A stretch of DNA of 42,772 nt, taken from positions 1 through 42,772 of the forward strand of contig JAQTOP010000021.1 of NCBI GenBank assembly GCA_028713285.1, read 5' to 3'. The notes beneath the pieces are model-generated. The model made no database searches. It was given only the letters and a program-made list of their open reading frames with translations, and was not told the DNA's origin. The stretch's first letter is position 1, and every line of letters starts with the position of its first letter. A program made the translations under genes and the position numbers. Below, in pieces: positions 1 through 42,772 of the stretch. The DNA comes from Terrimicrobiaceae bacterium. Lineage in GTDB: Bacteria > Verrucomicrobiota > Verrucomicrobiia > Chthoniobacterales > JAATET01.

Positions 1-180
1 ATTCCTTGTCGCTGATATCGCTCTCGTATGCTGCTCTCTTGGCTTCCATCCCAAGTGTTGCACCACATCACCTTGCCTTTGTACAGCCCTTTCACTCCGC
101 TCCCTCGACTTTTTTCACACCCTCTAAAAGTGGTGTGGATGCAATCCGGACGTTCGTAGAAAGTCGGCCCGTCGCGTCTA

Positions 181-208
181 GGGGTTCGCTGCAGCGTCTT
201 GTTAGCGC
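181..208 (-). repeat. attC-like half-site, second copy of the repeat core
   Basis: Positions 182-203 repeat 548-569 with a single mismatch (core GCTGCAGCGTCTTGTT is identical), 366 bp away and in the same orientation. It is followed by AGCGC, giving a GTTAGC core end. I could not find a convincing partner arm toward position 1, so this is either a decayed site or one with a very divergent left half. The spacing suits one small cassette (about 207-445) between two sites; that cassette shows no convincing gene. Confidence 0.45.
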
Positions 209-445
209 AATGCGTGTGGTCGGATATGCGGTGTTCAAAAGTCCGAGAGGAATGGGATGAGGAGCAGGGAAAAGTGATGCTGAAACAAAGCAAGTCAAAA
301 GGAAGGTAAAATTGAAATGAGTCGTCGGGAATCCGTTGCAGGAAATAGAGCATCTTTGCAAACACGGATGGGATCGGACGATGTATAGAAAGGGCATCTT
401 GCGCAACGGAACGTTGAATGTGATCTGCAACAGATTAAATATATG

Positions 446-572
446 CGCTAACGCCAAGCTCAGCCACCCTGAACGGGCGACCAAACTCTGGAGAGATGTG
501 GATGGAAAGGAAAGGCGGTCATAAGAAAGTGACGCGTGGCGGCTAAGGGTTGGCTGCAGCGTCTTGTTCGGC
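446..572 (-). repeat. attC-like recombination site (integron cassette end)
   Basis: Read on the minus strand, the segment opens with GCCGAAC (572-566) and ends with GTTAGCG (452-446), so the universal AAC/GTT triplets of attC core sites are present. The inner arms pair: GGGTTGGCTGCAGC (548-561) against GCTCAGCCACCC (458-469) with one extra base, as expected for the L boxes with an extrahelical base. About 127 bp fits the attC size range. The flanking core positions are only partly consensus. The stop codon of the gene at 543-971 lies inside it, as is common in cassettes. No integrase gene is visible in the window, so the call rests on structure alone. Confidence 0.55.
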
Positions 573-971
573 TTTTTTACGGAACGAAGCATAGTCAGGA
601 AAGTCCTTGGAATATCGCTCTGCTAAAGACGCAGTTCCAAGCAATGCCGTCGCGCCCATCTTACGTGTAGTGCTAGAAAGAGAAGGGAGAATTACAAATT
701 TGATTTCGGTAGGAATTGGGAAGAATGGCAAAGAAAGGTTCTTGGCAATGTTTTTTCCCATTTCAACATTTTGCTTTTCTAGCAAATCCAAAGCATCTTT
801 CGTCTTATTTTCTCGAATTAGTCGGCCTGCCGTTAGTCCTTGTCTGACCATGACAGAAACTCCCGTTGCGGTAGCCATACGGCTGCCATGGGAAAATCCG
901 ACGAGATATCCGACTACAATAGCGGAAGAGATGACGACGACGAGAAGAACAAGTTTAAGAGCTGATTTCAT
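543..971 (-). CDS. small membrane-anchored hypothetical protein (cassette gene)
   Basis: This 142-residue protein is unrecognised. It starts MKSALKLVLLVVVISSAIVVG, a basic residue followed by one hydrophobic segment (about residues 5-26) that could be a signal anchor. The rest is soluble and charged, with a likely helical stretch around residues 45-75 (EN..KDALDLLEKQNVEMGKNIAKNL), and ends in a lysine/alanine-rich tail. Its last codons (AANP-stop) are encoded by the attC-like repeat at 446-572, so the 3' end is probably borrowed from the recombination site. Base composition is clearly more AT-rich than the genes after 1.5 kb, which fits a captured cassette. Start chosen at the ATG just before the hydrophobic segment. 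Function unknown. Confidence 0.6.
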   Translation of the reverse strand: MKSALKLVLLVVVISSAIVVGYLVGFSHGSRMATATGVSVMVRQGLTAGRLIRENKTKDALDLLEKQNVEMGKNIAKNLSLPFFPIPTEIKFVILPSLSSTTRKMGATALLGTASLAERYSKDFPDYASFRKKAEQDAAANP

Positions 972-1514
972 AAATTATAGCCGAACAAGTGATTATACGA
1001 GTCTGGTTATCCCCCATTTTGGATGATAAACCGACAGCATATGGGGTTAAATGGGGATAGGGATGTCATATTCTGAAAAAAAACAGGTAGCAGCGGCGGG
1101 TGGGTTTGGAAAGGGGATTTTCGTTGAATTTGAAGGATTTGCCGATTGATCAGCGGTCTGCGACGCGGTTGATCTATCGGTTATCACGCCAAACGGGGTG
1201 ATAGCCGACAAAAGGAGGGCTGTGATTGCACTTACCGAACAGGCCGCGGCTTGCAGCCGACATATGGCAGGGGAGGTCCAGGATGTAAGAGGAGTCCAAG
1301 GTGGCAGTCTTCACTATTTGAGACAAACGCGGGGTCGGGTGGAGGGAGATTCATCGCGGGATGAATCGACGGCAGTGGCATCCCGATTCAATGGCCATCA
1401 TCGCCAGTGAGAACGCCGCGGTGTCCGTCATGGAGCCGATCCTTTGGGAGAGCCGCCGTCATATCGACCATCCAGACAGGAATCTGCTCGCGACGGCAAA
1501 GCCGCGCTGACGCC
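972..1514. other. gene-poor stretch with two hairpins
   Basis: No convincing gene is seen; the short open frames here have no recognisable domain. Two inverted repeats stand out: CGGTTATCACGCC (1178-1190) against GGGGTGATAGCCG (1195-1207) with a 4-base loop and two mismatched positions, and a perfect GATTCATC/GATGAATC pair at 1348-1355 and 1360-1367 around GCGG. Neither is followed by a T run, so they are not classical terminators. The stretch marks the change from the AT-richer cassette-like region to the GC-rich core genome. Confidence 0.4.
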
Positions 1515-2072
1515 TCACCCCTTCCACTTGATCGAGCAGCCGACGCTGGGCGATTGGGGCTGGGGCGCGGGATTGCCGGCGAGCACGGCTTCGAGGGCGG
1601 CGCGGAGGTCGGCGCCGGTGAGGGGCCTGCCGTTGCCGGGCGTGCTGTCGTCGAAGCGGCCCCGGTAGGCGAGCCTGCGGTCCGCGTCGAACAGGAAAAA
1701 ATCCGGCGTGCAGGCGGCGGTGTAGGCGCGGGCGACCTCCTGCGACTCGTCGTAAAGCACCGGGAAGGGAAATCCGGACTCGATCGCCATCGCGCGGAGG
1801 TTTTCGGGGCCATCGTCGGGATATTTCACGGCGTCATTCGACGAGATCGCGACGAACGCCGCCAACGGAAAGGCCCGGGCCATCCGCGCCAGCTCGCCGC
1901 GCACGTGCACGACATACGGGCAGTGCGCGCAGAGAAAGACGACAACGAGGGCGGGGCGGGCGGTGAAGTCGTCGAGTGTGACGGTCCTTCCGCTCCCGAC
2001 GTCGGGCAGCGAGAAATGCGGGGCGGGGGTTCCAAGCGGCAGGGAATCATCGGCGATGGTGGGCATGCGCAT
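1515..2072 (-). CDS. thioredoxin-like (AhpC/TSA-type) redox protein
   Basis: The 185-residue protein has the thioredoxin fold layout of the AhpC/TSA/redoxin group: TPAPHFSLPDV near the N terminus, a redox motif CAHC at residues 48-51 after a hydrophobic strand (ALVVVFL), and the cis-proline segment CTPDFFLFD around residue 117. No signal peptide or lipobox is visible, so it is probably cytoplasmic. Family members act as thiol-disulfide reductases or peroxidases; CPYV after the motif is typical of the RESA-like bacterial proteins that follow the pattern LCAHCPYV. The specific substrate cannot be told. It is divergent from the GYF_2/Yip1-like gene that begins about 70 bp away. Confidence 0.85.
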   Translation of the reverse strand: MRMPTIADDSLPLGTPAPHFSLPDVGSGRTVTLDDFTARPALVVVFLCAHCPYVVHVRGELARMARAFPLAAFVAISSNDAVKYPDDGPENLRAMAIESGFPFPVLYDESQEVARAYTAACTPDFFLFDADRRLAYRGRFDDSTPGNGRPLTGADLRAALEAVLAGNPAPQPQSPSVGCSIKWKG

Positions 2073-2143
2073 AGGATCGCGCCTGTGGCGGCGGAGATCA
2101 ATCGAGTTTGACCCGCCCCGGCGCTTTGGCTAGCAGCGGTGCG

Positions 2144-3025
2144 ATGAATATGATCCACATCAACCGCGAGCGGCAGAATCTGGGTCAATTCACGGCGGGG
2201 GACGTCGCCGCCGGCCTGCGCAGCGGACGTTTCCTGCCCACGGATCTCGCCTGGCGCGATGGCATGGAGGCGTGGCAGCCGCTCGCGACGTTCACCGATC
2301 TGCCCGAGCCGGAATCCGAACCGGACACCACCCCCGAGCCGCCGGCAATTCCCGGCAATGCAAACGACGCTGCCGGCGGAGATTTCCCATGGGAGCGGCG
2401 CGGCGAAACGGGATTCTTCACCGCGCTGGCCGAGACGATCACGCAATCGCTGGGCGCTCCGGCGGCTGCATTCAAGCGGCTCCCGGCGGCGCCGGACATG
2501 CCGCCGCCCTATTTGTTCTATCTTCTGGTCTCGCTGGTGGCGGGCGCGCTCTATGCCGCGGAATCGATCTTCTTCGTCCACTACGCGATCACGGCCGTCG
2601 CCGCGTCGGACAACGCCGCCAGGGATCCCGAGGTGGCGAAGGCGCTCGTCATGATGAAGGAGTTCAGCCCGGTCTGGTTCGGCTTCCTGATCCTGGTCGT
2701 CATCCCGGTGGTGCCTTTCGTCAGCGCGGGCATCTACCACCTGATGCTCATGCTCTTCGGGGGAGCGAACGAATCGTTTGTGAAAACGTTTGCCGTCACC
2801 TGTTACGTGCTGGGCTCGATCAGCCCGCTACAGATTCTGCCGTGCTGCGGATCGATCGTGATGATCATCTGGGGGTTGATTGCTTTGGGCATCGGACTGA
2901 GCGTGGCCCATCGCACCGACACCTGGCGCGCGGCCCTTGCGGTCGTGATTCCCTTCGTGCTGTGCTGCGGCGGCTACATCGGCCTCAACGTCCTCGGGAC
3001 GCTCGCCAATCTCAGTCCGCAATGA
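2144..3025 (+). CDS. GYF_2-domain / Yip1-like integral membrane protein
   Basis: Start taken at the ATG giving MNMIHINRERQNLGQF; an earlier in-frame start at 2108 would add only 12 unconserved residues. The N-terminal 50 residues form a GYF_2-type domain (IHINRERQNLGQFTAGDVAAGL...DLAWRDGMEAWQPL), usually a peptide-binding or sensory appendage. A proline/acid-rich linker follows, then a Yip1-like region with about five hydrophobic segments (from residue ~125), including a Cys-rich CCG motif twice. Such proteins sit in the cytoplasmic membrane; their role is not established. Its stop overlaps the start of the DUF2752 gene (ATGA), so the two are cotranscribed. Confidence 0.75.
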   Translation: MNMIHINRERQNLGQFTAGDVAAGLRSGRFLPTDLAWRDGMEAWQPLATFTDLPEPESEPDTTPEPPAIPGNANDAAGGDFPWERRGETGFFTALAETITQSLGAPAAAFKRLPAAPDMPPPYLFYLLVSLVAGALYAAESIFFVHYAITAVAASDNAARDPEVAKALVMMKEFSPVWFGFLILVVIPVVPFVSAGIYHLMLMLFGGANESFVKTFAVTCYVLGSISPLQILPCCGSIVMIIWGLIALGIGLSVAHRTDTWRAALAVVIPFVLCCGGYIGLNVLGTLANLSPQ

Positions 3026-3441
3026 AACCCGATGTCCAGGCGAAGGCGCAGCCCGATCACGAGCTGCTGTGGCTCACCGTGCTCGCCGCCGTGGCGGCCA
3101 TCGGGCTGGCGTGGGTTCATTTTGCGCTGCCGACGCCCCGATGCCTGTTTCACACGGTGACCGGGCTGCCGTGCCCGACGTGCGGCGGGACGCGCTGCAT
3201 TCGAAGCCTGATCGCGGGGGATTTCGGAACCGCGCTGGCGTGGAATCCCATGGTCTTCCTGCTCGTGCTCGCGGCGGGCGTCTATGGAATGTATGCGGCG
3301 GCGGTGACGGTCCTGCGCTGGCCGCGCATCCGTTTTCGCAGGCTCTCGGTCGCGCAGGCCCGCGCCGTGCGGATTGGCGTGGCGCTGGCCGTCGCCGCGA
3401 ATTGGATTTACCTCATCGTCCGCTTCTCACGCGGCGCGTGA
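3022..3441 (+). CDS. DUF2752 family membrane protein
   Basis: A 139-residue protein starting at the ATG inside the ATGA overlap with the upstream gene. It carries the DUF2752 signature: a first membrane segment (LLWLTVLAAVAAIGLAWVHF), then CLFHTVTGLPCPTCGGTR, a conserved Cys-containing loop, then FGTALAWNPM and two further hydrophobic segments. The family has no assigned biochemical function; the PCPTCG loop suggests a redox or metal site. The last 15 bp overlap the 3' end of the convergent metallo-hydrolase gene. Confidence 0.85.
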   Translation: MKPDVQAKAQPDHELLWLTVLAAVAAIGLAWVHFALPTPRCLFHTVTGLPCPTCGGTRCIRSLIAGDFGTALAWNPMVFLLVLAAGVYGMYAAAVTVLRWPRIRFRRLSVAQARAVRIGVALAVAANWIYLIVRFSRGA

Positions 3442-4224
3442 ATTCACCCGCAACGCCGGGCTCACGGTCTCCTGCCCGGCACAATGGATCGGCACGTCGT
3501 GCCGTCCGCAGCGCGCGAGCGGCGCGGCGATGGCGGCGACGGCGAGCTCGGCGGTATTGCAATCGCGGCTCAGGTGCCCGAGCAGCACGGCGGACAGGCG
3601 TCCCTCCGCCAGCTCGGCGACGACACCGGCGGCGGCGGCGTTGGAAAGATGGCCGTGCCGCGAGCTGATGCGCTGCTTCACCGACCATGGGCGGCGCGTG
3701 TCGCCCTGCAGCAGCGCCTCGTCGTAGTTCGTCTCGATGAACAGCGCGTCCGCCTCGCGCATCCGCTCGATCACGAGCTGCGTGGCGTGGCCGAGGTCGG
3801 TGAGCAGCCCGAACGTCGCCGCGGCGTTGCGAATGAGAAAGCCCACGGGATCCGCCGCGTCGTGCGGCACGGAGAACGCCTCGACCGTGAGTGCGCCGAT
3901 GGCAAATGCCGTGCCGCCCGCGAAGAACCGCCAGTTGCGGTGGCCGGCCAGCGGCCCCGCTTCGAGCGCGGCCGCGGTCATGCGGTTCGCGTAAACGGGA
4001 ATGTCCCGCTTCGCGCAGAGCACGCGCAGCGCGGCGATGTGGTCGCTGTGCTCGTGCGTGACAACAATGCCGTCGAGCGCGTCCGGCGCGACGCCGCAGG
4101 CCGCGAGCCGCTCGGTGAGCCGGCGGGCCGTCAGCCCCGCATCGAGCAGGAGGGTCGTGCCCCCGCAGCGCACGAGCGCGGAATTTCCCGCGCTGCCGCT
4201 GGCGAGAATCGTGACTTCGAGCAT
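3427..4224 (-). CDS. MBL-fold metallo-hydrolase, YycJ/WalJ-like
   Basis: A 265-residue metallo-beta-lactamase-fold enzyme. It begins MLEVTILASGSAGNS, the YycJ/WalJ-type opening (SGSxGNS), and has the metal-binding motif THEHSDH at about residues 56-62, followed later by FSVPHDA, LTDLGH, ETNYD and LGHLSRDCN, which supply the remaining His/Asp ligands. Relatives are predicted nucleases or phosphodiesterases; WalJ of Gram-positives is linked to cell-wall/replication coordination, but here no walRK genes are near. Convergent and overlapping by 15 bp with the DUF2752 gene; divergent from thyA. Confidence 0.9.
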   Translation of the reverse strand: MLEVTILASGSAGNSALVRCGGTTLLLDAGLTARRLTERLAACGVAPDALDGIVVTHEHSDHIAALRVLCAKRDIPVYANRMTAAALEAGPLAGHRNWRFFAGGTAFAIGALTVEAFSVPHDAADPVGFLIRNAAATFGLLTDLGHATQLVIERMREADALFIETNYDEALLQGDTRRPWSVKQRISSRHGHLSNAAAAGVVAELAEGRLSAVLLGHLSRDCNTAELAVAAIAAPLARCGRHDVPIHCAGQETVSPALRVNSRAA

Positions 4225-4255
4225 GGCTCAGGAAACAACGAATTTGAAAATGTGG

Positions 4256-4295
4256 AAATCAGGAAAGGAATGCGGCAATGAAATTTTCCTGATTT
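4256..4295. promoter_or_regulatory. 11-bp perfect inverted repeat between two divergent genes
   Basis: AAATCAGGAAA (4256-4266) is mirrored by TTTCCTGATTT (4285-4295) with an 18-base spacer. It lies between the starts of the metallo-hydrolase gene (4224, minus) and thyA (4321, plus). It could be a dimeric operator or a leader hairpin for thyA-folA; the position suits either. No regulator is identified. Confidence 0.4.
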
Positions 4296-4320
4296 TCTGA
4301 TCCCTCCCGAATTTTTTCCC

Positions 4321-5115
4321 ATGCAGCAATACCACCGCCTCCTGCGCCTCGTGCTCGAGCAGGGCCGTCCGAAGGCCGACCGCACCGGCACGGGCACGAT
4401 CTCCATCTTCGGAGCCCAGGAACGATTCGATCTGCGCGCCGGTTTTCCGCTGCTCACGACGAAGAAACTGCACACGCGCTCGATCATCCACGAGCTGCTG
4501 TGGTTCCTGCGCGGGGAGACGAATGTCGCCTACCTCCACGAGCACAAGGTCACGATCTGGGACGAGTGGGCCGACGAAAACGGCGACCTTGGCCGCATCT
4601 ATGGCGCGCAATGGTCCGACTGGCGCACGCCCGGCGGCGGCTCGATCAACCAGATCGACGAGGTGATCGCGCAGATTCGGCGCAACCCCGACAGCCGCCG
4701 CCTCGTCGTGAGCGCGTGGAATCCCGGCGAACTCGACCGCATGGCGCTCGCGCCGTGCCACGCGCTGTTCCAATTTTTCGTGCAGGACGGCGAGCTGAGC
4801 TGCCAGCTCTACCAGCGCAGCGCTGATTTATTTCTCGGCGTGCCGTTCAACATCGCGTCCTACGCGCTGCTCACGCTCATGGTCGCGCAGGTGTGCGGTC
4901 TGCGCCCGGGCGATTTCGTCCACACGTTCGGCGACCTGCACCTGTATTCCAATCACCTCGAGCAGGCGCGCGAGCAGCTCGGCCGCGCGTGCCGCCCCCT
5001 GCCGCGCATGCAATTGAACCCCGGCGCAACCGACATTCACGCGTTCCGGTTCGAGGATTTCACACTCGAAGGCTACGACCCGCATCCCGCGATCAAGGCG
5101 CCCATCTCGATATGA
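4321..5115 (+). CDS. thyA: thymidylate synthase
   Basis: Converts dUMP to dTMP using 5,10-methylenetetrahydrofolate, yielding dihydrofolate. At 264 residues it has the same length as the classical bacterial enzyme. Visible motifs: RTGTGT (21-26, phosphate binding), [17 protein letters not shown], the active-site Cys146 in [28 protein letters not shown] and [10 protein letters not shown], and a C terminus ending [10 protein letters not shown] as in the family. Its stop overlaps the start of folA, which recycles the dihydrofolate it makes. Coding is standard for the region. Confidence 0.98.
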
Positions 5116-5570
5116 TCGCCATCGCGGCCATGGCATTGAATCGCGCGATCGGCCACGAGGGGCGCATCCCGTGGCATCTGCCGAAGGATCTGCAATTCTT
5201 CAAGCGCACCACGCTCGGCCATGTCGTGGTGATGGGCCGCAAGACCTTCGACTCGCTCGGCCGTCCGCTGCCGGGGCGCGAAAATATCGTGCTCTCGCGG
5301 CATCCGCTCGACGTCCCCGGCGTCCGTCGCGCCGCGAGTCCCGACGAAATCGCGGAGCCCGCGGACGGCCGCAAATTATTCGTGATCGGCGGCGCGGAAA
5401 TTTATCGCGCGCTGCTGCCGCGTTGCGAGGAGCTGCTGCTTACGGTCGTGAAACTCACGCCGCCCGCGGATACGTTCCTGCCCGAGTTCGAGTCGGAGTT
5501 CGAGCTTGCGGAGGTTCTCGAAACCGACGGCGACCGGGAGGTGCGCCGCTACGTGCGCCGGGCCGGCTAG
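5112..5570 (+). CDS. folA: dihydrofolate reductase
   Basis: Reduces dihydrofolate to tetrahydrofolate with NADPH, closing the cycle opened by ThyA. Start is the ATG in the ATGA overlap with thyA. The 152-residue protein shows [14 protein letters not shown], the substrate motif IPWHLPKD with the catalytic Asp26, the NADPH motifs [12 protein letters not shown] and [11 protein letters not shown], and [14 protein letters not shown]. Length is normal for the family. Its stop shares bases (CTAG) with the stop of the convergent msrB. Confidence 0.97.
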
Positions 5571-6136
5571 TTCCTGTGCTTCGCGGCTTTGATCTCGTCG
5601 AAGCTGCGGAACTTCAGCGACACCGAGTTCAGGCAATAGCGCAGGCCGGTCGGCGCGGGACCGTCCTCGAAAACATGGCCGAGATGCCCGCCGCACCGCG
5701 CGCAATGGATCTCCGTGCGGACCATGCCGCCGGTGACATCGCGCTCCTCAGCGACATTCTCCTTCGCAAACGGCCCGTAAAAACTCGGCCAGCCCGTGCC
5801 GGACTCGAACTTGTGCCGCGACGTGAAGAGCGGCAGATCGCAGCCCGCGCAGAAATAAATGCCCTCCTTCTTGTTGTTCAGCAGCGTGCCGCAAAACGGG
5901 CGCTCGGTCGATTGCGAGCGCAGCACCTGGAACGCCTCTTCGCCGAGCTGGGCGCGCCATTCGGCATCGGTCTTTTTCACGGTCGGCACCGTTTGGGCGG
6001 GGCCGGGTTCTCCATTCGCCTCGGCGAGGCGCACGGTCACGGTGTCGGGCAGGTCGGCGGCGTGGGTTTTCATAAGCGCTGGAATCAATACGAACGCGGC
6101 GGCGATTGCACCCGCGAGGACGAGGGACGATTTCAT
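5567..6136 (-). CDS. msrB: peptide-methionine (R)-S-oxide reductase, exported
   Basis: Reduces the R form of methionine sulfoxide in proteins. The 189-residue product begins with a signal peptide (MKSSLVLAGAIAAAFVLIPALMKTHAA), so the enzyme probably works in the periplasm or envelope; I chose the ATG at 6136 because the upstream frame is only antisense to plsY. The MsrB domain spans about residues 55-187: zinc-binding pairs C96/C99 (CAGC) and C145/C148 (CARC), SGTGWPSF, HLGHVF, and the catalytic Cys168 in LRYCLNSVSL. Convergent with folA, sharing CTAG as both stops. Confidence 0.95.
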   Translation of the reverse strand: MKSSLVLAGAIAAAFVLIPALMKTHAADLPDTVTVRLAEANGEPGPAQTVPTVKKTDAEWRAQLGEEAFQVLRSQSTERPFCGTLLNNKKEGIYFCAGCDLPLFTSRHKFESGTGWPSFYGPFAKENVAEERDVTGGMVRTEIHCARCGGHLGHVFEDGPAPTGLRYCLNSVSLKFRSFDEIKAAKHRN

Positions 6137-6223
6137 ATTCTGTGCAAGGTGGGAGGCCGGCGGCGGGATTTCATTCCCGCGAAAGTTCTTGTCGGGATGG
6201 CGCGGCCTCGGGGAAATATTCGC

Positions 6224-6850
6224 ATGTTTTACCTGGCTGTCGCGCTCGGAGCCTACCTGATCGGATCTTTTCCGAGCGGCTACCTGATCGGGCGCGCGCG
6301 CGGGGTGGACCTGCGCCGGGCCGGCAGCGGCAACATCGGCGCGACGAACGCCCTGCGGGTGCTCGGGAAAAAATGGGGCTACCTCTGCTTCGCGCTCGAT
6401 ATCGGCAAGGGCGCGCTCGCCGTGTGGCTGGCGAAGCTCGTCGCCGCGCCGGTCTTCGGTCTCGACCCCACCGGCGCGGCGCTCCTCGCCGCCATCGGCG
6501 CGCTGCTGGGGCACACGTTCCCCGTGTGGCTTGGATTCAAGGGCGGCAAGGGCATTGCCACCTCGGGCGGCATCGCACTGGCGCTGTTTCCGCCCATCGT
6601 TTTTTGCCTGTCGATCCTTTCCTGGATGATCGCGTTCCTTGCGTTCCGCATCGTTTCCATCGCCTCCCTCGCCGCCACGACCGTGCTCGGCGTCACGCTC
6701 ATCGTCCTTGCCCGGCTCGGCCGGGCCGAACCCGCCGTTGCCGCCATCGGCGTGGCGATGACAGTGCTCGTCTTCTGGCTGCATCGGGGAAATATATCGC
6801 GGCTTGCGCAAGGCACCGAGCCGCGCTTTGAGAAACGGCGAAAATCCTGA
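6224..6850 (+). CDS. plsY: acyl-phosphate:glycerol-3-phosphate acyltransferase PlsY
   Basis: Membrane enzyme that transfers an acyl group from acyl-phosphate to glycerol-3-phosphate, the first step of phospholipid synthesis. The 208-residue protein has the three PlsY signature loops: GSGNIGATNALR (about 34-45), GHTFPVWLGFKGGKGIATSGG (about 104-124) and HRGNISRLAQGTEPRF near the C terminus, between hydrophobic segments. Start taken at 6224 (MFYLAVALGAYLIGSFPSG); an ATG 27 bp upstream would add residues MARPRGNIR that the family lacks. gpsA, which makes its substrate, follows after 15 bp. Confidence 0.95.
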   Translation: MFYLAVALGAYLIGSFPSGYLIGRARGVDLRRAGSGNIGATNALRVLGKKWGYLCFALDIGKGALAVWLAKLVAAPVFGLDPTGAALLAAIGALLGHTFPVWLGFKGGKGIATSGGIALALFPPIVFCLSILSWMIAFLAFRIVSIASLAATTVLGVTLIVLARLGRAEPAVAAIGVAMTVLVFWLHRGNISRLAQGTEPRFEKRRKS

Positions 6851-6865
6851 TTACCCTCCCAAGAT

Positions 6866-7876
6866 ATGTTTGATCGAATCAGCGTGATCGGCGCCGGCGG
6901 CTGGGGCACCGCGCTGGCGGCTCTGCTCGCCGAGAACCGGCCCTCGGTGCGGCTCTGGGCTCACCATGCCGCGACGGCCGACCGGCTGCGCGCCGAGCGC
7001 GTGAACACCGACTACCTCCCCGGCGTGCGCATTCCCGACCAGGTCGAGGTCACGAACGACCTCGCGCTTGCGGCCAATGCCGACCTGCTCGTGGTGGTCG
7101 TGCCCTCTCGCGCGCTGCGCGGCGTGGCCGGGCGACTGGCGACCGCCGGGCTGCCCGACGACGCGGTGCTCGTCTCCTGCACGAAAGGCATCGAGCACGA
7201 TACGGGCTACCTCATGACGCAGGTGCTGGAGGATTGCCTTCCGGGCCGGCGGCTCGCGGTGCTGTCGGGACCGAATCTCGCCGCCGAAATCGCGCGCCGC
7301 ATTCCGGCGGCCGGCGTGATCGGTTCGCGCGACGCGGCGATCCTGCCCGAGTTGCAGGAATTGTTTTCCTTCGCCACCTTCCGCACCTACACGACCGACG
7401 ATGTCGAAGGCATCCAGCTCGGCGGCGCGTTGAAAAATGTTTTCGCGATCGCGGCGGGAGCGTCCGACGGCCTCGGCATGGGCGACAATGCGAAGGCCGC
7501 GCTCGTGACTCGCGCGCTCGCCGAGATGATGCGCCTCGGCGCGTCGCTGGGGGGCCGGCGCGAGACGTTCTCCGGCCTCAGCGGCATTGGGGACCTCATG
7601 GTCACCTGCTTCAGCAAGCACAGCCGCAACCGCGGATTCGGCGAGCGGCTGGGGCGCGGCGAGACCGCGGAACAAATCCAGGCTTCGATGAAGATGGTCG
7701 CCGAGGGCGTGCCGACCGCCCGCAGCGCGCTCCAGTGCGCACGGCGCCTTGGCGTCGAGGCGCCGATCATCGCGCAGGTGCATGCCGTGCTGTATGAGGG
7801 CCGCTCGCCCCGCGACGCGATGTGGGAATTGCTCGTGCGGCCGCCGAAGCGCGAATCGGACGACTCGCAAGCATGA
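6866..7876 (+). CDS. gpsA: glycerol-3-phosphate dehydrogenase [NAD(P)+]
   Basis: Reduces dihydroxyacetone phosphate to sn-glycerol-3-phosphate in the cytoplasm. The 336-residue protein shows the N-terminal Rossmann motif IGAGGWGTALA (9-19), CTKGIE, LSGPNLAAEIA, the catalytic region GGALKNVFAIAAG, and the substrate-binding FSGLSGIGDLMVTC followed by SRNRGFG. It lies directly after plsY, so G3P synthesis and first acylation are coupled. The stop overlaps the start of the next gene (ATGA). Confidence 0.97.
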   Translation: MFDRISVIGAGGWGTALAALLAENRPSVRLWAHHAATADRLRAERVNTDYLPGVRIPDQVEVTNDLALAANADLLVVVVPSRALRGVAGRLATAGLPDDAVLVSCTKGIEHDTGYLMTQVLEDCLPGRRLAVLSGPNLAAEIARRIPAAGVIGSRDAAILPELQELFSFATFRTYTTDDVEGIQLGGALKNVFAIAAGASDGLGMGDNAKAALVTRALAEMMRLGASLGGRRETFSGLSGIGDLMVTCFSKHSRNRGFGERLGRGETAEQIQASMKMVAEGVPTARSALQCARRLGVEAPIIAQVHAVLYEGRSPRDAMWELLVRPPKRESDDSQA

Positions 7877-8931
7877 GATCGAGCCTCCGGGCCCTGCCGT
7901 TTCTGTTCGTCGCGATCGCGCCGCTTCGCGCAATGGAGCCCGCCGCCGCGTTGCGATTGCCGGACGCGCGCATCGCATCCGCCGCAGGCTATTCCCGCAA
8001 ATGCGGCGGCCAGGCGCTCGTCGTGCTTCAGGCAGGCCGCACGCTGCACGAATCCTATGCGAACGGCGGCTCGCCCGACCGCGCGTTCTGGATCATGAGC
8101 ATCACGAAAAACCTCGCCGCGCTGGCCATCCTCGCCGCGCGCAGCGAAGGGTTGCTCGATCTCGATGAGCCCGTCGCGAAGACGATCCCCGAGTGGCGCG
8201 GCCGCGCGCGCCAGGAGCGCATCGCGATTCGCGAGCTGCTCAACCAGACGTCGGGGCTCGTCACCGGGTTCGACTCGATCTACGCGCGCGGCGTGCGCGA
8301 CAAGAACAAGCTCGCGATCGCCCTGCCGCTCGCCGCGGAGCCGGGAGCCTGTTTCGATTACGGCCCCGGCAACTACGAGCTGATCGAGGAAATCCTCCGG
8401 CGCAAGCTCCTGCCGCGGCGCACGGATCCGCTCGCCTACCTCACCGCGAAAATTCTCACCCCTCTCGGCGTGCATCCGGCGGACTGGCGGCGCGACCGGC
8501 GGGGGAATCCCTTTTTTTCCGCCGGCGCGAAGCTCACCGCGCGGGATCTCGCAAAGATCGGCGAATTCATTCGCGTGCAGGGCCGCGCGTGGATCGTGCC
8601 CTTGCTGCCGCCGGCGGCATTCAGCGGCGCGTTTGCCGGCTCAGCGGCGAATTCGATGTATGGGCTGAGCTTCTGGCTCAATGCAAATGTCACCCGCGCA
8701 GGCGCCGATCCGATTTCCATCGAGGGTGCGCTGGGCCGTTGCCGCCCGCCGGAGGAGTGGCGGCGGTCGAGCATCTCCAACGTTTCGCCGGCCGATCTCA
8801 TCGCGCTGGTCGGCTCCGGGGGCGAGCGCTGCTATATCGTCCCGTCGCGCAAGATTGTCGTCGTGCGCTACGGCAGGGGCTCGAACTTCAGCGACGCGGA
8901 GTTCCTGCGGCGCCTGTTTGACGGGCGGTAA
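7873..8931 (+). CDS. serine hydrolase, beta-lactamase (class C/PBP4*-like) fold
   Basis: A 352-residue protein with an N-terminal signal-like stretch (MRSSLRALPFLFVAIAPLRA), so probably exported. The beta-lactamase-family nucleophile motif SxxK is S76-ITK79 in WIMSITKNLAAL; the second motif, normally YxN, reads Y163-GP in FDYGPGNYELIEE, and ELLNQTSGL is the usual family segment. Relatives include esterases, D-aminopeptidases and 6-aminohexanoate-dimer hydrolases; the substrate is not predictable. Start chosen at the ATG overlapping the gpsA stop. Its translational coupling to gpsA may simply reflect compact packing. Confidence 0.85.
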   Translation: MRSSLRALPFLFVAIAPLRAMEPAAALRLPDARIASAAGYSRKCGGQALVVLQAGRTLHESYANGGSPDRAFWIMSITKNLAALAILAARSEGLLDLDEPVAKTIPEWRGRARQERIAIRELLNQTSGLVTGFDSIYARGVRDKNKLAIALPLAAEPGACFDYGPGNYELIEEILRRKLLPRRTDPLAYLTAKILTPLGVHPADWRRDRRGNPFFSAGAKLTARDLAKIGEFIRVQGRAWIVPLLPPAAFSGAFAGSAANSMYGLSFWLNANVTRAGADPISIEGALGRCRPPEEWRRSSISNVSPADLIALVGSGGERCYIVPSRKIVVVRYGRGSNFSDAEFLRRLFDGR

Positions 8932-8967
8932 TGCGGCGGGCTCGCGCGCTTTGCACTTGACCCACCC

Positions 8968-11562
8968 ATGGGGCCTGAAAAGCGTCTTCGCGTGCAGCAG
9001 GCAAAACGCGAGGCCAGGAGCAATCGAGCGGCGGCGGTGGTCCATTGGAACGAGCTGCTCGACGCCTCCGGACAGCCGCGCGAAATTTACGAGCCGCTTT
9101 TCCGGCGCTTCGCGAGCGCCACGCGCGGCGAACTCAAGCGCATCGACGAGCAGCTCGAGGCCACGATGCGCGAGATGGGCGTCACGTTCGATATTCCCCG
9201 GGACAGCCCGTGGGGGCGGCGGCCCTGGTTTTGCGATCTGCTTCCCCAGGTTTTCACGGCGGGCGAATGGCGGGTGCTGGCCGGCGGAATGGCGCAGCGG
9301 CTGCACGCCTACGAGTGCTTCCTCCGCGACGTGTATGGCGAGCAGCGCATCCTCCGGCAGGGCATCGTCCCGCTTCAGCCGGTGCTCGGCAGCCCGTATT
9401 TCCAACGCGCGGCCCGCGCGCTGAAGCCGCCCGGCGGCCGGTATCTGCACCTCAGCGGCATGGCGGTCGGGCGCGCGCCGGACGGGCGCATGGTCGTGAA
9501 GCACCACTACTTCAGCCACGCGTCGGGCATGTCCTACATGATCCAGAATCGCCGCGCGATGGCCCGGGTGCTGCCGCAGGCGTTTCTCGATTACTCGATC
9601 CATTCCGTCACCGAGGCCACGACGGACATCCTTGAGGTCCTGCGCGGCTATGCCCGCGACGCGGAGCCGACCATCGTCCTCCTGTCGCCGGGGCAGGGAA
9701 GCGCGGCGTATTCCGAGCACAGCTTTCTCGCCAGGCGCATGGGAATCCCGCTCGTGCAGGGCGGCGACCTGATCGTCCTCAACGACCACGTCTATTTGAA
9801 AACCGTGTCCGGCCTCGAGCGGATCGAGGTGATCTATTCGCGAGTTTCCGACACCTGGCTCGACCCGCTGGTCTTCCGCCGGGATTCGCTGCTCGGCGTG
9901 CCCGGCATTGTCCAGTGCATCCGCCAGGGCACGGTCGCGGTCGTGAATGCGGTCGGCTCGCAGCTGATGGACGATCGCGCGATGCTGCCCTTCGCGCCCG
10001 CGCTCATCCGCTATTACCTCGGCGAGACGCCGCTGCTCGATGACCTCGATACCTACTGGCTCGGCGACCTCGACCAGCGCGAGGTGGTGCTCAATGACCT
10101 CCCGCGCTTCATCGTCCGCCCCATCTATGGCGAGCGAATTCTCACGCCCGATGAAAGTGAGCCGTTCGACGAACGGCGGCAGCGCGCCATGCTGCGCGAG
10201 ATTCTCGAGAACCCGGCCGGCTTCGTCGCCCAGCCGCGCGGATCCTCGGCGCTCACGCTGTGCTACGAAAGCGGACGGCCCCGCACGCGGCACCAGGATC
10301 ACATCCTCTTTGCCCTGCATCGAGACGACGGCGACTGCGCCGTCTTTCCCGGCGCGCTCACCCGCGTGGCGGAGGAGGGCTCGTTTTTCACAGCGTCCGA
10401 GCTGGGCGGAGGCAGCAAGGACACGTGGGTCGAGATCGCGCCCGGCACCGCGGCCGACGCGGGCCCGCGCCCTGCGCGCGATGTGCATCCTCCCTCGCGG
10501 CATGTGACGAGCCGCGTGGCGGAGGCGTTCTACTGGACCGGGCGCTACCTCGATCGGGCCCGCAACCTCGCGGCGATGATCGCGGTGATCGAGTCGCTGG
10601 AGACCGAGGAATTGAATTCCACCGAGCGCACGCTGTATCGCCCGATTTGGAACCGCATGCTGCCGCCTCTCGAGGGCGGGCGGGCCAGGGGGGAAAGCAT
10701 CTCCAGCGTCGGCGGACGCTACCGGCTTACGTTCGACCCCGCCGGCAGCGGTTCGGTATGGAGTTCCATCGAGCGCGCGGCAAACAACGCCGAATCGATT
10801 CTCGAGTGCCTGAGCAACGAGGCCGGCGGCACGCTCAGCCGGATGCGTTCGCTCTTTGCCGCGCCGCGCAGGCACGCGCGCCTGAGCGACGCGAAGCGGG
10901 CGGCTCTCACGCGGCGCACGTGCGAGCAGATTACCGAGCTGGTCGCGCAATTTTTCGGAATGGCGCAGACCACGATGATCGCCGACGGCGGCTGGCGATT
11001 TTGCGAGATCGGCGAGCGCGTCGAGCGGGCGGCGATCACGGCGAACGCGCTCGCGACAATGACGCGCTCGTTGCTGCGCACGGCGGGTCCGGCGGGCGAG
11101 CATGCGCGCGAGATTCAGCTCTCGGCGTTCCTGCGTCTGCTCAACTGTCGCGACGCCTACCGGCGCGTGTATCAAATGCGCATCGAGCCGGGGCCGGTGT
11201 TCCAGATGCTCTGGCAGAATCCGATGGTGCCGCGCTCGGTGAACCGCTGCCTCACCCATTGCCGCGACCTGCTCGCCCGCTCGCAATCCGAGGCGGCTCC
11301 CGGCCTGCAGCGCACCCTCGCCGGCATCGAGGCGCTGCGCGACGAGGTGCTGCAGACCGACTGGGACCAGCTCGCGGAGCGCGAGATCGAGTCCGGGGCG
11401 CCGGGCTCGGCCAACGCCGCCGAGCTGGCCGGCCGCGTCAATGACCTCCTGGACCACACGCTTGCGATCCATCACTTGATTGCGGATGGATTTCTCAACC
11501 ACCAGATTCACATGAGGGCGGCGGACCAGCCGCTGCTGACGGGTTTCTCCCATGCGGTTTGA
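8968..11562 (+). CDS. circularly permuted ATP-grasp / alpha-E domain fusion protein
   Basis: An 864-residue two-part protein. Residues about 70-480 match the circularly permuted ATP-grasp family (DUF404/DUF407, COG2308): YECFLRDVYGEQRIL, FSHASGMSYMIQNRRAMARVLP, IVLLSPGQGSAAYSEHSFLARRMGIPLVQGGDL with DHVYLKT, and SLLGVPGIVQCIRQGTVAVVNAVGSQLMDD. Residues about 510-850 are the helical alpha-E domain (DUF403, COG2307), starting SRVAEAFYWTGRYLDRARNLA. These are usually two neighbouring genes. Family-level knowledge (Iyer and Aravind's amidoligase work) predicts ATP-dependent amide-bond formation, possibly peptide tagging. It overlaps the first transglutaminase gene by 11 bp. Confidence 0.9.
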   Translation: MGPEKRLRVQQAKREARSNRAAAVVHWNELLDASGQPREIYEPLFRRFASATRGELKRIDEQLEATMREMGVTFDIPRDSPWGRRPWFCDLLPQVFTAGEWRVLAGGMAQRLHAYECFLRDVYGEQRILRQGIVPLQPVLGSPYFQRAARALKPPGGRYLHLSGMAVGRAPDGRMVVKHHYFSHASGMSYMIQNRRAMARVLPQAFLDYSIHSVTEATTDILEVLRGYARDAEPTIVLLSPGQGSAAYSEHSFLARRMGIPLVQGGDLIVLNDHVYLKTVSGLERIEVIYSRVSDTWLDPLVFRRDSLLGVPGIVQCIRQGTVAVVNAVGSQLMDDRAMLPFAPALIRYYLGETPLLDDLDTYWLGDLDQREVVLNDLPRFIVRPIYGERILTPDESEPFDERRQRAMLREILENPAGFVAQPRGSSALTLCYESGRPRTRHQDHILFALHRDDGDCAVFPGALTRVAEEGSFFTASELGGGSKDTWVEIAPGTAADAGPRPARDVHPPSRHVTSRVAEAFYWTGRYLDRARNLAAMIAVIESLETEELNSTERTLYRPIWNRMLPPLEGGRARGESISSVGGRYRLTFDPAGSGSVWSSIERAANNAESILECLSNEAGGTLSRMRSLFAAPRRHARLSDAKRAALTRRTCEQITELVAQFFGMAQTTMIADGGWRFCEIGERVERAAITANALATMTRSLLRTAGPAGEHAREIQLSAFLRLLNCRDAYRRVYQMRIEPGPVFQMLWQNPMVPRSVNRCLTHCRDLLARSQSEAAPGLQRTLAGIEALRDEVLQTDWDQLAEREIESGAPGSANAAELAGRVNDLLDHTLAIHHLIADGFLNHQIHMRAADQPLLTGFSHAV

Positions 11563-12421
11563 GATCACGCATTCCACGGACTACCGCTACCGCGGCTCGG
11601 CCATCGAGGCCTACCTCGAGGCGCGGCTCACGCCGCCGGAGACGGCGACCCAGCATATCCTCAGCCACCGCATCGAGATCGTGCCCGACCTGCCGACGAC
11701 GCATTACACGGATACGTTCGGGAATCCCGTCGCCTTCTTTTCGCACACGCTGCGGCACGACCGGCTGGCCATTTACAACCGCCTGGTCGTCGAGACGACC
11801 GCTCCGCGCCTGCCCGTCGAGGCGCTCGAGATTCCCGTCGCCGAGGCGCGGCAGTTGTTTTCATCCGTGCTGCTCGATTACTTCGACTACCTGCAGCCGA
11901 CGCCGAACGTTCCGGTGGGAGGCCCGGCGGCGGGATGGGGGCGGCAGTATTTGGGGCCCGGCGTCGCGCTGCAGGAGGGGCTCGATGCGTTGAACGGCGC
12001 GATCCATCGCACGTTCGCCTACCGCCCCGGCACGACCGATAATTCCACCCCGCTGCGCCTTGTCTGGAAGGCGAAGCGCGGAGTCTGCCAGGATTTCGCG
12101 CACGTGATGCTCAGCGTGCTGCGCACCGCCGGCCTGCCCTCGCGATACGTCTGCGGCTACATCGAGACCGACGCGCCCCGCTCGCAAACCGGCCGCCGCC
12201 TCGTGGGAGCCGTGGCCACGCACGCGTGGGTCGAGGTGCTCGTCCCGGGTTTGCAATGGGTCGCGCTGGATCCCACCAATAATCGATGGTGCGCCGCGCA
12301 GCACGTCGCGGTATCCTTCGGCCGCGACAGCCGGGACGCCGCGCCCGTGCGGGGAACATTCAAGGGCGGCGGTGGACAGGCGATGAAAGTCAGGGTCAAC
12401 ATGAAGCGAATCAAGGGATGA
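11552..12421 (+). CDS. transglutaminase-like cysteine peptidase family protein (first copy)
   Basis: A 289-residue protein with the bacterial transglutaminase-like N-terminal beta region (MRFEITHSTDYRYRGSAIEAYLEARLTPP) and catalytic core. The triad is visible: Cys in KRGVCQDFAHVMLSVLRTAG, His in VATHAWVEV and Asp in WVALDPTNN. Members may cleave or transfer isopeptide/amide bonds; in this operon the likely partner chemistry is reversal or processing of bonds made by the ATP-grasp and DUF2126 enzymes. No signal peptide, so cytoplasmic. Overlaps the genes on both sides (11 bp and 4 bp), implying tight translational coupling. Confidence 0.92.
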   Translation: MRFEITHSTDYRYRGSAIEAYLEARLTPPETATQHILSHRIEIVPDLPTTHYTDTFGNPVAFFSHTLRHDRLAIYNRLVVETTAPRLPVEALEIPVAEARQLFSSVLLDYFDYLQPTPNVPVGGPAAGWGRQYLGPGVALQEGLDALNGAIHRTFAYRPGTTDNSTPLRLVWKAKRGVCQDFAHVMLSVLRTAGLPSRYVCGYIETDAPRSQTGRRLVGAVATHAWVEVLVPGLQWVALDPTNNRWCAAQHVAVSFGRDSRDAAPVRGTFKGGGGQAMKVRVNMKRIKG

Positions 12422-13269
12422 ACATCGGAATCCGCTATCACACGCGCTACGCATACGACGAAGCAGCCAGTTTCTCACCGCACCTTGTCCGGATGTTTCC
12501 GCGCAACGGCCACTACGTGCGCGTCGCCCGCACCGTCTTCGAAACCGGGGGCGATGCGGACGTGCAATACCGGCACGACCTTTTCGACAACGAGGTGGCC
12601 CGCTGCTTTTACCCGGAGAAATGCAGCGCGCTGGATTTTCGCCTCAATCTCGATCTCGAACTCATCGTGCGAAATCCCTTTCACTTCCTGCTCGATTCCC
12701 ATGCGTTGCGCCTGCCCTTCGAGTATCTGCCAAACGAAGCCGCCGTGCTCGATCCGTTCCTCGGCGGGGACGTCGATTTCAAACTGCCCTCCGCGCTCGC
12801 CAGGCCCAATGCGCCGCGCCCGACCGTCGAGGCGCTCGTCAATTTGAACAAATGGATTTTCGAGAATCTCGCCTACGAACGTCGCGAGGAGGGCGAGGCG
12901 ATGGCGCCCGCCGCGACGCTCGCAGCCGAACGCGGCGCCTGCCGGGACTTCGCCGTGCTGCTCGCCGCCGTCCTCCGCGAGCACGGCCTCGCCGCTCGGC
13001 TCGCGAGCGGATTCCTGTGGGAGCCGCCGGACACGCCGAAGGAGGACTTGCGCGCCGAGAGCGCGCTCCATGCGTGGGTCGAGACCTACCTGCCCGGCGC
13101 GGGCTGGGTCGGACTCGATCCGACGAATGGCGCTTTCTGCGACCATCACCGCATCACCGCCGCGGTCGGCCTCACGCCCGACGACATCAGCCCCATCAAG
13201 GGCTGCTATTATGGCCATAAAAAAATCGAGAGCCACATGACGGCATCGCTGGAGATCAAGCCTCGATGA
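12418..13269 (+). CDS. transglutaminase-like cysteine peptidase family protein (second copy)
   Basis: A 283-residue paralogue of the preceding gene; start is the ATG in the ATGA overlap (MNIGIRYHTRYAYDEAASFSP). The triad is again complete: Cys in RGACRDFAVLLAAVLREHG, His in SALHAWVETYLPG and Asp in WVGLDPTNG. It corresponds to the part that in many Proteobacteria is the N-terminal half of one long transglutaminase-DUF2126 protein; here the two halves are separate genes joined by another ATGA overlap at 13266. Cytoplasmic; substrate unknown. Confidence 0.92.
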   Translation: MNIGIRYHTRYAYDEAASFSPHLVRMFPRNGHYVRVARTVFETGGDADVQYRHDLFDNEVARCFYPEKCSALDFRLNLDLELIVRNPFHFLLDSHALRLPFEYLPNEAAVLDPFLGGDVDFKLPSALARPNAPRPTVEALVNLNKWIFENLAYERREEGEAMAPAATLAAERGACRDFAVLLAAVLREHGLAARLASGFLWEPPDTPKEDLRAESALHAWVETYLPGAGWVGLDPTNGAFCDHHRITAAVGLTPDDISPIKGCYYGHKKIESHMTASLEIKPR

Positions 13270-15287
13270 GTGCGAAGCCGAACGGCGCCCTTTCCGCCGC
13301 CCGTTGGGCCGACGCCATTTTCGCGAAGGAGGGGATTCGTCTCACGCTTGGCGGCGAGCCGACCTACGTGCCGGAGAATCCGGAGGGCGCCGAGTGGTCC
13401 TTCTCGGCGGTCGGGCCGACGAAACTCTCCTACGCGCGCCGCATGGCCGACGAGCTGTTGAAGACCCGAATGGCCGGCGGCGTCGTCTTTTTCAGCCCCG
13501 GCAAACAATATCCCGGCGAGGTGAACCCGCGCTGGGCGCTGCGCATGGTCGCCCGCCGGGACGGCAAAAAGCTCTTCCGCGCCACGCCGTCGAACCGCCG
13601 CACCGAGGAGCCGCAGGTCCTCGCGTTTCTGCAATCCCTCCCCTCCCGCCTCGGGCTTGATGACGGCTGGATGAGTTTCGCGGATCCGAAGGTGAAGGCC
13701 GTGAAGACGTGGGTTCTCCCGCTCGATCACGACGATCAGCGGTGGATCTCCGCCAAATGGAAGCTCAAGCCCAGGGAGCGCGTGCTCACCGCCGCCGAGG
13801 GGCCCGCCGGCCTGCGCCTGCCGCTCTACCTGCTGCCGTCCGACGTGCCCGGCCGCGCCCTCGTCGCCGAACTCAACGACGGACGGCTCCACATTTTTTT
13901 CCCACCGCTTTCCCAATCCGCATTCACGGCGCTGGTGCGCGCCGTCGGCGAATCGCTCGCCGCTGCGAGGATCGGGCTCTACGAACTCCAGGGCTACGTG
14001 CCCCAGGATGTCGAGCAGGTCTGGAAGACCGTCGGCCTTACCGCCGACCCCGGCGTGCTCGAGATCAATCTTCCGCCCTGCGCCGACTGGCAGGAATACG
14101 ACGGGTGGATCCACGAGGTCACCGCCTGCGCCGAGCGCTGCGGCTTGCGTTCGTGGAAGCAGCCCGTCGGCGAATATCCCTCCGGCACCGGCGGCGGAAA
14201 TCACCTGCTCTGGGGCGGCCCGGGAATCGACGAGAACCCCTTTTTTTCCCGCCCGGCGTGGCTCGCCTCCATCCTGCGCCACTTCCAGCGCCATCCCTCG
14301 CTCGCCTACCTCTTCACCGGCTGCTACGTCGGCGCCTCCTCCCAGGCGCCGCGCCCCGACGAATCGTCGAAGGAACTTTTCGATCTCGAGATGGCCTATC
14401 ATTTTCTCGAGACGCTGCCCCCCGGCGATCACCGCGCGCTCATCAACGAAACGCTGCGCCACCTCCAGACCGACGTCACCGGCAACGCGCACCGCTCCGA
14501 GACGAGCTTCGACAAGTTCTGGAACCCCGGCTGGCCCGGCGGCTGTCTTGGCCTCATCGAATTCCGCGCCGTCGAGTCGCTGCCCTCCGCCGAGTGGATG
14601 AGCGCCGTGATGCTGCTCTGGCGCTGCATCGCCGCCCTGGCGATCGTGAAGCCGGCGGGCGCGCCGCTGCGCGTCTTCCGCGAAGAGCTGCGCGACCGCT
14701 ATTTCATGCCGGCCTGTCTGCTGGCCGATCTCGACGAACTGCTGGACGAGCTGCGCGCGGCGGGGTGTGAGATTCCGCGCGCGGTTTTTCGCAGGATTTG
14801 GGAATGGCGCTTTCCGCTCCTGCTCCCGCATCGGGAGGGCGACGCGCGGCTCGAGGTGCGCCGCGCCCACGAGAGCTGGCCGCTGCTCTGCGAGACGCCT
14901 GTCGAGGGCGGATCGACCAGCCGGTTCGTCGATACTTCGATGCATCGCCTCGAGGTGCGCGCGAACGACGCCTTCGCTCGGAGCTGCACGCTTTACGTCC
15001 AGGGGCGCCGGCTTCCGCTCACCCCCACGGCCTCCGACGTGCAGCTCGCGGGATTGCGGTATCGCCGCAGTTGCCTGTATCCCTGCCTGCACCCGGGCAT
15101 CCCCATCCATCTGCCGCTCGATTTCGTCATCACCGATTCCGCGAGCGGAGAGCCGCGCGCGGCCTATCGAATGGATTTCAGCGCCGTCAAATTTTCGCCG
15201 ACGAACGACGCCGGGCGCCCGCGACGCGCGAAGCCCTGCCGCGCGATCTTCAAGGGCGCGCTGACATTCGACCTGCGGCTCGATTGA
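13266..15287 (+). CDS. DUF2126 putative amidoligase
   Basis: A 673-residue protein of the DUF2126 family (COG4196; Pfam describes it as a putative amidoligase with glutamine-synthetase-like fold). It opens with the characteristic GIRLTLGGEPTYVP and continues with WSFSAVGPTKLSYARRMADEL, GGVVFFSPGKQYPGE, LEINLPPCADWQEYDGWIHEVT, PSGTGGGNHLLWGGPG, and NPGWPGGCLGLIEFRAVES, where the acidic and Gly-rich residues expected for a metal-ATP site lie. It usually follows a transglutaminase domain in the same polypeptide; here that is the upstream gene. The sulfatase starts 5 bp after its stop. Confidence 0.92.
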   Translation: MSAKPNGALSAARWADAIFAKEGIRLTLGGEPTYVPENPEGAEWSFSAVGPTKLSYARRMADELLKTRMAGGVVFFSPGKQYPGEVNPRWALRMVARRDGKKLFRATPSNRRTEEPQVLAFLQSLPSRLGLDDGWMSFADPKVKAVKTWVLPLDHDDQRWISAKWKLKPRERVLTAAEGPAGLRLPLYLLPSDVPGRALVAELNDGRLHIFFPPLSQSAFTALVRAVGESLAAARIGLYELQGYVPQDVEQVWKTVGLTADPGVLEINLPPCADWQEYDGWIHEVTACAERCGLRSWKQPVGEYPSGTGGGNHLLWGGPGIDENPFFSRPAWLASILRHFQRHPSLAYLFTGCYVGASSQAPRPDESSKELFDLEMAYHFLETLPPGDHRALINETLRHLQTDVTGNAHRSETSFDKFWNPGWPGGCLGLIEFRAVESLPSAEWMSAVMLLWRCIAALAIVKPAGAPLRVFREELRDRYFMPACLLADLDELLDELRAAGCEIPRAVFRRIWEWRFPLLLPHREGDARLEVRRAHESWPLLCETPVEGGSTSRFVDTSMHRLEVRANDAFARSCTLYVQGRRLPLTPTASDVQLAGLRYRRSCLYPCLHPGIPIHLPLDFVITDSASGEPRAAYRMDFSAVKFSPTNDAGRPRRAKPCRAIFKGALTFDLRLD

Positions 15288-15292
15288 CCGCC

Positions 15293-16645
15293 ATGGCGCG
15301 AAACATCCTCCTCCTCATGGCGGACGAGCTGCGGTTCGACCTGCCGGGCTTCATGGGCAATCCGATTGCCCGGACTCCCACGCTCGACCGGCTGGCGCGC
15401 GAAGCCGTCGTCTTCGACAACGCCTACACGCCGTCGCCCGTTTGCGTGCCGGCGCGCCAATGCATCGCGACGGGCAAATACCCGCTGCACGCCGACTGCG
15501 AGCGGTTCGGCGAGGACATTGCGCCCGGCTCGATGACGTTTGCGCGGGCATTCTCCGAGGCGGGTTACCTCACCGTCGCGTGCGGGAAGCTCCATCATCG
15601 CGGACCCGATCAAATGCAGGGCTGGCTCCAGCGCATCGGCGCGGAATGCGCGGTGCAATGGCCGAACACCTACGGCGCGGAAGGGCGCGAGCAGATCGGC
15701 CGGCTCAAATGGCGCGGCGCCGAGGAACTCGAACTCGCCGGCCCGGGAACCTCACCGCTCGCGCTGCACGACCGTCTCACGGTGGACGGCGCGGCGGATT
15801 TTCTGCGCATGCACTTCGAGGGCATGTATCGGCGCACCGCCGATGTGCCGCCGCTGCTGCTGATGGTGAGCCTGCAGCAGCCGCACTTCCCGCTGCTGGC
15901 CGATCCGGAGCTTCTTGCCTACTACCACGACCGCGTGCGGCCCCGGCTGCGCGAGGAGGCGCCGCGGCATCCGGCGCTGGGCCGTGGCGCGCTTCCGTGC
16001 GGCGAGGCCGTCACCCCGCAGCAGGTGCGCACCGCGACCGCCGCATACTACGCGCTGGTGGAGACTGCCGACCGCGAACTGGGCCGCGTCATCGACGCGA
16101 TCGAGGCCCGGGGCCAGGACCTCGACGACTGGCTCGTTGTCTTTTTGTCCGACCACGGCGAAATGCTCGGCGAGCACGCGCTGTGGGAGAAAAGGAAATT
16201 CTACGAGGGCAGCGTCCGGGTGCCGATGTTCGTGCGCGCGCCGCGCCGGTGGCCCGCCGCCCGCCGCCGCGAAAACGTCAGCACGCTCGATCTCTTCCCG
16301 ACCCTGTGCGCCGCCGCCGGGATCGAAGCGCCCGCCGATCTCGACGCGCGCAGCCTCGCCCCCCTGCTCGAAGGCCGGACCGGCGACTGGCTGAACGAGA
16401 CATATGCGCAATACGACACCGACGAGTTCATGCTCAAGCGTGGCAATTTGAAGTATCTCACCTTTGGCGGCAAGGGGCCGGACGTGCTCTTCGACCTCGC
16501 GGGCGATCCGGGGGAATCCTCGAACCAACTGGCGGTCCATTCCCTGGCGGCCTCCGCCGAGGAAATGCGCGAGCGGCTCCACGCGTTTATCGAGACGCGG
16601 ACACAGCGCCGATTCGTTGATGACGCCGCGCGGGCGTTCGGCTAG
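15293..16645 (+). CDS. sulfatase (formylglycine-dependent family)
   Basis: A 450-residue sulfatase. The N terminus reads MARNILLLMADELRFD, whose Asp residues bind calcium; the modification motif CxPxR is C51-VPAR, where Cys51 would be converted to formylglycine; downstream come GKLHHRG, and FLSDHGEMLGEH with the second metal-site Asp/His. The layout resembles choline-sulfatase and N-sulfoglucosamine-type enzymes. No signal peptide is seen, so it may act in the cytoplasm. Start at 15293 places the gene 5 bp after the DUF2126 stop, suggesting cotranscription with the amidoligase operon. Substrate not determinable. Confidence 0.9.
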   Translation: MARNILLLMADELRFDLPGFMGNPIARTPTLDRLAREAVVFDNAYTPSPVCVPARQCIATGKYPLHADCERFGEDIAPGSMTFARAFSEAGYLTVACGKLHHRGPDQMQGWLQRIGAECAVQWPNTYGAEGREQIGRLKWRGAEELELAGPGTSPLALHDRLTVDGAADFLRMHFEGMYRRTADVPPLLLMVSLQQPHFPLLADPELLAYYHDRVRPRLREEAPRHPALGRGALPCGEAVTPQQVRTATAAYYALVETADRELGRVIDAIEARGQDLDDWLVVFLSDHGEMLGEHALWEKRKFYEGSVRVPMFVRAPRRWPAARRRENVSTLDLFPTLCAAAGIEAPADLDARSLAPLLEGRTGDWLNETYAQYDTDEFMLKRGNLKYLTFGGKGPDVLFDLAGDPGESSNQLAVHSLAASAEEMRERLHAFIETRTQRRFVDDAARAFG

Positions 16646-16659
16646 TAGCTGATTTCGCC

Positions 16660-18198
16660 ATGTCCGCCAATCAACCTCTCACGGGCCATGATCGGCCTGG
16701 CGACCCCTGCACCATCGTTATTTTCGGGGCCTCCGGCGATCTCACGAAGCGCAAGCTCCTCCCCGCGCTTTACAATCTCAAGGCGCTCAAGCTCCTCCCC
16801 GCGAACTTCGCCGTGATCGGCATCGCCGTGAGCGAAAGCAATGACGAGCTCTATCGCGAGAAGATCACGACCGAGATCAAGCAGTTCGCCACCCACGCGG
16901 TCGATGAGGCCGAATGGGACGACTTCGTGAAGCGCTCGTATTACATCTCCGGCGACTTCAACGACGCGAATACCTTCGCGCACCTCGCCGGCAAGATCGC
17001 CGACGTCCAGAAGACCCACGATCTCCCCGGCAACGTCCTCTTCTACCTCGCGATCTCGCCCACGTTCTTCGCGAAGGTCGTCGATCAGCTCGGCGCCGCC
17101 GGGCTCACCACGGAGACCGAGGATGCCTGGCGTCGCGTCATCATCGAGAAGCCCTTCGGCCGCGATCTCGCGAGCGCGCGCGAACTCAACAACGAAATCT
17201 CGAAGTCCCTGCAAGAGCGGCAGATTTATCGCATCGATCACTATCTCGGGAAGGAGACCGTGCAGAACATCATGGTCTTCCGCTTCGGCAACTCCGTTTT
17301 CGAGCCGATCTGGAACCGCCGCTACATCGAATACGTCCAGATCACCGTCGCGGAGGAGCTCGGCGTCGAGCTGCGTGGCGGTTACTACGACCAATCCGGC
17401 GTGCTGCGCGACATGGTGCAGAATCACATCCTTTCCGTCCTCTCGCTCATCGCGATGGAGCCGCCGACCTCGATCACCGGCGACAGCGTGCGCAACGAAA
17501 AGGTGAAGGTGCTCGAAGCCATCCGCCCGATGGAGCCCGAGGAAGTCATCGAGCACACCGTGCGCGGGCAATACGGCCCCGGCCTCATCGACGGGAAAAA
17601 CGTGGCGGGCTACCGCACCGAGCCCGACGTGAATCCCAAGTCGAACACGGAAACCTTCGTTGCCATGATGCTCAAGGTCGAGAACTGGCGCTGGGCGGAG
17701 GTGCCGTTCTACATCCGCTCCGGCAAGCGTCTCGCCACCCGCACGACGGAGGTTGTCATCGGTTTCCGCCGCGCGCCGCTGCTGCTCTTCGGCAGGGAAA
17801 TCGAAAGCGAGATTCCGCCGAACCGCCTCGTCCTGCACGTGCAGCCCGAGGAGGGCATCACTCTCGACATTCACGCGAAGCGCCCGGGGCCGAAGATTCA
17901 GATCTCGAACATCCCGCTGAACTTCAACTACGCGGAGTTTGGCGAGACCAGCGCCGCCACCGGCTACGAGACGCTGCTTTACGATTGCATGGTCGGCGAG
18001 ACCGCGCTCTTCCACCGCTACGATTCCGTCGATGCCTCCTGGCGCATCGTAAATCCCATCCTCGACGTCTGGCAGGCCCTGCCCGCGCGCGATTTTCCGA
18101 ATTACGCCGCCGGCACCTGGGGGCCGAAGGCCTCCGACGACCTCATCGCCCGCGACGGCCACCGCTGGCATCACTACCCGCTCGCGAAGGTGCAGTAG
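16660..18198 (+). CDS. zwf: glucose-6-phosphate 1-dehydrogenase
   Basis: First step of the oxidative pentose phosphate pathway: glucose-6-phosphate to 6-phosphogluconolactone with NADP+. The 512-residue protein has the coenzyme motif IFGASGDLTKRKLLPALYNL (about 22-41), EKPFGRDL, and the active-site stretch RIDHYLGKETVQNI, with FRFGNSVFEPIWNR after it. Length is normal. Start at 16660 (MSANQPLTGHDRP) follows the sulfatase by 14 bp; glk follows by 3 bp, giving glucose phosphorylation and oxidation in one unit. Confidence 0.97.
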   Translation: MSANQPLTGHDRPGDPCTIVIFGASGDLTKRKLLPALYNLKALKLLPANFAVIGIAVSESNDELYREKITTEIKQFATHAVDEAEWDDFVKRSYYISGDFNDANTFAHLAGKIADVQKTHDLPGNVLFYLAISPTFFAKVVDQLGAAGLTTETEDAWRRVIIEKPFGRDLASARELNNEISKSLQERQIYRIDHYLGKETVQNIMVFRFGNSVFEPIWNRRYIEYVQITVAEELGVELRGGYYDQSGVLRDMVQNHILSVLSLIAMEPPTSITGDSVRNEKVKVLEAIRPMEPEEVIEHTVRGQYGPGLIDGKNVAGYRTEPDVNPKSNTETFVAMMLKVENWRWAEVPFYIRSGKRLATRTTEVVIGFRRAPLLLFGREIESEIPPNRLVLHVQPEEGITLDIHAKRPGPKIQISNIPLNFNYAEFGETSAATGYETLLYDCMVGETALFHRYDSVDASWRIVNPILDVWQALPARDFPNYAAGTWGPKASDDLIARDGHRWHHYPLAKVQ

Positions 18199-18201
18199 CG
18201 C

Positions 18202-19215
18202 ATGGCCCGGCCGCCAAAACTGCTGCTGCTCGCGGGGGACGTGGGCGGCACGAAGACGAATCTCGCGATCTTCGCGCCGGACGAAAAGGAGGGCAGCCTC
18301 CAACTGCTGCGCAACAAGCGCTACCCGAGCGCCGATTTCGACAGCCTCAACGCCATCGCCCAGCGCTTTCTCGGAAAGGGCGACGAGGAGAAAATCCACG
18401 CCGCCTGCTTCGGCGTGCCCGGTCCGGTGCGCAACAACCGCTCCCAGCCGACGAATCTCAAATGGGAGGTCGATTCCGGCACGCTGCGGGCCGACCTCGG
18501 CATCCCGTGCGTCCATCTGCTTAACGACCTCGCCGCGAATGCCTATGGCATCACAGAGCTCGCGGACGCTGATTTCGAAACGCTCCAGACCGGCCTGAAG
18601 AATGCCTCCGGCAATCGCTGCGTGGTCTCGCCCGGCACCGGCCTCGGGGAGGCGGGGCTGTATTGGGACGGCGGCAAATACCGCGTGTGGGCTTGCGAGG
18701 GCGGACACACCGACTTCGCGCCGCGTTCGGAGATCGAGGTCGAGCTGCTTGCCTACCTGCAAACGCGCTTTGGCCACGTGAGCAACGAGCGCGTCATCTC
18801 CGGTCAGGGCCTTGCGAACATCTACGCCTTCCTGCGCGACACCGCCAAATTTCCGCAGACTCCCGCCGTGGCCGAAGAGATGAAGACTGCGGACGTCGCG
18901 CAGGTCGTCACGAAATTCGCCGAGGCCGGCTCCTGTCCGATGTGCATGCAGGCCATCGAGATTTTTGCCCACTGCCTCGCGATGGAGGCGGGCAATTTTG
19001 CCCTCAAGGCGATGGCGACCGGCGGCGTCTATCTCGGCGGCGGCGTTCCCGTGAAGCTGCTGTGGAAGCTTCGGACGCCGGCGTTCCGCGAGGCCTTCAA
19101 TGCGAAGGGCCGCCTCGAGCCGGTCATGGAGAGCATGCCGGTGAGGGTCATCCTCAACGATCAAGCGGCCCTGCTCGGCGCCGCCCGCTACGCGCTGGAC
19201 GCCCTGGAGGAATAG
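18202..19215 (+). CDS. glk: glucokinase
   Basis: Phosphorylates glucose with ATP to glucose-6-phosphate, the Zwf substrate made next door. The 337-residue protein is of the E. coli Glk type: ATP phosphate motif LLAGDVGGTKTNLAIF (9-24), CFGVPGPVRNN, LLNDLAANAYGI with the likely catalytic Asp in LND, SPGTGLGEAGL, and CEGGHTDFAPRSEIEVELL. Gene gap to zwf is 3 bp. Cytoplasmic. No regulatory signal of its own is visible. Confidence 0.95.
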   Translation: MARPPKLLLLAGDVGGTKTNLAIFAPDEKEGSLQLLRNKRYPSADFDSLNAIAQRFLGKGDEEKIHAACFGVPGPVRNNRSQPTNLKWEVDSGTLRADLGIPCVHLLNDLAANAYGITELADADFETLQTGLKNASGNRCVVSPGTGLGEAGLYWDGGKYRVWACEGGHTDFAPRSEIEVELLAYLQTRFGHVSNERVISGQGLANIYAFLRDTAKFPQTPAVAEEMKTADVAQVVTKFAEAGSCPMCMQAIEIFAHCLAMEAGNFALKAMATGGVYLGGGVPVKLLWKLRTPAFREAFNAKGRLEPVMESMPVRVILNDQAALLGAARYALDALEE

Positions 19216-19254
19216 TCTCGATCGGGGGATGGACCTTCCCGTGGTGCATGGCAC

Positions 19255-19917
19255 TCAGGTTACTGGATTCCACCACGCGCCGACCTGCTGCATTACCGCG
19301 CCGCCGCCGAAGCCGAGCAGCGCGAAATAGGCAATCGCCAGGACGAAAAAAACTCCGCCCGCGATGGAGAAGCGTCCATCCGCCTCGAGCATCGCGCAGG
19401 CGAGCAACGCGATGGCCACGGCCGGGAAGAAATTCGTGAAGGGAATCGGCAGCGGCAGCAGGAGCAGCAGTCCGCAGACGCAGATCACGACGCCGTGAAT
19501 CCGCCGCAGGGCGGGAACCTGCACGAGCGCGCTGAATTTCGGACGCAGAAATCGCTCGATCCAGCGCACCGGGCGCTCCGCCGCGAGAAACAGTTTCGGC
19601 AGCCACTTCGCGGGCAGGCGTGTGCGAAGCATGCGCTCCGGCAGCCACGGCGCGAGGCCGCAGGCGATGCGCAGCCCGATGAAGGCGATGAGGAGGCCAA
19701 ACGGAGTGGAGAGCCCCGGCAGCGGCACCGGCGTGCAAAACGGCAGCGCGATGAGCAGCAGCAGGAACGAGTAGGCCCGCTGCTGCATGAGGTGAATGAT
19801 TTCACCGAGGGTGACATCGCGGTGGCCGAAGGCCTCGACCACGCGCGCGATGTCGGCGGAGAGCCGCCCTGGAAGCGGCTGCGGCGCGGCGGCGGCGAAC
19901 GAAGGGAGTGGCGGCAT
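19255..19917 (-). CDS. ExoD-like exopolysaccharide synthesis protein
   Basis: A 220-residue integral membrane protein of the ExoD family (named from a rhizobial exopolysaccharide mutant; biochemical role unknown). Motifs: VTLGEIIHLMQQRAYSFLLLLIALPFCTPVPLPGLSTPFGL near the N terminus, then RFLRPRFS-like RFLRPKFSAL and LLLLPLPIPFTNFFPAVAIALLACAMLEADG, which together define the family's hydrophobic core with about four membrane segments. Convergent with glk (39 bp apart) and divergent from the TerC-like gene. Confidence 0.88.
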   Translation of the reverse strand: MPPLPSFAAAAPQPLPGRLSADIARVVEAFGHRDVTLGEIIHLMQQRAYSFLLLLIALPFCTPVPLPGLSTPFGLLIAFIGLRIACGLAPWLPERMLRTRLPAKWLPKLFLAAERPVRWIERFLRPKFSALVQVPALRRIHGVVICVCGLLLLLPLPIPFTNFFPAVAIALLACAMLEADGRFSIAGGVFFVLAIAYFALLGFGGGAVMQQVGAWWNPVT

Positions 19918-19997
19918 GCCCCCACGATAGGCCGCCCGCCGCGGCTGCCAAGCCCCGGGCTTTTCATTTGCCGGAAATGGCGGCAGTCTCCCGCGCG

Positions 19998-20723
19998 ATG
20001 AACCAGCTTGCCGATTTGATGAACGCCGGGTCGCTCGTCACGCTCGCCCTGCTTGTCGGCCTGGAGCTGGTGCTCGGCATCGACAACATCCTGGTCATTT
20101 CGCTCGTCGTCTCGCGATTGCCCCCGGCGGCGCGCAAACGGGCGCGGCTCACCGGCCTTGCCATCGCGCTCCTCATGCGGCTCGTGTTCGTGGCGTTTGC
20201 CTTCAGGCTCGTCCACCTCACCGATCCGATTTTTTACGCATTTTCGATCAAGGATCTCGTCCTGTTCACCGGCGGCCTGTTCCTGATCTACAAGGCGGTG
20301 GTGGAGATTCACCACGTCATCGAACTCAAGGAGGAAGAAGGATCCGGCTTCGCGGTGAAAAATGCGGTGCCGGCCGCCATCGCGCAGATCGTGCTGCTGG
20401 ACATCGTGTTCTCGGTCGATTCCGTCATCACCGCCGTGGGCCTCACGCAGAATCTCCTCATCATCGCACTCGCCGTGATCGTGTCCTTCGTTGGGTTGCT
20501 CTTTTATGCGGGCCCGATTGGCGAGTTCATCCTGCGCCATCCGACGCTCAAGATTCTCGCCCTCGCGTTCCTCGTGACCATCGGCGTCACCCTCTGCCTC
20601 GAGGGCATGCACAAGCACGTGGAGCGAGGCTACATCTACCTGCCGATGGGATTCGCGCTGCTCGTCGAGCTGCTGCAGATGCGCTATTTTCGGAACGCCG
20701 AGCGATCGAGGAAAGAGAAGTAG
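19998..20723 (+). CDS. TerC family integral membrane protein
   Basis: A 241-residue polytopic membrane protein. The two TerC repeats are visible: GLELVLGIDNILVISLVVSRLP near the N terminus and QIVLLDIVFSVDSVITAVGLTQ in the middle, each with the acidic membrane residues (E/D, D) that mark the family. Family members are linked to manganese export and tellurite resistance; here the specific ion is not known. Start at 19998 (MNQLADLMNAGS); an ATG 21 bp upstream is possible. Ends 4 bp before the convergent heptosyltransferase-like gene. Confidence 0.88.
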   Translation: MNQLADLMNAGSLVTLALLVGLELVLGIDNILVISLVVSRLPPAARKRARLTGLAIALLMRLVFVAFAFRLVHLTDPIFYAFSIKDLVLFTGGLFLIYKAVVEIHHVIELKEEEGSGFAVKNAVPAAIAQIVLLDIVFSVDSVITAVGLTQNLLIIALAVIVSFVGLLFYAGPIGEFILRHPTLKILALAFLVTIGVTLCLEGMHKHVERGYIYLPMGFALLVELLQMRYFRNAERSRKEK

Positions 20724-20727
20724 CCGC

Positions 20728-21666
20728 CTACGCGTGGCGCAACAGCCCCAGCGCTCTCTCCGCAACATCCTCGATGGGGAAATCGTAGTCGGGATTTTCC
20801 TCGTCGCCCGCGTCGGTCGCGGCCGCGAGCAGCGCCACCGATCTGTCCGTGGGGAAGTGCCAGTTGTGCGGATTCGTGCGGAAGAAGAGCGTGAGGCTTT
20901 TTCCGCCGAAGGCCGCGGCAAGATGGGAGGCGGCGCCGTCCACGCCGATGACCATTCGGCTGCGCGAGACGAGCCACAGGAATTCCTCGAGCCGCGTTTG
21001 TCCGCCGAGGAAGATCGCCCGGTCGCCGAGCGCGGCCGCAATTTTTTGCGCATGCTCGCGCTGCCAGTCCTGCCCGCCGCTGGTCACCACGATGCGCGGC
21101 ACGCCCGCGTCGAGCAGCGCTCCGGCCACGGCCGCCCAGGAGCTGGACTTCCACCGTTTGCTTTTCCAGCCGGCCGTCGAGTTCAGCAGAGCGTAGTCGT
21201 CGGCCTCGAAGCTGGCGGGCCGCCACGCGCCGGGGGGCTGGCGGAGCACGGGCGGGCGCCACGGCTCGAGAGCCTCGACGATGGTGTGGTCCCAGTTGTA
21301 GCGGGCGAGGTAGTGGTCCGCGATGCCGGGGGCGCGGATTTCCGCGAAGGCGCGGCGGTTCCATTTCGTGATCTCGATGGGCGAGCGCAGCAGAAGGTCC
21401 TTGCGCGGGGCGAAGGCCAGCAGCGCATGCGCGGCGGACTTGTCCAGATCGTCGTAGCAAAGGATCGCGTCGAAGGCGCGCAGCCACGCCCGGCGGGTCG
21501 TCGTCACGCCTTCCATCAACGCGACGAGCGGCGCGTGGCCGCTGCGCGTGAGCAGCTCGACGGGACGGCCGGCGGCGGTCGCGAGCTTGTGCAGCGCGGG
21601 CTCGAGCAGCGTCATGTCTCCGAGCTGCTTGTGGCAGATCACGAGCACGCGGGCGTTCTTTGGCAG
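20728..21666 (-). CDS. glycosyltransferase family 9 (ADP-heptose:LPS heptosyltransferase-like)
   Basis: Likely adds a heptose-type sugar to a lipopolysaccharide core or related glycan in the cytoplasm. Family marks: ARVLVICHKQLGDMTLLEPALHKL at the N terminus, and IVVTSGGQDWQREHAQKIAAAL, FLGGQTRLEEFLWLVSRSRMVIGVDGAASHLAAAFG, with the sugar-nucleotide site at VIGVDGAASHLAA. The start is uncertain: no ATG lies just before ARVLVI; the first in-frame ATG (21900) is antisense to the thiC riboswitch and adds an arginine-rich extension unlike the family. I place it at a CTG at 21666; GTG at 21648 is the alternative. Confidence 0.78.
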   Translation of the reverse strand: MPKNARVLVICHKQLGDMTLLEPALHKLATAAGRPVELLTRSGHAPLVALMEGVTTTRRAWLRAFDAILCYDDLDKSAAHALLAFAPRKDLLLRSPIEITKWNRRAFAEIRAPGIADHYLARYNWDHTIVEALEPWRPPVLRQPPGAWRPASFEADDYALLNSTAGWKSKRWKSSSWAAVAGALLDAGVPRIVVTSGGQDWQREHAQKIAAALGDRAIFLGGQTRLEEFLWLVSRSRMVIGVDGAASHLAAAFGGKSLTLFFRTNPHNWHFPTDRSVALLAAATDAGDEENPDYDFPIEDVAERALGLLRHA

Positions 21667-21725
21667 GCTGTGCGAGGGCGGGGCGATAAGGCGGCTGCGG
21701 GTGAATCGAAAAAGTCCACGATTGA

Positions 21726-23859
<2,134 letters not shown>

Positions 23860-23882
23860 CGAAACCCCCAATTTCACCCACG

Positions 23883-24452
23883 ATGCCCGACCGCCCCGAA
23901 GGATTTCTCCCCAAAGGCGGCAACTACCGCGAGCTGCTCTCCTACCGCAAAGCCGAAATCATCTACGATTTCACCTTCCGCTTTTGTGAGAAGTTCCTCC
24001 GGCGAGGCGACCGCACCATCGACCAGATGGTGCAGGCCGCGCGCTCCGGCAAACAAAACATCGCCGAAGGCAGCAAAGCCTCGGTCACCTCCACCGAAAC
24101 CGAGCTCAAGCTCACCAACGTCGCCCGCGCGAGCCTCGAAGAGCTCCTCATCGACTACCAGGATTTCCTCCGCGCCCGCGATCTGCCGATGTGGCCGAAG
24201 GACTCCCGCGAGGCTCTCTACGCCCGCCGCCTCGGCAAAACCCCCGAAGAGACCTTCGAAACCTACCGTCCTTTCTTCGAAGACCGCCCCGCCGAGACCT
24301 TGGCCAACATCGCCATCTGCCTCGTCCACCAGGCGAACTACCTCCTCGACCGCCAGATCAAGCGCCTGGAAAAGGACTTCGTCGAAAAAGGCGGCCTCCG
24401 CGAACGCATGACCCGCGCCCGCCTCGACCACCGCAACCGCCCACCCGGCTGA
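23883..24452 (+). CDS. four-helix-bundle protein with C-terminal suffix domain
   Basis: A 189-residue protein of the S23/four-helix-bundle superfamily, relatives of the proteins encoded in 23S rRNA intervening sequences and of the Avd accessory protein of diversity-generating retroelements. Residues about 18-100 are the helical bundle (LLSYRKAEIIYDFTFRF, QMVQAARSGKQNIAEGSKAS, ETELKLTNVARASLEELLIDYQDFL); the C-terminal part ends DRQIKRLEKDFVEKGGLRERMTRARL, the mark of the four-helix suffix family. These basic helical proteins probably bind nucleic acid; function unknown. No reverse transcriptase or variable repeat is near. The 3' end is partly repeated at 25181-25284. Confidence 0.85.
   Translation: MPDRPEGFLPKGGNYRELLSYRKAEIIYDFTFRFCEKFLRRGDRTIDQMVQAARSGKQNIAEGSKASVTSTETELKLTNVARASLEELLIDYQDFLRARDLPMWPKDSREALYARRLGKTPEETFETYRPFFEDRPAETLANIAICLVHQANYLLDRQIKRLEKDFVEKGGLRERMTRARLDHRNRPPG
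24385..24424 (+). repeat. 40-bp direct repeat, copy 1 (3' end of four-helix gene)
   Basis: These 40 bases, encoding most of the KGGLRERMTRAR segment, recur without mismatch at 25181-25220. Similarity continues in patches: TGACATCCGT (24450 and 25220), GTCCTCTTGCA (24498 and 25246) and CTGGACGCA-GAACT (24523 and 25270), in the same order. Confidence 0.9.
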
Positions 24453-24479
24453 CATCCGTTGTATCGGTCCCTCTCTAAA

Positions 24480-24498
24480 GTCCCATGGGTCCCATAGG
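24480..24498 (+). repeat. GTCCCAT repeat downstream of the four-helix gene
   Basis: Tandem phrase GTCCCATGGG TCCCATAGG related to the palindrome at the thiC stop (GGTCCCATGGGACC). Together they flank the four-helix-bundle gene at about 20 bp on each side and may be the ends of a small mobile or repeat-associated unit. Confidence 0.5.
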
Positions 24499-24581
24499 TC
24501 CTCTTGCAACCTCCATCAAGCACTGGACGCAAGAACTCGGCGTGGCTACCCTCCGGCAACAACGCTGGGGGGGACAAAAAG

Positions 24582-24716
24582 ATGGCGCACACTCGCAAGG
24601 ATACGCTCACGCGCCCGACCGAATGGTGGAAGCACCTTCGCCCGTTCAACAAACGGCGGGTGGCCAGGCGGGAACGCCGGGCCGCCGAACGGGAGATCGA
24701 AAAGGAATCTCGATGA
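24582..24716 (+). CDS. small basic hypothetical protein (44 aa)
   Basis: Reads MAHTRKDTLTRPTEWWKH then LRPFNKRRVARRERRAAERE and ends IEKESR. It is strongly basic, with a helix-forming Arg/Glu-rich C terminus. A G-rich stretch (GGGGGGG) lies about 8 bases before the ATG and its stop overlaps the ATG of the following frame at 24713 (ATGA), both of which support a real gene. I do not recognise the family. It lies in a region full of duplicated fragments, so it may be decaying. Confidence 0.5.
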   Translation: MAHTRKDTLTRPTEWWKHLRPFNKRRVARRERRAAEREIEKESR

Positions 24717-25100
24717 AAACCCGGCTGACGCTGAATCCCCTAAACGTCCCTTTTGGCAAAGGCAAACTCTCGCGTCTTCGCAACGTGCGCTTCCTACAAT
24801 GGGAAGATGCCTTTGAGGTGGACTTCGAAAATGTCTCTCTTTTCTCGAACCTGTTATATCTCGTGGGAAGACGCCTTCGACGTGGAGTTCGAAGACGGGC
24901 TCTCCTTTTTCGAGCCGCATCGCACGATTCGCAAAGCGAACGGAATCGCCCGCGATGCCCTCTCTGTTTCCGTCGAGATCGAGCCCGAAACCCGTTCCGG
25001 TTTTTTCGTCCACTACGACAACGGCCAGACCGCCGAAGTCTCGTGGGCATTCATTCGGGAGCTTCCTCCCCGGAAGCCCGCCCGCACTTCTGCTCGATGA
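24713..25100 (+). pseudogene. broken hypothetical gene with 64-bp internal duplication
   Basis: The frame from ATG 24713 encodes MKTRLTLNPLNVPFGKGKLS and then RNVRFLQWEDAFEVDFENVSLFS before running into arginine-rich nonsense. In the next frame the sequence resumes with ISWEDAFDVEFEDGLSFFEPH and continues sensibly to 25100 (...GFFVHYDNGQTAEVSWAFIREL...). The WEDAF(E/D)V(D/E)FE unit occurs twice, 64 bp apart (24800 and 24864), and 64 is not a multiple of three, so the duplication shifts the frame. Alternatively a shorter intact gene starts at ATG 24831 (89 codons). Differences between the units are mainly at third codon positions, suggesting recombination between two paralogues. Family unrecognised; not clearly DUF2442. 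Confidence 0.5.
25080..25100 (+). repeat. 21-bp fragment identical to part of thiC
   Basis: The 21 bases at 25080-25100 equal 23692-23712 in thiC, the part encoding PHFCSM of the iron-sulfur cluster motif. It is followed by a GGCCAAT/ATTGGCC hairpin (25106-25122) and, 80 bp on, by the repeated four-helix gene end, in the same order as the originals. Confidence 0.65.
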
Positions 25101-25180
25101 GCCGAGGCCAATGGGATTGGCCAAGTCAGACAACGCGCAGCGTTGCCCGAAGGGTGATACCGCGGGGACGCGGGATCATC

Positions 25181-25284
25181 AAAAAGGCGGCCTCCGCGAA
25201 CGCATGACCCGCGCCCGCCTGACATCCGTCCATCGACCCCCATTTGTCCTCTTGCAGCACCATCGAACGCTGGACGCAGGAACT
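25181..25284 (+). repeat. second, partial copy of the four-helix gene 3' end
   Basis: Begins with the 40-bp block identical to 24385-24424 and then shares shorter blocks with 24450-24537, with a deletion of about 26 bp that removes the last codons and most of the GTCCCAT repeats. No upstream part of the gene accompanies it. The IS630-type element begins 12 bp further on. Confidence 0.8.
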
Positions 25285-25292
25285 TCAGGTCA

Positions 25293-26408
25293 CTAATGTG
25301 ATGTCCCATAAATAGGGTTATATGTTTCCTCCAGCATGGCTTCCCAGGCACGGTCGATTTTTTCCAGTGTGCGCAACGGGTCTGCCGTCCAGCGATAGGG
25401 CTTTGGGTTGAGATTATGATGGTTGAGGAAGGCAAAAATGTCTGCGACCAAAGCTCCGACACTGCGAAAGCTGCCGGACCGGATGACTTTGCGGGTGATC
25501 TCGCCAAAGAACCGCTCGACAAGGTTGAGCCAGGAAGAGGAGGTCGGAATAAAATGGAGATGGAAGCGGGGATGGCGCTTGAGCCAGGCTCTGATCTTGG
25601 CGTGCTTGTGGGTGGAGTAGTTGTCGCAGATGATGTGAATGTCGAGATCGCTCTGGACCTGGGCATCAATCTTGCGCAGGAAGGCCAGCCATTCTTGGTG
25701 ACGATGACGCGGGGCCGTATGCGCGAAGACTTTGCCCGAGAGGTAGTCCAGGGCGGCGAACAAGGTCACGGTGCCGTGGCGATAGGAATCATGGGTTTGC
25801 GTGCGAATGTGGCCTTGACGCAGCGGCAGACCGGGCTGACTGCGCTCCAGGGCCTGGCATTGGCTCTTCTCATCGCAACAGAGCACCAGGGCTCGATCTG
25901 GCGGATTGAGATAGAGGCCGACTACGTCCCAGAACTTCTCCTCGAAACGCAGATCTTTGGAGAGCTTGAAACCGCGTGTGCGATGAGGAGCAATCGCGTG
26001 CGCCGACCACAGCCGCTGCACGCTCGATTTGCTCAATCCGGTCGCCCGCGCCATGGCTCGCACGCTCCAAACACCCCCATGCGGAGCCCGCGTGGGAGCC
26101 AGACTCAAAGCCTGTCCCTTCGCCCTGGCCGAAATCCGCGGCTTGCGCCCGCGTCCAGGAGCGTCTTCCAAGCCGGCAAATCCCTGCCGGCTCCACCGCC
26201 CGCGCCACTTGCTGATCGAGGCAAGACTGGTTGCCAGCTCTTCCGCCACCGCCCTGGCGTTGCTCCCCCGTGCCAGCCCGAGAATGATCCGCGCTCGAAA
26301 CGCCGCCCGCTGGCTGCTTGTCGCCGCCTCGGCAATCCCTTGAAGCTGCTTTCTCTGTGGTTCACTCACAATAATCGGGATGGAAGCAGGCATGAACCCA
26401 GGAAACAA
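25293..26408 (-). CDS. IS630 family transposase
   Basis: A 371-residue DDE transposase. The N-terminal third is a helix-turn-helix region (RKQLQGIAEAATSSQRAAFRARIILGLARGSNARAVAEELATSLASISKWRGRW, then a second HTH with GLSKSSVQRLW). The catalytic residues appear in CCDEKS, CDNYSTH and SWLNLVERFFGE. It is full length without frameshift, so probably active. The last codon CAT is the inner edge of the element; the stop TAG is built from the TA target duplication plus the next host base. Confidence 0.93.
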   Translation of the reverse strand: MFPGFMPASIPIIVSEPQRKQLQGIAEAATSSQRAAFRARIILGLARGSNARAVAEELATSLASISKWRGRWSRQGFAGLEDAPGRGRKPRISARAKGQALSLAPTRAPHGGVWSVRAMARATGLSKSSVQRLWSAHAIAPHRTRGFKLSKDLRFEEKFWDVVGLYLNPPDRALVLCCDEKSQCQALERSQPGLPLRQGHIRTQTHDSYRHGTVTLFAALDYLSGKVFAHTAPRHRHQEWLAFLRKIDAQVQSDLDIHIICDNYSTHKHAKIRAWLKRHPRFHLHFIPTSSSWLNLVERFFGEITRKVIRSGSFRSVGALVADIFAFLNHHNLNPKPYRWTADPLRTLEKIDRAWEAMLEETYNPIYGTSH

Positions 26409-26449
26409 GAGAACCGCTCATATGTCAATCTATTTATGGGACATCACAC
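25296..26449 (-). mobile_element. IS630-type insertion sequence
   Basis: A complete 1154-bp element. Ends are perfect 19-bp inverted repeats, TGTGATGTCCCATAAATAG (25297-25315) and its complement (26430-26448). The dinucleotide TA stands directly outside each end (25294-25295 and 26450-26451), the TA target duplication of the IS630/Tc1-mariner group. It encodes one intact transposase. Its neighbours on the two sides do not form one gene, so it landed in already rearranged DNA or was followed by a deletion. Confidence 0.93.
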
Positions 26450-26978
26450 TAGCGACTTTGTGCTCGATCCGTTTTGCGGTAGTGGCACCACGCTTGTCGC
26501 CTCGGAACTGCTTGGGCGCAATTCCTTAGGAATCGATATATCATCTGAAGCCGTCGAACTGGCGAAACAACGTGTTTTAGAGCCTGTAAAAACTTCATCT
26601 GAATTGATGCGCAAAGGACGCGAGTCATATGTCCAATCGGACGAAGTAGCATTAGCCTATTTACACGGCCTTTCGATTATACCTGTCCAACGAAACCGTG
26701 GAATTGACGCGATTATGAATACCCTCCCCGGAGAAAATCCGATTCTGCTCCGAATTCAGCGGCGTGGAGAGAATTTAGCCGACGCAGCTGATTTGTTGCA
26801 CGTCGCAGGCCAAACCAAGCAACCAGCAACATTGGTCTTGGTTGTCACCGACTCTCGACAGCCGAGCGGGTTGTTCAACATGTTGCCACCTGACGTAACT
26901 TTGGTGAACTCCACAGCAAATGAACTAATGGACCGCTTAGCAGATAAAGGGGTTGGTAAGAGGGGGTTAGTTCAGTAA
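26450..26978 (+). pseudogene. 3' remnant of a site-specific DNA methyltransferase
   Basis: The frame leaving the IS right end reads SDFVLDPFCGSGTTLVASELL and GRNSLGIDISSEAVELAKQR, the AdoMet-binding motif I of DNA N4-cytosine/N6-adenine methyltransferases that have this motif near the C terminus, then about 135 residues without clear domain, including PVQRNRGIDAIMNTL and TLVLVVTDSRQPSG. The catalytic DPPY/SPPY part that should lie upstream is absent on both sides of the IS, so the gene is truncated. Codon use is visibly AT-richer than neighbours, suggesting horizontal origin. Confidence 0.75.
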
Positions 26979-27076
26979 TCCCAACGCTTCCACGATTGGC
27001 TTTTCGTCGATCCGGCCAAGGGCGTGCACTGTGCGGGGTGCTTTGCTGCGTAGGGCAATGCGGCGGGACCTTTCTA
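26979..27076 (-). other. short gap, possible minus-strand gene fragment
   Basis: On the minus strand an open frame ends at 26967 and its last ~35 codons (SRRIALRSKAPRTVHALG then RIDEKPIVEALGLLN) look like the C terminus of a real protein, but upstream it runs into the antisense of the helicase fragment. I treat it as a possible truncated remnant. The stretch also holds TGCACTGTGCGGGG (27025-27038), which recurs before the helicase gene at 28948-28961. Confidence 0.3.
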
Positions 27077-27188
27077 AACGATGTCTCTCTTTTCCAAACT
27101 CGGCGTTCCGAAGGATCTGGTGCGGGATCTCGACAGAATTCGGTGCTTTTTGGGCTCCCGGTTTCGCGGTAGGTTCCGCGGGCAATGA
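27077..27188 (+). pseudogene. duplicated 5' fragment of the DEAD-box helicase gene
   Basis: From AACGATGTCTCTCTTTTCC onward, 27077-27131 repeats 28962-29016 (ribosome-binding region and first ~17 codons, MSLFSKLGVPKDLVRDLD) with only a few mismatches, then diverges. The frame closes after 35 codons at a TGA (27186-27188) that overlaps the ATG of the following nucleotidyltransferase gene (ATGA), so the borrowed helicase start may serve as a translated leader for that gene. Confidence 0.75.
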
Positions 27189-27694
27189 AGCAGACGCTCG
27201 CGGTGATCGAACAACTGCACGCCGGCGGCGTCATTGGTCCGTATGCGGTGGCCGGGGCGGTCGGTGCGGCCTTTTATCTTGAGCCCGTGGCGACGCTCGA
27301 CGTCGATATCTTCGTTCTCTTTGAGCCGGCTCCCGTGATCCTCACGCTCACGCCGATCTATGAGGCGTGCGTGAAGCTGGGTTATCAGCCTCAGGGCGAC
27401 TCTATTCTGATCGAGGGGTGGCCGGTGCAGTTTCTCCCGGCAGATCAGCCATTGGTGACGGAAGCGGTTCGTGAGGCGGTCACGCGTGAATCCGACGGCT
27501 TGATCACCCGGGTCATGACCGCAGAGCATCTGATGGCCATTGCGTTGCAGACCGGGCGGGCCAAAGATCACGCACGGCTGGTCATGTTCGTCGAAGCCGG
27601 CGTCGCCGATAAGGATCGCCTGCGCGACGTTCTCGCCCGGCATTCGCTGCTTGATGCCTGGACGAAATTCGAGAATCGTTTTCTTCAGCCGTGA
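27185..27694 (+). CDS. nucleotidyltransferase-fold protein (DUF6036/AbiEii-like)
   Basis: A 169-residue protein with the minimal nucleotidyltransferase outline: VIGPYAVAGAVGAAFYLEPVATLDVDIFVLF gives the G-G/A...A and the two-aspartate DxD motif (DVDIF), followed by VKLGY...ILIEGWPVQFLP and a helical C-terminal part (TAEHLMAIALQTGRAKDHARL). The strand that often carries the third carboxylate reads VQF, so catalysis is uncertain. Similar proteins occur as toxin-like partners in abortive-infection or toxin-antitoxin modules. It overlaps by 4 bp (GTGA) with a tiny downstream gene, making a two-gene unit. Confidence 0.75.
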   Translation: MKQTLAVIEQLHAGGVIGPYAVAGAVGAAFYLEPVATLDVDIFVLFEPAPVILTLTPIYEACVKLGYQPQGDSILIEGWPVQFLPADQPLVTEAVREAVTRESDGLITRVMTAEHLMAIALQTGRAKDHARLVMFVEAGVADKDRLRDVLARHSLLDAWTKFENRFLQP

Positions 27695-27867
27695 GCACTG
27701 ACCTCCAGCAAATTCTGCAATCCAAGGATGCCGAGCGCCGTCGCCTTCGCGATTTGCCTTGGACGGAGAAGCTCGAGATCCTCGATCGACTTCGCGACCG
27801 GCACCTTCTGCTCCGCCAGATGATTCCGTCCGGCGCGCCTCGTTCCAAAGCCGACTCCAGGGATTGA
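27691..27867 (+). CDS. small helical partner of the nucleotidyltransferase (58 aa)
   Basis: Starts at a GTG in the GTGA overlap with the nucleotidyltransferase stop and encodes MSTDLQQILQSKDAERRRLR, then DLPWTEKLEILDRLRDRHLL and a short basic tail to a TGA. The protein is charged and predicted helical throughout. Short proteins with a PxxEKLxxLDxLRxR pattern commonly accompany nucleotidyltransferases of this type; I infer an antitoxin-like or regulatory partner, without direct evidence. The DHFR-like gene starts 33 bp later. Confidence 0.65.
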   Translation: MSTDLQQILQSKDAERRRLRDLPWTEKLEILDRLRDRHLLLRQMIPSGAPRSKADSRD

Positions 27868-27899
27868 TAACGAGCAGAGGCCGATTCCCGTTTCAAGCC

Positions 27900-28574
27900 A
27901 TGTCCAAACTTCGCGTGAATTGCTTTGGGGTGTCGGTGGATGGCTTTGGCGCCGGGCCGGGGCAGAACCTTGAAAATCCACTCGGGGTTGGCGGGATGGG
28001 GCTGCATGAGTGGGTGTTTCCCACGCGCATGTTCCAGCGGATGCATGGTGGCGGCGGCGACGGGACGACCGGCGTGGACAACGATTTTGCCGAGCGCGGG
28101 TTTGCGGGTGTCGGGGCGTGGATTCTCGGGCGCAACATGTTCGGGCCGGTGCGCGGTCCGTGGCCGGACGATTCCTGGAAGGGCTGGTGGGGCGACGAGC
28201 CGCCGTATCACGTGCCGGTCTTCGTGCTCACGCATCACGCGCGGCCGCCGCTCGAGATGGCGGGCGGCACGACGTTCCATTTCGTTACCGATGGCATCGA
28301 GGCCGCGCTGGAGCGGGCCCGCGAGGCTGCAGCGTCAGCCTCGTCGTCTGGTCAAGCGGCGGGCGGGCTCGACGTGCGCCTCGGCGGCGGCGTGGCGACC
28401 ATCCGGCAATACCTGCAGGCGGGTCTCGTCGACGAAATGCACCTCGCGATCTCCCCGGTCGCGCTCGGCAGCGGCGAGAGTCTCCTCGCGGGCATCGACC
28501 TGCTCAAGCTCGGCTACCGCCGCACCGAGCACGTTGCCACACCGGCCGCGCTTCACGTCGTCTTTGCGAAGTAG
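27900..28574 (+). CDS. dihydrofolate reductase-like (RibD C-terminal) family protein
   Basis: A 224-residue protein of the RibD-C/DHFR-like group. Marks: LRVNCFGVSVDGFGAGPGQNLENPLG at the N terminus, AWILGRNMFGP (the NADPH-binding GRxxF), PVFVLTHHARPPL, DVRLGGGVATIRQYLQAGLVDEMHLAISPVALGSGESLL, where LGGG...L..GLVDE is the family hallmark. It is not the classical FolA (which is at 5112-5570). Members reduce pteridine or pyrimidine-type substrates, mostly unassigned. Start at 27900. Confidence 0.9.
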   Translation: MSKLRVNCFGVSVDGFGAGPGQNLENPLGVGGMGLHEWVFPTRMFQRMHGGGGDGTTGVDNDFAERGFAGVGAWILGRNMFGPVRGPWPDDSWKGWWGDEPPYHVPVFVLTHHARPPLEMAGGTTFHFVTDGIEAALERAREAAASASSSGQAAGGLDVRLGGGVATIRQYLQAGLVDEMHLAISPVALGSGESLLAGIDLLKLGYRRTEHVATPAALHVVFAK

Positions 28575-28605
28575 GAGGGCAGCTGCCTGCCAGCTTCGAA
28601 CCTCC

Positions 28606-28794
28606 GGGATTTCCCGCTCCATCCGCGGGATTTCCCGTCCCAGCTCTCGAATTTCCCATGCCGGCTCGTGGATTTCCGAGGTCATTTGCCGACGGGAATG
28701 GGAAATCTGATGGCTGGAGCATGCCGGGCTACGGCTGGACCGAGTCGACGGCGGGATTTTCCGTTCCGTTCGTGAAATTTCCTGTCCCGGCTGG
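28606..28794. repeat. 21-bp tandem repeat array, nine units
   Basis: Units 1-4 (28606-28689) and 8-9 (28753-28794) share the pattern GGATTTCCCGTCCC plus seven variable bases; units 5-7 (28690-28752) are badly decayed but keep the 21-bp phase exactly. On the minus strand the repeat encodes heptads such as ELGREIP and RMEREIP, i.e. a coiled-coil-like seven-residue repeat, although no complete gene surrounds it. The array fills most of the gap between the DHFR-like gene and the helicase. Confidence 0.75.
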
Positions 28795-28965
28795 TGACTG
28801 ACCAGCGCCGGTCGGCAAATGGAACGCCTCTTTCGATCGTTGGAACGCGACCGCGGACGGAGTCCATTGATTGCGGGTCGGATTCCTTGTTCCCGCATCG
28901 GCCTTTACCCCTTTTCCGATTCGCGCTCGTCGATTCGGTGGCGTGGATGCACTGTGCGGGGAACG

Positions 28966-30087
28966 ATGTCTCTCTTTTCCAAACTCGACGTTCCGGAGGA
29001 TCTGGTGCGGGGGCTCGATGCGCTCGGGATCTCCACTCCGACTTCCATTCAGGCCAGCGCGATTCCGTTTCTCATTCGGGATGGCGGGGACCTCGTCGCG
29101 CAGGCGCAGACCGGGACCGGCAAGACGGCGGCGTTTGGCCTGCCCTTGCTCACGAAGATCGATCCCGCGAACCCGAAGTTGCAGGCCCTCGTCCTCTCGC
29201 CGACGCGGGAACTCGCCAAACAAATCGGCAAGGCGCTGTTTCAATACACCAAGTTTTCCCAGTCGAAGATCTTCGTCGAGGTCACCGGCGGCGGCGACAA
29301 GATCGGCGAGCAGGTCGCGCGGCTGAAGCGTCCGACGCACATCGTCGTGGCCACGCCCGGCCGGCTCTTCGATTTGCTGGAGCTCGGCGCCCTCCAGCTC
29401 GACTCCGTGCGGCATCTCGTGCTGGACGAAGCGGACGAAATGCTGAGCATGGGATTCCGCAAGGAGGTCGTCCGGATTGTCGAAAGGACGACCTCCCGCC
29501 GCAGCACCTGGCTGTTTTCGGCGACGTTTCCGGAGAAGATCCAGCGCCTCATCGCGGACTCCATGTCGGCCGATCCGAAAGTGATCAAGGTCGAGAAAGC
29601 GGATGTCGTGAATCGCAATATCTCGCACCGCTATGTGATCTGCGGGCGCGAAGACAAGGACGACTGGCTCGCGAACTTCCTACAGACGCAGGAGACGGAG
29701 CGCGGGATGATTTTTTGCCGCACCCGGGCCGGGGCGATCAAGTTGGGCAGTGAGCTCGAGAAGCGCGGCGTCGCGACCGGCGTGCTACAGGGCGATCTGA
29801 GCCAGAAGGATCGGGACAAGGTGATGCGGGCCTTCAAAAAGGAACGCACCCGCTTCCTCGTCGCGACCGACGTGGCCGCCCGGGGCATCGATGTGGAAGG
29901 GCTGTCCTTCGTGATCCACCGTCAGTTGCCCGAGAAGCGGCAATACTACACCCACCGCGCCGGGCGCACCGCGCGCGCCGGCAAAAAAGGCGTCTCGATC
30001 TGCCTCATCGAACCGAACGAAAAACGCGACATCACCGAACTCGAGCGGGAATTGGGGCTTGCTTTCAAACCGTTGGATTCGGAGTAG
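28966..30087 (+). CDS. DEAD-box ATP-dependent RNA helicase
   Basis: A 373-residue minimal helicase core. Motifs in order: Q motif region (GISTPTSIQASAIPFLI), I AQTGTGKT, Ia PTRELAKQI, GG, Ib TPGR, II DEAD, III SAT, IV IFCRTR, V ATDVAARGIDV and VI HRAGRTARAGKKG. It lacks the basic or RNA-binding C-terminal extension of larger bacterial DEAD proteins. Probably remodels RNA or ribosome precursors. Start at ATG 28966, supported by MSLFSKLDVPEDLV; the same start region is duplicated at 27077-27131. Convergent with the SWIB gene. Confidence 0.95.
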   Translation: MSLFSKLDVPEDLVRGLDALGISTPTSIQASAIPFLIRDGGDLVAQAQTGTGKTAAFGLPLLTKIDPANPKLQALVLSPTRELAKQIGKALFQYTKFSQSKIFVEVTGGGDKIGEQVARLKRPTHIVVATPGRLFDLLELGALQLDSVRHLVLDEADEMLSMGFRKEVVRIVERTTSRRSTWLFSATFPEKIQRLIADSMSADPKVIKVEKADVVNRNISHRYVICGREDKDDWLANFLQTQETERGMIFCRTRAGAIKLGSELEKRGVATGVLQGDLSQKDRDKVMRAFKKERTRFLVATDVAARGIDVEGLSFVIHRQLPEKRQYYTHRAGRTARAGKKGVSICLIEPNEKRDITELERELGLAFKPLDSE

Positions 30088-30130
30088 CCAAACGAAGCAG
30101 GGTTCGACGCTGGCTTGACGCTGCCGAATG

Positions 30131-30164
30131 CAAAAAAAAGAAACGGCGGTCATAGACCGCCGTT
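30131..30164 (-). terminator. rho-independent terminator after the SWIB gene
   Basis: Perfect hairpin AACGGCGGTC (30142-30151), loop ATA, GACCGCCGTT (30155-30164). Reading on the minus strand it is followed by a T-rich run (complement of CAAAAAAAAGAA, 30131-30142), the standard terminator layout for transcription coming from the SWIB gene at 30251-30577. On the plus strand the hairpin stands after the helicase gene but without a T run. The stem resembles the repeat at 33320-33385. Confidence 0.75.
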
Positions 30165-30250
30165 GCAACCGCGTCGCACGCGCGGCCTTCTTCAAAAAAA
30201 ATTCAGGCCGGGGGCGCCGGGCGGTGAGCCATCGGCGCGCCCGTTCCGAT

Positions 30251-30577
30251 TTATTCGACGTTGGCGCCGACGACGGCGGCCATCTGCATCATGTTGATCG
30301 TCTCACCCTCTTTGAGCTTCGTGAGATCGGTCACCGATCCGGATTTGCTTTTGGATTTGGTGTTCTTGAAGATGGGGAGCAGCTTGGCGTCGGCCACGAT
30401 GTATTTGCCGGCGTTCTCGGCTTTCCCGTTCTCCGTCTTCGTCTGCAGCTTGTTCGCCTTGATGTAATCCCAGAGTTTCTTCGTGATCTCGGTTCTTGGG
30501 AGCGCCTTGGCTCCCAGGAAGGCGGCCAGTTCAGATTTCAGTTTTACGGGGCGATTCAGTCCTTTTGCTTCTTCCAT
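30251..30577 (-). CDS. SWIB/MDM2-domain protein
   Basis: A 108-residue protein that is almost entirely a SWIB domain: LNRPVKLKSELAAFLGAKALPRTEITKKLWDYIKANKLQ (about 7-45), then GKYIVADAKLLPIFKN and a C-terminal MMQMAAVVGANV. SWIB domains are typical of eukaryotic chromatin remodelling proteins, and in bacteria they are found mainly in Chlamydiae and Verrucomicrobia, where they are proposed to act in chromosome or DNA-topology functions. Start at 30577 (MEEAKGLNRP); a longer upstream frame is antisense to the ArsR promoter. This gene is one reason for the PVC assignment. Confidence 0.92.
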   Translation of the reverse strand: MEEAKGLNRPVKLKSELAAFLGAKALPRTEITKKLWDYIKANKLQTKTENGKAENAGKYIVADAKLLPIFKNTKSKSKSGSVTDLTKLKEGETINMMQMAAVVGANVE

Positions 30578-30705
30578 AATATTTTCTCGGTTTGAGGGTG
30601 TTCGCCTACTCGAATCGCTTTTGGTGGCGGCGTCCAGACTCGAATGGAGGGAGGTGGCGGAACTCATTCCGGGCGGCATTTGTCCATTCCCCGAAAATCT
30701 CCCGC

Positions 30706-30734
30706 TTGACAGGCAACCAAATGGTTGCATATCG
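30706..30734 (+). promoter_or_regulatory. promoter with ArsR-type operator
   Basis: TTGACA (30706-30711) is a perfect -35 box; ATATCG at 30729-30734, 17 bp on, is a weak -10 candidate. Between them lies the palindrome GCAACCA-AA-TGGTTGC (30713-30728). Palindromes of the form AACCAnnTGGTT in front of ArsR-SRPBCC gene pairs are typical self-repression operators, so the downstream regulator most likely blocks this promoter. The transcript leader would be very short. Confidence 0.75.
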
Positions 30735-30743
30735 TTCGTCGTG

Positions 30744-31061
30744 ATGGACGCAGTGTTCAAAGCGCTGGCCGATGCGAGCCGCCGGGAGTTGCTGGATCAG
30801 TTGCACAAAAGCAACGGCCAGACGCTCTCGGAATTGTGCGGGCATCTGGACATGAGCCGGCAGGCGGTGACGAAGCATTTGGTTCTCCTCGAGGAGGCCA
30901 ACCTCGTCGCCACCGTCTGGCGCGGACGCGAGAAGCTGCATTTCCTCAATCCAGTGCCGCTGCACGAGATCTCCGAGCGCTGGATCGCCAAATACGAACG
31001 TCATCGCCTCCAGGCGCTGAGCGACCTGAAACGAGGTCTCGAACAAACCGAAACCAAATAA
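30744..31061 (+). CDS. ArsR/SmtB-type transcriptional regulator
   Basis: A 105-residue winged-helix repressor: MDAVFKALADASRRELLDQLHKSNGQTLSEL, recognition helix region DMSRQAVTKHLVLLEEANLV, and wing VWRGREKLHFLNPVPL. No metal-binding cysteine set is seen, so it is of the SdpR/YgaV-like type that pairs with SRPBCC proteins. Start at ATG 30744; GTG 30741 would add one residue. Followed after 5 bp by the SRPBCC gene, and preceded by its probable operator. Confidence 0.92.
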   Translation: MDAVFKALADASRRELLDQLHKSNGQTLSELCGHLDMSRQAVTKHLVLLEEANLVATVWRGREKLHFLNPVPLHEISERWIAKYERHRLQALSDLKRGLEQTETK

Positions 31062-31066
31062 ACATC

Positions 31067-31516
31067 ATGGAAAAGAGCACATTCGTTTACGTCACCTTCA
31101 TCCGCACCACGCCCGAAAAACTCTGGGAAGCGCTCACGCTGCCGGAGTTCACGCGGCAATTTTTCTTCGAGACGGTGCAGGAGTCGGACTGGAAAGTCGG
31201 CTCGCCCTGGAAGATCGTCGCTCCCGATGGCGCGATCATCGACAGCGGCGAAGTCCTGGAGATCGATCCCCCAAAGCGCCTCGTGCTGAAATGGCGCAAT
31301 GAATACAAACCGGAGGCCAGGGCCGAGGGCTACTCGCGCATGACCTACGAGCTGGAGCCGAAGGGCGACATGGTGAAGCTCACCGTGCTTCACGAAATGG
31401 ACAAGGGCCAGTCGGTCTTCATCAAGCAGGTCTCCAATGGCTGGCCGATCATCCTCTCCAGCCTCAAGAGCCTGCTGGAAACCGGCGAATCGCTGGAAGA
31501 GACGCGCACCTGGTAG
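31067..31516 (+). CDS. SRPBCC (AHSA1-type) domain protein
   Basis: A 149-residue START-like hydrophobic-pocket protein: VYVTFIRTTPEKLWEALTLPEFTRQFF at the N terminus, GSPWKIVAPDGAIIDSGEVLEIDPPKRLVLKWRNE in the middle and GWPIILSSLKSLLETGESL at the end. This family binds small hydrophobic ligands; the paired ArsR regulator probably controls it. Five bases separate it from the regulator stop. Ligand unknown. Confidence 0.92.
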   Translation: MEKSTFVYVTFIRTTPEKLWEALTLPEFTRQFFFETVQESDWKVGSPWKIVAPDGAIIDSGEVLEIDPPKRLVLKWRNEYKPEARAEGYSRMTYELEPKGDMVKLTVLHEMDKGQSVFIKQVSNGWPIILSSLKSLLETGESLEETRTW

Positions 31517-31558
31517 CCGCGTCGAAGCAACGGAACCATCCAAAACCCAAAATAAAAT

Positions 31559-31978
31559 ATGACACCCACACCCTTCACCGGCGGATGCGCTTGCGGCGCG
31601 ATCCGCTACGAATCCACGGCCGAGCCCGTATTCATGCTTCACTGCCATTGCCGGGATTGCCAGCGATCCAGCGGCGGGCCGTTTTCGTCGTTCGTCGTCG
31701 TGCCGGCGGAAGCCTTCAAGCTCACGCAGGGCTCGCCGCGCTACCACGCCTCGCCCAGCGAGATGGGCGGCATGACGCGGCGGGGCTTTTGTCCGGATTG
31801 TGGCTCGCCGATTCTGGGCAAGCCCGACGCGGTGCCTCACGTTGTCGCGATCAGGACCGCGAGCCTGGACGATCCGGGCTGGTTTCGCCCCCAAGCGGAT
31901 GTGTGGACATGCGACGCGCATCCGTGGGACCAAATGGATCCCGCGTTGCCGAAGTTCGAAAAGTATCCTTCGTCGTGA
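31559..31978 (+). CDS. GFA (glutathione-dependent formaldehyde-activating-like) family protein
   Basis: A 139-residue zinc-binding protein. The cysteine pattern is that of the GFA/CENP-V fold: GGCACGAIRYES, HCHCRDCQRSSGGPFS, and GFCPDCGSPI. The name comes from S-hydroxymethylglutathione synthase activity in one member; most relatives have no proven reaction. It follows the SRPBCC gene in the same direction (42 bp) and may belong to the same unit. Convergent with the nucleotidyltransferase gene. Confidence 0.93.
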   Translation: MTPTPFTGGCACGAIRYESTAEPVFMLHCHCRDCQRSSGGPFSSFVVVPAEAFKLTQGSPRYHASPSEMGGMTRRGFCPDCGSPILGKPDAVPHVVAIRTASLDDPGWFRPQADVWTCDAHPWDQMDPALPKFEKYPSS

Positions 31979-31993
31979 GCCACGCGGACGTCT

Positions 31994-32569
31994 TCAAGTG
32001 CTCTTGGGTCTGATCTGGCCGCTCAAGAGCTGTTCGAGTTCCGCGGAGACATCGAGTTCTTGCGCCCATTGTCTCACATAGCCCTCGTCCAAAGCCCCGG
32101 CTTGCACGGCGACGATCCCGGCGGCGTCGCCGAGTTGGCGTCCGGAGGGTGAGAGGCGATTCCAAACGAGCTTGTGCAGAACGACGTCCTCGGCGGTCGA
32201 AATCCACGCGGGCTCGCCGAAGAGCGTTGCCTGCATCCGGCGCCGCAGCATTTCGCGGTCGAACGGCGTTGCCTGCGGAAGCCAGAAATCGACCTTCAAC
32301 GCGGAGCGGGTGTCGATGGCATTGAACTGGAAGGGCGGTTGATACGCGGCGCGGACGGCATCCTCCTCGATGTGAAAGTCGCCGCGAAAGGTCTCGACGA
32401 TGCGGGACACGGCGGCTTCGGGCAGTTGCACGACGAAGTCGAGATCGTGGGTTGTCCTTGGGATGCCCCAGTAGTTGCTCGCCATCGATCCGGTGAGGTA
32501 ATACGTCACGCCCGTCCGGTTCAGGCGGCGCAGGCAATCGACCAGCAATTCGCGCTCGTTCATGCACAC
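31994..32569 (-). CDS. nucleotidyltransferase-fold protein (second)
   Basis: A 191-residue nucleotidyltransferase: YYLTGSMASNYWGIPRTTHDLDFVVQLPE contains the GS...DLD catalytic motif, and ALKVDFWLP supplies the third carboxylate, so all three acidic residues are present, unlike the other copy at 27185. The C-terminal half (STAEDVVLHKLVWNRLSPSGRQLGDAAGIV) is the usual helical part. It overlaps by 10 bp with the small gene upstream, making a second two-gene unit. Start ATG 32569 or 32563. Possible roles: tRNA or protein nucleotidylation in a toxin-antitoxin-like module (inference). Confidence 0.85.
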   Translation of the reverse strand: MCMNERELLVDCLRRLNRTGVTYYLTGSMASNYWGIPRTTHDLDFVVQLPEAAVSRIVETFRGDFHIEEDAVRAAYQPPFQFNAIDTRSALKVDFWLPQATPFDREMLRRRMQATLFGEPAWISTAEDVVLHKLVWNRLSPSGRQLGDAAGIVAVQAGALDEGYVRQWAQELDVSAELEQLLSGQIRPKST

Positions 32570-32763
32570 CGTGCGAGCTCGAGACGGCGGTGTAGCAACC
32601 GCTCGACCTCCGCCTCATCCGCGTTGGGACTCTGGCGGCGAATGCCCTCGCGGGCGATGTCGCAGGACATCTCGTGCAGCTCCAGCGCCACGGCCAGCCG
32701 CTGCTCGCCCGTCATCTCGCGATAGCGCGCGATTTGCCGGTCCAATGCCGCTGCTGCTGTCAT
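32560..32763 (-). CDS. small helical partner protein (67 aa)
   Basis: Encodes MTAAAALDRQIARYREMTGE, then QRLAVALELHEMSCDIAREG, and a C terminus rich in Glu/Arg (NADEAEVERLLHRRLELARCA). Fully helical by eye. Its stop lies 10 bp inside the downstream nucleotidyltransferase gene. Small proteins with the ALELHEMSCDIAREGIR phrase are regularly found next to such nucleotidyltransferases; the job is unknown. Start taken at ATG 32763; the longer upstream frame is antisense to the cupin gene and not credible. Confidence 0.78.
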   Translation of the reverse strand: MTAAAALDRQIARYREMTGEQRLAVALELHEMSCDIAREGIRRQSPNADEAEVERLLHRRLELARCA

Positions 32764-32932
32764 GGTTCTTCGATAAAGCAATCGTTCCCGTTTCACAAGC
32801 GGGGGCGGCTGGCTCAATTCACGGTTGAATGCGGGGTGACCATTGCGTGAAGAGGGGCAAGGCGCACGCTGCCAGGGGAATTGGAAGCAATGCGGATCGC
32901 TAAACGGCCGCCGCCCCGCAAGAATCCTCGTT

Positions 32933-33322
32933 ATGGACATCCAACGAAACGGTTCCCAACCCTCCGGCACAGGCCCGGCCGAATGGTTCGCCGGCGCGGT
33001 GCGCACCGATCCGCTGTTCCAGCCCAATGACTCGCGGCGCGCGGCGGCGGCCAGTGTCACGTTCGAGCCCGGCGCTCGCACCGCGTGGCACACCCATCCG
33101 CTCGGCCAGACCTTGGTCGTCACCGCCGGATGCGGCCGGGCGCAATGTTGGGGAGGGCCGATTGAAGAAATCCGCCCCGGGGACGTGATCTGGTTTCCGC
33201 CGGGCGAGAAACATTGGCATGGCGCCGCGCCGGCCACGGCAATGACGCACATCGCCATTCAGGAACAGCTCGACGGCAAAGTCGTGGACTGGCTGGAACA
33301 CGTCAGCGACGAAGAGCTATAG
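32933..33322 (+). CDS. cupin-domain protein
   Basis: A 129-residue single-cupin protein with the metal motif [25 protein letters not shown] (first His pair) and [17 protein letters not shown] (second motif). It resembles the small cupins annotated as (R)-mandelonitrile lyase-like or carboxymuconolactone-associated proteins. Enzymatic role unproven. Start at ATG 32933 ([12 protein letters not shown]), since upstream codons are low-complexity. The stop lies within the first arm of the palindromic repeat at 33320. Confidence 0.9.
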
Positions 33323-33385
33323 CGGCGGTCTGTGACCGTCGCATTTTGACATCCGACCGTCACAGATCGACTCCAGCTGCCGCTA
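33320..33385. repeat. long imperfect palindrome (dispersed hairpin repeat)
   Basis: Outer arms TAGCGGC (33320-33326) and GCCGCTA (33379-33385); inner arms TCTGTGACCGTCG (33329-33341) and CGACCGTCACAGA (33354-33366) with one mismatch; loop CATTTTGACATC. The GCGGTC...GACCGC logic resembles the hairpin at 30142-30164, suggesting a repeat family dispersed in this genome. It follows the cupin gene and overlaps its stop. Confidence 0.7.
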
Positions 33386-33434
33386 CAGTTGTTCCCGCTT
33401 TTCTTTGCGGGCGTGTGGGGATTGAGTCCCGGGC

Positions 33435-34373
33435 ATGGAAGCGTTTGATGCGGCGGGGGTCACGGGGATCGTCTGGCGGCGGGTGGCGCACGGAAAGGAG
33501 GCGCAGGCGGAGGCCGTGATGCGCGAGATCATGCAGCTCGCGCGGCAGGCGGAGGGATTCCTTGGATCGGAGATTTTTCCGCCAATTCCGGGCGTGCAGG
33601 ATGGCTATGTCGTGCTCTACCGGTTCGGCCGGGGAATCCATCTGCGAGCGTGGCTGGCTTCGAGCCGGCGACAGGAATTGCTGCAACAGATCGCCGGCCT
33701 GCTGCGGGAGCCGGCGGTGGAATTCTTTTTCACGCATGGGCGGCAGCAGGCGGGAACGGCGTCGTCCGTCTTCGCGTATCGCATTCGGCCGGACAAGGAG
33801 GCCGCATTCCAGGAGTGGCGCCGCCGCATTCTCGAGGAGGTCCGAACCTGGAAGGGTTTCCTGGGCACGGAATCCTTCGACACGCTGGATGGTTCCAGGC
33901 CGGAGTTCATCGTCGTGGTGCGTTTCGACGATCGCGCCAATCTCGACGCCTGGCTGAAGTCGAAGGTGCGAAGAGCCTTCATGACGGAAGTGCGCAAATA
34001 TGTGGATCACGTCGCGCTGCGTCGGATCGGCAGCGGGTTCGAGGGCTGGTTCGACACCTCCGAGCATACCGCGCCGCCGGCCCGGTGGCGTCAGGCGTTG
34101 GTGATCCTTTCCGCGTTGTTCCCGGTCATCATGGTCATGCGGCATCTGCTCTCGCAGATCTTCGTGATGCTCCCGCTGCCTGTGGCATTCTTGATTCTTC
34201 TGGCGCTCGACATGGCGTTGCTCACTTACGCGGTGATGCCGCGCTACTCGCGATGGATGCATTTCTGGCTGAGACCCCGTGAGCGTTTCAACTGGCGCGG
34301 CGAGCTGGCCGGGTGGGCTGTGATCGTCGGAACCATCGGTGTCACGCTTCTGGCGTTTCTTTCGATGAGTTAG
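33435..34373 (+). CDS. double ABM-domain membrane protein
   Basis: A 312-residue protein with two antibiotic-biosynthesis-monooxygenase-like (ABM, dimeric alpha-beta barrel) domains: residues about 8-95 (VTGIVWRRVAHGKEAQAEAVMREIMQLARQAEGFLGSEIF) and about 110-195 (SSVFAYRIRPDKEAAFQEWRRRILEEVRTWKGFLGTESFD), followed by three membrane segments (ALVILSALFPVIMVM, PVAFLILLALDMALLTYAV, WAVIVGTIGVTLLAFL). The two ABM halves may form an internal dimer. COG3224-like; cofactor or substrate unknown. Start at ATG 33435. Confidence 0.85.
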   Translation: MEAFDAAGVTGIVWRRVAHGKEAQAEAVMREIMQLARQAEGFLGSEIFPPIPGVQDGYVVLYRFGRGIHLRAWLASSRRQELLQQIAGLLREPAVEFFFTHGRQQAGTASSVFAYRIRPDKEAAFQEWRRRILEEVRTWKGFLGTESFDTLDGSRPEFIVVVRFDDRANLDAWLKSKVRRAFMTEVRKYVDHVALRRIGSGFEGWFDTSEHTAPPARWRQALVILSALFPVIMVMRHLLSQIFVMLPLPVAFLILLALDMALLTYAVMPRYSRWMHFWLRPRERFNWRGELAGWAVIVGTIGVTLLAFLSMS

Positions 34374-34470
34374 CTGCCCGGTGACTCTCGACGAGGAAAG
34401 ACTGTGACGGCCGTGGATTGGCTCCGTCTGGCTTCCCTCCGCTCCGGCTGCCTCTACAATTCAGGACGCG

Positions 34471-34932
34471 ATGAAACCGATCCAAGGCTGCCATCTCATC
34501 CATCCCGAAGACCTTGCGTGGCGTCCGTCCAACCTGATGAAGATTCCGAATGCGGATTATCTCGAGCGCACCGGGAGCGAGAATCTCGGCGCGCGGCTGT
34601 GGCGGTTGCCGCCGGGGACGGCGAATACGCTGCACAAGCATATCCGCGCGGAGGAGTTTTACTTTGTGCTCGAAGGCGTGGGACGCATGCGCGTGGGCGG
34701 CGAGACGCTGACGGTGCCGAAGCACGGCGGCGTGCTGGTCGGACCGGACCAGTTGCGGCAGGTCTTCAACGACACGGACGCCGAGACGCTCTGGCTGATC
34801 GTCGGCGCCCCTGAGGAACTGGAATTTCTCCAGGGCTCGAAGTCGGCGATGGACCTGTCGCTCATTTACCCGGAGGACCCGACGCAACTCCCGCCTGAAC
34901 TCGCCGGCGTGCGATGGCCGCCGAAAGATTGA
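34471..34932 (+). CDS. cupin-domain protein (second)
   Basis: A 153-residue cupin: NLGARLWRLPPGTANTLHKHIRAEEFYFVLEGVGRMRVGG holds motif 1 (HKH...E) and DQLRQVFNDTDAETLWLIVGAPEE replaces the usual second His motif, which here has no histidine (VGPDQLRQVFN), so metal binding may rely on motif 1 only. Probably a small sugar- or metabolite-binding protein; unassigned. About 100 bp without features separates it from the ABM gene. Confidence 0.88.
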   Translation: MKPIQGCHLIHPEDLAWRPSNLMKIPNADYLERTGSENLGARLWRLPPGTANTLHKHIRAEEFYFVLEGVGRMRVGGETLTVPKHGGVLVGPDQLRQVFNDTDAETLWLIVGAPEELEFLQGSKSAMDLSLIYPEDPTQLPPELAGVRWPPKD

Positions 34933-35281
34933 GTTCCTTCCGGACCGCGTTGACGAAACGGCCGGCTGTTCGACACGCGATTGCGGAACCAGTTCCATCC
35001 TTGTTTCCTCCACATTCCACCCATAAATGTCGGTGGTTGAACCTTTCCGCGTGATGCCGTGGCAACAGATGCAGGCGCACCCCGCTCGATATCTACGAAG
35101 ACAATCTTCAGGCGGCCAAGGAACTCGCCGTGAGGGAGAAAGGCTGCGTCACCAAACCTGGTCGTGCTTTGACGGACTCTTCCGTCGTCCGTGAATTGAT
35201 GCCGCTTCCGGTAAATCTCTGGACGGTCCCCGCCCTCGTCGGCGCGATTGTTGCTTGAGGGTTCTTCTGAAAGGGTGACGT
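34933..35281. other. intergenic stretch without a convincing gene
   Basis: About 350 bp. On the minus strand one frame carries CICCHGITRKG, which fits a CxxCH heme-type motif, but no full cytochrome surrounds it, and other frames give low-complexity text. It may hold a decayed gene remnant. AAAGGG just before the LOG-family ATG (35282) is a plausible ribosome-binding site. Confidence 0.4.
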
Positions 35282-36403
35282 ATGCCAAAAATCAGACTGT
35301 CCGGAACCGTTCTCGGCGCGGATGACCCGAATCGGGCCTCGCGCGCCCGGCTTCTCTACCTCCTCTTCGCGAAAGGGTGGGATATTTACAACTCGAACGG
35401 CGACCAGCGGATCACGCTTTCCAACGTTGAAAAAAAGATCATCGAGTCGGATGCCTTTGTCTTCACGCCGGGCGCGACGCTGGAAGACATGTTCAAGGCG
35501 ATTTCGATCTTCGTGGGCTTTCAGACGCTCGACCGCAACCTGGCCGGGAAGCCGACGATCATTTTGAACGAGGATGCTTCCTGGAATCCTTTCTTCGCGG
35601 TGCTGGCCCATCTGCGAAAAATGGGAACGGTGCAGCAGGACTACGAAGATTTTTTGCTCACGGTGGAGTCTCCGGAGTCCGTTCTCGATATGCTCGACCT
35701 TGCCAAATCGCGCGGCATCCCGGATGCGGGACGCCACAAAATCGGTGAGGGCAAGCGCGCCGTCGTCGATGCACCGGTTCCCGACGACTACGTCGGCAGC
35801 GCCTGTGTCTTCTGCTCCGCCTCGCTGGAAGATCCCCATTACCTGGCGGATGGCGAGGCGCTCGGGCGCATCCTTGCGGGAAACAAGATCGGCTGTGTCT
35901 CCGGAGCCGGGCGGTCGGGCATCATGGGCGCGGTGGTGAAGGGATCGGTGGATGCGGGAGGATGGGCCGCGGGGTCGAACGTCCCGCACATTATCGAACT
36001 CGAGGGCCTGCCCGACGGCCTGTCCACCTTCTGGCTGCGGCCGGATATCTACACCCGCATGGAGGTGATGATCGAGAACTCGGATGCGTTCATCGTTTTC
36101 CCGGGGGGCGCCGGCACGTTTCAGGAACTCCTGGCGCTGATGATCTTCAAGCACCAGAAGAATCCGCTCATGGAAGGCAAGCCGGTGGTGATCTTCAACC
36201 GCCAAAGCCACGCAGGATTGCAGTTCTGGGACCCGCTGATCGACCTGCTCAGCGACAGGTGCGTACCCGGCGACTTTGTGGTCGCCCGGGAGTTGGCCGA
36301 CATCCTGCCGGCCATTCAGCCCGGGATGAAGAGGCTTCGGGCGAAGGAATCGCCCGCGCTCGCAGAGACCGGATCCTTGCAGGGGGCTGAGCTCGCCGCC
36401 TGA
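35282..36403 (+). CDS. tandem LOG/Rossmann-fold (TIGR00730-like) protein
   Basis: A 373-residue protein built of two lysine-decarboxylase-like (LOG) halves. The C-terminal half (about 165-345) is complete: ACVFCSASLEDPHYLADGEALGRILA, GCVSGAGRSGIMGAV, and the signature PGGAGTFQELLALMIFKHQ, with RMEVMIENSD before it. The N-terminal half (about 1-155) keeps the spacing but its signature has decayed to TPGATLEDMFKAISIFVGFQ. LOG enzymes release cytokinin-like bases from nucleotide monophosphates and act as nucleotide 5'-monophosphate phosphoribohydrolases; the second half probably carries the activity. Confidence 0.85.
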   Translation: MPKIRLSGTVLGADDPNRASRARLLYLLFAKGWDIYNSNGDQRITLSNVEKKIIESDAFVFTPGATLEDMFKAISIFVGFQTLDRNLAGKPTIILNEDASWNPFFAVLAHLRKMGTVQQDYEDFLLTVESPESVLDMLDLAKSRGIPDAGRHKIGEGKRAVVDAPVPDDYVGSACVFCSASLEDPHYLADGEALGRILAGNKIGCVSGAGRSGIMGAVVKGSVDAGGWAAGSNVPHIIELEGLPDGLSTFWLRPDIYTRMEVMIENSDAFIVFPGGAGTFQELLALMIFKHQKNPLMEGKPVVIFNRQSHAGLQFWDPLIDLLSDRCVPGDFVVARELADILPAIQPGMKRLRAKESPALAETGSLQGAELAA

Positions 36404-36440
36404 ACCGGCCTGGTAACGAAAAATCCGCCGAGCGCGGCCC

Positions 36441-36767
36441 TCAGCCCTTCTTCACGAAGCAGGCTTTCAGGCCGATGGAGACCCCGGCGATCTTGCAGGA
36501 GATTTCGTGATCGCCGTCCACGAGACGGATGCCTTTCGCCTTCGTTCCGCCTTTGATCACCTGGGACGATCCCTTCAACGGCAAATCCTTGATCAAGACG
36601 ACCGAATCGCCGTCTGCGAGCACGTTGCCGTGGGCGTCCTTCACGACGCGGGCCTTCTCCCCTTCGGCCTCGCGCTCCCACTCGTGCCCGCATGTGACGC
36701 ATTCCCATCGGTCGGGATGCTCCAGGACGTCGGTCATTTCACACATCGGGCAGGCGGGTTTGCTCAT
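36441..36767 (-). CDS. yjdM: YjdM/PhnA-type zinc-ribbon protein
   Basis: A 108-residue protein: an N-terminal zinc ribbon (C6, C9, C23, C26 in CPMC and CVTC) and a C-terminal PhnA-like beta domain (DGDSVVLIKDLPLKGSSQVIKGGTKAKGIRLVDGDHEISCKI). Historically named PhnA for phosphonoacetate use but not a hydrolase; its function remains unclear. No phn genes nearby. Start at 36767. The gap to the LOG gene is short (37 bp), convergent. Confidence 0.95.
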   Translation of the reverse strand: MSKPACPMCEMTDVLEHPDRWECVTCGHEWEREAEGEKARVVKDAHGNVLADGDSVVLIKDLPLKGSSQVIKGGTKAKGIRLVDGDHEISCKIAGVSIGLKACFVKKG

Positions 36768-36884
36768 GTCGGGATACGGTAATCCGACTCTGCGTCCGGG
36801 CTCAAGGTTCCGCCGCGATCCGGTCGGCTGAAACGCAGGACGTCGGCGCCGAAGCCGAGCGTGCGTCCGCCGGGGAGATCGGCA

Positions 36885-37472
<588 letters not shown>

Positions 37473-37568
37473 GCGGCGACATTAACGGAGTCGCCTGCCG
37501 CGTCGCAATCGCGACGGGAGATCCGGCAAATGAAGCGTCCGGTCAGGCAGGAGAGCCTGCGCGAGCTT

Positions 37569-37883
37569 TCACGGACGGCTTCCCGAGGCGGCGACGACCG
37601 CGAGCAGGCCGGGGAAGCGCTTCTCGAATTCCTCGCGCCGCAGCGAAGTGCGGCACGTGTTGCCCGCGCTGCGCATCCGCACGAGCCCGGCCTCCCGGAG
37701 CACCTGGAAATGGTGCGAGCGCGTCGCCTTGCTCACATCCATCGGGAAATCGCTGCAAGTGAACTCCGCCTCGCCCGCGCCGAGCAACTGCCGCACGATC
37801 TTCAGCCGCCACGGGTCCGAGAGCGCCTGCATCACGACCGGCAGCGACACGGATCGCAGCGGCGGATGGCGGTAGCTTTTCAT
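37569..37883 (-). CDS. ArsR-family transcriptional regulator
   Basis: A 104-residue winged-helix protein: LPVVMQALSDPWRLKIVRQLLGAGEAEFTCSDF, then KATRSHHFQVLREAGLVRMRSAGNTCRTSLRREEFEKRFPGLL. It belongs to the ArsR branch that neighbours alkene reductases (YybR/HTH). It is divergent from the Old Yellow Enzyme gene, 109 bp between starts, so it probably regulates that gene and itself. No arsenite-type CxC motif is visible. Confidence 0.9.
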   Translation of the reverse strand: MKSYRHPPLRSVSLPVVMQALSDPWRLKIVRQLLGAGEAEFTCSDFPMDVSKATRSHHFQVLREAGLVRMRSAGNTCRTSLRREEFEKRFPGLLAVVAASGSRP

Positions 37884-37904
37884 TCGGCTGGGGAATTATA
37901 GCAT

Positions 37905-37926
37905 GCTCACGTCGTTCATTAAACGA
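37905..37926. promoter_or_regulatory. candidate operator between ArsR gene and OYE gene
   Basis: The intergenic 37884-37992 contains TCGTTCATTAAACGA, an imperfect palindrome (TCGTT / AACGA), near the centre between the two divergent starts. Size and position fit a dimeric ArsR operator controlling both promoters. Weak evidence by sequence alone. Confidence 0.35.
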
Positions 37927-37992
37927 TCAGTTCGCGTTTGACGCGGCGGGGCATCGGTGGATGGTTCGATCAAACCCGAACAATACCTGAAG

Positions 37993-39069
37993 ATGACATC
38001 GATCCTGAACACTCCGCTTCGCGCCGGCGCCTTCGATTTGCCCAACCGCATCCTCATGGCCCCGCTCACCCGGTGCCGCGCCAGCGCGGGCCGCGTGCCG
38101 AATGCCATGATGGCGGAGTATTACCGCCAGCGCGCCTCGGCCGGTTTGATTCTCACCGAGGCGACGAGCGTCGATCCCATGGGAGTCGGCTATCCGGATA
38201 CGCCCGGCATCTGGACCGACGCGCAGATCGAGGGATGGCGGGCGGTGACCGAAGCGGTGCATGCGGAGGGGGGCAGGATTCTTCTTCAGCTCTGGCATGT
38301 GGGCCGCATATCCGATCCGCTCTATCTCGACGGCCGCCTGCCCGTCGCGCCCAGCGCCATCGCGCCGGCCGGGCACGTGAGCCTCGTGCGGCCATTGAAG
38401 CCGTTCGTCACGCCCCGGGCGCTCGAGCGGGAGGAGATTCCCGGCATCATTGAGGCGTATCGCCGGGGCGCCGGGAACGCACAGCACGCGGGCTTCGACG
38501 GCGTGGAAATCCACGGCGCGAACGGCTACCTGCTCGATCAGTTTTTGCAATCGCGCAGCAACCTGCGCACGGATGATTACGGCGGCCCCGTCGAGAATCG
38601 CGCCCGCCTGCTGCTCGAAGCCGCCGATGCGGCGATTTCCGTGTGGGGCGCGGACCGCGTGGGAGTTCATATCGCACCGCACGGGGATTCGCACGACATG
38701 GGTGATGAAGACCCGGCGGCCACGTTCGGTTACGTCGCGCGCGAGCTGGGGCGGCGGGGCATCGCGTTTCTGTGCTCCCGCGAGCCTTACGACGGCAGGG
38801 AACTCGGGCCGCAGCTCAAGCGCGAGTTCGGCGGCGTCTTCATCGTGAACCAGCTTTTCACGCAGGCCGCCGCGGAGGCCGCGATCGCAGCGGGCAACGC
38901 GGACGCCGCGGCATGGGGCCAGCTCTTTATCGCGAACCCCGACCTCCCGCGCCGTTTCGCCGAGGGCGCTCCGCTCAATCCGCCGGACCCCGCGACGTTC
39001 TATGGCGGCGATGCGCACGGTTACACCGACTATCCGGCGCTTCCGGCGACGGGCGCGGGAAAACCGTGA
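37993..39069 (+). CDS. Old Yellow Enzyme family alkene reductase
   Basis: A 358-residue FMN-dependent ene-reductase. Marks: ILNTPLRAGAFDLPNRILMAPLTRCRA at the N terminus, ASAGLILTEATSVDPMGVGYPDTPGIWTDAQ, LQLWHVGRIS, GFDGVEIHGANGYLLDQFLQSRSNLRTDDYGG with the catalytic His/Asn region, and VGVHIAPHGD. It reduces activated C=C bonds with NADPH, often in electrophile detoxification (NemA-like). Start taken at ATG 37993; an ATG at 37957 would add 12 residues that do not match. The divergent ArsR gene is the likely regulator. Confidence 0.92.
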   Translation: MTSILNTPLRAGAFDLPNRILMAPLTRCRASAGRVPNAMMAEYYRQRASAGLILTEATSVDPMGVGYPDTPGIWTDAQIEGWRAVTEAVHAEGGRILLQLWHVGRISDPLYLDGRLPVAPSAIAPAGHVSLVRPLKPFVTPRALEREEIPGIIEAYRRGAGNAQHAGFDGVEIHGANGYLLDQFLQSRSNLRTDDYGGPVENRARLLLEAADAAISVWGADRVGVHIAPHGDSHDMGDEDPAATFGYVARELGRRGIAFLCSREPYDGRELGPQLKREFGGVFIVNQLFTQAAAEAAIAAGNADAAAWGQLFIANPDLPRRFAEGAPLNPPDPATFYGGDAHGYTDYPALPATGAGKP

Positions 39070-39105
39070 CTCCGCGGGCGAAAAATTCGCAGACTTCGCG
39101 CGAAC

Positions 39106-40497
39106 ATGAGCGCGATCCAACCATTCCGCGATAAGATGCAACGGGCCGGCGTCAGCGAACCGGCCATTCGGGCCTTCGAGCGCGCCTACGCGCAACTCGC
39201 AACCGGAGAAACCGCGATGCTCCCCGAGGACGCGATTTCGCCCGTGGAATCGCTCCCCAATGCCGATGCCCTGCCCGGGGCGGCCCCGGAGGAAATCGGC
39301 GGGCTGCTCGCGCAGTGCGCCGTCCTCAAGCTCAACGGCGGCCTCGGCACCAGCATGGGCCTCGACCGCGCGAAGTCCCTGCTCGAAGTGCGGCCGGGCG
39401 TCACGTTTCTCGACCTCATTGCGCGGCAGGTCGCGCACTTCCGCGAGACGACTGGCGCGAACGTGCGCTTCCTGCTGATGAACAGCTTCAGCACCAGCGC
39501 CGACACCCGCGCCTTTCTCGCGCGGCATCCCGGTCTGGGCGACGCGGATGAGATCGAGCTGCTGCAAAACAAAACGCCGAAGATCGACGCGGCGACCCTT
39601 GCTCCCGTCGAATGGCCCGCGAACCCCGAGTTCGAGTGGTGCCCGCCCGGCCACGGCGACCTGTATCCCGTGCTGGCCGGCTCCGGCGCGCTCGACCGCC
39701 TGCTCGCCGCCGGCGTGCGCACGCTCTTCGTCTCAAATTCCGACAACCTCGGCGCGACGCTCGATCCGAAATTGCTCAAATGGTTCGCCGGCTCCGGCGC
39801 GCCGTTCGCGATGGAAGTCACCGCGCGCACGCCGTCGGACCGCAAGGGCGGCCATCTCGCCCAGCGCGAAAGCGGGCTGCTCCTGCGCGAATCGGCTCAA
39901 TGCCCGGACGCGGACCTGGGAAGTTTTCAGGACATCGGACGCCATCGCTTTTTCAATACGAACAACCTCTGGCTCCGGCTCGACCGCCTCAGCGAGGCGC
40001 TCGCCGCCGCGGGCGGCTTCCTTCCGCTGCCGGTGATTCAGAACCGGAAAACGGTCGATTCGCGCGACAAGAAATCGACGGCGGTTTATCAGCTCGAGAC
40101 CGCGATGGGCGCGGCCATCGAATGCTTCCCCGACGCGACAGCCATCGTCGTGCCGCGCACCCGCTTCGCCCCGGTCAAGACGACGGGCGACCTGCTCACG
40201 CTGCGGTCCGACGCGTATGTGATCGGCGAAGACGGCGGCGTGCAGCTCGCGCCGGAGCGCGGCGGAATCCCGCCCCGGGTCGATCTCGACGACCACTACA
40301 AACTCGTCGATCAACTCGAAGCCGCCCTGGTGGATGGCGCGCCGTCCTTGAAGAATTGCGACAGCTTGAAAATCTCCGGCCCGGTCGCGCTTTCCTCGGC
40401 GGTGATCTTCGAGGGGGACGTCGTCGTGACGAATCCCCCGTCCGCGCGCGCGACGATTCCGCCGGGCGTCTATTCCGGGTCGGTTGCGCCCGGTTAA
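39106..40497 (+). CDS. UTP-glucose-1-phosphate uridylyltransferase (UGP type)
   Basis: Makes UDP-glucose from UTP and glucose-1-phosphate. The 463-residue protein is of the eukaryotic-like UGP/AGX type, not the short GalU type: nucleotide motif VLKLNGGLGTSMGLDRAKSLLEVRPG (about 73-98), FLLMNSFSTSADT, EWCPPGHGDLYPVL, FVSNSDNLGATLDPKLL and FNTNNLWLRLDRL. It supplies UDP-glucose for glycan or trehalose synthesis. Its stop TAA shares the TTAA bases with the stop of the convergent pheA. Confidence 0.95.
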   Translation: MSAIQPFRDKMQRAGVSEPAIRAFERAYAQLATGETAMLPEDAISPVESLPNADALPGAAPEEIGGLLAQCAVLKLNGGLGTSMGLDRAKSLLEVRPGVTFLDLIARQVAHFRETTGANVRFLLMNSFSTSADTRAFLARHPGLGDADEIELLQNKTPKIDAATLAPVEWPANPEFEWCPPGHGDLYPVLAGSGALDRLLAAGVRTLFVSNSDNLGATLDPKLLKWFAGSGAPFAMEVTARTPSDRKGGHLAQRESGLLLRESAQCPDADLGSFQDIGRHRFFNTNNLWLRLDRLSEALAAAGGFLPLPVIQNRKTVDSRDKKSTAVYQLETAMGAAIECFPDATAIVVPRTRFAPVKTTGDLLTLRSDAYVIGEDGGVQLAPERGGIPPRVDLDDHYKLVDQLEAALVDGAPSLKNCDSLKISGPVALSSAVIFEGDVVVTNPPSARATIPPGVYSGSVAPG

Positions 40498-41333
40498 AGC
40501 GTCGTCTTCGCAAAGCTGCCGAGCACCTTCACCGCGCGGCAACTGCGGGATAGCTCGCGCAGCACGCCGCCGAAATCCTCGTCGCGCGCGTGGCCGTCCA
40601 CTTCGACGAAGAAAAAGACATCCTTGCTCCCCTTCGATGCGGGCCGGCTGGCGAGGTGGCTGAGGTTCAGCTCCGCGGCGCGAAACGGCTCGAGCGCATC
40701 GACGAGAGCGCCGGGCTTGTTCTCGATACGCAGGAGCAGCGTCGTGCGGTCGTTGCCGGTGATGGCCGTCGCGGTGCGCGCCATCACGAAGTAGCGCGAG
40801 CCGCTGTCGCTCTCGGCGGGGGCGCCGTCCGGCGTCGAGGTGATCTCCGCGCAGATGGTCAGATCGGTGGCCGCCAGCGCGTCGAGCGTCTGGTTCGCCG
40901 CGCCATGGCCGGCCTGCTCGATGGGCACGACGCCGCAATCGCCTTCGCCGCGTCCGATGGCCTCGAACAATTCGCCCACTTCGGGAAAAAACGTGTAGGT
41001 CACACTCGATCCGAAGCGCGCCTTCGCGGCCTGGTGGCAGGCGCCGCCCTCGGGGCCGAAGCACCCGATCACGACATTCTTTTCCAGCGCGAGCGCGGCG
41101 GACATGATCTCCCGGTAAATCGCCCGGATGGCGGCCGGCGAGAGCGGCCCTTCGCTTTTTTCAACCAGGCCGCGCAGCAGCGCGATCTCCCGGTCGGGAG
41201 CGTAGATCGGCAGGCCGTCGCGGCTCTTGATCCTGCCAATTTCGAGCGCAAGGGTGGCCCGCTCATTGAGCAGCCGGAGAAGCTGCAGATCGATCGCGTC
41301 GATTTTCTCGCGGATTTCGGAAAGGTCACTCAT
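40494..41333 (-). CDS. pheA: bifunctional chorismate mutase / prephenate dehydratase
   Basis: Leads phenylalanine synthesis: chorismate to prephenate to phenylpyruvate. The 279-residue protein has a chorismate mutase domain (about 3-84, LSEIREKIDAIDLQLLRLLNERATLALEIGRIK), a prephenate dehydratase domain (about 88-190) and a C-terminal ACT regulatory domain (about 198-270, IENKPGALVDALEPF and LASRP). The dehydratase catalytic motifs are unusual: PIEQAGHGAANQ instead of PIENSxxGxV, and GSRYFVMAR where TRF is expected. Start at ATG 41333; upstream codons belong to scpB in another frame. Overlaps scpB by 8 bp. Confidence 0.92.
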   Translation of the reverse strand: MSDLSEIREKIDAIDLQLLRLLNERATLALEIGRIKSRDGLPIYAPDREIALLRGLVEKSEGPLSPAAIRAIYREIMSAALALEKNVVIGCFGPEGGACHQAAKARFGSSVTYTFFPEVGELFEAIGRGEGDCGVVPIEQAGHGAANQTLDALAATDLTICAEITSTPDGAPAESDSGSRYFVMARTATAITGNDRTTLLLRIENKPGALVDALEPFRAAELNLSHLASRPASKGSKDVFFFVEVDGHARDEDFGGVLRELSRSCRAVKVLGSFAKTTL

Positions 41334-42054
41334 GGGGCTGCGGCGGGGCGTCTTCGGCCTCCGGGGAGATTTCGGGGACTTCCGCCCCTGGTGGTTCCGC
41401 GGCCGGTTCGGGCGCGGCGGACGGGGGCGCCGGCTCGGAGTTTGCCTCGGCAATAATGGCGGCTGCGCGGCGCAGCTCGGTGGCGTTGGGGAGTTCTTCG
41501 AGATTGCGCAGCCCGAAGTGTTCCATGAAGTGGCTCGTTGTTTCGTAGAGCAGGGGGCGGCCGGGAACGTCCGCGCGGCCCGCGATGCGGATGAGCTGGC
41601 GGTCGAGCAGCGTCTGCATCACGCCATCGACGGCGACGCCGCGCACCGCCTCGAGATCGGCCCGTGTCGCGGGCTGGCGGTAGGCGATAATGGCAAGCGT
41701 CTCGAGCGCCGGGGCGCTGAGGCGGGCGGGCCTGCTCTCGGGAAAAAGCTGCCGCAGCCAGGGGGCGAAGGCCGGCGAAGTCACGAGCTGCCAGCCGGCG
41801 ACCGTCTCGCGAATCTCGAAGGCATGCCCCGCCGCGGCGTAGTCGGCGGAGAGCGCGTCGATGGCTTCGACGACGTCGCCTTCCTTCGTCTTCGCGAACG
41901 CCGCGATGAGCGGATTCTCGCCGGCGGCCTCGGCCGCGGCGCGCAGGGCGGCGACGATTTCCCGGGCGGAAATCGGTTTTTGCGAGGCGAAGAGCAATGC
42001 TTCGACGATCTGTTTGAGGGCGGGGCCCTCGTGGGTGATGGATGGGTCGCTCAC
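41326..42054 (-). CDS. scpB: segregation and condensation protein B
   Basis: A 242-residue ScpB: the kleisin-partner winged-helix repeats are seen in PALKQIVEALLFASQKPISAREIVAALR and ALETLAIIAYRQPATRADLEAVRGVAVDGVMQTLLDRQLIRIAGRADVPGRPLLYETTSHFMEHFGLRNLEELP. The C-terminal tail is Pro/Glu/Ala-rich and disordered. Together with ScpA and SMC it forms the chromosome condensation complex; no smc in view. Overlaps scpA (4 bp) and pheA (8 bp). Confidence 0.96.
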   Translation of the reverse strand: MSDPSITHEGPALKQIVEALLFASQKPISAREIVAALRAAAEAAGENPLIAAFAKTKEGDVVEAIDALSADYAAAGHAFEIRETVAGWQLVTSPAFAPWLRQLFPESRPARLSAPALETLAIIAYRQPATRADLEAVRGVAVDGVMQTLLDRQLIRIAGRADVPGRPLLYETTSHFMEHFGLRNLEELPNATELRRAAAIIAEANSEPAPPSAAPEPAAEPPGAEVPEISPEAEDAPPQPHE

Positions 42055-42772
42055 GATTCGACGGCGGCGGGCGCAACGGGCGGGCTGACGCCCGCGCTGC
42101 GTTCGAGCCAGATTTCGCCAAAGTGCTGATCCTGCCGGACGCGCAGTTGCTTCATGCGAATCAACTCCAGCATGGCCAGAAATGTCACGACAATCTCGGT
42201 GCGTGTCGCGCGGTCGGGGAACATTTCCTCGAACGTGACGGGTACGCCCGAGCCGATGAGGCGCAGGACGTGGTCGATCTTGTCGGCGACGGTGAAGTTT
42301 TCCTCGAAAATTTCGCGCAGGTCCTCCTGCTGATCCGCGCGGCGCTTGAGCACATTCTGAAAGGCGCGAATGAGGTCGAAGATTCCGACCTCCTCGACGA
42401 GCAGGTTCGCGGGATCGACGGCGAGCTCGGGCGCGGACGGCAGGCGCGCGAAGAGATTCTCCTGCGCCGCTTCGCGTTCGCGGAGCCGGCCCGCGGCCTC
42501 CTTGAATTTCTTGTATTCGATGAGCTGGCGGATGAGTTCCCAGCGGGGGTCGTCCTCCTCGGCATCCTCCTCGGCCATCTGCAGATCGGCGGGCAGGAGC
42601 GTGCGGCTCTTGAGATAGAGCAGGTTCGCGGCCATCACGATGAATTCGCCGGCGAGTTCGATGTTCAGCAGTTGAAACGCGTCGAGATACTCGAGGTATT
42701 GCCGCGTGATGCGCTCGATGGAGACTTCGTAGATGTCCACCTCGTCGCGTTTGATGAGATACAGCAGCAGGT
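42051..42772 (-). CDS. scpA: segregation and condensation protein A (partial, runs off the window)
   Basis: The kleisin subunit of SMC-ScpAB. The visible part begins within LLYLIKRDEVDIYEVSIERITRQYLEYL, the conserved N-terminal region; the true start lies beyond 42772. It continues with AGEFIVMAANLLYLKSRTLLP and ends with the winged-helix segment TEIVVTFLAMLELIRMKQLRVRQDQHFGEIWLE. The 3' end overlaps scpB by 4 bp. A GTG inside the conserved region (42740) is not the real start. Confidence 0.96.
   Translation of the reverse strand, partial: LLLYLIKRDEVDIYEVSIERITRQYLEYLDAFQLLNIELAGEFIVMAANLLYLKSRTLLPADLQMAEEDAEEDDPRWELIRQLIEYKKFKEAAGRLREREAAQENLFARLPSAPELAVDPANLLVEEVGIFDLIRAFQNVLKRRADQQEDLREIFEENFTVADKIDHVLRLIGSGVPVTFEEMFPDRATRTEIVVTFLAMLELIRMKQLRVRQDQHFGEIWLERSAGVSPPVAPAAVES

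Follow-up and report, generated by a model that had tools for sequence, protein, structure and literature searches.

A transglutaminase-DUF2126 operon of a Terrimicrobiaceae bacterium with a fused ATP-grasp/Alpha-E protein predicted to be non-catalytic

The closest described system is the peptide-modification system that Iyer et al. 2009 predicted, as cited in PMC6376114 and PMC5666114, from the gene set COG2308 (ATP-grasp), COG2307 (Alpha-E), COG1305 (transglutaminase), COG4196 (DUF2126) and COG3484 (Anbu). These gene families are widespread as a set. Nitrogen-limited expression is known only for a related operon of the Anbu type, PP_2685-2688 of Pseudomonas putida, which is reported to be induced under that condition (PMC8050072, PMC7801951, PMC3325844), and an association of these domains with urea metabolism has been described in marine metagenomes (PMC3597751). 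Anbu itself is presented in PMC6376114 as having no peptidase activity, and its candidate catalytic residues are given there as Thr1, Asp17 and Lys32. A literature search that extended to the COG names and to Rv2566/Rv2567 returned no functional study or biochemistry for DUF2126.

We analysed a 42,772-nucleotide stretch of DNA from a Terrimicrobiaceae bacterium (the window; contig C40 of an assembly of 3.53 Mb in 157 contigs, 98% complete), in which four overlapping genes on the forward strand bring these families together. The first (8968-11562) encodes a single 864-residue protein, the fusion, in which Pfam and an AF2 model place a CP_ATPgrasp_2 domain (approximately residues 24-490; 6e-114) ahead of an Alpha-E domain (approximately residues 514-845; 5e-46). 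It overlaps by 11 bp the gene of a first transglutaminase, TG1 (11552-12421; 289 residues), which is followed by that of a second, TG2 (12418-13269; 283 residues); both proteins carry Bact_transglu_N and Transglut_core domains, and the correct start codon of TG2, the ATG at 12418, overlaps the stop codon of TG1 in the sequence ATGA. A further ATGA overlap, with the TG2 stop, holds the start of the DUF2126 gene (13266-15287), whose 673-residue product is of the short class and matches PF09899 with 453 bits (2e-135) against a cut-off of 27. The ORF coordinates and the Pfam matches bear out the families, gene order and overlap given in a preliminary description of this DNA. NCBIfam gave no match to any of the four proteins, and PADLOC returned no anti-phage defence match. 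Matches to sigma-54 promoters were at chance level only, with none just upstream of the operon, and a scan for sigma-70 promoters was empty. Compared with the closest named relatives, the Verrucomicrobiota metagenome assemblies L062 and L063 (78% identity in DUF2126), the four genes have dN/dS values of 0.12-0.22; they are therefore functional and under purifying selection, and decay into a pseudogene is ruled out for each of them.

Several other features lie in or around the operon. A gene for a beta-lactamase-family serine hydrolase (7822-8931, forward strand) ends 36 bp upstream and has no counterpart in the related loci compared. On the reverse strand, antisense ORFs of 978, 870 and 633 residues face real genes, at 8641-11577, 16642-19254 and 13209-15110; the one checked against Pfam, at 16642-19254, gave no match, and high-GC coding sequence probably explains these long frames as shadow ORFs. 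A TPP riboswitch (RF00059; 21742-21857, forward strand) scores 54.9 bits, barely over its cut-off, and lies directly 5' of an ORF of 663 residues (21852-23843).

In glutathione synthetases the E-x-N pair serves in Mg binding. When the fusion is aligned with structure 3n6x, whose numbering is used for all the motifs here (E161, D162, N163, K368 and GGYG), the E-D-N triplet is replaced by H-H-Y, the preceding aspartate is gone, the ATP lysine has become Arg and the GGYG loop is missing. A wider alignment retains every one of these motifs in the stand-alone ATP-grasps (41/41) and none of them in the window protein. Neither the E-D-N triplet nor the GGYG loop is kept in any of 27 other fused proteins, some of which preserve single residues (E161 in 7, K368 in 9), and the Enterobacter and Granulicella fusions likewise lack E-x-N. 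The features expected of a catalytic ATP-grasp, namely the E-x-N Mg ligands, the ATP lysine and GGYG, are thus lost from the fusion and all present in a paralogue encoded on contig C19. In a tree of 52 sequences, one fully supported branch splits 30 fused from 22 stand-alone ATP-grasps, with long branches among some of the fused forms. Inactive versions, often fused to Alpha-E, are mentioned in the Pfam text for CP_ATPgrasp_1, and the principle of such a protein is already known. The preliminary description made no mention of the loss at this locus, and had let its proposal hang on the active-site residues of both the ATP-grasp and the DUF2126 protein; those of the former are gone, and those of the latter, considered below, appear largely intact.

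The AF2 model of the fusion (pLDDT 82) matches 3n6x over residues 24-490 with a Z of 47.4 and glutathione synthetases with a Z of about 22-26. Its C-terminal half is all-helical, and in comparisons of the modelled Alpha-E fold the best matches reach a Z of about 10 or less, the background level of helical bundles. The dN/dS of the gene against L062 is 0.14, and that of the degenerate part 0.15. The loss of the motifs, the retention of the fold and the purifying selection therefore point to a non-catalytic role that has been maintained. Judged from its sequence, the fused ATP-grasp is almost certainly non-catalytic, and the two halves of the protein most likely form a substrate-binding or scaffold subunit. 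We regard it as very improbable that the fusion is still a ligase in which metal and nucleotide are held by other residues, for example K-H-H-Y-F-S in the place of E-D-N. Within the clade of the window these substituted residues are themselves conserved in part, and a retained fold under strong purifying selection would fit such an enzyme; against this, the changes affect the ATP lysine, the glycine loop and both Mg ligands together, and the E-D-N triplet and the GGYG loop each occur in no fused protein.

Since the apparent ATP-grasp ligase of the operon has lost its active site, the DUF2126 protein is probably the one that works as a ligase. A sequence-based search found no solved structure for DUF2126. 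For its AF2 model (pLDDT 89) the best glutamine synthetase match has a VIA Z of 16.7 over 282 residues with an rmsd of 4.5. Gamma-glutamylmethylamide synthetases are among the structural matches to this model, and YbdK and, with an E of 0.08, Dop (5lrt) among those from Foldseek. The polar motifs GGEPT, PGVLEIN, GGGNH, HRSE and EFR are mostly kept, and most of the polar residues that do not vary within the two classes of DUF2126, long and short, are present in the window protein, which departs from residues conserved elsewhere at H476R, R470V and D394N. The conserved motifs, compared by motif order alone, follow the order of the catalytic Glu/His/Arg of glutamine synthetase. By these signs the active site of DUF2126 appears largely intact. 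The full Cys-His-Asp triads attributed to both transglutaminases in the preliminary description are indeed there (C175/H218/D234 in TG2) and are invariant across 16 aligned sequences.

The two classes of DUF2126 in our phylum sample are a long one, mostly of 1115-1190 residues with an N-terminal transglutaminase, and a short one, mostly of about 680-740 residues without it. Scores of 124-125 bits with L055 and L057, versus 44-45 for TG1, mark TG2 as the equivalent of the N-terminal half of the long form; DUF2126 had rightly been described as split from its transglutaminase half, and ATP-grasp and Alpha-E as joined in one protein. In some Verrucomicrobiota (L084, L085, L087, L090, L093, L099 and L134) TG2 is fused to a short DUF2126, and in the Cyanobacteria Synechococcus and Cyanobium an intact stand-alone ATP-grasp, Alpha-E, TG2 and a short DUF2126 stand side by side; fusing and splitting are therefore fluid, and the window is not peculiar in this respect. 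Nor is the layout as a whole special: Verrucomicrobiota repeatedly have these four genes in this order, including relatives in Chthoniobacter and Spartobacteria, the ATP-grasp/Alpha-E fusion has further occurrences in Acidobacteriota and, grouped with the rest of the full set, on a plasmid of Enterobacter, and stand-alone DUF2126 is a standing subfamily. The locus retrieved from the cultured Chthoniobacter flavus Ellin428 (L074) contains TG1, TG2 and DUF2126. A genome of the same genus (G240) has both a long, TG-fused and a short DUF2126 (C11:131921-134539 and C66:18155-20041), and the classes can thus coexist. An unusual long module is seen in G078 (C1:71515-75965; L054), where DUF2126 lies within a 1905-residue open frame adjoining a 1098-residue ATP-grasp/Alpha-E fusion, with a transglutaminase in the overlapping region.

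Comparison of the flanks among related loci showed that distant relatives have only the four genes in common, and that the closest also share a sulfatase, G6PD, glucokinase and the genes that follow. A conserved small substrate peptide, which the preliminary description proposed to look for near the operon, was not found encoded in these flanks, and the conserved neighbours of the operon include neither an amine transporter nor a catabolic gene. These results bear on a possible but doubtful alternative, small-molecule nitrogen salvage, in which DUF2126 would glutamylate an amine or amino compound in the manner of PuuA and GmaS, the transglutaminases would hydrolyse the gamma-glutamyl amide, and no protein would be tagged. 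The glutamine synthetase-like fold with gamma-glutamylmethylamide synthetases among its matches, the lack of a conserved peptide gene nearby, the nitrogen-limitation response of the related operon (PMC8050072, PMC7801951, PMC3325844) and the urea-metabolism association seen in marine metagenomes (PMC3597751) are all consistent with it. However, peptides are the usual substrates of transglutaminase folds, two transglutaminases and an Alpha-E protein exceed the needs of such a pathway, and an amine transporter or catabolic gene is what the conserved neighbourhood does not contain.

Further parts of the system are encoded elsewhere in the genome. Contig C19 carries the intact ATP-grasp (504 residues) with a separate Alpha-E protein (334 residues), contig C53 a third transglutaminase of the type found in the system, and contig C127 an Anbu (G000:C127:1363-2088, reverse strand), which matches Klebsiella Anbu with an E of 4e-58, a designed Anbu with 2e-67 and natural Anbu structures with 7e-59 or weaker, and which keeps Thr1, Asp17 and Lys32. 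The preliminary description was therefore right that no Anbu adjoins the operon, and the genome-wide search for COG3484 that it suggested does find one. An apparent absence of Anbu from the genome in a search with Pfam PF00227 was a false negative, revealed when a real Anbu protein was used as the query: the C127 protein reaches 16.3 bits where the cut-off is 22.4, and Pfam-based surveys can therefore undercount Anbu.

The distribution of these parts was surveyed in 240 genomes of the phylum, which are related to each other, so that co-occurrence p-values overstate the independent evidence. Stand-alone Alpha-E is present in 59 of them, the fusion in 51 and DUF2126 in 43, and the occurrences are nested: all 51 fusion genomes and all 43 DUF2126 genomes also have the stand-alone Alpha-E, and DUF2126 occurs without the fusion in one genome only (G086, in 370 contigs). 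We infer from this nesting that the intact pair is something on which the DUF2126 module relies, or at least something that it never occurs without. The distance from the stand-alone Alpha-E to the fusion or to DUF2126 is no more than 12 kb in 21 of the 43 genomes with DUF2126. The fusion occurs without DUF2126 in 9 of its 51 genomes and may therefore have another role. Five genomes of one family, probably Methylacidiphilaceae (G008, G042, G054, G072 and G152), have the fusion and a divergent stand-alone Alpha-E, which in G054 is only a fragment, and no DUF2126; this combination is possibly a minimal form of the system.

Anbu, counted with Anbu-protein queries in place of PF00227, is present in 7 of the 240 genomes, 4 of which also have DUF2126. 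The search for it came up empty in 39 of the 43 genomes with DUF2126, and the DUF2126 module therefore does not need it; Anbu is dispensable here. The same counts weigh on a pupylation-like tagging of proteins, in which DUF2126, glutamine synthetase-like as PafA is, would ligate a small tag or an amino acid, the transglutaminases would remove it, and Anbu, where present, would degrade or process the product. The prediction of Iyer et al. 2009, as cited in PMC6376114 and PMC5666114, speaks for such tagging; the glutamine synthetase-like fold with Dop in the Foldseek list agrees with it, and so do the three residues kept in the Anbu of this genome. We nevertheless think it unlikely, given that Anbu is so rarely found with DUF2126 and is described in PMC6376114 as without peptidase activity, and that no small ORF flanking the operon is conserved.

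The reading we prefer, and to which we give an even chance of being correct, is that the operon encodes an amide ligase that is centred on DUF2126, is coupled to the transglutaminases and includes the ATP-grasp/Alpha-E fusion as a non-catalytic subunit, and that it relies on the intact pair. DUF2126 would activate a carboxylate with ATP and then join it to an amine, as its fold and conserved motifs suggest. TG2, which the majority of other lineages have joined to DUF2126, would act on the substrate of DUF2126 as an amide hydrolase or transamidase, and TG1 would be a second enzyme of this kind, roles to which the fusions and the triads point. The 864-residue fusion would be an adaptor, binding substrate or serving as a scaffold, and catalytic ATP-grasp activity would be supplied by the pair on C19 as a second ligase, with Anbu as a further, optional partner. 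Cooperation of this pair with the operon is proposed because of the strictly nested occurrence and the repeated clustering; in this genome the operon (C40) and the pair (C19) are on different contigs, and the cooperation is indirect. A bolder version appears distinctly unlikely to us: as an obligate pseudo-enzyme subunit, the fusion would join the intact ATP-grasp/Alpha-E in a two-ATP-grasp, DUF2126-coupled complex, and its K-H-H-Y-F-S would bind something new. If true, this would be a split peptide-conjugation machine with a dead enzyme as its adaptor. The separation of dead from probably live ligases, and the tie between the fusion and genomes that have the intact pair, can guide the first knock-outs and the first enzyme assay.

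Set against known systems, the window operon belongs to the peptide-modification system of the Iyer et al. 2009 prediction, and the preliminary description of it as the best candidate for an undescribed peptide-tagging system is not borne out, since the gene set is that of the prediction and the layout is common elsewhere. All four families are found in one operon with the matching domain set, COG2308 and COG2307 being fused, the transglutaminases having the Cys-His-Asp triad and DUF2126 being glutamine synthetase-like; the window differs in that transglutaminase and DUF2126 are separate, that there are two transglutaminases and that Anbu is on another contig. What is new here is the naming of a probably dead ligase, the nested dependence on the intact pair, the two classes of DUF2126 and the location of Anbu. 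The DUF2126 model has the fold of the glutamine synthetase/GCS2/Pup ligase superfamily, within which, at about 11% identity, DUF2126 is a family of its own. With the Anbu operon, as in Yersinia bercovieri or Klebsiella (CP125156), the window shares the ATP-grasp, Alpha-E and transglutaminase families; the parts of that operon are found here on C19, C53 and C127, whereas the window operon has a predicted non-catalytic fused ATP-grasp, and DUF2126 in place of Anbu. The sets on Granulicella pACIX901 and Enterobacter p1_120063 (TG-DUF2126, ATP-grasp-Alpha-E fusion, TG) have the same fusion with the same loss of E-x-N; unlike in the window, their DUF2126 is of the long class and fused to a transglutaminase, and in Enterobacter the stand-alone pair is also adjacent.
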